A program made the position numbers and the translations under genes. Of a stretch of DNA of 64,000 nt, positions 1 to 64,000 are shown one piece after another (the first letter of the stretch is position 1; each line of letters begins with the position of its first letter). Location of the stretch: NCBI GenBank assembly GCA_023205875.1, contig CP060758.1, positions 806,001 through 870,000 on the forward strand, written 5' to 3'. The DNA comes from Chloropicon primus (taxonomy: Eukaryota > Chlorophyta > Chloropicophyceae > Chloropicales > Chloropicaceae). Below the pieces are notes generated by a model. The model worked only from the letters and a program-made list of their open reading frames with translations, was not told the origin of the DNA and did not search any database.

Positions 1-1
1 T

Positions 2-67
2 GGTGTGCGTGTGTCCAACCGCAAGACCAGACCTCCCACCGAGGAGATCTGCCCGTCCTTGCGTTGA
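2..67 (+). CDS. possible 3' end of a gene cut by the window edge
   Basis: The first 67 bases hold a short open frame on the + strand that ends in TGA at 65-67 and would encode about 21 residues rich in Arg, Thr and Pro. It could be the tail of a gene lying mostly to the left. The other two + frames are also open for 70 bases or more, so nothing selects this one. No family is recognisable. Treat as a place-holder only. Confidence 0.15.
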   Translation, partial: GVRVSNRKTRPPTEEICPSLR

Positions 68-218
68 TAAATTAACCCCAAACGAAGCGTGAGACGAAGC
101 CTTCGCTTCTCACTTGACCTCACAAAATCAAGTTGAACCCTAATGCACCACCTTTTCGGCCTCACACTTCCCTTGGCTCCTCAACACGGAACGCAAACAA
201 GAGAACAAGTAAAGACAA

Positions 219-225
<7 letters not shown>

Positions 226-254
<29 letters not shown>
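226..254. repeat. (CT)n microsatellite
   Basis: About fourteen CT units, visible directly. It lies between the window edge and the selenoprotein gene and is probably untranslated or promoter sequence. Confidence 0.9.
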
Positions 255-260
<6 letters not shown>

Positions 261-349
261 TAGGTTTTTTCTATATGGAAATTTCCTTGCTTGGCTTTGG
301 ATAAAGCGAATAAGTTTGTGGCTCTCAGCGTTTGGTCCTGCTGCTGGTG

Positions 350-672
350 GTGTTCTCGGGATTACTGTCGAGGGGCACCGTGTTCTTCCGAGACTACTGA
401 AGGAAGGGTTTGTCCTCCTCCTCCTGCTGCTGCTGGTGCTGCTGGTGGTGTTCTCGGGATTGCTGTCGAGGGGCACCGTGTTCTTCCGAGACTACTGAAG
501 GAAGGGTTTGTCCTCCTCCTCCTGCTGCTGGTGGTGCTGCTGGTGGTGTTCTCGGGATTGCTGTCGAGGAGCACCGTGTTCTTCCGAGACTACTGAAGGA
601 AGGGTTTGTCCTCCTCCTCCTCCTACTGCTGGTGGTGGTGGTGGTGGTGTTCTCGGGATTGCTGTCGAGGGG
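350..672. repeat. 98-bp minisatellite upstream of the selenoprotein gene
   Basis: Three full copies start at 350, 448 and 546 (periods 98, 98 and 101), followed by a partial fourth copy from 647 that breaks off into unique sequence at about 672. Each unit has a constant core starting GTGTTCTCGGGATT, then a CTCCTC/CTGCTGGTG low-complexity stretch that varies in length. As 98 is not a multiple of three, the frame shifts in each copy, so the array is not a protein repeat. It ends only 35 bp before the proposed ATG at 707 and so probably lies in the promoter or 5' leader. Confidence 0.9.
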
Positions 673-706
673 ATTTCCCGGGAAGAGGAGGGACTTTGTT
701 GGAGTT

Positions 707-1492
707 ATGATGGCTTCCGCGACGCGGGGGTGTCCTCGGATGATGGCCGTGGGGAGGGCGGGGAGGATTGGGAGGAGAGGGATGGGGGCCCGCAGCGACG
801 TCGCGAGGGGGCCTCGCCCTCGCCTCCCTCCGTCTGCCTCGTCGTCGTCGTCCCCGGGGAGGAGGGGCCTCGCCTGCTTCGCGGGCGCGAGGGGTTCTAC
901 GAGCGCGGAAGCCAAGTCCAAGCTCTTCCTTGCCCTCGAGCCCTGCGACGTGTACCGCACGACGGGCGAGAAGGTGAAGCTGACAAGTCTGTGGACCCCG
1001 GACGAGCGAGTGATGGTGGCCTTCGGGAGGCACTTCGGATGACCTTTGTGCTGGGAGCTTGCGGTGCAGCTCAGGAGAGACGTTAAGCCTCGCTTGGACG
1101 AATCCGGCATCAAGCTCCTGATGGTCTCCATCGGATCCGCGGCGTCGGCGTCGGAGTTCGCGAAGGGGACCGAGTTTCCTGCCGAGAACTTGTTCGCAGA
1201 CGAAACGAACAACTGTTATGACGCCCTCTCTTTCTACTCTGGGCTGATGCGAACGTTTTTTGACAAGTCCTCCTTGAAGTCCATGCAGAAGAGGTTCTCC
1301 TCCGATGGCGCCGAGGACTTGAAGGGCGTCATGAAGGACTACAAGATGCTTCCGCCCAAGCAGAACACCCAAACGCTCATCCAGGGAGGGGTGATCTGCT
1401 TTGATGGAACCAGCGACGTCTTCTTTCATAGGGACGAGGGCACTGGGGCGCATGCCGACTTTGACAAGGCGATCGCAGCCCTCGGAGCCTGA
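707..1492 (+). CDS. peroxiredoxin-like 2 / AhpC-TSA_2 selenoprotein (SelU-like), plastid-targeted
   Basis: Two reading frames are joined by a single in-frame TGA at 1040-1042; together they give 261 residues with selenocysteine at position 112. Around it the sequence reads RHFG-U-PLCWELA, matching the RHFG-C-xxC-WELA redox motif of plant AhpC/TSA_2 (PRXL2) proteins, so U112 stands for the first Cys and C115 for the second. The remaining family landmarks are present in order: LLMVSIG, LFAD, FYSGLMRTFF, and the C-terminal GGVICFDG and DEGTGAHADF motifs. The first ~60 residues are rich in Arg, Ser and Ala with almost no acid, as in chloroplast transit peptides. ATG 707 is chosen because it is the first in frame after the minisatellite; ATG 710 follows it. 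A SECIS-like hairpin lies 52 bases after the stop. The function is inferred to be thiol/selenol redox, probably in the plastid. Confidence 0.88.
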
Positions 1493-1537
1493 GGCCCGGG
1501 TCGGGTCGTCCTCCTCGCCCGTGATGGGTTCCCCTTT

Positions 1538-1590
1538 CATCTCATGATGCTGCTGGCTGAAACGAGTTTGCCAGCGGTTGAAACCGCATG
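1538..1590 (+). promoter_or_regulatory. SECIS element in the 3' UTR
   Basis: The SECIS core is visible: ATGA at 1544-1547, a 9-bp helix (1549-1557 with 1570-1578, including two G-U pairs), an apical loop 1558-1569 containing the AAA run at 1560-1562, and TGAA at 1579-1582 opposite ATGA, giving the tandem G-A (non-Watson-Crick) quartet. The 12 bases between ATGA and the apical A run match the usual spacing of eukaryotic SECIS elements. The lower helix is weaker by eye. It sits in the 3' UTR of the gene with the in-frame TGA, exactly where eukaryotes need it to recruit SBP2 and eEFSec. Confidence 0.85.
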
Positions 1591-1703
1591 TTTTGTGAAG
1601 CAAGGAGAATTATGGCTATCAAGACTGTGGATGAAGTGCACCCCTTTCGACGAGGCTTGGACGACAACCAACCCAAAGCAAAACTTTTGATTTATATATA
1701 TGT

Positions 1704-1775
1704 ACACACACACACACACACACACACAATTGCGCATCTCGGGGTCCCCTCGTCCCCTCGTCCCCTCGTCCCTCC
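1704..1775. repeat. (AC)n microsatellite followed by CCCCTCGTC repeats
   Basis: An uninterrupted AC run (1704-1728) is followed, after a short spacer, by three CCCCTCGTC-like units (about 1746-1773). They occupy the spacer between the selenoprotein gene and the transporter gene; I see no gene in 1591-1957. Confidence 0.85.
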
Positions 1776-1957
1776 AGACCTTCCTTCTCCCTCTCGAAAC
1801 CCCGAAAGGAAGATCTGGATAAGGAACAGAGCTCTTTGTCTCTCTGCTGATCTGTGGCCTCCATCGGAAGCGTCTTCCAGCCACTGAGGCGGGTTGGCGC
1901 GCGAGGGGCAGCCGCGTTGGACGACGCCGGACCACCTCCCTCCGTTCTCTTTGAAGT

Positions 1958-3294
1958 ATGCGAACAAGCTTGCTCAGTGGGCGAGGGGCACGACGACGAC
2001 TGGGGGGGTTGCCAAAGTGTTGTTGGATACCTATACCTTGTGGGAGGTGCTCGCGACGGCGGAAGCATCGGGGAGGGGTCGAAGGGGATGGCTTCGCGTT
2101 CGGGAGGGGTCTCGCCGCACCCCTCAGAGCCTCGGAGGTGCGTTCGGAGACGGGAAAGAATGCCTCGAGCGCCTCGGAAGAGGTGGAAGACGTCGGGCCT
2201 GCACAGAGGGGTAGCGTGGGAGGGTCAAGGCTGATGATGCTGACGGTTGCGGCTCTGTGGGGGTCCTACGTGCCGTGCCTCAAAGTATTGTACAACATGG
2301 ACGGGCCGCCAAGGTATGAGCAGCGCACTGCGTGAATCGCCTAGACGCAGGGCTTACTGACTGGAGCTTCTTCCTCTGTCCTTCTTTTTTTGGATGCTGC
2401 AGCATTGCAACGTACACGGCCGTTCACTTGGTCCTGTCGTGGGTTTTCTTGAAGGTGTGCCAGATCGGATTCTTTCAGATGACCGACGAGAGCTTTGAAG
2501 ACGACAAGGGGAAGTCTCCGTGGTGGGACGGGGCGGAGCTGGCCTTCTGGGACACGGCAGCCGCTTTGCTACAGACTTGGGGAGTCACCCTGACCAGCGC
2601 CGTTCACGCGGGGGTGATCATCTGCCTGGCAACCGGGTTTGTGCCCATCCTGTCGTGGGCGATCATCAACCAGAAGCCAAAAATGGGGGAGGTGGTTGGG
2701 TGCGCGGCCGCCCTGTTGGGCGCAGTCCTCCTGGCGCTGGACGGGACGTCTTTCTCTTCGGCGGGGGCCGTTTTCGCGAACGGGAGCTTCTTCGGAGACG
2801 CCCTGACGGCCCTGGCCGCTTCATTTTACGCAGTTACCATGGTGCGAATCCACCAGAAGACCCAGGGGGCGAAGAAGAGCTCGACCAGGCTGGCTGTGGA
2901 CAAGGTTTTCTACGCCGCCCTGCTTAGCGTACTGTGGGCCTCGGGGGAGTTTTGCTACTACAGCCTCTTCGGGGGAGGGGGAGGGGGGGCAGTGGCTTAC
3001 AGCATGTGGGAGAACTGGTTCAGTACAAAGCAGTGGCTGATAATACTGTTCATCAGCGTGGGGCCATCGGCACTGTCAAACGTCCTGCAGTTCAAGGCCC
3101 TGTCCAACCTCAAGCCCTCGGAGGGCCAAGTCATCCTGTCCACGGTGCCAATCTGGGCGATCCTTTTCTCCCTCTTTGTAGGTGGGCCCCTCGAAATGGG
3201 CGGAAAGGCGATGGCCGGCCTTGGCATGATCTGCTTCTCATTCGTGTCGCTGTTTGCGGCGGAGATCGCCGCTGGCAAGAAGAAAAAAAGTTAA
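1958..3294 (+). CDS. EamA/DMT-family transporter, probably plastid envelope
   Basis: Two exons: 1958-2313 and 2403-3294, with a GT-AG intron of 89 bp that splits an AGC codon (415 residues). The splice is supported because exon 1 ends in a transmembrane segment (MLTVAALWGSYVPCLKVLY) that is the usual first helix of EamA proteins, and exon 2 resumes with the second helix. Exon 2 carries further helices, the short linker between the two EamA halves, and the late LKPSEGQVILSTVPIWA motif typical of DMT carriers. The ~90 residues before helix 1 are basic and Ser/Arg-rich, which suggests a transit peptide. The family moves small metabolites; the substrate cannot be read from sequence. The stop lies 29 bp from the stop of the convergent peptidase gene. 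Confidence 0.8.
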
Positions 3295-3323
3295 AATATA
3301 TCAAATGGGAAAGGAAAAAACTT

Positions 3324-4952
3324 TTATCTGATCGGCTCCACATTTCTTGCCATGTTCATGAGCTTCTCCAGCACCTTGGGGCCGTTCTCCCTGATTCCGC
3401 TGTGCAGGTACTCGTTGGTGACGTATACCCTCAGCCCTTTAATCTTCTGGGCGGTTTCCAACGACAGGTTCAGATCCACATACATGTCCTCAAAATAGAC
3501 GGCAGCGGCTGCCCTGACCTCGTTCCGCAGGAGCTGCCCCTCGTCGTACAGGGGGGGCCAATCAGACTTCATGGCAAGGATCTCGCTGGCCTCTTGGAGC
3601 GGCCTCAGTTGCTTGACCTCGTCGAACATGAAAGGGAAGACCATCTCCCCCGTAAAAAACACGGGCTCATCATTCGCGATGGCCCAGCTCGCATCAAAAT
3701 TTCGGCACTCGTTCACCTCGTACTCTTTCCTCACGCTCTCGGCCGCCCAGCCACTCGGTCCCCCTTCGCTGCAATAGATGGACTCGTGCAGGATGGCGTA
3801 AATGACGTTCGTGTCTATCGAGATCAAGCTGTCGTAATCCCTAAGGAACTTGTAAGACAGCTCGCCCGTCACCTCGAAGGGGTCCTCGAACATGAAGTGG
3901 ATGCTCTCGAGGCACTGCGCCGATCCGAACCTTATCCCGATGGACTGCAGGGACTTCGCGGAAAGAATGTTGCCGGCGGGCGTCTCCACGGACCTCTTCT
4001 TGAGCAGGTAGGAGAAGACCTGCCTGATCTTCTCCACGTCCTGAGGGAACCTCGAGTAATACTTTTTGTTCTGGGTCTCGACGCGCTTGAACAGGTGGGT
4101 GTAGACCTTGTGAGCGGTGCACCCCTTGTCCGTCGGCGGCAGTCCTCCCATGATGAAAGACTCCCTGAGGGACGAGGGAAACATGGAGAGGTACGTGACG
4201 GTGCAGAACCCGCCGAAGGACTGTCCTATGGTGCTCCACTGCTTCTGCCCCAGGCACTGCCTGATGGCCTCGGCGTCCCTCACGATGTTGTCCGCACGAT
4301 GCAGCGCGAGGAGGGCCGCCTGGTCGTGGGCAGAGTCCAGGAGCGCGAGGGAGGCCGTCGTCAGGGCCGTGCTCCTCCCCGTCCCGCGCTGGTCCAGGAG
4401 CAACACCCTGAAGGACTCGCAGGCTTTGTCCATCCAGCCTCCGGAGTCCAGCGGCCTCGGCGATTCGAACCCCGGCCCCCCCTGCAAGTAGATCAGGTAC
4501 GGCAGGGAGTCGCTCGGCCTTCGGGACGAGGACACCTCCCGGGCAAACACAACGATCTTCTTCTTCCCCTCCTCCTCCCCCCCAGCAGCGGCGTTCTTCT
4601 CGTCGTCGTAATCCAGGGGAACTTCGAAGAACAGCTCCCTCATGTGCAGGCCGTTCACCACGTCGGTGCACCCCAACCAGTGCCTGATCCGGCCGAACGA
4701 GGTCTCCGCCACGGTCGCCGTGGACGCGCCGGTCGCCGTGGACGCGCTCGCCCCGGCCGCTCGCATGGCAAGGCTGATGGCGTAGGTTGGCCTCGAGGGT
4801 GGATCGACGCGACAGCGGCGCGAGAAAGCGGCTGAGCCTTTGCAGGTGTGGTGCCTTGCGCGATACCTGGTGGATCGATCCACTGCAGCTGCTTGGCGTC
4901 GTCCACTGAACGCTCCTGCCCGCGCGACCGTCCGAGACCACACCGCCACCAT
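3324..4952 (-). CDS. alpha/beta hydrolase, proline iminopeptidase-like (peptidase S33)
   Basis: A 542-residue protein with the S33 signature: the oxyanion segment YLQGGPGFESP, then DQRGTGRS, then the nucleophile elbow GQSFGG. A C-terminal YLHSG region could provide the His. Family members release N-terminal proline or short peptides. The frame is open further upstream (to 5201) but only through low-complexity sequence; ATG 4952 is the last ATG giving a basic Ser/Arg/Ala-rich leader of ~120 residues that looks like an organelle transit peptide. A Glu/Lys/Ala-rich insert follows the first beta strand. It is convergent with the DMT transporter and divergent from the small membrane protein gene at 5758. 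Confidence 0.8.
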   Translation of the reverse strand: MVAVWSRTVARAGAFSGRRQAAAVDRSTRYRARHHTCKGSAAFSRRCRVDPPSRPTYAISLAMRAAGASASTATGASTATVAETSFGRIRHWLGCTDVVNGLHMRELFFEVPLDYDDEKNAAAGGEEEGKKKIVVFAREVSSSRRPSDSLPYLIYLQGGPGFESPRPLDSGGWMDKACESFRVLLLDQRGTGRSTALTTASLALLDSAHDQAALLALHRADNIVRDAEAIRQCLGQKQWSTIGQSFGGFCTVTYLSMFPSSLRESFIMGGLPPTDKGCTAHKVYTHLFKRVETQNKKYYSRFPQDVEKIRQVFSYLLKKRSVETPAGNILSAKSLQSIGIRFGSAQCLESIHFMFEDPFEVTGELSYKFLRDYDSLISIDTNVIYAILHESIYCSEGGPSGWAAESVRKEYEVNECRNFDASWAIANDEPVFFTGEMVFPFMFDEVKQLRPLQEASEILAMKSDWPPLYDEGQLLRNEVRAAAAVYFEDMYVDLNLSLETAQKIKGLRVYVTNEYLHSGIRENGPKVLEKLMNMARNVEPIR

Positions 4953-5757
4953 TCCAGCAAAGGAAAGGCGAGGAGTGATCACCCAGCAGCGAAGGCTCTC
5001 TCCCCTTCGAGAGAGAGATGGAGGAGGGGAGAGAACGGAGGAGACAATAAAGATAATGGGCAAGAGGAGGTGTGTGTGGAGAGAGAGAGTCCGTATTGGG
5101 CGGGTTGGAGGAATTCGGCTCCATTGGGCACCTCCTCCTCCTCCTCCTCCTCCTGCTGCTGCTGCTTCAAGAGGACACTGTGGACCTTGGAGCCAAGACA
5201 CACGCGCAGCCAGGGTGCGTTACGCGCCCGGGCATTGGATGGGGGTTCGAGCGGGGGAGGGATGGTGCGTGCGTGGTCAGGGCCCCTCGAAAGTCTGCTG
5301 GCCGAGCCGATCCTAGAGAGAGAGAGAGAGAGAGAGAACGAGCATCCTTGCGTGTTGCGTCTGCGTCTTCTCGACGAGGAGGGAGGGAGGAGGACACGAT
5401 CCACAGAGAGGCAGGCACTAATTGTTTTTTTCCTTCTTCGAGGGAGGCCACCAAAACAAATCGAAGGCCAAGATCGCAACCTTGCGAGCGCGCAAGGAAC
5501 GAGACGACAGACAGAACCGCAGCGCCCCCCTCCCTCCCTCAACCCAAAGATAAGACAAGATAAGAATAAGATAAAGTTTCTCTCACGGTTGCACGGTTGT
5601 CCTCACTCACCGGGGGGTTGTAGCGCGGCACAAGAGAAGAAGCAAAGGTCAAGGTCCTCCGCTCTCCTCCTCTCCCCTCTCTTGTGGGGCTCGAAAATCT
5701 GGGCCGCGCCGGTCGAGTAGAACGGCCCACATTAAACCTGCCCAGAAAAGGGCACCC
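4953..5757. other. divergent intergenic region with simple repeats
   Basis: Between the divergent starts of the peptidase and the small membrane protein there is no gene I can support. It holds a (TCC)n-(TGC)n tract at about 5129-5168 and an (AG)n tract at about 5313-5337. The open frames here are produced by these repeats. Probably two promoters and 5' leaders. Confidence 0.6.
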
Positions 5758-6285
5758 ATGGGGAGACTGGAATCGCGAGAATCGCTCCGTTTTTGTGGGA
5801 GGAGGGGCGGGCGACTTGTAACGGCCGCGTGCGTCAGGTCAGTGATGGCAAGGACGAGGGCGGCCACGAGGTGCGAGAGAAGGAGTCGTGAGCTTGTGAC
5901 CGAGGAGGGAGACCGCGTTGTCAAGGGGAGCAGGGGGATCGCGCGAGGGCGGCGAGTCAAAGGAGTGGCCCGCCCCAAACCCCGGGGTGGTGGTGTGGTG
6001 GTTTGCAAGAAGAAGCGGAGTGACACGACGACGACGAGGGGGATGGTACGGGGAAGCGTCGCGCAAAGGTACGGCCTGTTACTGGGGTGCGTGGTGGTGG
6101 TCCTGGCCCTCGCGCTCGGAGTCGCGCTGGCGACGACCGAGGAGGAGTTCGTCCTGTTGCAAAGGAGGCTGGTGCAGGAGCCCTCCGCCCCACGGACGGG
6201 CTTGTTCAGGGTCCAGGAGGCTTTCCAGGGCAACAGCATCCTGGCGAACTACCTGTTCCAGCGGGCCAGGGAGAGCGAGGGCTAA
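5758..6285 (+). CDS. small single-pass membrane protein, unrecognised
   Basis: A 175-residue frame. The first ~95 residues are very basic (many Arg, Lys, Thr), then one clear hydrophobic helix (GLLLGCVVVVLALALGVALA, about residues 106-125), then a short acidic and mixed tail of ~50 residues ending FQRARESEG. The arrangement could be a plastid transit peptide plus a one-helix membrane protein. Inner ATG codons at 5845 and 6043 are alternatives; the last would leave an 80-residue protein starting just before the helix. No family is recognised, and the downstream gene is convergent, so neighbours give no hint. Confidence 0.5.
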   Translation: MGRLESRESLRFCGRRGGRLVTAACVRSVMARTRAATRCERRSRELVTEEGDRVVKGSRGIARGRRVKGVARPKPRGGGVVVCKKKRSDTTTTRGMVRGSVAQRYGLLLGCVVVVLALALGVALATTEEEFVLLQRRLVQEPSAPRTGLFRVQEAFQGNSILANYLFQRARESEG

Positions 6286-6443
6286 GGGGGGAGACTGCAC
6301 CCCCAAACAACTATCTGTGTCATGCATGCGACGTGTTTTTTGTTTTTGTTTCTTCTTCTTCTTCGTGTGAACCAGCACAAAAGAGCAAGTAATATTGTTA
6401 ATAGTTTGATTTCGATTGATTGGACGATTCACGGCCGTTCTCC

Positions 6444-8538
<2,095 letters not shown>

Positions 8539-9933
8539 ATGGATCTCTATTACATTTTCCTGTTCGTGGCCATGGCGGCGGGGTGCGCCTACCTGGAGGT
8601 GAACAAGAAGAAGTCCTCGGCGTCGTCCTCGGCGTCGTCCTCCTCCTCGGCGTCGTCCTCGGCGTTCCAGAGGTTCAAGAACAACTACTTGGTGGTGTAC
8701 TCCCTCATGATGGCGGGGGATTGGCTCCAGGGGCCGTACGTGTACGCCCTGTACCAGTCGTACGGCTACGACAGGGGGGACATCGGCAAGCTCTTCATCG
8801 CGGGATTCGGGAGCTCGCTGGTCTTCGGGACCATTGCGGGGACCCTGGTGGACAAGTACGGGAGGAGGTTCGGCGCGATGACGTACGTGCTCACGTACGC
8901 CCTCAGCTGCGTGACCAAGCACTGGAGCAACTACGGGGTCCTCATGATCGGAAGGCTCCTCGGGGGCATCGCCACCTCGCTGCTGTTCTCGACCTTCGAG
9001 TCCTGGCTCGTCGGTGAGCACTTCAAGAGGGGCTACGAGGACACCTGGCTGTCCGAGATCTTCTCCAAGGCCGTGTTCCTTGGCAACGGGCTGACCGCGA
9101 TCGCCAGCGGGCTCATCGGCAACATGCTGGTGAACTCCTTCTCCGAGGGGAAGGTGGCGCCCTTCGACGCGGCCATCGTCGTGCTCATGATCGGAGGGGG
9201 AATCATCGTGTGCACCTGGGCGGAGAACTACGGGGACAGCCAGGGCAAGAGGACCGCCCTGGAGAGCTTCAAGCAGGCGCTGAAGGCGGTCCAGAGCGAC
9301 AGGAAGGTCGCGCTCCTGGGGGCGATCCAACCCCTGTTCGAGGCCTCGATGTACACCTTCGTCTTCATGTGGACGCCGGCCATCTCGCCCAACGACGAGC
9401 CCATCCCCCACGGAGTCATCTTCGCCATCTTCATGCTGGCCTCCATGGTCGGGTCCAGCATCGCCGGCAAGCTCATGGGAGAGGGCAACGTTCCGGTGGA
9501 GTCCTACATGCAGTACGTCTTCGTGGCCGCCGCGATCAGCCTCTTCGTGCCCAGCATCATCTCCCACACCTCCTTGAGCGAGAACGCCGCCGACCACCAA
9601 GGCCACCTTTCCTTCACGGGGCAGCTGGAGATCTTCGCCTTCTGCGTCTTCGAGGCCTGCGTGGGGCTGTTCTGGCCTTCTGTGATGAAGATGAGGAGCG
9701 ATTACGTGCCCGAGGAGACCAGGGCCACCATCATCAACATCTTCAGGATTCCCCTCAACCTGTTCGTCTGCATCGTGCTGTACAACGTGAGCTTGTTCTC
9801 CGTGGCCACCTACTTGGGAATGTGCTCCGTTTTCCTCATGCTGGCCGCGTACTGTCAGCTGACGCTCCACAAGATCGTCAAGGCGGAGAAGGGAGGTTAC
9901 ACGTACGACGAGGTCAAGAACGACAACGTATAA
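8539..9933 (+). CDS. major facilitator, MFSD5/MOT2-type molybdate-anion transporter
   Basis: 464 residues in one exon. The family pattern is clear: a short first helix with a Lys-Lys loop, then NNYLVVYSLMMAGDWLQGPY, GYDRGDIGKLFIAGFGSS, GTLVDKYGRR (the MFS loop 2-3 motif) and GRLLGGIATSLLFSTFESW, followed by a central basic loop and six more helices ending before a charged tail. MFSD5/MOT2 proteins (in Chlamydomonas MOT2) import molybdate. A Ser/Ala-rich stretch after residue 24, encoded by TCG/TCC repeats, is a local low-complexity expansion. ATG 8539 is chosen over the open upstream frame because helix 1 starts there and the frame before it is the TTGAA repeat. Substrate assigned from the family only. 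Confidence 0.85.
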   Translation: MDLYYIFLFVAMAAGCAYLEVNKKKSSASSSASSSSSASSSAFQRFKNNYLVVYSLMMAGDWLQGPYVYALYQSYGYDRGDIGKLFIAGFGSSLVFGTIAGTLVDKYGRRFGAMTYVLTYALSCVTKHWSNYGVLMIGRLLGGIATSLLFSTFESWLVGEHFKRGYEDTWLSEIFSKAVFLGNGLTAIASGLIGNMLVNSFSEGKVAPFDAAIVVLMIGGGIIVCTWAENYGDSQGKRTALESFKQALKAVQSDRKVALLGAIQPLFEASMYTFVFMWTPAISPNDEPIPHGVIFAIFMLASMVGSSIAGKLMGEGNVPVESYMQYVFVAAAISLFVPSIISHTSLSENAADHQGHLSFTGQLEIFAFCVFEACVGLFWPSVMKMRSDYVPEETRATIINIFRIPLNLFVCIVLYNVSLFSVATYLGMCSVFLMLAAYCQLTLHKIVKAEKGGYTYDEVKNDNV

Positions 9934-10150
9934 CGCAACCTCTCTTTCCTGCGATCGATCGATTGGTGATGTCTCTTGTATTTAATTCATTATAATATCC
10001 ATAATGCTGCCAGCGTCCGGCGACGCCCGCCGACTGAAACTATTTATTCAATTCACACAAGGTTTGCCAAAACGTCCTTGAGTCCTCCACCACCACCATG
10101 GCCCGCCCCAGATCAGATCAATTTCATTCTCGACGAGAGGAAGGACGAGG

Positions 10151-11200
10151 ATGGCGCTGAAGTCCTTTGCGAGACGGATCCAAGAGAGGTAAGCGGGAGG
10201 GGGAGGGGGAGGGCGATGAATACTCCGTACGAAGTCAGCGTCGAAGGTCATTCGCCACTCTCGCTTTCTTTTCTCCCCCGGGCTAACCTCCTGTAACACA
10301 TCTCTTTCCCTTTCCTCCAACTCGAAACTGGTGTGGCACACGAACGTGTGGTGACTCGCCCTCGCGCAGGTTCGAGGACGCGCAGCTCGTGGGTCGGAAG
10401 CGGGAGGAGGAGGCCGAGAAGAGCGAGAGCGTCGTGGGGTACATCGCTCTGTGCGAGGACAAGTGGCGACTTTTGACAACACAAGCCTTCAACAATATTG
10501 GTTTGTTGAACAACATACATGGCCTTGTGCAACGCTTGTATACTTACTGTAGCAATACGAACGAGAGCTGGAAGGAGAGCGACAAGGTGAGGAGCCGAGA
10601 GACGGGCGCGATGAATCGGTGGAACGAGAAGAGGGACAGCACAGCTCAGTCGATCCCCGCGAACGGACGTGTGTTTGCCAGGGTAGCATCTGTGGAGAGA
10701 GAGAGAGAGGCTGTTGGAGTGTGAACGAAGCACGTCACCAGACCAGCTTGCTGACTAATCGCCACGTCTCCTTGCCTTTGGCTCCCTCTGCGCAGGAGTT
10801 GGGGAGCTTGAAGGATCTCGAAGACTCAATAAGATCGCTGTCCAAAGCCGTCGGGGTGACGATAGACACGGCTCGGAGGGTGGAGGAGTCCGTCGTGGGA
10901 GCGATGGAGCGGAAGAACGAGAGGGACTTGAAATCCATGAAAGCTAAAACAGAGGAAGTGCTGAAGGTGAAGGAGGTTGAATTTCACAGGAACGTGAATC
11001 GGCTGAAGCAGCAGCACGAATCCTTTGCTCAGGAAGTTGCCCAGAGTCAGAACTCCTACAGCGCCATGCAGCAGGCTGCCGATGAGATCAGGGCAAAGCT
11101 CGCGGGCAGCACCAAGGAGGAACCAAAGTACAAGAGCTTGGGCGACGTTCAACTGGACATAAAGATAGATAAAAAGTTCAGAGTGAAAGACATTGAATGA
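10151..11200 (+). CDS. coiled-coil protein, unrecognised (faint dysbindin-like pattern)
   Basis: Three exons by GT-AG sites that keep the frame: 10151-10188, 10370-10586 and 10796-11200 (219 residues). The start MALKSFARRIQER is a short amphipathic helix. Exon 2 is helical and mixed, exon 3 is nearly all charged coiled coil (about residues 90-195) with a short beta-like tail ending FRVKDIE. The order of an EDxW motif, a W-x-E segment and then a long coiled coil recalls dysbindin/BLOC-1 type subunits, but I cannot call it. No membrane segment or signal. Intron positions are inferred from consensus sites and frame; exon 3 is secure, exon 1 less so. Confidence 0.6.
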
Positions 11201-11282
11201 CGCTCCTCTGTCACATTTACATGAAGGGGACGGGAGCCCTCCCCCCACACTTTACACGATTTGTATTTTATTCCCAGTAGTT

Positions 11283-12647
11283 TTACTTTCTGCTCTTCCT
11301 GCTTTTGACGTACCTCAGACCCATCTCCGCCCGGTTCTCGTTCTCGTGGGTGTCGTCGTCATCCAGGTTCTTCGCAGACCGCTTCCTTCCCTTCCTCGAG
11401 TCCGTCTCTCTCATCTGCATTGACGCCAGCCTCGAGGCCTCGCTCACCCTCTCCTGAAGAACCAAGACCGCTTCCTCTTGCGACTCGAAGTTCTCCATCT
11501 TCTTTCCTATCAGGTGCTCGATCTTTTGGAACATCTCCACGTCGTACTGGGTGACGAGGGTGAGAGACCTCCCAGACCTCCCGGCCCTTGCCGTTCTGCC
11601 GACGCGGTGCACGTAATCCTTGGGATTCAAGGGGACATCAAAGTTGATGACCATGTCGACCGAGGGAATGTCCAAGCCTCGGCTTGCCACATCCGTCGCC
11701 ACCAGAATGTTTCTGTCACCCGACTTGAACTTGTTCAACGAACCAATTCTCTTCGACTGACTCATGTTACCGTGGATCGGTATGGAGGCAAAGCCCAAGT
11801 TCCTCAGCAAGAGCGCGTTCCTGCGAGCGCCGTCGCAAGTTCTGGTGAAGATGACAGCCGTGGATCCCGAGAGCTCCGTCAGGGCGTAGACCAGGTAGCA
11901 CTCCTTGAACTTGGCGGGTATGAAGAGGTACTGCTGCCTTAGCGTGTCCACGGTGCTGTACTTGCTGCAGATCTCCACCCTCACCGGGTTTTTCAGGCAA
12001 GCTCTCTGCAGCTTCTGCACTTTGCTCGTCATCGTCGCCGAGAACAGCTGCGTCCTGCGGTCCCTCGGTATCACCTTGAGGATCTGGTCGATCTCCTGCT
12101 CGAAGTCCATGTTCAAAAGCCGGTCGGCCTCGTCCAACACCAAGTGCTTCAACTTGTTCAGGTTAAAGCCCTTTGTGTTCGAAAGGTGGTCCACGACCCT
12201 TCCCGGCGTGCCCACAATGACGTGCGGCCTCCGGCCCAATGCGATGGACTGGGCCATCATGTCCACCCCTCCGACGAGAACCACGGACTTCAAGCCTATC
12301 GTAACCCCCAGGGCCTCGAACTGCTCCGCGATTTGGATGGCGAGCTCTCTCGTGGGGGACAGAACGAGGGCGAAGAAGGGCTGGGGCTTGTCGAGGAGCT
12401 CTTGGAGTATGGGTAGCGCGAAAGCGCCCGTCTTCCCGCTTCCAGTCTGAGCCAGACCAATCACGTCCTTGCCGTCTATCAACTGAGGAACTGCTTGGCG
12501 TTGGATGTCCGTAGGAGCCTTCCAGCCCAGGGCGAGGCACCCCTCGGCCAAGGCGTCCACGAGGCCGAGGTCCGTGAACGCCTTCTTAGCGTCCCCTTCC
12601 CCCGTCCCGGCCTGCCCGTTCGTCTCCTTCCGTTGCTCGGCACTCAT
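11283..12647 (-). CDS. DDX47: DEAD-box RNA helicase DDX47/Rrp3
   Basis: 454 residues with all DEAD-box motifs: Q motif region (WKAPTDIQ), I AQTGSGKT (66-73), Ia PTRELA, II DEAD (172-175), III SAT (203-205), [11 protein letters not shown] and [12 protein letters not shown] (348-357). The opening [19 protein letters not shown] and the motif [11 protein letters not shown] are characteristic of the DDX47/Rrp3 branch, which works in 18S rRNA maturation in the nucleolus. The C-terminus is short and basic (KSRKSRK). ATG 12647 gives a short polar leader as in orthologues. Confident in subfamily. Confidence 0.93.
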
Positions 12648-12802
12648 CTTCCCCCTCCCCCTCTCGTCGCTCTCCCGTCGCGCCGTCTTTCTTTTGCAGA
12701 CTTGACTTGGAGGGGAGGACCTGCCGAATCGCGAATTGCTGAAGGGAAATTGAAATTTGAAATTACGATTACATAGTACATCAGATTAGCAAATGAATCC
12801 TC

Positions 12803-12830
12803 GTGTGATCGCTGGTGAGAGCGATCACAC
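12803..12830. repeat. inverted repeat near the left end of the insertion
   Basis: GTGTGATCGCT (12803-12813) and AGCGATCACAC (12820-12830) are perfect 11-bp arms around a 6-base loop, 29 bp inside the left direct repeat. It could be a transposon-end or transcription-termination structure. No matching copy is seen near the right end. Confidence 0.75.
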
Positions 12831-13449
12831 TCATGACGCTACCCGCAGGGCTTCACCAGGGCTTCGCCCTAGCTTCGGCCTGCGCTGCGTCTACGTTGCT
12901 TCTCATCATTTGATTACACGATACCATCACGCAAAAGTTACCCCGGAGGGTTACTCCCATCAGGTACCTTCGATTGTATTCTATGCGGCCCTCCACCAGC
13001 GAATCGAAACGCCTTTTTGAATGGAAGGTGACACTTCCATCCAATGTAGAGAGCCATCCGGACTACTCTCACTCCGAAGGGGAAGGAGCTGCCCCGAGTG
13101 TAAAACACTTTCATGCAGGCGTGTCGGAGCTCACCCCGGCGGTGGCGAGGCTTGGTTGGTTGGCTGTTTCAGAATCAAGAGTCTTGAAACATGTAGGCAC
13201 GCAAGGCTACTCCTTTCATCGTCCACAACCAATCACCCCGCCGATACCAGGGACTGTCGAGCTCGCACGCTCTTTGAGTCTTCGAGCTGTGGCCTCGACT
13301 ATGGGGGCGCGTTCACTTAAAAAAGAAACACAAGGAAACAAAAAACGAGAACGCAAGCCCCTCTCAGTCTCGACTAATCAAGCGCAGCTTCTTCATCATG
13401 GCTGGGCACACCATGGTGATGGGCACACGGCGTCGCCAAGGGAAGTGCT

Positions 13450-13508
13450 GGTCGCTCGGGCAGGCCGGTCGCTCGGGCAGGCCGGTCGCTCGGGCAAGCG
13501 ACCGGCCT
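13450..13508. repeat. 17-bp tandem repeat with inverted end
   Basis: Three units of GGTCGCTCGGGCAGGCC (13450-13500, the last with two changes) followed by CGACCGGCCT (13499-13508), the inverse complement of the unit junction AGGCCGGTCG. The array could fold into alternative hairpins. It lies 220 bp before the Fanzor ATG. Confidence 0.8.
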
Positions 13509-13580
13509 GGTGCGACGACGGACGTTCACAACTGAGGGTGAGGGTCGTGGTCTCCGATGACACTTTCAAAATTTCCACGA

Positions 13581-13639
13581 CCACAGCCACAACCACAGCC
13601 ACAGCCACAGCCACAGCCACAGCCACAGCCACAGCCACA
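13581..13639. repeat. (CAGCCA)n hexanucleotide repeat
   Basis: About nine units of CCACAG with two CCACAA variants; in the putative promoter or leader of the Fanzor gene. Confidence 0.9.
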
Positions 13640-13729
13640 ACATCAAAAAAAGAGAGGAGAGGAGAGGAGAGGAGAGAGGGGGGGAGGGAGGGGGGCTGGG
13701 CACTTCCACATTAACTCTACTTCGACACC

Positions 13730-15796
13730 ATGACCTCCGACGGCCCTTCGACCTCACGTCCTACTGCCAAGCGTCTACGTGGTTCGCGTTCTCCTCGCCG
13801 ATCCCATTCAAAGAGGAGGAAGGGGAAGAAGGAGAAGGAGAAGGAGAAGAAGGGGAAGAAGAAAAAAATTTTTAGGGCGTATAAGATCGGTCTCCATTCA
13901 GCTCTCCAGCCCAGGTTGCGGGACAGCCTTGGGGTCGAATTGGAGGATGCCTCAAGAAGAATGGGGGTGATAAACCATCTCGGGACGGTGTTGATGGCCC
14001 TCCACCATGCTCGTCGGCTTGGGGAACTGCCCGGGGCTTCTGCTGATCTCGAAACCTTTCACCGTCGGTGCGGAGAGATGGTGACTGAGCTCAATCAACT
14101 CAGGGCTGAGCGGGAGGGGGGGCCGGTGGCGGACATCCAACTCCTCAAGAGGGTTTGGAGGTGTGTTCCAGCGATGGATCGGGTTTCGATAGGTCACTAC
14201 CTCCGCACCGTCTCCCACACGCCCAATTCGAGGGAACCAACGTCACAGGAACCAACGTCACAGGAGTGGAGATTGCTCCAGGCATCCATGGCGGCGTTGG
14301 TTCAGGCCGCCACAGCTGCCGAGACCTCTCTGCGTCTGCGTCTGCCATCGCGGGCGCTCCTGTCGCATGTCATCACGGAAGCTGCACTAGTTCTCAGGAC
14401 GAATTGGTCAAACTTCCTCAAGTACGGGACCTTCAATCACATGAAGCAATACCTGAGAGCAAAGTACCAACTGAACAAATCCGAGGCTGCCGCTCTCCGA
14501 GCAGCCCTTTTGAGCGAGTCGCAGCCCCGGAGACCCGACCTCGTCCAACACTACCACAACGAGCTGGCCCTCGTTCAGGGCTTTGGCGTTGCAGACTTTA
14601 TGCACGGCACCGACAACGTTCTCGACCCCGCGGAGCAAGAGAGAAACATGGTCGTGTTCAGGTATATGATGCTCAAAACGGTAGAGGCCTCGGACCTTCC
14701 GATCAAGCGTTTCACTCTGGTGCCTGTCTGCCGGGTGCAGTATCCAATGATCAATGTCTCGCGATCTTGCCTGAAACTCTGGGGCTATGATGGTGGCCGT
14801 GGGTGGGAGAAGATTTTCACCAAGAAGGTGAACAACATCGCCAAGAAGGGCCACACGAATGGACGTACCAAGGCATTCGCTAGGCACTTTCGAACCGATG
14901 GCCTCAGCGTCGTGGTCGTTGTCGAAGAGGTGATCCTCGCTCGTCCCGACAACAACTATATAGGCCAAGGGGAGCGGTGTGCCACCAAGCCTTCTCAGTT
15001 CGATCCCCGGAACACCGTGGGCGTTGATCCCGGCCGAATTTTTGTCGTCTACGCGAACATTCTGGAGAGGGGGAGGAAGAGGACCTTTTCTCTTCACCTC
15101 TCCGCTTACCGCGACCGCTGTGGTTTCACGAAGAGGAATATTTTGGCACACCAGTGGCTGAGCAGAGCCCCCAACAATCTCCAACAGAGATTGAACGACC
15201 GCGCCATTTCTCTGAAGCTCACAAGTGTAGATCGCCTCCAGGCGGCGATTGGGACCCGGCTCACCTTCCTCTCCAACGCCATCGATTTTTTGGGGCAACG
15301 GCGCTGGCGTCGAAAAGGGTTGGAGACTTTTGGGCGAAAGCAGCGAACTATGGAGTTCATAGCAAGCAAACTCTTCCCGACGGCGTCACACATCGTCTTC
15401 TACGGAGCCGCAAACTTCCCCTCTGGCATCAGGGGACGCCCTCCCGGGCCTTGCATCGGGCTCAAAAGGTTTTTGGTGACGAAGACCACACCAGGGAGAT
15501 TCTTCTTCGTCGATGAATACAACACCTCCAAGATGTGCGCAGCATGCTCTCAGAAGAACATCTCCACTGCGCTGCGGAGAGTGCACAAGAGTGATAGAAG
15601 CCGAGGAAACGGACCACCATCAAAGAAGGGACGTCCCCAGTACGGAGTTTTGTCCTGCCCCAAATGCAGTATGGAAGTGCCCCGCGACGATAACGGCTCG
15701 GACAACATCCTCGCCATCGCCAGTGCTTTCCTCCATGCACAAAATTGGTCTGTCCCACGCGAGATTTGGCCGCCAGCGCTGCGACGCCCTCTGTAG
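13730..15796 (+). CDS. Fanzor protein (eukaryotic TnpB-like RNA-guided nuclease), looks intact
   Basis: 688 residues, uninterrupted. The C-terminal third is a TnpB/Fanzor nuclease: RuvC-I VGVDPGRIFVVYA (D433), a four-Cys zinc knuckle inside the RuvC domain (C603/C606 in SKMCAAC, C643/C646 in SCPKC), and RuvC-III PRDDNGSDNI (D653 aligned with the catalytic Asp of DRDxNAAxNI). The canonical RuvC-II Glu position near HIVFYGAANF lacks a Glu, but E596 in VDEYNTSKMC is placed where Fanzors are reported to carry an alternative catalytic Glu. Residues 20-48 are almost pure Lys/Arg/Glu, a good nuclear localisation signal. Such proteins use a guide RNA made from the 3' end of the gene and flank, and cut DNA at a target-adjacent motif; in transposons they help the element persist. 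No transposase gene accompanies it. The catalytic residues being intact suggests recent activity or selection. Confidence 0.9.
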   Translation: MTSDGPSTSRPTAKRLRGSRSPRRSHSKRRKGKKEKEKEKKGKKKKIFRAYKIGLHSALQPRLRDSLGVELEDASRRMGVINHLGTVLMALHHARRLGELPGASADLETFHRRCGEMVTELNQLRAEREGGPVADIQLLKRVWRCVPAMDRVSIGHYLRTVSHTPNSREPTSQEPTSQEWRLLQASMAALVQAATAAETSLRLRLPSRALLSHVITEAALVLRTNWSNFLKYGTFNHMKQYLRAKYQLNKSEAAALRAALLSESQPRRPDLVQHYHNELALVQGFGVADFMHGTDNVLDPAEQERNMVVFRYMMLKTVEASDLPIKRFTLVPVCRVQYPMINVSRSCLKLWGYDGGRGWEKIFTKKVNNIAKKGHTNGRTKAFARHFRTDGLSVVVVVEEVILARPDNNYIGQGERCATKPSQFDPRNTVGVDPGRIFVVYANILERGRKRTFSLHLSAYRDRCGFTKRNILAHQWLSRAPNNLQQRLNDRAISLKLTSVDRLQAAIGTRLTFLSNAIDFLGQRRWRRKGLETFGRKQRTMEFIASKLFPTASHIVFYGAANFPSGIRGRPPGPCIGLKRFLVTKTTPGRFFFVDEYNTSKMCAACSQKNISTALRRVHKSDRSRGNGPPSKKGRPQYGVLSCPKCSMEVPRDDNGSDNILAIASAFLHAQNWSVPREIWPPALRRPL

Positions 15797-15858
15797 CGGC
15801 AAGGGCTATGGATCCAGGTTGAAACCAAGCAGGACACTGGATAAGATCTTTCTTGAGA
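15690..15858 (+). ncRNA. candidate guide-RNA (omega/fRNA) region at the Fanzor 3' end
   Basis: By analogy with TnpB and Fanzor loci the guide scaffold should overlap the last codons and run to the right end of the element. After the stop there are about 60 bases before NXD1 similarity begins. They contain possible hairpins: ATCCAG (15812-15817) with CTGGAT (15837-15842), enclosing GGT-TGAA-ACC (15817-15826), then GATCT (15845-15849) with AGATC (15856-15860). The region is proposed from position and these pairings only; no transcript is visible from sequence. Confidence 0.35.
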
Positions 15859-16281
15859 TCGAGGAGGACGTGGGAGGCCCAAGCACAGGACGTCGGGGCA
15901 TTCCAAACGAGTCCGGACAGCACCACGAGCTCATCCATCGGACCGGCAGGGCTATCCTCGTAGTTCGCGTAGTAGAAGCCTCCCAGTGTGTACCCGTTCA
16001 ACTCCACCAGAGGCATCTCCTGCACGACGACGGCAAGCGCGTCCCATCCCATCCCATCATCCAAGCGTCCGTACACAGAGTGAGAGAGTGCGTGCGTGTG
16101 CGTGCGTGTGTGTGTGTGGGGGGGGGAGTCAGTTCAGTTCAGTCCATGGTGAGTGCGACAGGAAGGTTTGCTTGTTGGGAACTTACCGGAGGGACGTATT
16201 GGCGAGCGACAGAGGACTTGACGAGGTGGAACTGATAGTGCGCGGACCCCCTGAACGTCCAACAACCCTCCCGGGAACGTC
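15858..16281 (-). pseudogene. NXD1: NXD1 (neoxanthin-deficient 1) fragment, two exons, both ends missing
   Basis: On the - strand, one coding piece (about 16270-16187) reads WTFRGSAHYQFHLVKSSVAR then QYVPP; a consensus GTAAGT donor, an intron of 167 bp with a (GT)n tract (16186-16020) and a CAG acceptor follow; the next piece (16019 to about 15858) reads on in frame with PLVELNGYTLGGFYYANYED, SPAGPMDELVVLSGLVWN and PTSCAWASHVLL. Spliced, this matches the N-terminal third of plant NXD1, an acetoacetate-decarboxylase-fold protein needed for neoxanthin synthesis in plastids. There is no start codon (an in-frame TGA precedes it) and similarity ends ~60 bp from the Fanzor stop, with no donor site. 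The remaining two thirds are not elsewhere in the window. The intron shows it was taken as DNA, not from mRNA. Confidence 0.8.
16088..16131. repeat. (GT)n-(G)n tract in the NXD1 fragment intron
   Basis: TGCGTGCG repeats pass into GT repeats and then a run of nine or ten G on the + strand, wholly inside the intron of the NXD1 fragment. Confidence 0.85.
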
Positions 16282-16289
16282 AATTACGA

Positions 16290-16294
16290 TTACA
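16290..16294 (-). terminator. TGTAA poly(A) signal of RAB3GAP1
   Basis: TGTAA on the - strand starts one base after the RAB3GAP1 stop codon and lies inside the right copy of the 14-bp direct repeat, so the insertion junction is also the 3' end of this gene. TGTAA is the chlorophyte poly(A) signal. Confidence 0.5.
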
Positions 16295-18811
16295 TTAGAC
16301 GGTTACAATGGAAGCGAAACGTGTCATGCTCTGGTCGAGGTCTTGGGAGAGGTAGGTGTACAACAAGGGCAAGTCCTCGGGGCCTTGGGCCTCGCCGGCG
16401 GAGGTGAACAGTTGGACCACCTGCTTGCGGAGGTGAAGGAGCATCACGCTGTCAGAGCTTTCTTCCTGCCTTCGGAAGCTTTCGCCGAAACTGAAGGAGG
16501 AGTGAAAGGGGTCCGAGAGGCTCAGCTCCAGGGTCGGGCCGTTGGAGAACTCCTTTGTGACCAGTTTGTTGACGAAGGCGTCGACAAGGAAGGCCTTGAC
16601 GTCCCCCGAAAGGAAGACCAGCTTCTGGACCACGCTCTCGGCGAAGGATATGGAGACTTCCAGCAGGTGGAGGTCGAGGCAGAGGATCGTGGCCTCCTCG
16701 TCCTTCGCGAGGTCTGAAGTCGCCAGCTTCTTCGGCAACTTCGCCACCCAGTCTTGGACGCTCTCTTTGACGCTCGAGACGAGATCTGCGATAGGCTTCA
16801 GCTCCAGGTTCCTGCTCGCTCTGAGGGTGTTCACACAATTGGACAAGCCCAGGCAGTAGAGCGACTTGAACAACTCGAGGGGGGCCACGTGCTCGAGCCA
16901 GTCCAGGGCCATCTCGGCTCTGCTGCAGAGAACGCTTTCTGCCAACCCCCCCTCGGAGTGGTCCTCTTCCTCTTGGGCGCTCGCCAAGTCATTCCACACG
17001 TCTTTCAGCCTGTCCTTGGTGAAATTGTTCCACGCAAGAGATTTGCAGAGCTTTGAGAACTCGTCGAAATACCTCGAGGACCGAAAGTGCTTCTTGAAGT
17101 CACCAAAGGACACCCCGTCCTTGGCCCTCCTGAAGGACCTTGCCATCTTCCTCGCCGCAACCCCGTGCATCTTGATCCAGACCTCTTTCTTGTTCTTCTT
17201 GTTCGAGGTCGTGGTGAACATGTAGTCATACTCACCGACGAGGTCCGAGGTGAGCATGCTCGGGTTCGAATCACCCGAGTCATTTCCCACCAAGTCGTTC
17301 GCGCTCAGGGTGCCGCCGCTCCTCAGCCCCAGAATGCAGAGCTGGATCAGCTGCACCTTCTGCTCGATGACTTGGCACGAATGGTCGATGCCCGCAAAGC
17401 CAACCATTCTCGGCAGGAGCTCCCGCTCCTCCCAGTACCCGAGCCTAATCCCCGAAATAAACCGCTTCCACAGCAAGGAGATCGCCCTTGGGTTGTCGCC
17501 ATAAGACAGGGCGTACATGGACAGGTACCCCACGAGGTTGTCCACGGGGAGGCTGTGGAGGTCGTTCTCGAGCCCCCCGAAGTTCTGCGTGACGTGAGCC
17601 CTCCGGTTGAAGATGGACTCGACCTGAGTCTCCAAAAGATTCTTCGAGGGTATCTGAGGGACCTGCGAGTATTGGTCCCAAAATGAATCCTGGGACAACT
17701 GGCTGACCCCCTTGGCCCTCTCGACCAGCTGAAAGGTGGAGTGAAAGGCGGACACCATTTGAGCAAAAAAGTAGCCACCGCTTGACTTCTTCATGGTATC
17801 CATCACATTCCTGTGCCACATGACGTCCGAGAGCACTTCGTCTTTGAGCTCGAGCTTCAAGCAGGCCTCGCCCACCGCGTCAAGGGCACTCAGAGACGAG
17901 AGCTCAAAACTCTTCACGGACTGGGAAGATCCGCTGGACCCACCCGCGCGTTGGAATGAATCGAGATCGGTCTGCACATCAGAGCAGCGGAGGTTGTCCC
18001 ACGATATTCCCAGCCTTATCCCGGCGATTGGATCTTCGTATTCTGCCCAAGGGTACCAGGGGCAAGCAGCGTTCCAGTCGTCAATCCAGATGCACATGTC
18101 GGACTCTGACTCCGGGAGGGTCCAAGTGAGTTCGAACTCTCTCGTCACACTCGCGCTCGTGCTCGCGGCCTGCCCTGCCCCCCCCGCGGCGGCGGCTCCC
18201 CGCCCCCTCTCCACGACCGATCCCGCCCTGGACTCGGAGTGGTAGCCTTCCACGACCGACAGCGGAGGCATCTCAGCTGCCTTGAGTCTTCCCGTGATAC
18301 AGTCCGTTTGCAACCGCGCCACGTGGCCCCCTGGCCTCAGGTGCACGCCTTCGAAGGACCTCCTCTGCCTGTCTCTCATCGGTATGAGCAGCGGGTGGGG
18401 GAACTTCAAGCTCGTCGCGGACGTGGACAGAGCCGACAAGAGCGCCACGCCCTCCTCCTTATCGAGAACGCAGCCCGAAAACGAGTTCGGGTAAAGCAGC
18501 ACGAAGGGCTCCCCCTCCCCCAAGGCAAGCCACTTGGACAGGTAGTGGTCCATGGGAGGGTAGTGCAAGGCCACGCTGTACTTCTCCGGCCGGAACTGCG
18601 GCAGCTTCGCTTCCAGGACCCACACATGAACCTGGTCCCCCTCGTTGTTTTCGATGACTTGGCTCGGCGATGCTGCAGCGGGAAAGTCTCTCAAACCTTC
18701 TCCGTCCTCCTGGGCCTTCTTCCATTCGCGAAGCTTGGCCTCCACCTCCGCACAGAACGCCTCCCACGCCGTCGCGGTCGTGTAGTCCAGGAACCCGTCC
18801 TCATCCTCCAT
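16295..18811 (-). CDS. RAB3GAP1: Rab3 GTPase-activating protein catalytic subunit
   Basis: Single exon, 838 residues. The N-terminus DGFLDYTTATAWEAFCAEVE is the hallmark of Rab3GAP1, and the following segments match the family: HVWVLEAKLPQFRPEKYSVA, the central WIDDWNAACPWYPWAEYEDP block, ESIFNRRAHVTQNFGG (normally around the middle), and a C-terminal all-helical region. With RAB3GAP2 the human protein acts as a GAP for Rab3 and an exchange factor for Rab18 and affects autophagy and ER membranes. The frame stays open upstream to 18937, but ATG 18811 starts exactly at the conserved motif. The last codons abut the right direct repeat of the Fanzor insertion. Confidence 0.9.
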   Translation of the reverse strand: MEDEDGFLDYTTATAWEAFCAEVEAKLREWKKAQEDGEGLRDFPAAASPSQVIENNEGDQVHVWVLEAKLPQFRPEKYSVALHYPPMDHYLSKWLALGEGEPFVLLYPNSFSGCVLDKEEGVALLSALSTSATSLKFPHPLLIPMRDRQRRSFEGVHLRPGGHVARLQTDCITGRLKAAEMPPLSVVEGYHSESRAGSVVERGRGAAAAGGAGQAASTSASVTREFELTWTLPESESDMCIWIDDWNAACPWYPWAEYEDPIAGIRLGISWDNLRCSDVQTDLDSFQRAGGSSGSSQSVKSFELSSLSALDAVGEACLKLELKDEVLSDVMWHRNVMDTMKKSSGGYFFAQMVSAFHSTFQLVERAKGVSQLSQDSFWDQYSQVPQIPSKNLLETQVESIFNRRAHVTQNFGGLENDLHSLPVDNLVGYLSMYALSYGDNPRAISLLWKRFISGIRLGYWEERELLPRMVGFAGIDHSCQVIEQKVQLIQLCILGLRSGGTLSANDLVGNDSGDSNPSMLTSDLVGEYDYMFTTTSNKKNKKEVWIKMHGVAARKMARSFRRAKDGVSFGDFKKHFRSSRYFDEFSKLCKSLAWNNFTKDRLKDVWNDLASAQEEEDHSEGGLAESVLCSRAEMALDWLEHVAPLELFKSLYCLGLSNCVNTLRASRNLELKPIADLVSSVKESVQDWVAKLPKKLATSDLAKDEEATILCLDLHLLEVSISFAESVVQKLVFLSGDVKAFLVDAFVNKLVTKEFSNGPTLELSLSDPFHSSFSFGESFRRQEESSDSVMLLHLRKQVVQLFTSAGEAQGPEDLPLLYTYLSQDLDQSMTRFASIVTV

Positions 18812-18980
18812 GATCTCCGAGCCCCCCCAGCTGTCACTTGTGGAGGATACCAGCCCAGCAAAGCACCAGAGAGAGAGAAGAGAGAGAGGGGGGGGTGAAT
18901 CGGTTGGTGGGAGTCCATAAGAAGTATGTCGTTTCATAAAAAATACTTGGAGATAAGGGTGTACTTTTTAGACCCTTACT

Positions 18981-19016
18981 TGCTGCAGAGCATCACCAGT
19001 TACTGCAGAGCATCAA
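18981..19016. repeat. 13-bp duplication across the stop codon of the ankyrin gene
   Basis: CTGCAGAGCATCA occurs at 18983-18995 and 19003-19015 in direct orientation, 20 bp apart, one copy in the last codons of the ankyrin gene and one in its 3' UTR. The first TAA is in the spacer between them. Confidence 0.8.
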
Positions 19017-19507
19017 TGGAGTCCTGCTTCTCGGCCTGGGTGGCAATATCAAGAGCGGTTCTTCCGTCGATGTCTCTCTCGTTCTTGCTGGCTCCTCTCT
19101 CGAGCAAAAGCTTGCAGATTCTACCGTATCCGTGCTTGGCGGCCAAGTGGAGAGGGGTGGCACCAGTGGTGAAAGTTTTCGTGGATGGCATAGCTCCGTT
19201 GTCTAAGAGGAACTTTCCGACCTCGTAGTGACCGTTTCTGCAAGCGTAGTGAAGAGCGGTACGTCCAATGTCGTCGATCTTGTCGATGTTACTGTGGGTT
19301 GCAGGGCGAGCGGCACACCCAGAAGTCAGTCGTCTTGTTCGGGGGTGGGGATGGGGGGTCGCGTGCGGGAAAATGCGAGAAATCTCTGGCTAGGGGGACT
19401 TACCGCTTGTGTCCGAGAGGGTCCTTCATGGATCTGACGACCTCGGTCAGGAGTTTCTGACACTCCTCAATGTTTCCTCTCTCAGCGGCAAGGTGAAGCT
19501 TTCCCAT
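19000..19507 (-). CDS. small ankyrin-repeat protein
   Basis: Two exons, 19507-19404 and 19291-19000, joined in frame by GTAAGT...CAG (131 residues). The protein is nothing but ankyrin repeats: MGKLHLAAERGNIEECQKLL, GRTALHYACRNGHYEVGKFL, GATPLHLAAKHGYGRICKLL and a final GRTALDIATQ half repeat. Such proteins bind partners and have no catalytic role; no specific function can be given. The codons are less GC-biased than in neighbouring genes (many GTT, TCT, TTG), which may reflect high expression or different origin. The two ends are well defined by ATG at the first repeat and TAA after the last. Confidence 0.88.
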
Positions 19508-20323
19508 GGTTCCTGTTGTGCTAGTTCTTTGGTTATGTTCAAGATTCGCCTGGTGGTGGGTTTGGCGGGAGTGGAACGAAAAACAAGAAATACAGATCCA
19601 GGGGAAGATGCTCTCGTCAGTACGCGGTCCTTTTGTGGCTTCCGGCCGAGTTCGTCTTGCAGCGGTGTTTCCGTCCTCGCATCCCACACACACGCTGCGG
19701 AGGGCAGGGAGACTCACGGGCGGGACGCAAACCCTGGAGAGAAAAACCACAACCAAGTCCAGCCCAGCCCAAGCTGCAATCTTTGGACACCTTTTTCGTG
19801 TGTGTGTTCGGCGTCGATATTCCTTTTCGGGGAGGCCTCTCCAGTTCTCTTCCCTTCTTCAAGCCCGCCCCCCGCCCTCACCCCTCACCTCCTCGCCGCG
19901 TCTCGCCGCGTCTCGTCCCTTACCTACGGTGCGCTTGGACTCAAGTGGACTAACTTTTAGGGTCAGGGGTCTGGCCTCAATTCTTTGTCTCTGAATCGAC
20001 GGCGTCCCTGTGACAGATCGGAGGGGAGGGGAGGGGAGGAGACAAGAACTTAACAAGGGTTCACCACACACACGAGCCCGAGTGGGGAGGGAGGAACAAA
20101 GGAAAAGAAAGGAAAGAGAAAGAGAAAGAGAAAGAGGAGGAGGGGAGAGCCGTGAGTGCAGTGCAGTTCTCTCCTTTTTTATCTTAGGGTAATTGAACAC
20201 GGGATGCGTGGCGTGACCATTGTGTTGGGTCACTAGATTGACTAGAGGGGAGAGGGGGAGGCCCCCCACGTGTCCTCTACAAGAGGTTTTGTCCTAAAAC
20301 CTAAAGCATTTAGCACACTCAGC

Positions 20324-20442
20324 CATTGAGACGACATTGAGACGACATTGAGACGACATTGAGACGACATTGAGACGACATTGAGACGACATTGAGACGA
20401 CATTGAGACGACATTGAGACGACATTGAGACGACATTGAGAC
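20324..20442. repeat. 11-bp minisatellite, ~11 identical copies
   Basis: CATTGAGACGA is repeated about 10.8 times with no visible change between copies, which suggests recent expansion or homogenisation. There are no spacers, so it is not CRISPR-like. Confidence 0.95.
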
Positions 20443-20620
20443 AGGGGTCGGGGGACCCCTCCCTACCTCCTCTAGTCAGGGACAGAGGAGAGGAGGCTAC
20501 ACTTTGTTGACCACACCCTGGGGAGAATTGAGTAGGCTAAATTCTTATTTAATAATGTGATCATCGTCAAAAGACTCGCCGCCGGAGAAAAGATAGAGAA
20601 TATCGCCCTCGCCCTTCGCC

Positions 20621-20640
20621 CTATTATTCCCGAATAATAG
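20621..20640. repeat. AT-rich palindrome
   Basis: CTATTATTCCCGAATAATAG has 9-bp complementary arms around CC; it stands in a short AT-rich island. Function unknown. Confidence 0.7.
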
Positions 20641-21029
20641 TACTACGTCACTGGGAATATACTGGAGGTTCGAAGCGTCAATCAGACTCAAGAATCAGCC
20701 TGATGGCTCCTCTCTCCTCTCCTCTCTCCTCCTCCTCCCCGAACCCGAACTCCGTGCTTCTCTCGAGAGAAACCCGCTGCCCAGTTCAACTTCACTCACT
20801 CGCTGGAGACCATTGAGAATTTTCCTCATTCCTCCATGGTGGGTGGGTTGGCTCAATTGGGACCGGACATTGTTACTTCGCGCGTTGTTGGGACGCAGCG
20901 CAACGCAGGAGCTGAAGCGGAGCCCTGCCCCGGGTCTGGGGTTCGCTCGAGACCGGCAAAGGTGGAATCTTTCTACCGATTGAACCTTGCTTCTTTGACG
21001 TAGTTGCATTGAGACTTGGCAGAAGTAGT

Positions 21030-22706
21030 ATGCCGGCGACGGGGGAGGAGGGGGAGGCCTTGAGCAGTGGGGAGAGGAGGCGAGAGAGGGGGGGGGAGGA
21101 CGAGGAGACGTACATCCTGACTCCGTATGCCAGCGAGGGCAAGGGGGTAGCGGAGGCCGTGGAATCCAGGGCGGGAGCCGAGGCGGTCGTTCGCGCGAGC
21201 TCGAGCGGCATCAACAGCAAGGACGAGCCCGTCCTCAAGGAGAAGCTCGAGGGACTGGGCGAAGACTTCAAGTTCAATCTCAAACTCCTGGAGGAGAGGG
21301 ACGAGGAGCTGTCGAGGAGCGACCTGGAGCTCTACAAGATGAAGGTTCGTTACGCGGAGCAGGGCGCAGAGGTGAACGACTTGAGGGAGCAGGTTCTGTC
21401 GCTCAAGACGCTGTTGGGCTCGCGGGAGAAACGGGGAGGCCGGGGGAAGGGAAGGGACAGGAGCGACACGGAGGGGGCGGTGGACTACGTGGAGTTCGAC
21501 AAGGACACTGACGCATCGTCCGAGGAGGGCGCCTCGACGAACGAGGAGGAGGAGCTTCGAGACAACGGTGGCCGGAGAAGGAAAACGGACAACGTGTTGT
21601 CCCACGCCTACCAAGCCGCTCTCCAGCTCGATTCCAAGGGCAAGGAAGGCAGCGCGTCCCAGGAGAAGTACCTCAGCTTGCTAGAAAAGTACGAGTCCGT
21701 CCACGCGGACTATGTAGCCGCCAAGTACGAGATCGCCGAGATGAAGAGGAGGAGCGAGAAGGTGGATTTTGGGAACATTCTCGACAGTTACTTTGGGACC
21801 TTCGATGACCTCGGGAACGGCGTCGTTGCCGGGAGCAAGAAGAAGGACGTGGAGACTCAGCTGACCTTCCTGAAGCATGAACTGGAGTGCGAGCAGCACC
21901 TCAAGTACGAGGCCCTTCGGTCCCTCGAGCTGGAGAGGAAGAAGAACAGGGAGGTGAAGAAATCCCTCTTGAAGGATTACGAGGCCAAGTGCCTCTCTCT
22001 GATGAGGCATCTCAAGTCAGTGGAAGACTCTTTCGTCCAGCAGCAGAGGGAGAACGACCGCTTGAGGGAAGAGCACGCGAGGAAGGGGGCCCTGGAGGCA
22101 AGGATCATGCAGCTGGCCGAGGCGGTGAGCCACAGTTATTCTTCTCCTTCCGAAAACCCGCAGCAAGTGGAGGGCCACGACGCCGCGGAAAGTGGCGGGG
22201 AGGTGGGGGAGGACGTTGAGCTGACTGCCACGAACATCAGGCAGCACCTTGGAGAGGGGGAAGGTGCAGGGAAGAGGAGGCACTCCGCGGATAGCGAAGT
22301 GAACGAATTAGTTGAGGACGCCTTGACCACCTTGGAGAGCGCGATCGTGGACCAAGGCTTCAGAATCAAAAAGTTGGAACTCGAGTCGAACCAGAGGGAA
22401 AAGATGGCTGCCCGGTCCCAACACAGATTGAAAGCAAGCATTCCTCTGGTGAATCTTGCTTACGCCTACTGCAGCACCGTTCACAAGGCCTCGAACGCGG
22501 ACCTGAAGGAGAAGTACCCTCACGTGTCCGAGGTCAAGGGCGCCGCGAAGTCGATCATGAGGTACATGAAGAAGAGCGACAAGGCCTTGGTGCCTTACAA
22601 GCAATTGGGTTTGAACATTGAGCCGCTGGAGAGCGAAGCCAGGCGGCTAAAGAATTCAGGTGTGCTGGGGCTCGCTGTATTCTCGCTGAACGAAGAGGAG
22701 GTTTGA
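21030..22706 (+). CDS. coiled-coil protein with a CCDC57-like motif
   Basis: 558 residues in one exon, almost entirely charged helix with coiled-coil segments at about residues 65-125, 205-250, 265-370 and 415-460, separated by acidic, disordered stretches. Residues 69-113 (GLGEDFKFNLKLLEERDEEL and the following AEVNDLREQV) follow the pattern of the N-terminal motif of CCDC57, a centrosome/basal-body protein of flagellate eukaryotes. The C-terminal ~130 residues are more globular, with several Tyr and Lys, and end VFSLNEEEV. ATG 21030 is the first ATG in frame. A TGTAA signal lies 20 bp after the stop. Orthology to CCDC57 is a guess from one motif. Confidence 0.7.
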   Translation: MPATGEEGEALSSGERRRERGGEDEETYILTPYASEGKGVAEAVESRAGAEAVVRASSSGINSKDEPVLKEKLEGLGEDFKFNLKLLEERDEELSRSDLELYKMKVRYAEQGAEVNDLREQVLSLKTLLGSREKRGGRGKGRDRSDTEGAVDYVEFDKDTDASSEEGASTNEEEELRDNGGRRRKTDNVLSHAYQAALQLDSKGKEGSASQEKYLSLLEKYESVHADYVAAKYEIAEMKRRSEKVDFGNILDSYFGTFDDLGNGVVAGSKKKDVETQLTFLKHELECEQHLKYEALRSLELERKKNREVKKSLLKDYEAKCLSLMRHLKSVEDSFVQQQRENDRLREEHARKGALEARIMQLAEAVSHSYSSPSENPQQVEGHDAAESGGEVGEDVELTATNIRQHLGEGEGAGKRRHSADSEVNELVEDALTTLESAIVDQGFRIKKLELESNQREKMAARSQHRLKASIPLVNLAYAYCSTVHKASNADLKEKYPHVSEVKGAAKSIMRYMKKSDKALVPYKQLGLNIEPLESEARRLKNSGVLGLAVFSLNEEEV

Positions 22707-22726
22707 GACAAAACTAATCCGTCTAA

Positions 22727-22731
22727 TGTAA
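22727..22731 (+). terminator. TGTAA poly(A) signal of the CCDC57-like gene
   Basis: TGTAA begins 21 bp after the TGA stop codon of the + strand gene, followed by an AT-rich stretch. Confidence 0.55.
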
Positions 22732-22794
22732 TAAAGAACCCAAAGGGACCTTTCATTAGTTGTTATATATTTTCTTCAACAAAGCCTTTTCGCT

Positions 22795-24000
22795 TTAGGC
22801 CTCTCCCCTCAGGTGCTTCACTCCGCAGGCCTTGAGCACCTCAACGACGGAGTGGAAGTTGAAGTGGGAGAGTCCCACGGACTGGCCGGCCTCAGCACTT
22901 GGCTCGCAGTCGACGATCACGATAGGCTTGTCCGTGATCTGAGGGAGCTCCTTGCCGTCCATTCCCGGTGGGAACATTCTCAACCAGACGCCTGGCATGT
23001 TCTGGTTCTCCACCGTGAGGTCATCCCCAACATTCCCGATGTTGATGACCTGGCCGTTCTTGTAGTCTAGGATCTCCGTTGGAGTGGTCTCCTTCACCAA
23101 CCAGTCCTCGTGCTTCCTATGAAGCAGCTCGAGGTACTCCAACTCGATGTTGCTCTCCTCCTCTCTCGACCTCTTCTTGAGTCTCGCCATGCACGCATCA
23201 GGGGAAGCCCTGAGGTACACGATGACGTCAGGTACCAAGTTTGGCAAAGTCGCGAGGACTGGATCGAACCACTCGTTGTACAGGGAGACTTCCATGTCGT
23301 CCAGGTAGTTGTTGTCCTTGAGGGAGCTGACAAAGACCTTCCTGTCGGTGAAGACGCTCCTCTCGAGGATTCTGACCTTGTTTGGGTTGTTCACCACGCC
23401 CTGGCTGTGCTGCAAGAACCTGGTGATGAAAGCGTAGCTCTGGAACGTGTACGAGTATCTATGAGGGTCCTCGTAAAATTTCCCGAGGAGGTTGTATTCC
23501 GGGTTTCCGGCGACGTTCTGCCACTTGTCCACGGGCTCGGGCATGGTGACGATATTGCCGTCCAACCCCTTGACCTTGCGCATCAAGCTGAGGAAGGTGG
23601 ACTTTCCGACTCCTATGTTTCCCTCGATGGAGATGCTGGAGCCGGTCTCGTCGACTGGCAGGCTGCTCGCGCCGCGGCTCGCGGTGTTCAGGGGGGAGCC
23701 AGGCATCCCAAACACGCTGGTTGGGGACTTCATTCCGACTCCGCCCCTTCCTGGCTCGGTTGTCGTGAAGAGGGACCTGCGCATGCGCTGCTGAGAGTCC
23801 GCACCGTGGTGCGAGTTCCCCCTCACGGTCAGGTTCGCCTTGCTAAGGTTGGCATGGTTCTCCTTGCCAATAGCGAGACGTCTCATCACGTTCTCCTCGC
23901 TGACAGTCGAGTTGCTCTTTGGACTCGAAAGCCCGTCGATGTCAACGCTGTTGTTGTCGTTAGAGTTGTTCAAATCAAGGTTCTGTATGTCTGTCGTCAT
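22795..24000 (-). CDS. deoxynucleoside kinase
   Basis: 401 residues from ATG 24000. The C-terminal ~265 residues are a dNK-type kinase: P-loop SIEGNIGVGKSTFL, MPEPVDKWQNV, FQSYAFITRFLQ, the catalytic ERS motif in RILERSVFTDR, and VIVYLRASPDACMARLKKR with the LID arginines. These enzymes phosphorylate deoxynucleosides in nucleotide salvage. The N-terminal ~135 residues are Asn/Ser-rich and disordered. The frame continues open 97 codons upstream of this ATG without another ATG, so either that is 5' leader or an upstream exon brings the true start (possibly an organelle leader). It is convergent with the CCDC57-like gene. Confidence 0.88.
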   Translation of the reverse strand: MTTDIQNLDLNNSNDNNSVDIDGLSSPKSNSTVSEENVMRRLAIGKENHANLSKANLTVRGNSHHGADSQQRMRRSLFTTTEPGRGGVGMKSPTSVFGMPGSPLNTASRGASSLPVDETGSSISIEGNIGVGKSTFLSLMRKVKGLDGNIVTMPEPVDKWQNVAGNPEYNLLGKFYEDPHRYSYTFQSYAFITRFLQHSQGVVNNPNKVRILERSVFTDRKVFVSSLKDNNYLDDMEVSLYNEWFDPVLATLPNLVPDVIVYLRASPDACMARLKKRSREEESNIELEYLELLHRKHEDWLVKETTPTEILDYKNGQVINIGNVGDDLTVENQNMPGVWLRMFPPGMDGKELPQITDKPIVIVDCEPSAEAGQSVGLSHFNFHSVVEVLKACGVKHLRGEA

Positions 24001-24959
24001 TTTGCAAGCATCTACCACTTGCTTCTTCTCCTTCCACTGGTTCAACTGTTTCGTCGCAGCCGCACTAGCGCTGCTTCCCACGTCCCTCGTCGCTCTAGTA
24101 GCTCTGATCTCACGACCAGAGTCTCTGTCCCGTGATCTCAACAGGTAAGGTCTCGCGCTGGCACTTGCACTGAGTCTTGGGCCACCGATCAAAGCAGTCC
24201 ACGTCTTCTGAAAACTCTCGGAGCCACAACAACTCTTCTGAAAACGGAAACCGCGTAGGACTAAAATATTGGCAACGTAAATCCGCGTCAACCAATAAAA
24301 AGTATTGCTTTCGTGTTTGTGTTCGTGGCACGATCCTCTCGTTAGCCTTCCAACTACTACCCGTCCGTCCTCGTCCTCTCGTCCTCGTCCTCAACCCCAG
24401 CCGTCCTGTCTCTGTCCCTCTCTTCCCTCCCGCGCCAAATTCCTAACAGCTGTTTGAATTCCTCCAATTTGCCGCGAAACAAAACAAAACAAAACAAAAA
24501 CGGAGACCACAAGCGGAGACCCAAACCGCGCCACTCGATCGATGCGATGCGATGAGCAGAGCAGGGGGGTGGACAAGGACAAGGTAAGGACGAGGACGAG
24601 GAATACGGAGTCGATACCTTGAGGTCTTCCCTTCCCTTTCCTTCCCTTTCCTTCCCTTTCCTTTCCTTCCCTTCTTCTCGCGCGTTTCCGTTCGAAAGGT
24701 TGGGTGGCGAAGGCGAGAGAGGACTGACTGAACGTGAACGTGAATGTGAACACCTTGGATTATCCATCCATCCAACTCACTTTGTTGTCCGGGCTTCACC
24801 AGGGTGCTCTGCGCGGGTTACGGTGGGACTCGGTCGGGCTTGGGACTCCTTTCGTCCTCGAGGGTCGTCGTGTCCGAACGTCGGGGGTCCGTGCACAACA
24901 ACTTGCTCGCTGCTCGGACAGTAGTCTCGACGACGACGGGGTGGGCAGCAGGCGGGGTG
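24001..24959. other. divergent intergenic region, dNK / FHIT
   Basis: No gene is supported. There are a CCTTCCCTTT array (about 24626-24670), an AAAAC repeat (about 24476-24500) and GC-poor patches. Part may be unspliced 5' leader: both flanking genes have frames that stay open far upstream of their first ATG. Confidence 0.55.
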
Positions 24960-25745
24960 ATGGTGGGAGCCCGCGCGTTCCCGACGGAGGGTGTCGATCG
25001 ACTCTTCGGGCCGTGGACGATATCCAGGGGGGAAATCTTCGCCGAGAGCTCTCTCTCCTTCGCTTTCGTGAACCTGAAACCCGTTGTCAGTGGGCACGTG
25101 CTCGTGGCCCCAAAGCGGGTTTGCAAGCGGTTCACCGAGCTGACGGGCGAGGAGGTGGCGGACTTGTGGCAGCTTGCAAAGGTGAGTGACCCCGTGGATC
25201 GACTCGAACGTTGCGTCTTGTGGAACCTTGCCTTCGCACCCCAGCCTACCTTCCCTCTTCGCTGACAACGGTGCGGCCGACGGGTTCTTCGCCCAACAGG
25301 TGGTGGGTCACAAGCTGGAGACGAACGCGCACGATCTGTTTCGAGGCTCGGCGGGGAAGGAGCACTCGCTCACGTTGTGCATTCAGGATGGCCCGCAAGC
25401 CGGGCAAACCGTGCCTCACGTTCACGTGCACATCCTGCCGAGAAAGGAGGGCGACTTTGAGAATAACGACGACGTCTACGACGCGATAGGTGGGTCCAGG
25501 TCGCAAGGATGCCGAGGTTGCTGCCGATTTGCTGACGCTCGTTTGCCTCTCGCGCTCGCGCTACAAATTCTTGCGCACCTATCTTCGAATAACGCGTGCG
25601 TGCGTGTGTGTGTGTGCGTGGATCCAAAGATGACGGCGAGAAAAGCCTCACCAGGCAGCTCGATAACGAGGAGAGGAAAGACCGAACGAGACAAGAGATG
25701 GAGGAAGAGGCACAACGATTCAAAGCCCTGTTCTGCAAGCCGTGA
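24960..25745 (+). CDS. FHIT: bis(5'-adenosyl)-triphosphatase, FHIT family
   Basis: Three exons fit by frame and GT-AG sites: 24960-25181, 25300-25489, 25630-25745 (175 residues). The HIT motif [10 protein letters not shown] (H114, H116, H118) is in exon 2; exon 1 has the FHIT beginning [26 protein letters not shown]-like [17 protein letters not shown], and the [10 protein letters not shown] helix. FHIT cleaves Ap3A to AMP and ADP in the cytosol or mitochondria. Exon 3 adds a charged helix ending LFCKP, as in FHIT C-termini. The frame is open upstream of ATG 24960 without an ATG. Intron 2 contains the GT/CG-rich stretch near 25600. Family assignment is firm, the third exon a little less so. 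Confidence 0.9.
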
Positions 25746-26311
25746 AGGAGGGAAATCGATCCCATCTTCCTTTGTGCCCCCCTGACCATGTAATGCACTT
25801 TCACATCCACTCGGTCCTTCCCCTTCACGCCCTTCCACCACCTTGGGCTTCTTCCTGCCGATGCAGCTCAAGCCCCTCTCCTTTGGTTGCGGCGGAGAAC
25901 CTTGTAGAGGATTGCACGAAAGGCTGTGGCGGTGTCATTGTGACACTGTCATAAGAAGGACGCAACACCTCGCTCGCTCGACGCCCAGTGCTTGGCTTGT
26001 CCCATTAGACTGAGACCGAAATTTGACGGAAGGGGAGCGAGCGAGCGGCGAGGGCAAGGCAGTTGGGTCATCTTGGAAGGTTCAGACGAGTCCCAGGCAC
26101 CTTGGGAGGGACCAAGATGGAAACTAGGGCGAAGGCCCAATCCAAAGATTCCCAATCTTTAACAAGGTTTCCCGTCGAAAGAATGAGCGGTATTGTTTTG
26201 CCGGTGGTGCTGGTCAGCTGGGGTTAGTGGGACAAACCTCGCTGGGCCATCGGGGTCTTGGTTGTTGGTCTTGGTTGCAAAGCTCGAACTCGGGGGGGGG
26301 GGGCATTCGCG
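25746..26311. other. intergenic region FHIT / metacaspase-like gene
   Basis: No gene seen. It contains the FHIT poly(A) signal, a GTGTCA-TTG-TGACAC hairpin at about 25932-25946 and a G run (about 26292-26302) just before the next ATG. Confidence 0.6.
25789..25793 (+). terminator. TGTAA poly(A) signal of FHIT
   Basis: TGTAA 44 bp after the proposed stop codon, consistent with the exon 3 model. Confidence 0.5.
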
Positions 26312-28327
26312 ATGCGAGGAGTGCTGGGGAAGCCCGAACGAAAGCCAAACCGGAAGGCGGTTGCGGTGTCCGTGCTCGACTACCCGCACGTGGGCCAGGA
26401 GCACGGAGGGAGCACCAGCGGGTGTTTCACAGATGCCTTGCTCATGTCCCGAATGCTGAACAAGTTTTACGGTTTCACACCAAAGGAGACCGTTCGGACG
26501 CCTTCGGAGCCAGCGAGAGGGGCAAGCGCGTCGACTTCGGCGAGTCCTTCCCGCCAGGGCGAGGCCAAAGCTGCAGACGGCAGTATAGACATCGTAGTTT
26601 GTGATGAGAAGGTGAAGGACCAGAGGGAAGGAAGAGGCCGTCCAAAGGCAATGTCCCCCATGATACAAGTGTGTTGCACGTACACCTGGGACTGCGCTGA
26701 GGAGGAGGAGGAGAACGCGAAAGACGCGCCGTCCTCGAAAGCTCTGCTATCGCCGAGCAGCTCCAACGTGAGGGACACGGGCCTCGCTGGTACGAGCGAG
26801 GCGGACTGCGAGGTGGTGCACGCAAGCGACACCCACAGAGAAGTCGTGCGGGCCCTGAAATGGCTGGTGAAGGATGTCAGGAAGGGTGACACCCTTGTCT
26901 TCCACTTCAGCGGCTGCTCGACGTACAAGAGGGTCAGCACGGGCGAGGGTCTTGAACCCGTGCTGTGCTTGGGCGATTTCTCTTGGAGGGACAACGACAG
27001 AGGCTTCTTGGATTGCGAGACCCTCCACGAGATTCTAACGAAAGGGCTTCAGAACGTCTCTTGCGAGCTGACCATCATCCTTGACACGTACTTGGGTTCC
27101 GCGTTGGCCGAGCTGTTAGAGGAAAGGTCGAAAGCCATCGACAGAACTGCTTTCGAGAACACCTCAAGGGTGAAGTACCGCGCACTGCCCACAAACAGGG
27201 CAAGGGCTCTGCCGCTGCCAGCGGAGGAGAAGAAGGTGCTGAAGAGGCTGCTGGGGAAGCAGAAAGGCAAGGCGGGTTGGAGGCGGCTCTTGGACAAGTT
27301 CATCCGACTCACCACGGGCTTCCGGGGGGAGGGAGAGGGTGGGTCCAACTGGAGGAAGAGCACCAAGATCAGTCCGAGCCCCGCTCCGAGTCCTATGGCC
27401 AACTCAAGCCAGGAGAGCAGTCCCAACAGGAGATTCAAACCACCTCGAAGGGCCACGGGGATGGTGCCCCTGAAATTAGGAAAGGCGGATCCAAACTCAA
27501 AGGTCGTTATACTTTCTGCGGAGGCCACCAACGTTGGAGGTCGGGTCGAGAAGATCAACAGAATCAACATGGTGAAGCTGGGACCCTTGACGTGGGTATT
27601 GTACAGGCTGCTAAAGGGTGGCCTAGCCGTCGAGCACGAGCAGGAGACGAGCCTCTCAGATTTGATAGACAAGCTTCACCCAACACTTGGCCAATTGGCG
27701 GAGTCTGCCGATGAGCACTTCGAGCACAGGTGGCGGGCAGGAAGCAAATCGGGCCGCAAGCTCCGGGGAAGGGACGGAGGAGCACGGAGCCCCCCCTACA
27801 AAGCAGTCGCAAGGGGTTGGGGCTTCGGTGAGAAGAACGGTGAAAAGGAGGGCGAGTTCAAGGGCTTCCGGTTGTTCGGGAACGTGCATTCGGAGCAGCT
27901 TCTGTTGGACCGGGCCGGTCTAGGGCAGCATCCTTTGGAGACCATGAGGACTCTGTCGCTGACGCACAACCTGGCCGATGTCATAGAGACGCCAACAAAG
28001 AGAGAAATGGCGAAGCTTTCCAACAACTTGAATTTGACTCCTTCTCCAGCACGGAAGAAAGAGCTGGCCCCTCTAAAAATCCCGCGCACGCCGATCATCG
28101 AGGAGGAAGAGCAGGAGCAACAGGAGGAGCGGGAGCAGCGGCTGCCCGAAAGCAACGGGGCTGTCCCCAAAGCAACGGGCACTGTTTCCGCCATGAGGCT
28201 GCCCCACTTGGACAAGAAGAAGGCGGACAGGAAAGTAAGGGAAAGGAAGGTGACGTCCTTCTCGCCAATGAAGTCGAACTTGAACAAACCTGGTCCCCTT
28301 CTGCAGGCTTCCACCATCGAAGAATAA
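26312..28327 (+). CDS. metacaspase-like protein lacking the catalytic His-Cys pair
   Basis: 671 residues. Residues 15-275 follow the metacaspase p20 fold: KAVAVSVLDYPHVG (first strand), SGCFTDALLMSRML (the GCxNDA helix), THREVVRALKWLVKDVRKGD and TLVFHFSG, then LTIILDTYLGSA. In active metacaspases the last two read FHYSGHG and DSCHSG; here the catalytic His is replaced by C202 (HFSGC) and the catalytic Cys by Y260 (DTYLGS), so proteolysis by the usual mechanism is excluded. The remaining ~400 residues are basic, Ser/Pro-rich and mostly disordered, with a predicted globular part near 425-470 and a Glu/Gln stretch near 600. ATG 26312 is the first in frame and starts 15 residues before the fold. 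It may act as a regulator or scaffold; this is inference. Confidence 0.78.
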   Translation: MRGVLGKPERKPNRKAVAVSVLDYPHVGQEHGGSTSGCFTDALLMSRMLNKFYGFTPKETVRTPSEPARGASASTSASPSRQGEAKAADGSIDIVVCDEKVKDQREGRGRPKAMSPMIQVCCTYTWDCAEEEEENAKDAPSSKALLSPSSSNVRDTGLAGTSEADCEVVHASDTHREVVRALKWLVKDVRKGDTLVFHFSGCSTYKRVSTGEGLEPVLCLGDFSWRDNDRGFLDCETLHEILTKGLQNVSCELTIILDTYLGSALAELLEERSKAIDRTAFENTSRVKYRALPTNRARALPLPAEEKKVLKRLLGKQKGKAGWRRLLDKFIRLTTGFRGEGEGGSNWRKSTKISPSPAPSPMANSSQESSPNRRFKPPRRATGMVPLKLGKADPNSKVVILSAEATNVGGRVEKINRINMVKLGPLTWVLYRLLKGGLAVEHEQETSLSDLIDKLHPTLGQLAESADEHFEHRWRAGSKSGRKLRGRDGGARSPPYKAVARGWGFGEKNGEKEGEFKGFRLFGNVHSEQLLLDRAGLGQHPLETMRTLSLTHNLADVIETPTKREMAKLSNNLNLTPSPARKKELAPLKIPRTPIIEEEEQEQQEEREQRLPESNGAVPKATGTVSAMRLPHLDKKKADRKVRERKVTSFSPMKSNLNKPGPLLQASTIEE

Positions 28328-28395
28328 GTACATAAGAATAAGAAATCTCTCATGTATAAACAAGGTTCACAACACAGCGATGGACGTCCATCCCT

Positions 28396-29252
28396 CTAGT
28401 AATCCATGTGCTTGTCAAAGAACGACTTGAGCGCGGGCCAGTACTCGTTCCTGGCCTCCTCGTAAGCGGTCATGTGATGGGCTTGCATGGGGAAGAAGAC
28501 GCAGTCGTCGCTCTTTTGGTGCTTGAACAGCTCCTGCATCTGGGTGAAGGGCACCATCTCATCCAGGGTGGACGCGAGCATGAGAAGTGGCTTTTTGATT
28601 TTCCCTATCTTTCCCAAGCTGTCCCAAGGGTGTCGAATCAGAAAGCTCAAGGCTCCTTCCCTCTTGATGCCGACCGCCTTGAGGAAGGGGAACTTCTCCG
28701 CGGCCATGTCAGGGATGCACGTGAAGGTGTTCTCTATCACCAGAGCCCGGACTTTGTCCTGGTGCCTCGACACCAGGTCAATCGCGACGGCACCACCCAA
28801 TGACCGCCCAAACACCGCAACGTTCTTCTCGTCTACGTCCTCTCGCTTGCCGAGGTAATCCAAGGCCGCCTCGGCGTCCATCCTCAAGCCAGACTCACTT
28901 GGCGACCCCTCCGAGCTTCCGTACCCCCGGTACATCACCATGAGCACGTTGCAGCGGCAAACGCGCAGCAGAGGCTTCACGAAAAGCAGTCGGTAAGACA
29001 TGTTTCCCGCGTTCTCCTGAAGCCATAGAACCGTTGGTCTTGACCCCCTCCCCGTTGAGGCGGTGCCGAGTCCCGCATTCTTCTCAGAGAAGGGGAGGTA
29101 CCAGCAGTGTATCTTGACGTTATCCCTTGTGGTCAGCCACACGTCCTCGAACTCCAAGCCAAGTCGCGTTGGGTCGAAAGGATAGTCCTTGTCCAGCCCC
29201 GGGGCGTTGGGAACATAAATAATTTTCTCTGCCAACACCACCAATCATCATC

Positions 29253-29285
<33 letters not shown>

Positions 29286-29491
29286 ACATCAAGGGAAACA
29301 ACGGGAAGAATTCGCGTGTCAGTCGGATCGCCACGACGCAATTGCAAGAGAGGACTACTGCTGCACGCACCCTGGAAGGCCACCATAAGAGCCAAGAGCG
29401 CCCCACCAAGGCCAAGGCCGCCAATGGCAGTATTCTTCACCAGCTTGTACATCGTCCTGAACATCCAGTTCAACATGGTCAAAAACTGCAT
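28396..29491 (-). CDS. ABHD13/BEM46-type alpha/beta hydrolase, membrane-anchored
   Basis: Two exons, 29491-29371 and 29228-28396 (317 residues), joined at a phase-1 GT-AG intron carrying a (CAA)n tract. Exon 1 encodes a short polar start and one transmembrane helix (GLGLGGALLALMVAFQ); exon 2 begins EKIIYVPN, the usual opening of BEM46/ABHD13 proteins. The catalytic serine is in GRSLGG, the acid in ASTLDEMVPF and the His in QAHHMTAYEE. Family members are ER or plasma-membrane hydrolases (in humans ABHD13 acts in protein depalmitoylation or deacylation; plant WAV2 affects root bending). The substrate here is unknown. Convergent with the metacaspase-like gene (68 bp between stops). Confidence 0.85.
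29245..29285. repeat. (CAA)n microsatellite in an intron
   Basis: About twelve CAA units inside the intron of the ABHD13-type gene. Confidence 0.9.
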
Positions 29492-29994
29492 GGATCTCCT
29501 TCCTCCGAAGATCCCGGTCCACAATGCCGTCACACAGTCAGCCCTTTAACCTTTTGCGCCCCGCACACACGCGCACGCTCCCTCACCCTCTCTCCTCGCC
29601 ACCTGAGTCTGCCTGAGACCTTTAGGGAAGGAGCAGACCGCGAGCAAAACCAGAGCTGATTTTCAGTCCAATTCTCACCCGTGCGTCATTTCTTTCAAGA
29701 GAGGGCTCGAACAAATCATGTAGAGACGAAATACTCCATCACGTCGCCCCCTCCTCCCCCCAGACCGACCCCCTCGCCTCTCCCGCCCCTCCCTTACCTC
29801 GTATCCCTCTCCACCAGAGCGCGCGCCTCGCCTCGCCTCGCTTGATGGATCCAGTTCAAGTCGGTCGGGCGCCGCAGGGTGAAGTGAGGAGGTGCGAGGG
29901 TTGAGCGAGGAAGTTTTGTCGGAGGACGAGGGGAAGAGGGGGGGGGCGTTGCCAGACGAATCTTCATCTCACGGGCTTTTGATCGGTGGGTCAC
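29492..29994. other. divergent intergenic region, ABHD13-type / CDC73
   Basis: No gene is supported. CGCCTCGCCTCGC repeats lie near 29827 and a G run near 29938; otherwise unique promoter-like sequence for the two divergent genes. Confidence 0.6.
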
Positions 29995-31772
29995 ATGGCG
30001 AGCATAGGGGACCCCCTCGCCCTGCTGAGGGAGTACAACCGAAACAGCGGGGAGCACTTGAACCGCGTCAAGCTCAAGGGGAATAAGGTCGAGTTCGAAG
30101 GTGTGAACGGGGGATCAAAAGTCGCTTTCGACAGGAAGACGTCGACGGGATACAGGTAAGTCGACCGACCGACCGGCGTAACCTTTGCGAGTGGTTGACT
30201 TCGCCTCACGCGCGCACGTGCTTGGGCCATCAGGGTTGTGGGGAGCAAACTCTCGTCTTGGAGTTTGTGCTCGATCTTCTCCGACCCTCTTATGGGTTTT
30301 CTTCGTGGTTCTGACATGACGCGTCTGGCGACCCTCCCTTGATCTTCCACGCACGCACTCACTCTCTCTCTCTTTCTGTGTTTTTGCGTTGGAACGTCAG
30401 GGCTCGCAAGGGGAAAGGAGATCCTTATGCCATCGACACCATCTTGCTGTTCCTGAAGAACAGAAATCTCAGTTGGAAGGACTACAATAATGTCACGAGT
30501 CAGTTTGGGGCCAAGTTCGTGTCGAAAGTGGATCAGAACCCGCTCCTTTCGTACCTCGATGGTAAAGTGGACACCGTGGCCGGACTGGAGGCGGTGGCGC
30601 GCATCGTCGTGCCCGAGAAGGAGCTCGTGGACGAGGGGGAGGCCAAGCCAACAGCGGCCAAGTCCATCTGGACGGAGATCCCCAAAGATCCGGCCGAGCT
30701 TCTCGGCACGGTCAGGGAGGTGGAGAGGAATCTCGTGCACCACACGAGCGTTCTCATGTGCCCCGTGCAAACTTTTGATCCGTATACAAAGGTTGCCTCC
30801 GATTACATCAAGAAGTTCAAGAAGGAGGAGGAACGCGGGAAGAAGGAGGCGGGGAGCAGGGATCCGCCCAAGGCGCGGGCCAAGGGGTATGAGAAGAGGC
30901 CTGCTGAGGTTCCGACCGTCTCTGGCCGCGTGAAGATTAACCCGCAGACTGGCCAGGCCTCGACCAAGGACGTGAGAATGGAGTTCGACGAGGAGCAGTA
31001 CAGGAAGAACAGGTTTGGTGACGCCAAGTTTGACGTGAACGAGTACGGAGGGGCACCCATGCAGGTGGACGCCGAGTCCGTGATTCCTCCGGAGAGCGAG
31101 GCTGAGATGGCAGCGGTGAGAAAGCAGGAGGAGAAGGAGAAGGAGAGGGCGAGGAGGAAGGAGGAATACATTAGGAAGAAGAAAGAGGAGAAGAGGAGGC
31201 AGCACGCGGAGGAAGAGAGGCAAAGGAAGAAGGAGTCCAGGGAAAGGCCCATTGTCCTGATATCCCCGGGCTACAACTGCATCTTGAACAAGTACAACGT
31301 CAAGACTTTTCTCGAGAAGGGGAACTTCGAGCCCTGGGATGTCGCGAACAAGAAGAATAAAGGAAAGCCCAAGAGCACGCAGAACATGACGAGGGTCTTT
31401 AACAGGACGGGGAGCGACCACGTTAGCTACAAGATCACCGAGGAGGTGCCGCAGGACCCGAACCAATGGAAGCGAGTGTGCGCCGTGCTGGTGACGGGGA
31501 AGAAGTGGCAGTTCAAGGGGTATCCAGCGAACCAGTTCAAGGGATTGAAAGAGAACAACTTTTCGAGCCTCTTCACGAGCCTTTGCGGCTTTTACTTCCA
31601 CTACACCTCCGACCCAGTCCCAAAGGAAGTGACGGAGTGGAACGTCAAGGTGATTGGGATCGACAAGAATAACAGGCACAAGGACATTGCGGCCTTCAGA
31701 GAATTCTGGACGAATTTGGACAGGTTCTTGGCGGAGAAGAAGAGGAGGGGAGACTTCAACTACAAGTACTGA
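29995..31772 (+). CDS. CDC73: Paf1 complex subunit CDC73 (parafibromin)
   Basis: Two exons, 29995-30155 and 30401-31772 (510 residues), with a phase-2 intron bounded by GTAAGT and CAG. Exon 1 has the CDC73 start DPLALLREYNRNSGEHLNRV, and exon 2 the ID segment DPYAIDTILLFLKNRNLSW. The C-terminal ~170 residues are the Ras-like Cdc73 domain (RPIVLISPGYNCILNKYNVK, KRVCAVLVTGKKWQFKGYPA). Between them is a long Lys/Glu/Arg helix (about residues 270-345). CDC73 belongs to the Paf1 complex, which travels with RNA polymerase II and supports histone H2B ubiquitination and 3'-end formation. The stop is 48 bp from the stop of the convergent TL29 gene. Confidence 0.95.
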
Positions 31773-31820
31773 GAGAGTGTCTTGAACAGAAAAACTTTAT
31801 TATGCTGCGTTTGATAAAAT

Positions 31821-32828
31821 TCACAGTTTCTTTGGCAAACCCTGCTTCGGAATGGGGTGAAAGTATCGCTCCACGTCGAATTTTGCGCCCAACGTGCTGA
31901 GCTTGGCGAAGCCCGCCGCAAAATCGATCTGGTAGTTCGTCTGCGTAACCGTCTGCCTCGACTGCTGGTAAGACTTTGTGTAAAAGGCAAACTTGCCGTC
32001 GATCTCCTTCAGTTGGGACTCGACCTCCTCCAGCGTTCCCGTCGGGAAGCAAGCCGCTAGCGCAGTCACGTTGCCGGCGGTGAGCCCGTTGCCGAGCGCC
32101 CTCTGCGCCAGGTCCGCCGTCGACAAGCTCAGGGACGAGCCGTCGGGGGCCTCGGCGTCCACCCGACCCAGTGGCGGAGGCGGAAAGTCGTTCCCGTAAC
32201 CCTGCAGGATGACGTTGGCGCTGGTGGGGTCCTTGGCCTTGTCCACGATCTGCTTGATGAAGTTCGACCGGACCTTGTAGTACGCCGCAAAGACGATCAT
32301 GTCGGCCACGGAGATGGTGAGAGGGAACTTGGAGGCCCTCTCGGCCTCCTCCTTGGCCTTTTTGATCTGGCTCACGGTCGTGGAAAGCTCCCCGTCCAAG
32401 CCCAGCGCCTTGAGCTCGTCCGGAAACAGGGCGATGGATCCGTTCGCCCCGCCCGTCTTGGCGCCCTTGTCGTACGACACGGCGTCCAGGAAGGCCAGCT
32501 TCAGGCACTTGACGTAATCGTCGCTCACGTTCGCCTTGATCGCGTCCTTGATCAGACCCAGGACCTCCTGCCTTTGCTGCGCCTTGGCCCCCTTCGGCAA
32601 CGATTTCACAGGGGTCATCGCGACGCCCTCCTCCGCCAGGGCGACGGAGCTCCCACCCGTCGTCGCGAGCCCAAGCCCGAGCGCGAAGACCACGTCCCTC
32701 CGAGTGGTGGAGAAGGACTCGTCCCTCTTCCTCGATCCCGTCGGAGAGGGCCCTTTCTTCGAGGCGCAGGCCCTCACGCAGCACGGCCTCCCCCGCAAGG
32801 CCCCCATCCCCTTCAACCCCATCCCCAT
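31821..32828 (-). CDS. APX4: thylakoid lumenal 29-kDa protein TL29 (APX4), Tat substrate
   Basis: 335 residues. The mature part matches plant TL29/APX4, an ascorbate-peroxidase fold protein without heme activity found near PSII in the lumen: LKLAFLDAVSYDKGAKTGGA, NGSIALFPDEL, ISVADMIVFAAY, and the late QSRQTVTQTNYQIDFAAGFA. The leader is bipartite: a stroma-targeting part (to about residue 45), then STTRRDVVFALGLGLA, a twin-arginine motif with hydrophobic core, and an ALA cleavage site before EEG. It therefore should use the cpTat pathway, whose TatC gene lies divergently next door. ATG 32828 gives the shortest good leader; upstream frame is low complexity. Confidence 0.92.
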   Translation of the reverse strand: MGMGLKGMGALRGRPCCVRACASKKGPSPTGSRKRDESFSTTRRDVVFALGLGLATTGGSSVALAEEGVAMTPVKSLPKGAKAQQRQEVLGLIKDAIKANVSDDYVKCLKLAFLDAVSYDKGAKTGGANGSIALFPDELKALGLDGELSTTVSQIKKAKEEAERASKFPLTISVADMIVFAAYYKVRSNFIKQIVDKAKDPTSANVILQGYGNDFPPPPLGRVDAEAPDGSSLSLSTADLAQRALGNGLTAGNVTALAACFPTGTLEEVESQLKEIDGKFAFYTKSYQQSRQTVTQTNYQIDFAAGFAKLSTLGAKFDVERYFHPIPKQGLPKKL

Positions 32829-33503
32829 GGCTCCTTTCGCTCGGTGTTCCACGCCAAAGCAACAAACTCTTCCCTTCGGTCGAACGCAGCAGAGAGAGAG
32901 AGAAAAAAAACCAAACGCAGACCCAGACGCAGACGCACGTTTCAGTCTCTTCCGTTGTCCTCCAAGCAAGGAACGCAGGAGCGAGCGAAGCCTCCCCCTC
33001 ACCTTTGAGCTCTTGGAGGAGATCTCGACCGGGCTTATCCACAAACCCAGAGAGGAGAGTTTTTTCGTTTTTCGTGGCCAGACGGCGAGCGAGGGGAGTG
33101 CGGTGCGGTGTGCGAACGAGGTGAGTGAGGGTGACGGAAAGGACGAGCAAAGGGGGGAGGCATTGCGTTCTTCGCGTCTTTCTCTTTCGAAGGACACCTC
33201 GCTCGGAGGAAGGGACAACAAACTGAGGTCACGGGGGACTGAAACAGAACCTGGTTTCGTCGTTGCGTTGCAGACGTGGTGGACATTGACTGACGCCACT
33301 TTGAGCAAAGGGGGGAGGCCGAGGGCCACGGGTTAGGGCTGGTGCGCAAGACCTCGTCCCACGAGCTCGCGATTGGTGCGACGCCTGACCTGCTCGAGGC
33401 CACGCACGCACGCACGAGAGAGAGAGAGAGGTGTGTGTGTGTGTGTGTGTGTGACGTGGCAAAGGTGTCGAGGGTCAGAGGAAGGTGGTGTAGCGGAGAG
33501 GTC
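32829..33503. other. shared divergent promoter region TL29 / TatC
   Basis: 675 bp with no gene of its own. Contains an AGAGAGA-A(n) stretch (about 32890-32910) and an (AG)n-(GT)n tract (about 33417-33453) in the probable TatC leader. Frames that run through it on either strand are produced by GC bias. Confidence 0.6.
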
Positions 33504-34715
33504 ATGAGATTGGGACGAAGGGCGACGTCGTGTGCGATGTACGCGTCGTCGACGACGGCGTCCTCGTCCGCGGGGAGCTGCGGGGTCGCGAGCGCGAGGA
33601 GGCAAGCCCAGGGAGGGCGTCCGAGGCTGGGGGGGGGGAGGTGGCGCGACGGCAGGGCGGTGCGCGTGCGCTCGGGGATGGGGGAGGACGCGGAGAGGGA
33701 CTGGAGCGAGGGGGAGTCCTCCTCCTCGTCCTCCTCGTCCCTGTCGCCCGAGTTTGTTCCGCTGTCGCAGAGGACGGAGTTCGAGGAAGCCATGGAGGCG
33801 CAGGGCTTGGACAGCGAGAAGGTTCCCGTGGCAACGCGAGCGAGCTCTCCCCCGAAAAGCATCGAGGAGTACGACAGGGAGTTCGCCCTGGCGGAGAGTC
33901 GCGAGAGGAGGTCGGCCATGCTCGCCGAGGGGGAAGACAAGACAGCAGTGCAGAAGTTTCTGTTTCCGGACAAGGAGCAGCTCCCGGACGACGTGGAGAT
34001 GTCCATCTGGGAGCACCTCGACGAGCTGCGCGAGAGGGTCCTCGTGTCGGTCGTCGGCGTCGGCGTCACTATCGTCGGCTGCTTCGCGTACTCGAAGCAG
34101 CTCGTGGAAATCTTGGAGGCGCCCGTCGCGGACAAAGGCGTGAAATTCCTTCAGCTCTCCCCCGGAGAGTTCTTCTTCACGTCCTTCAAGGTCGCGGGGT
34201 ACACCGGCCTCCTCCTCGGGGCGCCCTTGATCCTGTACGAGATCATCGCGTTCGTCCTTCCGGGCCTCACGGTCTCGGAGAGGAAGTTCCTTGGACCAAT
34301 CGTCCTCGGGTCGTCGGTGCTCTTTTACGTGGGCTTGTTCTTCTCTTACGCCGTGCTCACCCCCGCGGCCCTGACGTTCTTCGTCAGCTACGCGGACGGG
34401 GCGGTCGAGAGCCTGTGGTCCATCGACAAGTACTTTGAATTCGTACTGGTGCTCATGCTGAGCACCGGGCTGTCTTTCCAGGTGCCTGTGATCCAGGTCT
34501 TGCTTGGGCAGACGGGGCTCGTGAATTCGGACACCATGTTCGGCGCCTGGAGGTACGTCGTCGTGGGAAGCGTCGTTGCCGCTGCCGTCCTCACGCCCTC
34601 CACGGACCCGTTCACGCAGACCCTCCTGGCGGCGCCCCTGATAGGCCTCTACCTTGGCGGGGCGGGGCTCGTCCGGCTCACGGAGCAGAGCAAGTCGACT
34701 GGGGAGCTGCAGTAG
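33504..34715 (+). CDS. TATC: plastid Sec-independent translocase subunit TatC
   Basis: 404 residues: a transit peptide rich in Arg/Ser/Gly (to about residue 60), an acidic Ser linker, a stromal charged stretch, and then the TatC core with six helices. The signature [20 protein letters not shown] and the [20 protein letters not shown] loop with its conserved Pro-Gly-Glu-Phe are present, as is [17 protein letters not shown]. TatC binds the twin-arginine signal and forms the thylakoid Tat translocase with Tha4 and Hcf106. ATG 33504 is the first that yields a transit peptide rather than repeat-coded sequence. A TGTAA signal follows the stop by 20 bp. The neighbour TL29 is a predicted client. Confidence 0.95.
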
Positions 34716-34734
34716 GAGGAAAATGAGAATTGAT

Positions 34735-34739
34735 TGTAA
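34735..34739 (+). terminator. TGTAA poly(A) signal of TatC
   Basis: TGTAA 20 bp after the TatC stop codon in an AT-richer stretch before the convergent gene at 34804. Confidence 0.55.
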
Positions 34740-34803
34740 CAGCGCGCCGCGCATATACCAGACGAACAAGAAAAAAGTTTTAAGGGATATTCATCATCTT
34801 ACT

Positions 34804-35856
34804 TCAGCCGACGTTCAAGACCGTCGTCAGGGTCGCCAAGTTGGGCGCGAGGCACTGAAGGATGGAGGGACCGCCGTTGAATGGCGTGGTGAAGCGAACA
34901 GTCTCTCCGCTGGGGGTCGTGCCATTCTTCTGAAAGATCGTGTTGGTCTGCTCGGACGCGGGGAGCCCGAAGGCCTCCAGCATGACCGGAGCAAAGGCCA
35001 AGATCTGCTCGGTCGTGCAGCCAGCGTTGTAGTAGTCATCCACGAGCTTTGGCAGCCGCTCTCCGACCGTCTCGAACATGGTGCCTTGGGTCACAATCAC
35101 CGCAACAGGTTGGATGTAACCCTGATCGACGATGCACTGGTTCGGAAGTGTCACCAACCAATTGTATATTGGGGGGTTGTTGGAGATCACGTTGGCGTAC
35201 AAGGTCGGGATGAGTGCCTGGAGTTGCGGAGGAATACCACCTGATCCCCCTCCCGAGCCCCCGCCCCCGATGAGCGCCGGGTTCTCCAGGACCGACTGGA
35301 TGACAGGATTCGCCAAGACGGCGTTGATCGCGTCGAAGAACGGCTCCGTTTCACCGCCGCACTCGTAGTAGCTGCTGATCACGTACGGGATGAATGGCCC
35401 CAGCTCCTCAAGCAGGGGCTGCAGATCCGGAGGCGCCAAGTTGGCGTCAATCACCGTGCTGAGCAGGCCCTTGAACCCTGTCCCGAGCACGAGCTCCCCC
35501 ACGTCGACGCCGTCCAGGAGGACCTCGAGCGCGGGGAGGAGCGACGCCAGAGCCTGGAGTCTGGAGGAGGATGGCTCCTCGCTCCCGGTCAAAGCTGAGA
35601 AGGCGGCTGGATCAGACAGAGCGAGGCCTGCCGCGGCCACGAGCTGCTCCTGCGTCCCTCGAGCCCCGACGTAGTCGTAGAGGAACGTCATCAGGTAAGG
35701 CGAGACCTGGTTCATGACGCTGCCAATGATCCCAGGCCCAGGCGAGGAGGACTTTACTCGAATCCAGTTCGCGGACGTCTCGCCCGCGAGGAGGACGAGG
35801 ACGAGGAGGAGAACTGCGGCGAGGGGGGCAGGGGAGGCACGCGATCGTCGCCCCAT
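34804..35856 (-). CDS. secreted protein, unrecognised
   Basis: 350 residues with a classic signal peptide (basic start, then LAAVLLLVLVLLAGETSA). The mature protein is rich in Leu, Pro, Ala and Val with few charges, has six Cys, a Gly/Ser linker (about residues 200-212) in the middle, and similar spacing of Y-x-C or C-I-V motifs on both sides of the linker, so it could be two related helical halves (SSYYECGG and DDYYNAGC recur). No transmembrane helix follows. I do not recognise the family. Convergent with TatC. Confidence 0.7.
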   Translation of the reverse strand: MGRRSRASPAPLAAVLLLVLVLLAGETSANWIRVKSSSPGPGIIGSVMNQVSPYLMTFLYDYVGARGTQEQLVAAAGLALSDPAAFSALTGSEEPSSSRLQALASLLPALEVLLDGVDVGELVLGTGFKGLLSTVIDANLAPPDLQPLLEELGPFIPYVISSYYECGGETEPFFDAINAVLANPVIQSVLENPALIGGGGSGGGSGGIPPQLQALIPTLYANVISNNPPIYNWLVTLPNQCIVDQGYIQPVAVIVTQGTMFETVGERLPKLVDDYYNAGCTTEQILAFAPVMLEAFGLPASEQTNTIFQKNGTTPSGETVRFTTPFNGGPSILQCLAPNLATLTTVLNVG

Positions 35857-36107
35857 CGTGGAGAATGGGGTGGGGGGGTCTCCCCCTCCCCCGGCCGCGA
35901 TGCGATCGATCGATCCCTCGTCTCGACAGGCGAGGGGTCAACGCCCAAGATTCTTGGTCTTGGAGGGGAGAAGAATTTTTGTTTTTTGGGGGGGACGTTA
36001 CTTTACTTTTAACCGAAAATTGACGTGGTGGGGTGCCCCCACTCGGATGTCCCGATGACACTTTTGACCCGCCACACCACCTCCGCGACCACCCACTCTC
36101 AACAACC

Positions 36108-37857
36108 TCAAAGCAGGGTGCGAAGGTGCCCGAGCCACTCGTCCCGGCCCTCCTTCGAGCCCGGGTCCAGCTTCATGTCGTGCACGTCGTTCTCAATGGC
36201 GAAGGCGAAGGGCCTGTCCGAGCTCTTGATGTCGTCGACGACCTTGGCGTCCTTGAGGTTCACCCGCCTCATCTTGCCGCCGTCCTTGCCGCTGGGGTAC
36301 TCCACGATGAAGGTCCGCCTCAGTCGAAGCAGGTTGATCTTCCTCCTCTTCCACTCCGCCATCTTGATGAGCTCCTTCTTGCCGCCCTCCTTCTTGAACA
36401 TCTCTTGGCTCAGGACGAGCTCGTACTCGGGGATCGGCTGGCCTTGGACCACGTTCAGCACGTCGAAGTACGAGGTCAGGTAGTGGTCCTGGATCATGGA
36501 GTCGGACAGCTCGAAGCGGTTGAGGCCGGACCAACCGTGGGAAACCTGGAACGCCTCGTAGCCGGCCTCGCTCACCCTCAGCATGACCACAAGGTCGCCG
36601 GGAGGGAAGAGGGGCTGGATGGCCTTCTCCTCCCCTGGGTACTGGGGGTACTCGCGCACGGATGCGGCGGCGTCTCCGGCACCGCTCTCCCCCTTCTCCT
36701 TCCCCGTGAAAGACAACTTGGACATCTTCCCGGTAGCGTAAGCGGTCATCGAGCTGAGTTTCGGCTTCAGCATGGCCGCGGCCTTTTTCCCCATGTCGCT
36801 CACCTGGCCCACCGCTCTCTTCGTGGAGTCCGTGGCCTTATTGTACGCCTTCATCGAAGCCACCCTCGTGGTGACTTCCCCGCACTTTGTTCCCACGTAG
36901 TCCGCCATCTTACCCGCCCTCGTCGAAGCCAAGTCTTCTCGGGCCATCTGGCCCCAGTTCAGTTGAAGCAGCTCCTCGGTCAACCCCCGCATATTCGCCA
37001 CGGACATCCTGCACACGATGTCGTCGTTGCAGACCAGGGACTCGATGTAGGGCTTCGATTCGACGGCAAGGCTGAGCTCAACCACGGGTGGAGGAGCGAT
37101 AGCGTAGCAGGACAAGCTCTTGATGGCGTTGGTCTCCTTGAGCAGAATAGCGAGCAACGCCGCAGTTCCCGCCCCGAGGCTGTGGCCCACCAGGACCACG
37201 CGGAACCCCTCGTCGGAGAGATCCGCAAGCTGCTGCTGCACCTTCTCCAGGAGGGCCTTGGCGCTCTGAAGCATGCCTCTGTGCATTGCCCGGCCGGAAT
37301 GGACCTCCGCTTTGCTGTCCAAGTCAGTGAGCATCTGTTTTGGTGTTGGAGGAGAAGAGAAGAGAAGAGGGGGAGGGTCGTCAGGTGCCAGTCCACGGCC
37401 TGTGCAAGGCGGAGGGGAATCGCTGGATGCCGAATGTACGTACGTCTTTCCTGGTGACGGTTCCCCTGACACCGAAGACCACCACCTTGTCCGCTTTGTT
37501 GTACGCCCAATAGTGTGCGGGCACGGAGAATTTGCTCTCGACCTCGGCGTGGACCAGAGTCAAGCCGTGCTCGGACAAAAGATACTTTCTGATGGCGGCC
37601 TCGTCCTTCGTGTAAGCAATGTCAGCAAGAGAGCTCGCCCAAGCGAACTTCTTCAACCTCTCCTGCGGACAACTCGATGCCTCCCTACTGGCGAGGAGGT
37701 CTGCCTTTCTTTTCTCAAAATCGAACTCAGTTTTCCGTTTCTCCGACAGGTAAGCCAGTCCAACAAGGATGTCCGTCAGTTTCCACTCTGAACCCAACGC
37801 CTTGTTCCCCGCGGAAAGGCTCTCCGCCACGCTCATCATGTCCTTCTTCCACCCCAT
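36108..37857 (-). CDS. class 3 lipase (diacylglycerol-lipase-like)
   Basis: Two exons, 37857-37444 and 37334-36108, phase 0 (546 residues). Exon 1 ends with the core strand KVVVFGVRGTVTRKD; exon 2 starts MLTDLDSKAEVHSGRAMHRG, which completes the conserved RGTxxxxDxxTD stretch of class 3 lipases, so the junction is well supported. The nucleophile S190 is in VGHSLGAG; acid and His candidates follow in SLVCNDDIVCR and the C-terminal half. Beyond residue ~300 a Lys/Ala-rich linker leads to a beta-rich C-terminal region (MLRVSEAGYEAFQVSHGW) not typical of short lipases. Likely acts on membrane glycerolipids; no signal peptide or membrane helix is apparent. Confidence 0.85.
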
Positions 37858-38130
37858 GGCTCCAAGGCGCAATCTTCTTCTGCTTCATCTATCTTGTCTC
37901 CAAAAGCAAAAAACAAAAAAAGGGGGAGAAAAGGGGGACGGTTACACCTTGTGGGACAGTTTGGTTGGTTGGTTGGTTGGTTGGTTGGGCTTGTCTGCAC
38001 GCGAAGCTCTGCGTTTTTGGTGCCGCTGCTGCTGAGCTGATATGAGTTCATCAGGTGAAGTGAGTGCCGCTATATTCTTCTTGATTTTATAATAGTCTAT
38101 ATCATTTTTCTTTCCGCGTTCGAACACTGG
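37858..38130. other. spacer with (TTGG)n
   Basis: No gene. Holds seven TTGG units at 37961-37988 and an AT-rich patch at about 38070-38110 that probably serves as the 3' UTR of the surface-protein gene. Confidence 0.6.
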
Positions 38131-41100
38131 TTAGAGTTGGTCGCTCAAGGGGTTGAACTGCGTCTGCCTCTTCGGTTCAGGTGTATCGTAGCTGAAGTGG
38201 TTCATACTGGCACGAGCTGTTGGGGATCCGAACCCATTCAGGTCCGAGTAAAACTTGTTTCTGGCCACGTGGCCAGAGTTCTTGCGCTTCTTGTATCCGT
38301 ACATGCCTAGCGTAAGCACCACGAGAGCTCCACCGCCTATTCCTGCGAGCAGTCCGATGGGGGGCAAGCTGGCCTTTTTCGCGTCCTCTTGCTCTACTTG
38401 CACGTCTCCATTTAGCGTCGTGAATTGCTTGATTTGGTCGAGGTCCACGTTGTCCTTGTCTGCAATGCCCAAGGCGTTGCTGAACGCGTCAGAGTCTTTG
38501 ATGACATCGACCACCATCGTCAAGTCCTTCACATCTGTTTTCGTCTTTTCAGCCTGTGCCTCACTCCCTTGTCCCTCGTACTCGATTTGGACGTTCGTGA
38601 TCAAGCTGCCTTGCATCAGGATGACAAGGACGCGCTCCCGCGGTACTCCGGCGACCCTTGACCAAGACGTCTTCAGATCCTCTTCGATGGCACCGAGCTT
38701 GCCGTCGGCCTTCAGGGCCGCATAATCGACTCCCTCGAAGCGCAGTGAGAAGAGCACCTTGACCTTCTTGCTTTCATCCTCGGGGCTTGGTTGAGGTGGA
38801 GGTGGAGGTGGTGGGGGCGGGGATGGCGGTGGAGGTGGGGGCGATGGCGGTGGGGGCGGGGATGGAGGTGGAGGTGGGGGCGATGGCGGTGGGGGCGGGG
38901 ATGGAGGTGGAGGTGGGGGCGATGGCGGTGGGGGCGGGGATGGAGGTGGAGGTGGGGGCGATGGTGGTGGAGGTGGAGATGGGGTTGGTGGAGGTGGTGG
39001 AGGGTACGGAAGTGCAACCAGGGGATAGTCCGTTTCGGCTCCGCCAAACATGGCGAGCATGTCGCTCCCAGCTGTCTTAGAATTCAAAGCCATGGTACTC
39101 GAACCATCAGCTGCAACGTTGACGCACTGCTTGAAAGGGTACGCCACAGGAGCCGGAAAGTTCTCGTACTTCTTGGAGCAGGTGGCGTCCTCGTACACGT
39201 TGAGATACATACCGGACGAGTTTGTGGTCACGATGTAACTGTAGTCCTCGCCAGACAGGCACGTGCTCGAGGGGGCAAATTTGTACTTTGGCGGACCATT
39301 TGCGAAGGAGCAGTTATACTCGTCGAAGTGCAGGTACACCAAGTCGTAAGTCTCCGCATGGAATTGTGCGGGCTCCACCTCGTCAAGTTTTATGTTGCCG
39401 AGCGGAGAGCAGGAGAGGTCCAGATCGTTTCCAAAAGCTGCCATCTCGGAAACGTCTGTGCCGTTACATCCTGGCGACGCCCAAACGACGTAAAAGGGCT
39501 CGCCGTCGTCCACAACAAGTGCTACGCTCATGTTACCTTCCTCGTAGCAGACTTCCATCTCCCAAAGCTGCTCGTAATCCGCCGTGTTTTCGCCGTTGCA
39601 GAGCTCGTCGGCGTATTCCTTCACGTGGACCCACTTCTTGTTTGGCCCTGGTTCAGGGAATGGAATGTGGGGCTCGTGTGTCTGGTTGGCGAACGGGAAG
39701 AGCTCCGGATGGTGCTCCTCTCCAAACGCCTTCATCAGTGTATCTAATGCCCCGTTCCTTCCTGTTACAATCATGTAGTGGTGAGGCTGGTTGTCATCCC
39801 AGGGGTTGATGCACGCGTCCATTGGCAGCTGCTCTCTCGTGTAGTTCCCAGTGCAATTGTCAATGTCAAACTTTTTACTCCCGAGGTAACGCACGCTTTT
39901 CGCTTCGTCATCGTCATACCCAATAGCCGGGAAGAGCATTTCGTTGTCCACGTCGGCCCCGTTCATGCACTCGTAGTAGTTCATCATCACAAAGCTAACC
40001 TGTGCGCCCGAGTCATATTTGCAGTAATGCGCGCCCACGACATCTGCTGTGACGTTCAAGCCTTGGGCTGGAACATTTGTCCGCGCCACGCGAGCCCAGC
40101 CATATTCGTAGTAGAATGCGTCCTTGAAGCAGGAGTTGTCGTCGACGGTGCGTGCATCGAACTGCTTGGCGTGTTCGCACCCAAATCCTGTGAAGAGGAA
40201 AATTTCTGTCCCCGTGATTATCTGGGACTGCTGCTGGTTCGTATCCGGGTGGAAGTTGTCAAAGCACTTGTTCTCCTCAAAGACCCTGTAGATCGTTCCC
40301 GGAGCGTTCTGGGCACAGGTGTCGTCAGGACCAGTGTACGCAACCACGCTCCAAGTTTTGTTGGAGATTGGCTCGAACGGGTAATCGCGTGGGGTTCCCC
40401 CGAAGATGGTAACCATCTCGGACGAGGGATCCTTGGCAGAAATGGCCATGATTGAGCTTCCATCCTCCTGATTCACGCATTGCCTGAAAGGGAAGAACTG
40501 CTCCGCCGTCACGTTGAAGGTGGGGCAAAAGTTTCCGCCGTACTCCTTCACGTTCACGCCCGTCGCGTTCGTTGACAAGGCAATGCTTTCCAGTTCTGAG
40601 GGGTCCTCGTTGTCTGGGGACGAGAGGCAGGCGTCGAAGGGGAACATGCGGTATTCCAGCGCTTGGTCTTCCAGCTTGCAGTCAGGTCCGAAGAAAAACA
40701 GGCCAATCGCTCCATAATCTGCGTCAAAGCTCTCGGGCTCCACAACACGTGCTTTTGCCCTGCCTTCAAAGACAGGAGAGCAGTCAAGACCCAAATCCAT
40801 CGATATGGGTACCCTGTAGCTCAACGTACCGCTCTCAAAGCAGCCTGGACCCTCCCAACCGTAGAGGTAGAGCTCGTTGTGCGTCGCATTGTCATAGAAC
40901 ACCATTTTACTCTCCCCGTCGACGAAATAGCAAACACCAAGCTCAACTAGTCTCTCGAAATCCTGAGTGTTCTCGTCGCCGCAACCGTCTTTTCTGAAGC
41001 CTTTGATCCACAGCCACCGCTTTTCTGTCATGTTCGCAGGGCTTGGAGCGAATGGCGGTAAGGTTTGGTTCATGAAAGGAAACGCGTTCAACGGCATGTC

Positions 41101-43203
41101 GAATTCTTGCACCAGTCCCGTCAGAGCCCCGGACGTCGGATTGGCCGTGTAATAGTTCCCGGGCTCTTCTTGGTTGTGGCGCGGAAAGCAAGCATTTGGC
41201 TGCATGCCGTGCATCGCGTAGCTTCCAGTGCAATTTCCCGAATTCTCGAATTGTTTCTCCATGATCATGTCCTGGCCATCAATTGTCACTGGGTACCAAC
41301 GACTTCCGCCGTCCCATGGGCTGCAGTCCGTGTAGTCTCTCGCCACGTAACCGATCGCGCTGTAGTCAAATTTGCAACCTTTTGAGACAACGACGTCTGA
41401 AGTAACGTTCAAGCTGTTTGGGATCACCGTGGTGCTCTGGAACTGCCAGTAATACGGGCTCCCGGGCGTAGGGTCCTGTATGCACGAGCCTGGTCCAATG
41501 GTTTGGGTGCCTGACTGAGCCTGCGGCTGGCACTGCTTTCCCGAGTAGAGCTTCAATTCCGTGCTGGTGAACATGGCAGATCCATCAGAGTCGTCGTCAT
41601 CGTAGCACAAGCCATTCTCAGCAACCAGCAAGGGGTCACCACCCGCGGCTGGCCCGAAGCAATGGGGGTCCGTGAACAGCCTGTACGTGGACCACGTCTT
41701 GGCGGCTACCGGGGGGCTAAACAAAGGAAAGTCTCCCGAAGATGATCCTGGAAACATCGCGAGGAGATCGTGCGCAGCTGTCTCGGGATCGAGAATCATC
41801 TCGCTGCTTTGGTCTCCCTCGCTTGGCAGACACGTTCGGAAAGGCAATTCATGGGTCCACGCTTGACTTGCTTGGTTGCAAGGCTGATCTTTGTTGAAAC
41901 CCGTCCTCGTCACCTTGTTAGGACCGGTGCGCTGCCACATCTGGGGGCCCTCTTCGGCTCCGAGGCACGTGTCCAAGGGATAGAACTGATACAAGAACCC
42001 GTTTGGATCGCTCGTGTCGCACGAATTCGAGGTGGTCCACCTCAGAATGACGACGCCGTACTTGCTCGTGTCGACCGTGTTCGCAACTACCTTTTGGATT
42101 GCATGCCTCTCCCAAAGCTTCGAGCAGCCCAAGTGCAAATCTGCTCCAATAGGAAGCTGGTAGGCAGGCCCCGCGTCTTCGCACGTCGAGCTGTTCATGA
42201 AGATGAAATAAGCCATGTCACCAACCTCATCGCCCGTCATAAGCTGACTGATGTTACTGCCAGGGTACCTGTAGCACCTTCCCACCTGAAGGATGTATTC
42301 GTACTCGTTGTTCTCGTCATCTGAGCAGGCGTTGTCGTTGTAAACTTTCACTTTCACCCAATCCTTGTCTTGAGGCTCGGGCTTGGGAGTCCACGGGGGA
42401 GCCGTGGTGTTGTAGAACGGGAAATGATGCGCGTTTGTATCCTTCCGGAGTCCCATAAAGTGGTCGAGAGCCCCCGACCTTCCGTGAACATTGATGTACG
42501 CATCAGCTGTCGGGGCGTCTGGGGTAACGGAAACACAAGTATCAAAGGGAAGGACGGAAGTCACCTCGTACGAGTTCCCCTCCTCGCATCCCGCGGCGAA
42601 AATCTTGTTGACAACGTACTTTGTGTAGCCCAAGACAGCCGGGTGGGATTTTGAGTACCCGTCGTAAGTGTAGCACTTCCCGTAGGACCTCAAGTCGTAG
42701 AAGTCGTTCGTCTTCAGACTGGAACCAGGAAGATCGCACCGATTTGCCGCAATGTCTTCGCTCATCACGTAGGTGTTCGAGAAAAGGCTGGTGGTGTTGA
42801 AGTAGAGATAGTACTCGCTTCCCGTCCTCTCCAGGAGGCAAGTGCCTGTCGTTGTAGGGTCCTTCACAATCACCTTGGCGTCATCGCAGTTCAGATCTTC
42901 GTAAAGCGTCACATCTTGACTGGAGAACTTGAACGAGTACTGCTGGGCAGAGGGGCCATCCTCGTACGTATTGTAGCAAAAACCGTTCTGATAAATTCTC
43001 CTTGGATGCCCTTGAGAGTCGCCCGAGACCGTCATATCGCAAGTCGGAGACTTCACGATGTCCACCACCGTGAATGTGTTGGCGACGTCGCCACCCACTG
43101 GACCGTCGTGGCCATACGCACCGACGTTGTCAGGGGCACCAAATGCGGCGAAGGCCAGCACAAGCAACAAGACGGAGGCTGAAACCTCCCGCGCTCGGCC
43201 CAT
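38131..43203 (-). CDS. giant modular surface protein with proline-rich stalk and membrane anchor
   Basis: 1,690 residues in one exon. A signal peptide (VSASVLLLVLAFAAFGA) is followed by three similar modules of about 450 residues, each closing with a LLAMFPGSSSGDFPL-like motif (about 41,720-41,760, 40,380-40,415 and 39,020-39,060) and each containing a PFxNxTxPPxxPxPxP hinge (near 42,390, 41,060 and 39,660) plus regularly spaced Cys and many NxT/S sites. Next come a (PPPPSPPPPPP)-type stalk coded at 38,790-38,998, a ~130-residue domain (VLFSLRFEGVDYAALKADGK, RVLVILMQGSLITNVQIEYE) that resembles an SEA-like fold, one transmembrane helix (IGLLAGIGGGALVVLTLGMY) and a 55-residue basic tail. ATG 43203 starts the signal peptide. 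Likely a cell-surface or matrix glycoprotein; no known family is recognised for the modules. Confidence 0.82.
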   Translation of the reverse strand: MGRAREVSASVLLLVLAFAAFGAPDNVGAYGHDGPVGGDVANTFTVVDIVKSPTCDMTVSGDSQGHPRRIYQNGFCYNTYEDGPSAQQYSFKFSSQDVTLYEDLNCDDAKVIVKDPTTTGTCLLERTGSEYYLYFNTTSLFSNTYVMSEDIAANRCDLPGSSLKTNDFYDLRSYGKCYTYDGYSKSHPAVLGYTKYVVNKIFAAGCEEGNSYEVTSVLPFDTCVSVTPDAPTADAYINVHGRSGALDHFMGLRKDTNAHHFPFYNTTAPPWTPKPEPQDKDWVKVKVYNDNACSDDENNEYEYILQVGRCYRYPGSNISQLMTGDEVGDMAYFIFMNSSTCEDAGPAYQLPIGADLHLGCSKLWERHAIQKVVANTVDTSKYGVVILRWTTSNSCDTSDPNGFLYQFYPLDTCLGAEEGPQMWQRTGPNKVTRTGFNKDQPCNQASQAWTHELPFRTCLPSEGDQSSEMILDPETAAHDLLAMFPGSSSGDFPLFSPPVAAKTWSTYRLFTDPHCFGPAAGGDPLLVAENGLCYDDDDSDGSAMFTSTELKLYSGKQCQPQAQSGTQTIGPGSCIQDPTPGSPYYWQFQSTTVIPNSLNVTSDVVVSKGCKFDYSAIGYVARDYTDCSPWDGGSRWYPVTIDGQDMIMEKQFENSGNCTGSYAMHGMQPNACFPRHNQEEPGNYYTANPTSGALTGLVQEFDMPLNAFPFMNQTLPPFAPSPANMTEKRWLWIKGFRKDGCGDENTQDFERLVELGVCYFVDGESKMVFYDNATHNELYLYGWEGPGCFESGTLSYRVPISMDLGLDCSPVFEGRAKARVVEPESFDADYGAIGLFFFGPDCKLEDQALEYRMFPFDACLSSPDNEDPSELESIALSTNATGVNVKEYGGNFCPTFNVTAEQFFPFRQCVNQEDGSSIMAISAKDPSSEMVTIFGGTPRDYPFEPISNKTWSVVAYTGPDDTCAQNAPGTIYRVFEENKCFDNFHPDTNQQQSQIITGTEIFLFTGFGCEHAKQFDARTVDDNSCFKDAFYYEYGWARVARTNVPAQGLNVTADVVGAHYCKYDSGAQVSFVMMNYYECMNGADVDNEMLFPAIGYDDDEAKSVRYLGSKKFDIDNCTGNYTREQLPMDACINPWDDNQPHHYMIVTGRNGALDTLMKAFGEEHHPELFPFANQTHEPHIPFPEPGPNKKWVHVKEYADELCNGENTADYEQLWEMEVCYEEGNMSVALVVDDGEPFYVVWASPGCNGTDVSEMAAFGNDLDLSCSPLGNIKLDEVEPAQFHAETYDLVYLHFDEYNCSFANGPPKYKFAPSSTCLSGEDYSYIVTTNSSGMYLNVYEDATCSKKYENFPAPVAYPFKQCVNVAADGSSTMALNSKTAGSDMLAMFGGAETDYPLVALPYPPPPPPTPSPPPPPSPPPPPPSPPPPPSPPPPPPSPPPPPSPPPPPPSPPPPPSPPPPPPSPPPPPPPPPQPSPEDESKKVKVLFSLRFEGVDYAALKADGKLGAIEEDLKTSWSRVAGVPRERVLVILMQGSLITNVQIEYEGQGSEAQAEKTKTDVKDLTMVVDVIKDSDAFSNALGIADKDNVDLDQIKQFTTLNGDVQVEQEDAKKASLPPIGLLAGIGGGALVVLTLGMYGYKKRKNSGHVARNKFYSDLNGFGSPTARASMNHFSYDTPEPKRQTQFNPLSDQL
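38790..38998. repeat. coding minisatellite for the proline stalk
   Basis: Units close to GGTGGAGGTGGGGGCGATGGC repeat across ~210 bp with near identity, encoding alternating P4-S-P6 blocks of the surface protein on the - strand. Such a tract is likely to vary in copy number. Confidence 0.9.
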
Positions 43204-43836
43204 CGTACTCGACCAAGAGTTTCCCGCCTCTCTCTCTCTCGTAGTCAAAACTTTTTGCGCTCCCGCACGCGCGCCTTTGGATTCAAGAGCAAGCCAAGGG
43301 TGCGACCTCGCCTCGTCCAAGATTCACGAAACCAAAGTGCGCGACGGCCACCGGTCGCTGACCTCTTGTTCTCGACCCAAGGGAGGACGAGGATCCCGCA
43401 CCGCTTTCCCCTTTCCCCTTACAGTGAGGAGTGGCCATCTCGAGAGAGAGAGAGAGAGAGGGGAAAGAGAGAGAGAGAGGAGAGAGAGAGCAAGGGAGGG
43501 AGAGGGGCCGAGGAGGCGTGATTCAGTTGGAGGAGTGTCGCACCGAGTCGCACCAAGTCTCACGATCTTTCCCTTGACTCTCTCCGTTCGTTCGTCGCAA
43601 TAACACAAGTGCCTTCCATCCAGAGAGAGAGAGGGAGGGAGGGAGGGAATCGCAAGCGGAAGGGAGGATTGGCGGACAGAGAGGGAGAGGAGGGGTGAGG
43701 AGGGGTGGGACGAGGTGTCGCAAGAGCGTCCTTGGATTGAGCCTCCTGCGTCCGTTGAAAGCGAGGCTTCGATCGGTTGGTCTGGAGGATTGGAGCCACA
43801 GAGTCGCCGAAGAAGGAACCGGGGACGAAGGGGGAG
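43204..43836. other. divergent intergenic region with (AG)n tracts
   Basis: 630 bp without a supported gene; AG/GA tracts at about 43443-43500 and GGGA repeats at about 43622-43650. Probably promoters of the surface-protein gene and the gene starting at 43837. Confidence 0.6.
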
Positions 43837-44976
43837 ATGACTGGAGGAAGCAGGGAGCAGGGGCGGGGGACCGCGTACGAGGAGCAGAGGAGGGAGAACA
43901 TTCGGCGGAATAGGGACCGCATGAAAAGGCTTGGGGTGGAAGGCGTGATACCGGAACGGGGGGACGCGGATCGCAGCGCCGGGAAGAAGAAGAGGAGAGA
44001 TCGAGATCAAGGATTGGCGTTGCCGGTGCGCCAGTCTGCGAGGCTGAGGAATGTGCCGGCCGTGAGCTACACACTCCCGGATGAGGAACACCTCGAGGAC
44101 TTGGAGAGAGTTCGAAAGCGAGTGAGGAAACAAAACGCAGTCACGGGTGGGAACCGGATCCCCAAGCGCGAGAAGGTTACTCCCCCTGCTCCCTCGCCCG
44201 ACTCTTGCAGGGCGCTTTCGATCGACAAGGAGTACTGGGGGGACTCGGAGCTCGTCGGCCGAAAGCTCGTCCCTTCGAACGGCCTCGGACCAAAAGGTGC
44301 GAGGGGCGCCCAAAGCTCAGCATTCTCCTCAGCTCCTCAAGAGCCACCACATCGATCGCAGCCAGCGACGGGCCATCCTATTGTACTGACAGAACCTTTC
44401 ACACTTTTGCTCGTCTGATCTTCGCGACGACTCAGCCTTCATCATGGCGAGCCTCCGAGGAGCAAGCAACGGCAGACTGGCGCCACCAAAGTTTAGCAAA
44501 TATTCTGGCATTCAGGAGTGGGCGAACGCGGTGGTGCTCTTCGTGAACGTGAGCAGCAAGGTGAGAGTGACCCGCGACGACAAGTCATCCAAAGTAGGAG
44601 GTTCGTCCCACGATCCTCTGCTTCGACAGTCGATTCTGACTTCTCAAATGACTGCGACACCGCGCAGGGAGGACAGCAGGCGTACGATAACCTGTTTCTC
44701 GATAATTTCGGCAGGATGACTTGGTTTGCCCAAAAGTACCACGTGGAGGAGACTCCGGTGGTCCAAAGGCTTCTGAAATTGACGAAGCGAGAAGGCGGCA
44801 ATGGCGAAAGGGATCCGGTGCTTCTGTTTTGCAGAAGGGAGGGAGAAGCCTACGTCTTCGGGGGACAGCTCCAACTGGATCAATTCTTCCCCGAGACGAG
44901 GCCTCTGAAATTCATCTGGACGCTCCCAGAGAGACTGAGCGCCTCCAAGGAATTCCTGGACATCGTTGAAACGTAA
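43837..44976 (+). CDS. probable nuclear protein with a YDN/WFAQ domain
   Basis: Three exons fit by frame and GT-AG sites: 43837-44296, 44436-44560, 44668-44976 (297 residues). Exon 1 has a YEEQRRENIRRNRDRMKRLG helix followed by RQSARLRNVPAVSY, the pattern of WDR76-like and related DNA-associated proteins. Exons 1 to 2 join as GPK-AFIMASLRGASNG. Exons 2 and 3 give FSKYSGIQEWANAVVLFVNV, YDNLFLDNFGRMTWFAQ, VLLFCRREGEAYVFGGQL and PLKFIWTLPE, a compact domain found in algal proteins that resembles DUF3427-like/YDG-type modules. ATG 44444 could look like a separate start, but the splice gives a continuous motif. The role is unknown; DNA or chromatin binding is a guess. Confidence 0.7.
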
Positions 44977-45017
44977 GAATATCTGGTATGAATGCATTGA
45001 TGTGATGTTTGCGTGTT

Positions 45018-46357
45018 TCAGATCAGGCTCTGCCCTGCAGAGGGATCGAAGCTGAAAGACGGGGTATTTGGCCGTTCGTTCGGCTGTGTCGGGGCGGGGG
45101 AGGCAAACCCAAAGTCGGCCAGCCCCAAAGCTGGTCCGCCCGCACTAGTGGGGGCAGCACCATTCTTTCCCTGCTCGAGTGATGCAAGCTGCTTCCTCAA
45201 GGCCTCCACCTCCGCCTTGTACTCCATCGCTTTTGCTCGCAAATTCTCGTAAGCAGAGGCCCCTTTTTTGTTCTGAAGTCTGAGCTTCTCTAGTTCTGCG
45301 GCCATCTCGTCATTGGAGGCCCAGGTGTCCGCTTGGCCCTCCTGCTGGTTCTGCGGGGGCTTGGGCAAGTTAGAGGCAATCGGCAGCGAGCTTCTCCTCG
45401 AAGCCCGCTGCGCCTTCATTGTCATGCTCGCATCTTGCCTGCAGACGTCTTCGATCCACTCGGGGGGGTTCTCCAGAGTGAATTTCGCGCACTCGTTCAG
45501 CGTCTTGCTAAACTCGTCTTGGGCAAACAGCAACTCCAAGTTCGCAGTGAAAATTTGCACAGGAGCGTTCGTCAAAAACGCAGAGAGAAAGGTCACACAC
45601 TCCCCTTGAAGCTGCTCCTCCTCCTTGATGGCCTGCTGAAGCTTGGTCTCGTTGCTCGCAATCTTATCCGGCTTCTCGTTCTTCTCCTTCAATACTTTAC
45701 ACTTCCTCAAGTAGTGGTCGGTCTCGACCTGGGCCTTTCGCAAGGCATTCACGATCTTCGCAGCCTTCTTCTGGTCCTCCACCGCTTTGTCCAGCACGGT
45801 CATGAAACTGGACACGAAAGCGTTGGCGTAGGCCCTGCAGCCCAGGGGAAACCCTTCAGTCTTCCTTTTCCGTTCGAGCTCCTCTGGATCGGACGGCACG
45901 TACACGAGCTGTTCTACGGACATCATCGAGCAGCTGAAATCGTCCGCCTTGCCGCTGAGCTTGTTGAGAAGCATGTACACCTGGTCACCATCCTTCTTGA
46001 TGGAACTAAGGCAATCGGAGTACTTCTCGAATTTCTTCAGAAAGTCTTCCAGCTCGGGGTCCTTTGCAGGTAAACGCGTCCCCAAGAGGCAAAAGTCGCA
46101 CGCAAGAGAGAGACGGAGAGGTGCACGGAGGGACATCGTCAGGCTCGCCTCGCTGCCGGAAAGGAAGAGATGCCCACCAAGGGCTTCTGGGACCAAGATC
46201 CAGATCTTGGAAGCGACGAAAGGGATGAAAGCCCAACTTCCGGGACCTCTCGTGAACCCGTGCAGGGCCTCGTGCAGGGCCGCTCGCTTACCTTTTCCCT
46301 GTCGGAGCCCTTTATCCTCGACTCAACCCTACGCCTCACTTGCTTCAGCTTGAGCAT
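45018..46357 (-). CDS. BAR-like coiled-coil protein
   Basis: Two exons, 46357-46292 and 46061-45018 (369 residues), phase 0 with GTAAGC and AAAG acceptor. The start MLKLKQVRRRVESRIKG is a basic amphipathic helix, as at the front of N-BAR proteins. The next ~230 residues form three long helices (DPELEDFLKKFEKYSDCLSS, then KAVEDQKKAAKIVNALRKAQ, then EEEQLQGECVTFLSAFLTN) in the order expected of a BAR domain. The C-terminal third is Pro/Ser/Gln-rich with one short coiled coil. BAR proteins bend membranes in endocytosis. Assigned by helix pattern rather than by a unique motif. Confidence 0.7.
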
Positions 46358-46526
46358 GATGGCTCCCAGCTGGCTCTTCTCTCTCGCGCGACAAGATCGA
46401 AGTGAAATCCGATTTTGAGGATGGAGGAACAGGAGAGGTGGAGGTGCCGGGGCCAATGCTGGGAATTCTCGATAATCGCGAGGAGGCACCCCGCAGCGCC
46501 TTGCAGCCTCGATGCCACCCTTCTTG

Positions 46527-46529
<3 letters not shown>

Positions 46530-46559
<30 letters not shown>
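46530..46559. repeat. (CA)n microsatellite
   Basis: About fifteen CA units between the BAR-like gene's leader and the PanB stop; no other content in this spacer. Confidence 0.9.
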
Positions 46560-46562
<3 letters not shown>

Positions 46563-46575
46563 CGTTGAATTAATC

Positions 46576-47872
46576 TCACTCAAAGCCGCTTAGGGCGTCA
46601 GCAATGTCGGTGTGTCCCCTTTCCCTCAGTCTTCGCATCAATATCTCCTTCTGGTTCGAGCTCATGGCGTAGGGTGAGTACTCTTCCGAAGGGAAGCTTC
46701 CTTGCTCAACGTCTCTGCAGTAGCGCGAAAGGGCCTCGTGGGCAATCTGGCCCAAGCTCGCGTACCTTGCATTGTGAAGAAGAAAACAGAAAGCGTTTCG
46801 AGAGTTAGAGTTAGTCCTCCTCCGCCTCACGTGTCTCTTGGGACGGCCCGCGCCCCCACACCTACCTTTTCGCAAAGCTGGGCGTCACGCTCTCGTGGTG
46901 CGGGTGCGAGAGCATCCCCAGCATGTCGTGGTACACGAGGACTTGACCACTCGTCCCGGGGCCCGAGCCGATCCCGATGGTGGGGATATCGAGCTTGCGC
47001 GTGATGGCCGCGGCCAGTTCGGAAGGGATGCACTCGAGAACCACGGAGAAGCACCCTGCGTCTTGCAGCCTCAGGGCTTGATCGTAAATCGCCTCCGCCT
47101 CCCTGGCAGACTTTCCGAGGGATCTGAACCCGCCCAGGACGCTGATGGACTGCGGGGTCAACCCCGTGTGCCCCATGACAGCTATCCCTGCTTGCACGAC
47201 CCCTTCGATCATCTCGAGCTTCTTTGGGTTCCCGCCCTCGATCTTCACCGCGTCCATGACGCCCTCCTTCAGGACTCTTACGCTGGTCTGGATGCACTGG
47301 GTCGCCGAAGACTCGTACGAGCCAAAGGGCAAGTCTCCAACGCAGAGTGCGCGCCGCGCGCCCCTGGCCACCGCTCTGCAGTGACTCAGGAGCTCATCCA
47401 GCGTGAGAGGCAGCGTGGTGTCGTAACCGTGGACGACCATGCCGGCGGAGTCGCCAACGAGGACGATATCCGCCCCAGCCGTATCGACCTGGCGAGACGA
47501 GCTGAAGTCGTAGGCAGTGATCACGCTGATCCTCCCGCCGTCCCTGTACTTTCTCGCCAGTGACCTCGTCGTCACCCTGTCCCCGATGTGGCTCTTCGGG
47601 CTCGACCCCGTCCCGTACACGCTGGACGCTTCGAGCTTCCCCCACTTCTCCCTCCCGCCGCCGCTGCTCGAGTACTGCCTCGACCGAGGAAGGTTCCCAC
47701 TCCACTTGCGAAACCGCTCCAAGAGTCCTCCTGGAGAAACGCCGATCGCCAAGGGGGGCGCGGGCAGCGCGGCGAGGGAGGAGGGCGTCGACGTCCTCGC
47801 GACCTTCCCCGCGCTCGCGACTGCCCTGACCAGCGCCAGAGACCCTGCCTTCCAACCCACTCCTCGGCTCAT
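46576..47872 (-). CDS. PANB: ketopantoate hydroxymethyltransferase (PanB)
   Basis: Two exons, 47872-46866 and 46765-46576 (398 residues); the phase-2 junction restores FAKRYASLGQ, a conserved PanB stretch. The enzyme makes ketopantoate from alpha-ketoisovalerate and methylene-THF in pantothenate synthesis. Family motifs: [39 protein letters not shown] (metal-binding Asp), [37 protein letters not shown], and a late [20 protein letters not shown]. The first ~85 residues are basic, Ser/Ala-rich and likely a mitochondrial (as in plants) or plastid leader. ATG 47872 is the first in frame. Confidence 0.95.
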
Positions 47873-47992
47873 GCTCCCCTCGCCTCGGCCTCGCCCCCAA
47901 AATAACGCACGAGCTCGCTCATCTCAACCCCTGGGGTCTGAACCAAGGCATTGGGATTATAATACAAAGAAGTGCTTAATTGTGTCCTTATT

Positions 47993-49159
47993 TTACTTTG
48001 CGGCGAGCTCCACGAACTTGTCAACCCTGTAGGTGTGCTGCATCATCTCCAACTGGTCCTTCTCCGCCTTGAAGAGGCTTGGCGCGTCGAGACCGCCCGC
48101 TGGGCCCGCTCCCATTGACATCTGCTGCTGCATCACTTGGGTGTCGTCGAAAGTCTTCTCTCCCATGATCAGTTGCAGCAGGCCTGTCGCCGTCGTGCAA
48201 GCAGACGCAAGAGCGAGTGGACCGGTCAGACGCTGGGAACGTAATGGCACAAGGAGGGAAGTATTCCTGTCGATCACTTTTCGCGCAAACTGTCAGACTC
48301 ACCTTGCATGCCGAAAAGGTTGAGGAAGTACCACGACAGGGACGAGATGTACGTCACGTCCAGGGAGGAGAGGTCCACGCCCCTCTGCAGCATGAGCTTG
48401 AACTTCTGGGTCAAGGGGAAAGGGACTTTGGCCACGACGAAACCGCTGAAAAAGAAATTCACCCACGCTCCCGTGACAAACTATTTTGGACAAAGGACGA
48501 CAGGAAAGCAGCGAGGTGAGGTTGTCAGCGCATGAGGTGCGGCACGCCAAGATTCCCAGGGGTCTAGTGAGGCTCGGGATCCTCGCTTACCTGCGGCACG
48601 ATCATCGTCAAGTTCTTCGTGAGCATGTCGGAGAGCATGCTTGGGTCGGACATCATCGCCTGCTGCGGGTTGAGCGACGGGTCGACCTTCTGCAAGAAGG
48701 CCCCCTTCTCCTTCTCGCAAAAGAATTCCTTCCTCTGGTTGAATGCCGCTCGGTTCAGGAATCCAGAATGAGCTCGAAGGTACTGGGACCTCTGGATCAG
48801 CTGCTTCGCCTGAATCGTCTTTATCTTCGGCGTGCTGCTTCCTCGCATCAGCTGACAGTTTTTTTGGTGAGGTCGGCGGGAGAGAATACCGGAGGAGCGC
48901 AAAGGCAGAGTCAGTCCACGCCCATCGCCAGATTCATTGCCGCCTCCCACCCCTTCAGCTCAATCGTCATGAGGCGGCGGAGGACTGACGAGTGAGGCAA
49001 TCGCTTTCGAGATCCCCACCGCAGTCAAGCAGCCAGCCTCGTTCTCTTCTCGTTGTCCGGGCCACGTACCTTTGAGACGAGGTGTCTGAGCACGCCGATG
49101 AGAAGCATGGCGAAGGTGATGGGTATCATCACCCAGTTCCTGACGTTTGGATCGAGCAT
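47993..49159 (-). CDS. EMC3: ER membrane protein complex subunit 3
   Basis: Four exons: 49159-49070, 48851-48591, 48480-48303 and 48183-47993 (239 residues); each junction keeps frame and matches EMC3. Exon 1: [20 protein letters not shown]. Exon 2: [20 protein letters not shown] and [20 protein letters not shown]. Exon 3: [34 protein letters not shown]. Exon 4: [23 protein letters not shown]3 is an Oxa1/YidC-superfamily insertase core of the EMC, inserting tail-anchored and multi-pass proteins into the ER. Exon 1 is preceded by a good acceptor one base before ATG, so a 5' UTR intron is likely. This gene is more intron-rich than its neighbours. Confidence 0.93.
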
Positions 49160-49583
49160 CCTGCAAGATCACGCAGAGCAAAACACCCATGGGAAGAGGT
49201 CAGGGAAAAGGCCAAACTCGCAAAACGCTTTCTTTCGCGCTCAAGCCAAAAGAGCACACGAAGGAGAGAGGGGGGGGGGCGGAGAAAGAGCCTCACGAGG
49301 AGGAGCCCATCAGCTGCTCCCGCCCTCGCGCCGTGGGCACCCCGGTGCCGCGACTTACAACATGTTGCCAACCCCCTTCCTTCGATTGACGAGCTCGATC
49401 AGAAAAAAATGAAGCTTGCTCCTCCAGGGGCCTTGGAAGGAGGCCTTTGTGAAGTTCCACCGATGAGAGCTTGGCTTTAAGCCTGGGAGGCAATGACCAG
49501 GAATTCCAATCCGCGACGCGTGCAGCAGTCCGGGAGAGACTTCACAGGCAAATGAATCAGAAGTATGTTACAATGACAAAATA
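49160..49583. other. intergenic / 5' leader of EMC3
   Basis: No gene is supported. The acceptor directly before the EMC3 ATG suggests that part of this stretch is a 5' UTR intron. A G run lies near 49271. Confidence 0.5.
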
Positions 49584-51359
49584 TTACGCCGCGTTGCTGT
49601 GGCTGGTGGTCCTGTCGACGAGAGCTTCCGCGACAAGGAAGTGGAAGAGAGACAAGGAGGCGATTGTGACGTCCCTTGGCTCCACGAACTCGAGGGGTGA
49701 GTGGCTTATGCCGTCCCTACACCGAACGAAGAGCATGCCTATCGGGGTGACCTCTGACATGGCCAGGGCGTCGTGCCCAGCCCCGCTCGCTATCACTGGG
49801 ACCGAGGCCTCGTCCATCTCCCAAAGTATGCTACTCTCTCCCTCCTTCCCCTTCCCGTCACCACCAACCGCTTCCGCTGGGTCGACTGACGACGAGACTT
49901 GCCGGGCCTCTTCGTACCGCTTGGCAAAGGAGTGCGCGCCGATGATACCCTTCCGGAGGGACTCTGTGAACACGGGGGACGACTGGCAGGACTCCGCGTT
50001 GTGCTTTGTCTCGATGTTGCAGTCCACGCTCCTCCTCGCGGCGATGTCCTTGAGGCTCACTCGGACCAAGTCCACGACCTCCTCCCTCATGGTGTCGTCC
50101 TTGCACCGAATGTCGATACTGAAGTTGGAGTACCCGGCAATGACGTTGGACGCCCCAGGGAAAACGTTGAACTCCCCCACCGTGCACACCAACATGTTCT
50201 CACGAGACAAGGGGAAAGCCTTGCAGTCCTTCTCTATCCTGTGAATCATCTCCGCGCTTGCCGCGATGGTGTCCCTCCTTTGGTCCATGGGAACCGTCCC
50301 GGCGTGCCCCGAGAACCCGTCGACCTGAACGTAGAGTCTCGTCTGGCCGCTGATCGCGCTGACGACCCCGACAGGCTGATTCAGGGACTGCAAGACGGGC
50401 CCCTGCTCTATGTGCACCTCGACGTAGCCGTAGAGCTCTTCCCTCTTCATGGCGATCTTCGCGATGTCCTCCTTGCTGTTGCTCAGCCCCACGGTCTCCA
50501 ACACGCTGGACAGCGTGTACCCCTTGCTGTCCCTGGCATCCAAGTACCCATGCTTGAGAAAAGTCCCCGAAACCGCCCTGCTGCCCAAAAAAGTGGATTT
50601 AAACCTCAAACCCTCCTCGTCGCTGAAAGCGATGACCTCCACCGGCCTCTTGAGAGCGAGGCCCTCGTCGCTGTCCAGCTTCAGCTTCAGGTTCTTCACC
50701 GCAGTTATCGCGGCAACTATTCCCAGCGTGCCGTCGTAAGCCCCCCCGTCGACGACAGTATCTATGTGCGAACCCAAAAGCAGTAGCTTTTCCCCCTCCC
50801 CTGTCTTGCCTCCCTCAGCCCCCGCGCCTGCACCGCCCGCCCTCTCGAGCCTTCCGTGCAAGTTCCCCACGCTGTCCAGCCAGACGCGCAACCCTGCCTC
50901 CTCCATCCACCTCCGGACGCTGGCGAGGGCTCGGAGCGAGCCCGGGCTGAGGAAAGTCCGCTCCAGGTGAAAATCACTGTCGCTGATCCCTGCCAACTCG
51001 TCCAGGTAGCTGTTCGTCATGTTCGCGTTCGCGAAAAACGTCCTCATCATCTTCAAGTTCTCATCCCGCTCACGTGACACCCCGGCGAGGAGGACCCCCG
51101 CGCCCGCGCCCGTGGCCCCGAGCACGCTCCCCCCCTCGTCGCAGACGCCGTCACCCCCGACCTCATCCCTCGCCCTCCCAACGCCACCTGCCCTCGCATC
51201 CTCGCCCAGCGTCGCCCCCTCGACCCCAACAGGACAAGCCAGTGCCACCCACACCCAAGCGACAAAAAAGGACACCACCACCGCCTTTTTTTTTCGTCGA
51301 CCCCGCCAAGCGCAAAGGACCCGAGAGCGCGTCCGAGTAGGAGTACGATCCCGCCTCAT
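49584..51359 (-). CDS. AAH: allantoate amidohydrolase (AAH), secretory/ER
   Basis: 591 residues. An N-terminal hydrophobic segment (AVVVSFFVAWVWVALACPVG, about residues 23-42) after a basic start is a signal peptide, agreeing with the ER location of plant AAH. The M20-family core follows: metal ligands in GSHIDTVVDGGAYDGTLG and SDEEGLRF, EVHIEQGP, and the dimer-domain segment SGHAGTVPMDQRRDT; the late ligand His is in DGISHSPLEF. The enzyme hydrolyses allantoate to ureidoglycine in purine breakdown, releasing ammonium. Close relatives (ureidoglycolate and carbamoyl-amino-acid hydrolases) share these motifs, so exact substrate is likely, not proven. A Gly/Ala/Val-rich stretch of ~45 residues separates the signal from the core. 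Confidence 0.88.
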   Translation of the reverse strand: MRRDRTPTRTRSRVLCAWRGRRKKKAVVVSFFVAWVWVALACPVGVEGATLGEDARAGGVGRARDEVGGDGVCDEGGSVLGATGAGAGVLLAGVSRERDENLKMMRTFFANANMTNSYLDELAGISDSDFHLERTFLSPGSLRALASVRRWMEEAGLRVWLDSVGNLHGRLERAGGAGAGAEGGKTGEGEKLLLLGSHIDTVVDGGAYDGTLGIVAAITAVKNLKLKLDSDEGLALKRPVEVIAFSDEEGLRFKSTFLGSRAVSGTFLKHGYLDARDSKGYTLSSVLETVGLSNSKEDIAKIAMKREELYGYVEVHIEQGPVLQSLNQPVGVVSAISGQTRLYVQVDGFSGHAGTVPMDQRRDTIAASAEMIHRIEKDCKAFPLSRENMLVCTVGEFNVFPGASNVIAGYSNFSIDIRCKDDTMREEVVDLVRVSLKDIAARRSVDCNIETKHNAESCQSSPVFTESLRKGIIGAHSFAKRYEEARQVSSSVDPAEAVGGDGKGKEGESSILWEMDEASVPVIASGAGHDALAMSEVTPIGMLFVRCRDGISHSPLEFVEPRDVTIASLSLFHFLVAEALVDRTTSHSNAA

Positions 51360-51802
51360 GTGGGCCGCACCCTCGTGCTCTCCCCTCCCCTTCCGCGCCC
51401 CCTGGAACGGAACGCCTCGCTCTTGCCCCTCCCCTGTCGATCGATCGACCCTTCCGCTCCTCCTGGACCACAGACTGCTCTTCGGGAGATCTCGATAAAG
51501 GAGGAGCCAGAAAGGGGAAGGAAGTTTCCTCACACGAAGGCCGGTGCTGGTGCTTGTGCCGGTGCAAGGAAGGGGAGATGGGGGGCACCAGGGGGCTCGG
51601 AAGGAGGGGGATCGAGGTCCCAACCCACGAAATGACGAAGAGTCTTTGTCTTCCCGCTCGACTTGACGGAAAAAGCAAGGCAGGAGACGCTTGTGGCACA
51701 CACCCAAAGATTCCTCAATTTTTTTTTCCCAAACGTTTGCGTGCGTTGATTCATAGTACACAGTCTTAATCGACCTTTGCACAAAACTAACGGTACACAG
51801 TC
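51360..51802. other. spacer between AAH and the PH-domain gene
   Basis: No gene. Probably the AAH leader and the 3' UTR of the PH-domain gene. A T run lies at about 51719-51727; the direct repeat listed separately lies at the right edge. Confidence 0.55.
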
Positions 51803-51809
51803 TTAATCG
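51756..51809. repeat. 17-bp duplication across the stop codon of the PH-domain gene
   Basis: GTACACAGTCTTAATCG occurs at 51756-51772 and 51793-51809. The second copy contains the stop codon (51803-51805) and last codon of the PH-domain gene, the first lies in its 3' UTR. Confidence 0.9.
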
Positions 51810-52381
51810 GAGAATTCCTCGATCTTCTTTGCCCAAGCCTGAAGCTCCTCCTCGGAGTCCGCCTTGAGGTACCACTCCTTGTTGCGCTCCTTGTTAATCT
51901 GAAAGGCCTCGAAAGAGATAATACCGTCCTTCATCTCGAACTTGTTCACCGTCTCGAGCTCGCAAACCCCAACAGGCAAGACCTCCTCGTTGCTGGCGTC
52001 TTCCTCCTTAAAATAGTATTGCAAGACATACTGACTTCCCGCTTGCACTATGGTGAAGTACCGTTTTTGCCAGCTGCCTGCGAACGGGAAAAGGAGACCG
52101 CGGGACGGGAGAGGAAAAGAAAAAGGAATTGTGTCAGCAACCACGCGTGCACGCACAATGCTTCGTTTCGTTCTAGAGGATGCCTGCCGCAAGGCTCCCT
52201 TTCGCGACGACGAACAACAACCATCTTCCCTTGCCTCGTGAAAAGATTCGACGCCTTGGGGGGTGGGTTTGACTGATTGGAGGTCTTGGGGGAGCAAACC
52301 TCGTCGAATTCTCGTGGCCTACTTACGTGGAAACTTGTTCCTCCTCTTGAAGAGGAAACCGCTCTTCGTGTTCTCGGACAT
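51803..52381 (-). CDS. small PH-domain protein
   Basis: Two exons, 52381-52327 and 52077-51803, phase 1 (109 residues). The whole protein is one pleckstrin-homology domain: GFLFKRRNKFPRSWQKRYFT (basic beta1-beta2 loop for phosphoinositides), a middle with VGVCELETVNKFEM, FEAFQINKERNKEWYLKA and the C-terminal helix ELQAWAKKIEEF with the invariant Trp. It probably binds membrane phosphoinositides. The domain is clearly related to the C-terminal domain of the next gene (same KFP-x-x-WQ-R-x-F and FEAFQ-x-NK-x-R-x-KEW motifs), so the two arose by duplication. Confidence 0.88.
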
Positions 52382-53336
52382 CGCAAGGTGCAAAGGTCTC
52401 CTGGAGACGCTCGAAACCCAATTAACTTTCTAAGCCGAGCCGCCACGACCCTTCCCTTTTCCGATGCCTCGCCTGGTGTGTAATCCAACCCTTGAAGAGG
52501 GGAGGAGCAGGTCTCTTGCGCTCTATTCGTTTGAGGATGGCCTTCGTTGTCACTCTCCTCCTGGGACAAGACAACACAAGATGAAGAAAGACCTCACACA
52601 AGACACAAGACCTGATGTGAGGTGAGGTGTTCTTTTTCGCACAAGACCAAGCTGAAGCCAAGACCAGGGGAAAACTAAACTAAACGCACTGAGAAGACTC
52701 GATGGTGGGGGTAGAGACCAACAAACAAACAAACTCTACAAACTCCGGACCACGAAGACAAGTTCTTGGGGAACAACTGAACGTTCCTCGAGAGACCGAA
52801 CGCTTTCTTAGCGATAACAGCACCAGGCGTTCGGACCCAATCGAATTTACGAATCTCTCAGGGCTGATTCGGCTATTACACTTTAGGTTTAAGGAAAACT
52901 ATGGGAAAACTCGAGCTGATGGGATGATAGGAGTCATAAGACTATCCTATCCAGGGGTGGCACCCCATAACATAGGACTGAGCCACATCGCACGACAGTC
53001 GCGCTCATGGCTGCAGCCAGCCTAACCCCCTAGACGTCTCCGTCTGCCCAACGTTTAGGGAGGCTTTCTTGGAGACGCGGAGCGGGGGGCTCCGCGCCGG
53101 CGCCGTTACGGTAAACCATGCAGAGTCCAAGGAACGCAACGCTTAAGAGCTCGGAACTTCCGAGGGGAATCGTGCTTGCTTGCATGCTTTCTTTAATAAA
53201 TATATATATATACATATATATCCACGAGCTTCACTCTCTGATAAGTGAATGTTTTTATGCCGGATCACTCGACACTCGGTAAGTACATCCACACAACGCA
53301 AACGACCCGACCCGCCAGCGCTGCTAGCCTCCGAGC
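52382..53336. other. gene-free stretch between the two PH-domain genes
   Basis: Almost 1 kb, partly AT-richer. It holds an (AT)n tract (53196-53222) and a strong hairpin CGCGGAGC / GCTCCGCG (53076-53083 / 53089-53096) with a G5 loop, plus GGGGTG-GC-ACCCC near 52957. No open frame resembles a protein, and I cannot match it to tRNA, U-snRNA or SRP RNA. An unannotated non-coding RNA is possible. Confidence 0.5.
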
Positions 53337-54119
53337 CTAAGGCTGCGCGCTCTTCACGTCGTCGTAAATTTCCTGCAGGACTGTTGCCCAATTATTCAAG
53401 ACTTCCTTCGTGGAAGTTGGGTCCCCTTTGAGCACCCACTCCTTGCTCCTGTCTTTGTTCGGCTGAAAGGCTTCAAAATAGATGAGGTCCCCACTGTACG
53501 TGAACTTCTCCACCGTTCGCAGGTCAACTGAGCCCAGAGGCGCGGCGTCGGTCATGTATTCTTCCCTTGAAGGGAAGTACTTCATCGTGCAGTAGCCGTC
53601 CTCCTCCACCAAGACGAAGAACCTCCGTTGCCACGTCTTTGGGAACTTGTTTCTTTGCTTCATCAGGTTTCCCTCCACAGGCTTCTCCAGCTTGAAAGTG
53701 AGCTCCCAGCTCGACTCGGCGCCTTTCTTGGCCTCCCCCTCGTCGACGCTGTTCTCCCTCTCGATGTCGAGTATCGCAGACTGCTGGGCCTTCAGCAAAG
53801 AGGACAGACTCTTCGTCATGCACTCCACGAGGTCTGACATCTTTTCACACTTGAACCTGTGGAGCCTCTCCGAAGTCGTCGTGCCATTGTTCTCGTCGCC
53901 TTCGGAAGAGGCCTTTTCCAACTTCTCGTTCACGACGAGCTCCCCTTTGCTCTTCGCATGCCACCAAGCCTTGACGCTCTCCCACTTGACGAACAGCGCC
54001 ACTTCCTCGTTCACGGTGTTCGTCACAGTAATTCCAGACTTGCCCACCTGGTACCTGCAAAGGACCGCGTTCTCGGCAGTCTGGACGTACACGACCTCAA
54101 ATGTCTGCTCCGCTACCAT
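53337..54119 (-). CDS. PH-domain protein with N-terminal extension
   Basis: 260 residues, one exon. Residues 1-130 form a mixed region (EVVYVQTAENAVLCRYQVGK, a beta-rich start, then Ser/Glu linker and a helix LVECMTKSLSSLLKAQQSAI) that may itself be a degenerate PH-like or PTB-like fold. Residues ~150-255 are a PH domain: EGNLMKQRNKFPKTWQRRFF, YFEAFQPNKDRSKEWVLKGD, and the closing helix NNWATVLQEIYDDV. Paralogue of the preceding single-domain gene. The two lie head-to-tail with ~950 bp between. Specific role unknown. Confidence 0.85.
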   Translation of the reverse strand: MVAEQTFEVVYVQTAENAVLCRYQVGKSGITVTNTVNEEVALFVKWESVKAWWHAKSKGELVVNEKLEKASSEGDENNGTTTSERLHRFKCEKMSDLVECMTKSLSSLLKAQQSAILDIERENSVDEGEAKKGAESSWELTFKLEKPVEGNLMKQRNKFPKTWQRRFFVLVEEDGYCTMKYFPSREEYMTDAAPLGSVDLRTVEKFTYSGDLIYFEAFQPNKDRSKEWVLKGDPTSTKEVLNNWATVLQEIYDDVKSAQP

Positions 54120-54495
54120 TTCATCTCCCCTTGGACTTCACCCGACCCGCCTCTGTTGCGGCACTCCGTCCGTCCAAACCCAAACACAAGGCTCTTTCCT
54201 CCAGGCTCAAGGGACGGGGCCAAGATGCGAATCTTTGGCCACAGTCAAAAAGAGAGTTCGATGGGAATCAAGGACAACGAAGCCAATTCGGCCGAGGGAA
54301 CACGCTTCCCGACCCAAGCGAAACAAGGAGGACCGAGGCAACGTCTCTGTGTCGCCGAAACTGCTCTCAACAACTCCCCAGCACTGAGGAGGAGTCAATT
54401 GATTGGAGATTGCTTGATGGACAGGGGAGGGGAAAAAATGTTTCCTATAAAATTCTTTCTACAAGTTTACAAGTCGAGGGGGCGACCTTCGGACT
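54120..54495. other. spacer between PH-domain gene and MAD1
   Basis: 376 bp with no gene I can support; an AT-richer patch at about 54430-54475 next to the MAD1 stop is probably its 3' UTR. Confidence 0.6.
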
Positions 54496-56649
54496 TCAGC
54501 ATTGAGTCTGCTTATTGAAGATGTCCATCGTCAAGTTTGCAGTGAAAGCGGGGATGGTCTTGTATCGACCGATGAAGGTGTCGACCTCCCTCTGCATGGT
54601 CTCGCTGTACTCGGTGGGCACCAACTCCGCGGCGCCAGAATCATACTTGAACGTAAGATAGAGGCTTTCCTTCTCCTCGTGCATCGGCCTGAGTATGAAC
54701 TTTGTCATCTTGTTCTCCGTCGTCATGTCGATGCGATATCCGAATATCGAGTAACAGGCGTCGATGAAGAGGGAAATTCTTTCCTGGAATGCGCTTTTCA
54801 GCCTGCTTTCCCTCTTGCTGAGGGAGTCCAGCTGCTTCTGCAGCCCGGCCACCGTCGCCTCGGCGACGTCTCTGCCAGACTTTTGCAAGGTCTCCTTCAG
54901 GGTGCTGATCTCGGCGACGAGGCCATTCACGTGGTCCCTCCTTGCCTTCTCTTCCGGATTGCTCGCGAGATGAAGAATGCGAGAGTTGTGCTCCGCTTTC
55001 AGGTGATTCAGCTCCTGACCCGTCACGGCCAATTCCCTGGTCATCATGACCTTCTCGGACTCGAGGGCGCTCAGGGAATCCTTCATCGCCCTCGCCTCCG
55101 CCCTGTGGGACTCGTTCTGGTTCATCAAGTCCTCGCACTTCTCGGCCATGGCTTGCAGCTCGGCCTCGTGCTTTGCCGCCTGCGCCTTCTGCAGCTGGAG
55201 CAACTCTTCGAGCTCTTTCACTCTCAAGGCCGAGTTGTGGCCGGTGCCGTCCGCGGCTCCTGCCCCATCTGCAGGCCTCAGCGACAGCTCCTCCTCGTCG
55301 TACGAGGCGATGATCCTCTTCAGGCCGTCCCTTTCCTTCTGCAGAAGAGAAATCTTCCGGTCGTGCCGCAGGGCCGTGATCTTCATCTCGTTGATGTGCT
55401 CCTTCAGGCTCTCCTTCTCCTCCGACAGAGACTTGCAGTTTCTCTCCAAGTCCTCCCGGCTCCTCAGAGCTTGCTTCGACTCCGCCTTGGTGCGACCGCA
55501 CTCCTCCGTCAGCTGAAGCACGGACTTCTCTAGCTTGCTGACATTTTGCAGGACGTCGTAGGGGCTCGCGTCCTGCCCAAACTTCTCACCCATCACGGTC
55601 TTCCAGCTCTGCAGGTCGCTTTGGTCCACGGTTGTCTCCACGTGCGAGGCCGAGGCGCTCGCCAGGACACCTTCTGCCCTCGCCGCCCGCGCCACCGCCT
55701 GCGCCAGCTTTTCCTTCAGCACCTCGGTGGACTCCAGCTTCCCCCGGAGAGCTCTGGCGCTCGAAATTTCAGCGACCTGGGACTTCAACTCCTTCTCGAG
55801 CTGTTCCACTTGGAGCTCCAAGCCCGTCACCGGCTCGGCGGACGAGGACGCGTCCACGAGCTTCCTCTGGAGATTCAACGCCGCCTTCTCCGCATCCAGA
55901 GCTTTCTTTCTTTCCACTTCTACCTCCCCCAGAGCTTCCGCCAGCCGGACCTCGGTCTGGCTCTGGGCTGCCCTCACCTCCTTCAGGTGCACCTCCAGCG
56001 TCGCTGCCCGAGACTCAGCGAGCCTCTTCCCTTCGCTGTCCATCACCAGGGTCACGATCTCCGCTTTCAGCCGCTCCACCTCGCCCACCGCCGCCTTCTT
56101 CTCCGCGGCTTCCGTCTCCTTCGACCGTTCCAAGGTCGCCACAGCCTCCTCGAGGTCCGCGATCCTGGATATCTTCGAGTCCACCAGGAGCCTGAGCTTG
56201 GCCTGCTGCTCCCGCGCGAGCTCCAGGGCCGCGGAGTCGCTGCCCCTGGAATCGCTGCCGTCGCCCACCTTCGAGCGACCCGCCCCGTCCGACCCGCCCA
56301 GCTCCGACTCCGTTCTCTCCCTCAGGCTCTTCGTCTGCCTCGCTTGCTCCAATGCCATCAATTTCGCCTTGGTGCTCGCCTTCTCGCTCTCCAGGATGCT
56401 CACGCGCTGCCTCAGGGACGAGAGCTCGCCCCTCTGCTCCTCTATCACGACGTCCTTGGCCTCGGAGGCCTCCACGTACTCCCTCCTCAGCAAGTTCGCC
56501 CTCCCGTACGTATTCACGTAAACCTCCTGGTCCTCCGCGTTTACGAACTCCCCCTCCGCGAGTGCCGGCGTCATCAGACCCTCCGAAACCCGACGCCTCT
56601 TCAGCGCCGCGCTCAGGGGCGTCCCCTCCCGCCCACCCCTCACCTCCAT
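54496..56649 (-). CDS. MAD1: spindle-assembly checkpoint protein MAD1
   Basis: 717 residues, the same length as animal MAD1. Nearly the whole protein is coiled coil (from about residue 50 to 620). The conserved NSRILHLASNPEEKAR segment and the C-terminal RWD-like domain (DACYSIFGYRIDMTTENKMT, ESLYLTFKYDSG) identify MAD1. It anchors MAD2 at unattached kinetochores and at nuclear pores. A Mad2-binding motif would lie just before the C-terminal domain, in the KITALRHDRKISLL to LSLRP region or nearby, but I cannot pin it. The frame is open up to 56784 through repetitive sequence; ATG 56649 starts at MEVRGGREG, a plausible short leader. Confidence 0.9.
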   Translation of the reverse strand: MEVRGGREGTPLSAALKRRRVSEGLMTPALAEGEFVNAEDQEVYVNTYGRANLLRREYVEASEAKDVVIEEQRGELSSLRQRVSILESEKASTKAKLMALEQARQTKSLRERTESELGGSDGAGRSKVGDGSDSRGSDSAALELAREQQAKLRLLVDSKISRIADLEEAVATLERSKETEAAEKKAAVGEVERLKAEIVTLVMDSEGKRLAESRAATLEVHLKEVRAAQSQTEVRLAEALGEVEVERKKALDAEKAALNLQRKLVDASSSAEPVTGLELQVEQLEKELKSQVAEISSARALRGKLESTEVLKEKLAQAVARAARAEGVLASASASHVETTVDQSDLQSWKTVMGEKFGQDASPYDVLQNVSKLEKSVLQLTEECGRTKAESKQALRSREDLERNCKSLSEEKESLKEHINEMKITALRHDRKISLLQKERDGLKRIIASYDEEELSLRPADGAGAADGTGHNSALRVKELEELLQLQKAQAAKHEAELQAMAEKCEDLMNQNESHRAEARAMKDSLSALESEKVMMTRELAVTGQELNHLKAEHNSRILHLASNPEEKARRDHVNGLVAEISTLKETLQKSGRDVAEATVAGLQKQLDSLSKRESRLKSAFQERISLFIDACYSIFGYRIDMTTENKMTKFILRPMHEEKESLYLTFKYDSGAAELVPTEYSETMQREVDTFIGRYKTIPAFTANLTMDIFNKQTQC

Positions 56650-57543
56650 CCTCCCACTAAAACCAAAGCCTCCCTCTCCCTCCGCACCTTCCCGCCTCTG
56701 TTCCCAACCGACGCGGGAATTTCCGACGACGACGAGGAGGAGGAGGAGGAGGGAGGAGGAGACTTTTTTGCTTCTTTCAATCAATCCATCGTCCCGACCA
56801 AGATACTCGAAGAGTCAATCGATGGGTGCACGTTGGTTGTACAATGGCCATTTCTACTATGACCCACGACCAAGGAGGACCTTGTTGGTGAGCACAATCA
56901 CCCAAGGGGGAAGAGGCTGAAGGCTGAAGCGGAGGGCGACAATGTGGAATTGAATAAGAAATAGGCGGAGCATCGAATCCTTCCCTGGATGATGACTCTC
57001 TCTCTCTGTCCTTCTTCCTTCTTCCTTCTTCCTTGTTCTTCTCCCAGGCAGGAAGAGCTTTTGCTTTTCTTAATTGCTTCTTAATCGGGGCCAGCCCACC
57101 GAAAATTATTATTTTTTTCCCCAAGCCAAGCCTAAGAGAGAAGGAGAAGGGTTTTGGCCCAAGGAGGGGAACAGAAGAGAGGTTTCCTTGAGGAAATCAG
57201 GCCCCCTTTTCTTTTCTTTTCCCTCGCCTTGAGGGTGTGTTTTACCAGAGAGGGTTCCCCTTGACTGTCCATCGAAGCGAAGGCGTGGTATCGTGGCTTG
57301 GGTTTGGGAACAATTGAAGGAACCAGGAGACTCCGGGCGCTGGTGTTGGTTGGTGACCCGAGGTACGCTCGCGAAGGAGACGAGACTCCCAAAAGAGGTC
57401 CGGGACCAAGAGATTGGCGACGCGACAAGGACCGATCTCCGCGGTCAGGTTTTTTGTTTCCCGCCTTTGCACTTCGTTAGGTACCCGCGAGCACAGACCG
57501 TCAGTTGGCGCGAGGAGAATCAGAGAGGGAAGGGCGTGACACA
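56650..57543. other. divergent intergenic region MAD1 / STOP-repeat gene
   Basis: About 0.9 kb with no supported gene; (CTTCC)n repeats at about 57010-57036 and T-rich runs near 57105. Several short frames without family resemblance. Confidence 0.6.
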
Positions 57544-58488
57544 ATGACCATGGTGGGATCGAGGACGTCGACGGAGAAGCTGAAGAATCCGAAAATGATT
57601 CGTTCTTCGTTTGGAAGTCAGCCTTTGTCTGTTCACCCGTCGTCATCATCTTTTGGCTTTGGGTCGTCCTCCAGGGGCGCCTTTCAGAGACAGTATCTCT
57701 CCCCGGAGCACGCCCAGGCCATGGGAGGAAACAATTCCCCCGGCGCCATCTACAACATGCTTTCCAGTATCTCCAAGCAGCCCTTGTCGAACAACTCGAC
57801 CTCGGCCAAGTTCAGTTTCGGTACCGCGGAGAGGATTGGCAAGGCGAACAACAAGAAGGGGGATAGGAAAACGAATATGAAGCCAGGACCTGGTGCTTAC
57901 AAGATGCCCTCGTCCATAGCCTCCCAAATTGTGTCGACGAAGAAGAGTGCGGCGACGCCTAGCTTCGGATCCTCCACCAGAGATAACCAACAGAAACTCT
58001 TCCTGACCACGGACCACGAGAAGATTCATTACGGAAGGCACTCCCCTGGACCAAGCATCTACCAGGCGACCTCCTGCTTCGGCATTCAGCAGAACGCGAG
58101 AAACCGCTCGTCCCCGATGTGGCGCATGTCAAAAAGCTCCAGGTTCGAGTACGACTACGAGAAGAGAGCTTCCAAGCTTCCTGGCGCGGGTCAGTACGTC
58201 GCCGGCAGTAGCGTTGGCAAGATGGTGGTATCCCAGAAGAAGACGATGCCAAAGTTCTCTTTCGGCAGAGGAACCAGGGACGCCAAGGCGAAGCTTTTCA
58301 CTTCTGCGGACCACGAGAAGTCCCAGTACGGCAAGCACTCTCCGGGGCCAACGACTAGCGTCACGGACTCATCGATGGGAAGGCAAATCTTGTCGAGGAG
58401 GTCCTCGCACAATGCATGGAGTTTCGGTTCGGCCGTTAGGAAGACCTTTAAGGAATCCGAGGTCCCAGGACCCGGGGCGTATGACTAA
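57544..58488 (+). CDS. STOP (SHIPPO) repeat protein, PG-rich
   Basis: 314 residues, one exon. It has the PGPGxY signature of sperm-tail/SHIPPO repeat proteins several times: KPGPGAYKMPSS, HSPGPSIYQATS, LPGAGQYVAGSS, HSPGPTTSVTDS and the end VPGPGAYD, each preceded by a SFGxxxR stretch and a LFxTxDHEKxxYG spacer in two cases. Such proteins are microtubule-inner or axoneme-associated. The protein is basic and otherwise low in hydrophobics. ATG 57544 is the first ATG in frame. No introns are seen. Confidence 0.85.
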   Translation: MTMVGSRTSTEKLKNPKMIRSSFGSQPLSVHPSSSSFGFGSSSRGAFQRQYLSPEHAQAMGGNNSPGAIYNMLSSISKQPLSNNSTSAKFSFGTAERIGKANNKKGDRKTNMKPGPGAYKMPSSIASQIVSTKKSAATPSFGSSTRDNQQKLFLTTDHEKIHYGRHSPGPSIYQATSCFGIQQNARNRSSPMWRMSKSSRFEYDYEKRASKLPGAGQYVAGSSVGKMVVSQKKTMPKFSFGRGTRDAKAKLFTSADHEKSQYGKHSPGPTTSVTDSSMGRQILSRRSSHNAWSFGSAVRKTFKESEVPGPGAYD

Positions 58489-59173
58489 CTTTCTTTCCGC
58501 TCGGCTGCACTCGCGAGTGGGGAACCTCCCAAAGGGACCTCAGTCCGACGCCGCGTGCCCGAGAGGCCTGCGGAGGTTCAGCTACTTGTGAGAGAGCGCC
58601 CGAGAGACGAAGGAGGGGAGCCGTCGTATATATAAAGATGAAGAAAGAAGCTAACTGGGGGTGGCGTATGAGAATATCTTATTGTAGCTCAAGCGCAAGG
58701 GACATGCATTTTCTATTTTGTGGACGAACAAAACAAGACAAAAAAAAACAATGATTTGACAGAAACTTGAAAAACGATAAAACTTTTATGGACTGTGACA
58801 ATATATCTGTACCCTTGCACAAAGGCCAGAGGCCACCGCCTTTCTTTGGCACCCCACTTGCCCTGCAAAGCAACGCACGAGCGCACCACCAACCTCCCCG
58901 AACCCAACTTGCCTTCGGGGCAGCACAGCATGGATCGAGGTGGCTCCCCTCGATCCCGCCCGTGACGACCGCAAACCAACCAAGCAATCCACCCTGTGCA
59001 TTGCATTGCATTGATTTTTCAAGGCAACAGCATTGGGTGGGTTGCCTTCCCTCTCTTCCTCCCCCTCCTCTCTCTCTCTCTCTCCCCCCAACTTGGGTAA
59101 CTTCTCTCATCCATCCCATCGATCGGCGCCAGCCAGCGAGCGAGGGCTTCGAGCTGCTGCTGCTGCAACGACG
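58489..59173. other. intergenic region STOP-repeat gene / CBP80
   Basis: No gene supported. AT-richer 3' region (58625-58800) with an A run, a GCATTGCATTG repeat near 59002, and a (CT)n tract near 59071 in the CBP80 leader. Confidence 0.6.
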
Positions 59174-61863
59174 ATGAAGCGCGGGAGGGAGCCCATACGC
59201 TACGGCGGGTATTATGACGAGGTTCGGGTGATTCACGAACTCCTGGACTTGCCGGAGTCCCCGGAATCGAGCGAAGAAAGGAGCGACGAGGATGCGGTGT
59301 CCGTGGTGGCTCACCAGCTCGTGGGCAAGCTGCCCCACCACCAATACGTAAGAAAAGAAGCCCTTCCCACGAGGCCCGAGCCAAGACGCGCGGTCCGGGA
59401 GGAAGGAGGTGGCTCTGTCTCTCCCCCTTGCCCCGCCAACGCCCGCCCCCCTTCGTTTGGACGCGTGCGTGCCCCAAGGGCGCCTGCTCTTTTGCTTTTC
59501 GTTTCGTGATCCCCAGATCTCTAACTCCAAACTTCTTTCTTCCTTCGCGTGCTTTCCCTGGGTTTGGACACGAATGCGACGACGACGACGACGACAACGA
59601 CGACGCGCAGGGGGTGCAGCAGGTCGTGGTGGACATGGCGCTCTCGCATCCGACGAAGCACGACGTTCTGGCGTACTTGCTGAGCCTGATGTGTCGAAAG
59701 GGCAACTACGGGAGGGACCTCTGCAAGGGCGTGCTTTCAGAGGTGGTCAGGACGACGGGCAGCTCGATCAAGTCCGGGTTGCCGGTTCACGCGAAGATCG
59801 GACTGAGGTTCTTGGCGTGCTGCTCGGCGGCTGACGTCCTTGAGCCCAAAACGGCGGCTTCCATCATGAACATGACGGTCGAGTCTGCGACGAAGGCTCG
59901 CGAGAAGTCGAAGACCCAAGACAAGCTCGCGAACTACGCCTTCTACGGCGAGTACCTCGTCTACTGCGTCCTTTGCGCTCTCCCCCTGGCGGCGGAGAGC
60001 TTGCAGAGGACCGAGAAGGAGATGCTCGCGAGCCTGCTGGAGAAGCTTGGCGCGTACATCGCGGGCAGACCGAAGATGAAGAACGATTCGCTTTGCCTGT
60101 ACAAGGGGGAGGGCTACCCAACCCTGGCTAACGTGGGCGTCGGGGGCTGCGGAGCTGGCGTCGCAGGCCAAGTCGACTGGATCTGGGCCGCGTACCAGAG
60201 CGACGGGGCGCACTCCCCGGACTTTGATTGGTCGAAAGTGGAGACCATCAATCACTTTGAGCCTGCTGGCGCGGCGTCGGCCGCGGCCGAGGCGAAGCAG
60301 GATGGGGTGGAGATGGTGGTGGACGGCAACGGGAAGGCTGAGGGCCCCGCCGAGGGAGGGGACGAGGTCATGAACGACTCCACCACCAAGAACGAAAGCG
60401 GGAAGGAGGGTCTGAAGAGCATCACGGAGGAGGAGCTCATTCCGCCGAGGCACCAGAAGAGCGGGGAGACCGTGCCGTCCTTCTACTTTTCCCAGGAGAC
60501 CGTCGAGAAGGTCGACAGGTTCACGGAGGTGGTGGCGCCGTACTGCTCCTTCCTCCCCAAGCAGCACACGCGGCTGGGGGACCACGACCTGAACCAGGTC
60601 TTGATCCACGAGCTCGCCGCGGACTCGCTGACGAGCCTCGCCACGAGCCCGCAGAACCTCGGCAAGATCCTGGTGTCCCTGCCAGCGGGGGGGCTCCAGT
60701 ACACGGCGGTCCTGGCGGAGGCGGTCTTCTCGGACATGCTGCAGCTGCCCTCGCAGCACTTTGCCCCCATCTTTTACTCGGGGGTGATCTCGGACCTGTG
60801 CTTGAAGATGCCCGGCTTCCCCAAGTACATGTCGGCCTGCGTCAGGTACGCCCTGGAGAGGGTGGACTCGATGGACCTGGAGGCGAGCCAGAGGCTCGCT
60901 CAGTGGCAGGCCTACCACCTGAGCGCCTTCCAGTTCCAGTGGCCTTGGGAGAGGTGGGGCTGGACCGACTTCCCGCAGAGGGGGGAGAGCGACAGGCGCA
61001 GGGTGTACATCAAGGACTGCTTCGTGAGCCTGCAGAGGCTGGCGTACCACGAGCACATCACCAAGAAGGTGCCCCCGGAGCTCCACCCGCTGGTGGAGGC
61101 CGGGCGGGTGGAGCCCAACAAGCGGGCGGAGGGGGACGAGGGGGAGAAGAAGATCGACATGATGTCCTCGCTGATCTTCAAGAAGAGGTCCGCGGAGGAC
61201 TTTTTGCTCTACCTCGAGGGGGCCAACGAGACCCCCAAGCACGTCGTCATGGCGATCCTCTGCATCGGGGGCAAGTCCTTCACGCACATGAGGACCCTGC
61301 TGAAGAGGTACCGGGCCGTCATCGACAGGTACGCCAAGGACAAGCCGCTGGACATCCTGGACATCCTCTTCACGACCTGGTCCAAGTTCCCGGACAAGTT
61401 CATGATGGCCTTCACGTGCCTGCTGGAGGAGGGGATCCTGAACGACGTCGAGGCCCTCGAGTGGTCCGCCAAGGACCACCTTGGCGGCGAGCCGGGGAGC
61501 CTGGCCCTCCTGACCTCGAGGGCGAGGATCCACTGGGCCGTGGTGGAGTCGTCCCTGGCCGCCTGCTGCAACGTGGCGTCCGACCGAGCCTCCGGCGAGG
61601 AGACCCGGAGGACGTACGAGGGGGGGATCAAGCTGTTCTGGTCCAGGGTCATGGGAAGCCTCGGCAAGGGTCGCGGCGGCGAAGGCGGGTGGTCGAGCTT
61701 CGCCCTTCAGCACCTCCAGTGCCTCGCCCGGAGGCACGCCAAGGTCCTCAAACCCCTGATCGCCGCGGGGGACGGCGGAGACGACGACGCGGTGAGCGCG
61801 TGCCAAGACGAGGGGGCGCGAAGAGCCGTCCAGGCGGGACTCGACTGCTTCTCCTTCGCCTGA
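59174..61863 (+). CDS. NCBP1: nuclear cap-binding complex subunit CBP80
   Basis: Two exons, 59174-59347 and 59611-61863 (808 residues), phase 0. Exon 1 codes a basic start (MKRGREPIRYGGYYDEVRVI) and the first helix pair; exon 2 continues with MALSHPTKHDVLAYLLSLMC and the MIF4G-type helical repeats. Typical CBP80 pieces: LANYAFYGEYLVYCVLCALP, AFQFQWPWERWGWTDFP, and the late CIGGKSFTHMRTLLKRY. With CBP20 it binds the m7G cap of Pol II transcripts and couples it to splicing and export. A Lys/Glu/Ser insert (about residues 280-340) breaks the central domain. A GAAGTGAA repeat and a TGTAA signal follow the stop. Confidence 0.93.
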
Positions 61864-61867
61864 CCAG

Positions 61868-61900
61868 AGTGAAGTGAAGTGAAGTGAAGTGAACTGAACT
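61868..61900. repeat. (GTGAA)n tract after CBP80
   Basis: About seven GTGAA/CTGAA units directly after the CBP80 stop codon, in its 3' UTR. Confidence 0.85.
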
Positions 61901-61917
61901 GAGGAGGAGGAGGACAT

Positions 61918-61922
61918 TGTAA
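61918..61922 (+). terminator. TGTAA poly(A) signal of CBP80
   Basis: TGTAA 55 bp after the stop codon, followed by an AT-rich stretch. Confidence 0.55.
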
Positions 61923-62399
61923 CCCGCTTTAGTCGTTCAAAAAAATAAAAGATATTATTGATAGAAGAGCCCAGGTAACGGTTGGCTCTCCCTCTCCTCT
62001 TATCCTTTGTTTCATCCAGAATCTCCACGACACGACGAATAGAGAGTAGAAAACCGTGCATACTTCGAGTTGGCGGGAAGGGACCCTTGGAGGATCTCAT
62101 TGAGGGGGAAGGAAGGGAAGGGACCTTTGGACAAGGGTGGGAGTCCTGCTTTGCCTCGAACCTGCTTTACCTTGGCCTCGGTCGTCGTTCTTTCGTCGTC
62201 GGAAGGGGCGAAAGAAACAACGCAGGCGTCCTCTTTTTCTCGCGCGCGCGCTCGTCTTTGCCTTGTCTCGACCGACCGCGAGAAAAAGAATTTTGATTTC
62301 CGAGGGAGGCCGTGAGGAGATCTTCTTCTTGTTCTTCTTCCTGTTCTTCTTCTTGGTGCTTGCTCCTGCTTGACGCGACGAGGACCGAGCTTCCGCGCC
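61923..62399. other. intergenic region CBP80 / rhomboid
   Basis: About 480 bp with no supported gene; a TTCTTC tract lies near 62321-62356 in the rhomboid leader. Confidence 0.6.
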
Positions 62400-63473
62400 A
62401 TGTTCAGGGGACCGCCGGGGCGCCGAGGGCCGAGGGCGAGGGCCCTGTGCCTCAAGAGAATGGCGCCGGTGTGCAAGGCCCAGAGGGGCAGCGGCAGCAG
62501 CAACAACAGCAACAACCGGGTGCGGTCGAACGCGTCGGCCTCGTCCTCGAGCGGCGCGAACTTTCCGCTGAACCTGGGGGGCGGCGCCGCGGGCGGGGCG
62601 GGGAGCACGACGCTGATCCTCCAGGGCGCGCTCGGCGTGGGAATCGGCGTGGGGCTGGGCCTGGGCTTCGGCATGGGCGTCTCGAACATGCTCCAGCTCG
62701 GGGACTTTGAGGGGGCGCTGTCGGGCGACTTCGACCCGCTCCAGGAGGGCGAGAAGGAGCTGACGCGGCTGAAGCTGAAGCAGAAGGGCAACGCCCTGCA
62801 GAACGCGCTGTCGGGCTTGGTGAAGAAGCTCAAGTCCCACGCGAGGAACAGGAAGGTGACGGACGTGCTCATCCAGCTCAACTGCCTGACCTTCTTCCTG
62901 CAGAAGGCCAGCAAGGGGTGGCTCTCCGCGTGGGGCTGCAAGCACAACCAGGCCATCGCGAGCGGGCAGCTCTGGCGGCTCTTCACCCCCGCCCTCCTCC
63001 ACGGCAACCTGCTGCACCTGCTGGTGAACTGCTACACGCTGAACCACCTCGGGCCCACCACGGAGGCCCTCTTCGGGGGGAAGAGGATGCTCGCCGTCTA
63101 CGTCCTCAGCGGCGTCAGCGGGAACGTCTTCAGCTTCTACATGAACCACCTCCCCGCGGTCGGGTGCAGCGGGGCCCTGTTCGGGCTCCTGGGGGCGCTC
63201 GGCTACTTTTACTACAAGCACAGCAACGTGCTGAAGAAGGAGCACGTGGAGAGGCCGCTGAGGAGCTTGAACCACATGGTCCTCACCAACCTCGTGATCG
63301 GCCTGACGACGCCGAACATTGACAACTGGGCTCACATGGGAGGCCTGTTCGCCGGGGTGGCGGCGGTGATGCTCCTGGGACCCTCCTTCTCGGTGGAACA
63401 AGACAACGGCCCGAAGCTGGTGGACAAGCCCCTCCTGCCGGTCCTGGCCTCCAAGCCACTGTCTCTCAAGTGA
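62400..63473 (+). CDS. rhomboid-family intramembrane serine protease, plastid type
   Basis: 357 residues. A basic, Ser/Asn/Gly-rich N-terminus of ~65 residues looks like a transit peptide; one Gly/Leu-rich helix (about 70-98) precedes the six-helix rhomboid core. The L1-loop motif GQLWRLFTPALLHGNLLHLL with the HxxxxHLLxN pattern, the catalytic Ser in VGCSGALFGLLG and the catalytic His in NWAHMGGLFAG are present, so it should be active. The extra N-terminal helix and overall layout recall plant plastid rhomboids (RBL10/RBL11-like). The C-terminus is a short tail after the last helix. Substrate unknown. ATG 62400 is the first in frame. Confidence 0.9.
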   Translation: MFRGPPGRRGPRARALCLKRMAPVCKAQRGSGSSNNSNNRVRSNASASSSSGANFPLNLGGGAAGGAGSTTLILQGALGVGIGVGLGLGFGMGVSNMLQLGDFEGALSGDFDPLQEGEKELTRLKLKQKGNALQNALSGLVKKLKSHARNRKVTDVLIQLNCLTFFLQKASKGWLSAWGCKHNQAIASGQLWRLFTPALLHGNLLHLLVNCYTLNHLGPTTEALFGGKRMLAVYVLSGVSGNVFSFYMNHLPAVGCSGALFGLLGALGYFYYKHSNVLKKEHVERPLRSLNHMVLTNLVIGLTTPNIDNWAHMGGLFAGVAAVMLLGPSFSVEQDNGPKLVDKPLLPVLASKPLSLK

Positions 63474-63634
63474 CGAGACTTGCCAAGGACCACCACCGTC
63501 GTCGTCGGGCGGCAGCAAGAAGCCTTCCTTTGTTTTCCCTTTTGAGCAGCAAATAATAAATTGACAAACCTTAATCGGATAGAGAGTTTTTAGGCGACAC
63601 GCCCTTTCTCGACCGCCGCACATCCCCCGCGCCT

Positions 63635-64000
63635 TCACTCGCTGACGAAGAGGTCGAGCCCGTACCCGTTGGACTCCTCCGTCTCCTTCTTCTCGGCAGC
63701 CGCGACCCTCTCCTCCTTCCTCTCGAGATGCTTGAGCTTCCTCTCGCTGATCTGGACCCCGGCGGACTCCTTGAACTTCTCCCCCAAGACCGTGTCCTGG
63801 CCCGCGGCCCCCTTCCTCTTCCTCTTCTCCTTGCTGTTCCTCGAGACCTGGAGCAGGTCCCTCTCCCACTCCACCTTGTGCTTGTGGTACAAGTAGAGCG
63901 CCGCCCTCGCGTCCTCCACGGGAGAGTGCTCCCCGTGCTGGATCTCCAGCCCGAGGTGCTCGGCCGCCAGCTCCTTGAGAGCGCGAGACTTGAACCTGGC
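63635..64000 (-). CDS. REXO4: RNA exonuclease 4 (REXO4), 3' part only
   Basis: The last 121 codons of a gene continuing beyond the right edge. The frame reads ARFKSRALKELAAEHLGLEI then QHGEHSPVEDARAALYLYHK, the Exo III motif of DEDDh exonucleases (catalytic His and Asp in HSPVED) with the spacing of REXO4/ISG20-type enzymes, whose yeast relative Rex4 acts in pre-rRNA processing. The tail is Lys/Glu-rich with RKRKG and ends LDLFVSE. Exo I and II motifs must lie outside the window. Confidence 0.85.
   Translation of the reverse strand, partial: ARFKSRALKELAAEHLGLEIQHGEHSPVEDARAALYLYHKHKVEWERDLLQVSRNSKEKRKRKGAAGQDTVLGEKFKESAGVQISERKLKHLERKEERVAAAEKKETEESNGYGLDLFVSE

Follow-up and report, generated by a model that had tools for sequence, protein, structure and literature searches.

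A Fanzor1-like gene lies on the plus strand of the Chloropicon primus window, by which is meant the whole 64,000-nucleotide stretch analysed (C5:806001-870000, C numbers denoting contigs). Fanzors are eukaryotic relatives of the CRISPR nucleases and of the RNA-guided nuclease TnpB. The genome searched comprised 17,584,162 bases in 20 contigs (longest chromosome 1,855,637, shortest 417,210), in keeping with the compact algal genome assumed in an earlier sequence-only reading. The gene is carried by a mobile element between two direct repeats. The features of the locus are:

11283..12647, minus strand: left neighbour, a DEAD-box helicase gene (Pfam DEAD 2.8e-47, Helicase_C 2.3e-31)
12761..12774, plus strand: left 14-bp direct repeat AATTACGATTACAT (2 matches in the window at ≤2 mismatches, 0.04 expected)
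12772..12791, plus strand: left end CATA(T/G)TACATCAGATT(T)AGC (≤2 mismatches in 14/20 left-end loci)
12775..16281, plus strand: mobile element as inserted, between the direct repeats (3.5 kb aligned with the C2 copy at 98.3% identity)
12803..12830, plus strand: perfect 11-bp stem with a 6-nt loop near the left end (≤2 substitutions in 15/20 left-end copies)
13730..15796, plus strand: Fanzor1-like ORF (688 aa, ATG start, no internal stop)
15797..15873, plus strand: post-stop stretch common to the four copies reaching that far (identical over 76-78 bp in the copies at C5:154707 and C13)
15864..16281, minus strand: captured acetoacetate-decarboxylase-like gene fragment (99.3% over 422 bp; start uncertain within 15858-15873)
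16282..16295, plus strand: right 14-bp direct repeat, an exact copy of AATTACGATTACAT (same search)
16295..18937, minus strand: right neighbour, an 880-aa ORF (stop codon at 16295-16297 overlapping the right direct repeat)

The left neighbour is presumably DDX47-like. No Pfam family was found for the 880-aa right neighbour, which we take to resemble the RAB3GAP catalytic subunit. The Fanzor gene is the only gene recognised in the element besides the captured host-gene fragment. No transposase was recognised there, which agrees with one half of the earlier description of the gene as standing alone without a transposase. The other half was not borne out, as the element around the gene is repeated and Fanzor sequence was found at five other loci.

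The gene and its protein

The 688 codons were confirmed as uninterrupted. The stop-free run here is 693 codons; the longest among 500 order-1 randomisations of this stretch was 480. The GC3 of the ORF is 0.669, compared to 0.813 and 0.792 in two neighbouring genes. A (CCACAG)n microsatellite is present at 13575-13640 in the leader of the gene. The protein has the following features, all on the plus strand:

13763..13879, plus strand: Lys/Arg-rich N-terminus, residues 12-50 (21/39 residues Lys or Arg)
14894..14902, plus strand: TDG tripeptide, residues 389-391, Fanzor1 WED-domain mark (motif according to the available text of PMC10711439)
15026..15034, plus strand: RuvC-I DPG with D433 (residue check)
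15515..15517, plus strand: RuvC-II alternative glutamate E596 in DEYNTSKMC (from 595), with six residues between E596 and C603
15536..15667, plus strand: C4 zinc knuckle C603/C606/C643/C646 (PF07282 match, residues 590-660)
15686..15688, plus strand: RuvC-III aspartate D653, in the RD at 652-653 (residue check)

D433, E596, D653 and the CxxC pairs at 603/606 and 643/646 were all found where the sequence-only reading had placed them. The Lys-rich N-terminus that it had pointed out was also found, and is likely to act as a nuclear-localisation signal, a putative role. A regular expression for the TnpB/Fanzor motif D-X(125,275)-[TS][TS]-X-X-C4-X(5,50)-RD, taken from the available text of PMC3627910, matched at 433-653.

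The proposed assignment to Fanzor/TnpB was upheld by a profile search, with a match to Pfam PF07282 (Cas12f1-like TNB domain) at E=5.5e-7 and 30.1 bits, over the cut-off of 26.3 and limited to the zinc/RuvC-III end. NCBIfam guided_TnpB matched the same end at 16.3 bits, below its cut-off of 100, and matches in PHROGs and PADLOC were weak (best E 0.0038 and 0.0034, respectively). No HTH_OrfB domain was found in the window protein using Pfam, while the C. primus Fanzor2 protein P0002 has one. A motif-pattern search gave seven loci, of which four entered alignments A3/A4; fragments of 54 and 83 codons and locus L081 were excluded. In a profile comparison with one C. primus Fanzor2 and four viral TnpB-like proteins, residues 579-664 aligned with Fanzor2/TnpB (E 2e-5, probability 77). 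E596 aligned with the alternative glutamate of Fanzor2, in line with its suggested role as the alternative RuvC-II glutamate. AlphaFold models, built on alignments of only 2 and 6 rows, had a mean pLDDT of 31.5 for the whole protein and 36.6 for residues 375-688. With both values under 40 the models were set aside, for the RuvC site as well as for the kinked REC2 helices and the REC1/WED insertions expected of a Fanzor1.

Relatives and family placement

Protein searches requiring shared 5-residue words scored 8000 (best candidates only), 1336 and 1355 candidates. The sole relative among these was P0001, a near-identical protein also from C. primus, and none was found outside this species. P0001 is labelled Cas12f1-like TNB domain-containing in UniRef. 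It comprises 566 aa, begins at residue 117 and retains the catalytic residues. A PDB search gave no chain related to the window protein. The TnpB-like chain 9b0l was matched at 3.4e-6 by a profile mixing the window and Fanzor2 proteins, and was discounted as the Fanzor2 row alone matches it. Viral contigs searched with the window protein gave no match, the patterns used falling outside RuvC. Degenerate motif scans for Fanzor1 sequences gave 0 matches, and a C. primus Fanzor2 query retrieved no Fanzor1 sequences from viral or prokaryote contigs.

According to the available text of PMC10711439, Fanzors have as molecular fingerprints the RuvC-I tripeptide DPG and a glutamate placed six residues ahead of the zinc motif, and Fanzor1 is characterised by a TDG within the WED domain. 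Both Fanzor fingerprints are present, as D433-P-G and as E596 six residues ahead of C603. The TDG sits 44 positions before the DPG, where it would fall in the WED domain; the chance of a TDG in a 60-residue shuffled stretch is 0.0086. P0002, the Fanzor2 protein of C. primus, lacks the tripeptide. The gene was provisionally called Fanzor1-like because TDG is present before DPG and is lacking in the C. primus Fanzor2 protein.

Membership of the Fanzor/TnpB superfamily is supported at sequence level. The best reading is that of a new, strongly diverged Fanzor1-like member with RNA-guided activity predicted from its family. The window protein resembles Fanzor1 (SpuFz1, GtFz1; PMC10432273, available text) in its DPG, alternative RuvC-II glutamate, C4 zinc knuckle, RD and TDG, in its length of about 700 aa and in an element with no recognised IS607 transposase. 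It differs from these in having no sequence relative outside C. primus among the candidates scored and in that its guide RNA and activity are predicted only. DPG and the alternative glutamate are also common to IS607 TnpB and the cyanobacterial pro-Fanzors, which unlike the window gene are prokaryotic and co-occur with IS607 TnpA (PMC10711439, available text).

The sequence-only reading had considered a Fanzor in a compact alga unusual. This view did not survive a check of the literature, as C. primus Fanzor2s in DNA transposons are already published (PMC10711439, available text) and 25 IS605-transposase-like genes were counted in C. primus in 2019 (PMC6731263, available text). Fanzors are described as sporadic in green algae in the available text of PMC12636532, where Chlamydomonas and C. 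primus are cited. Genome-wide, PF07282 gave 44 matches with 43 over the cut-off; four belong to the window family and 39 lie elsewhere. The best 30 of these 39 were compared and 29 are 96-99% identical to one copy over long aligned pieces. In this abundant family the longest ORF was 477-539 aa in 25 of the 30 loci read (3.2 kb each). Most copies examined share a sharp right end, ...GATGTCTGAACACCATAACA, and the protein contains an HTH_OrfB domain in the one copy tested. The abundant family would correspond to the published C. primus Fanzor2 family.

Could the window gene be a Fanzor2/TnpB of that same published family? The TNB domain is common to both within one genome, and the published elements belong to the same superfamily (PMC10711439, available text). 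This reading is nevertheless very improbable and is already contradicted by several results. The best BLASTP piece between the window protein and the abundant family has 28% identity over 71 residues, and PF07282 scored the window family at 33-34 bits in the genome search compared to 68-70 for the 30 best matches. The right ends of the two families differ, and the window protein has TDG and lacks HTH_OrfB. The Fanzor2 elements are also abundant, with 39 other TNB matches, a sharp right end and a Fanzor2-type protein. In a comparison with the available main texts, the window family looks like a second lineage separate from the published C. primus Fanzors.

Copies of the element and captured host DNA

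The genome-wide paralogue search that had been proposed for finding element ends gave six Fanzor loci and 20 left-end loci with a conserved left end and a variable right end. Fanzor sequence was found in the window and at C5:154786, C2:358125-360171, C13:71777-73756, C1:410441 and C19:232212. Intact ORFs were present at two of the six loci (688 and 682 aa). The ORF of the C2 copy is frameshifted and that of the C13 copy is broken several times, so that two of the four copies reaching the 3' end of the gene keep their open frames of 688 and 682 codons and the catalytic residues. Of the 2043 bases aligned between the intact ORFs, 20 are different, in 17 nonsynonymous and 3 synonymous codons, and the pair shows no sign of purifying selection. 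At L015:3942-5123 (C1, ~410 kb) the first 131 Fanzor residues continue in one frame into a WD40-like protein. The WD40-type Pfam matches there were below their cut-offs, and this is possibly a chimeric gene.

The left-end region gave 22 matches at 20 distinct loci. A recognisable left terminus starts 14 of these, the other six being too diverged to judge. CATATTACATCAGATT occurs exactly at 12 places in the genome, 11 within the 20 loci and one on C7 outside them, and with 1 or 2 mismatches at three further loci of the 20, including the window. The sequence outside the left terminus differs between loci, with L056, L064 and L066 alike for about 8 bases further left. The fold of the left-end hairpin had z values of -2.3 and -2.5 on the two strands. 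Right ends vary, and 17 of the 20 left-end loci stop between 12822 and 14135 of the window copy. Seven of these 17 stops cluster at 12998-13025, near where the copies diverge from one another. The cluster may reflect a short subfamily that has a right end of its own, or the limit of alignment, and not random truncation.

The 14-bp direct repeat at the window copy would be a target-site duplication. The C2 copy is flanked by an imperfect repeat, GGATTACGATTACA at the left and this word minus one base at the right, and the copy's right end is 137 bp past the stop of an Rce1-like gene. The 13-mer core ATTACGATTACAT has exactly three genomic copies, all at the window and C2 elements. At ≤1 mismatch it had 21 matches compared to 6 for a reversed control word, and words like ATTACGATTACAT are therefore commoner than chance. 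Either this kind of insertion site is preferred, or the C5 insertion came about through homology carried along. No target-site duplication above background was found at the 17 other loci compared, where the longest shared word was 7; words of at least 8 occurred in 1.1% of mispaired flanks, and end points are unreliable at L054, L055 and L057. The C5:154786 copy showed no duplication by eye.

Beyond the stop codon, 15797..15873 is a candidate guide-RNA scaffold. It had five matches in the genome, namely the four Fanzor copies and C3, the last for the host-derived part only. The right-end fold was no better than shuffles (z -0.02 for 134 nt and -0.96 for 77 nt). Past 15873 the sequence matches the decarboxylase-like gene in its native place on C3. 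The captured fragment has its native copy at C3:594983-595404, and the ORF around that copy matches Pfam ADC weakly, at E=1.2e-4, which falls short of the cut-off. The fragment seems to retain an intron, its splice sites having been read by eye. The 61 bases from 16280 matched only themselves in the genome.

Other copies also carry host DNA. The C2 copy carries the C3 piece extending further, 471 bp at 98.7%, while the C5 and C13 copies run instead into sequence next to a hydrolase gene. The C19 piece holds 475 bp also found at C16 beside an ORF which we take to be GTPase-like. The host gene was oriented opposite to the Fanzor gene in all three cases (the C3, hydrolase and C16 pieces). An inverted pair of CATATTACATC, 946 bp apart on C19, was considered as a terminal inverted repeat and rejected, its right half being the 475-bp segment also at C16. 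Beside the GTPase-like gene, CTCCATATTACATC is present twice in direct orientation, 170 bp apart, at C16:400637-400822 (L075 1507-1687). The word CATATTACATC likewise forms the left end in the window family.

Mode of spread and significance

A mobilising enzyme was searched for across the genome. The only RVT_1 match was the telomerase, and no recognisable LINE reverse transcriptase was present in the assembly. The Helitron profile PF14214 had no match in the genome, with its controls silent too. PIF1 was found at one locus, which looks cellular. The PIF1 ORF, L079:730-3612 (C8, ~497 kb), contains a LAGLIDADG domain (7.8e-14). This domain follows the helicase motifs in frame, begins near ...ALTIHKC and has the look of an intein inserted into a nuclear gene.

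The closest comparison is with CRe-1, -2 and -3 of Chlamydomonas reinhardtii, described in the available text of PMC3627910 as non-autonomous Helitron2 elements with Fanzor1. These have an intact hairpin end, a truncated other end and duplications of 7-19 bp on many copies, along with short captured sequences. The window family is likewise from a green alga and has one hairpin end, a truncated other end, captured sequence and target-site duplications on some copies. Unlike CRe-1 to -3 as described there, the window element has its intact end upstream of the gene and its ORF is a single open frame; the flanks, read by eye, gave no sign of a TTTT target rule, and the truncated copies tested had no duplications. 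No Helitron protein was found here either, the PF14214 controls being silent. The element was called one-ended and not a Helitron because most duplications are missing and no RepHel was found; in this comparison it resembles a one-ended element, and Helitron identity is not claimed.

The preferred explanation, at a probability of about 0.65, is a divergent Fanzor1-like gene in a non-autonomous, one-ended mobile element of about 3.5 kb, with the enzyme supplied from elsewhere. It is held less firmly on account of the right-end cluster and the six diverged left ends. The conserved hairpin-bearing end lies upstream of the Fanzor gene and the variable end downstream. The element would spread one-endedly, driven by an enzyme encoded elsewhere, and would acquire host DNA at its variable end. 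The analogy with known Fanzors suggests that the protein may bind an RNA from the gene end together with the DNA just beyond, and that the complex may cut matching DNA and so help the element persist. The guide would be expected to begin either past 15873 or past the direct repeat. A more specific form of this explanation has only a slim chance of being correct, namely that green algae hold a second Fanzor1 branch, isolated in sequence, with one-ended, site-specific insertion at gene 3' ends and capture of host fragments at the guide position.

It is possible, if on balance doubtful, that this Fanzor-family gene is a relic in an immobile element, with the protein not maintained and the open frames belonging to young copies. 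The 17 nonsynonymous against 3 synonymous differences fit such a relic, as do the damaged ORFs at C2 and C13, the GC3 below that of the neighbours and the lack of a mobiliser in the RVT_1 and PIF1 profile searches. Against it, two of the four copies reaching the 3' end keep their open codons and catalytic residues, which are also present in the database protein P0001. The pieces could instead have been dispersed with no transposition, by ectopic recombination or segmental duplication or as filler DNA at breaks, and this is unlikely. Host segments do travel along with the copies, as seen in the roughly 422 bp from C3 that the window and C2 copies both carry, the 475 bp common to C19 and C16 and the hydrolase-gene sequence at C5 and C13, and duplications were not above background at 17 loci. 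However, a shared left terminus at 14 of 20 loci with differing outside sequence makes random breaks an unlikely source, even allowing for the three loci alike for some 8 bases more, and the window copy has an exact 14-bp direct repeat.

LINE-type retrotransposition of the minus strand is a distinctly weak candidate. The left end would then be the 3' end of the RNA, the Fanzor gene an antisense passenger and the varied right ends 5' truncations. One conserved hairpin end with differing other ends would suit this model, as would the 14-bp direct repeats at two copies (one imperfect) and the minus-strand sense of the host-gene pieces in three of three cases. The model is weakened by the telomerase being the only reverse-transcriptase match. 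It is further opposed by the lack of a poly-A tail at the left end by eye, by duplications at the 17 other loci that do not exceed background and by the intron that the captured fragment seems to keep.

The Fanzor gene of the window is real, intact-looking and strongly diverged, belongs to a small mobile-element family and is not unusual in kind. If inactive, it would be a further Fanzor relic in a species from which Fanzors had already been reported. If active, it would be a remote addition to the Fanzors, a family that is currently being mined for compact genome editors. C. primus is a small, fully assembled alga in which several copies can be compared, and the host fragments beside the expected guide position may show how Fanzor guides change as the element moves. 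If the host-capture reading is true, the element would gain guides against its host's own genes.
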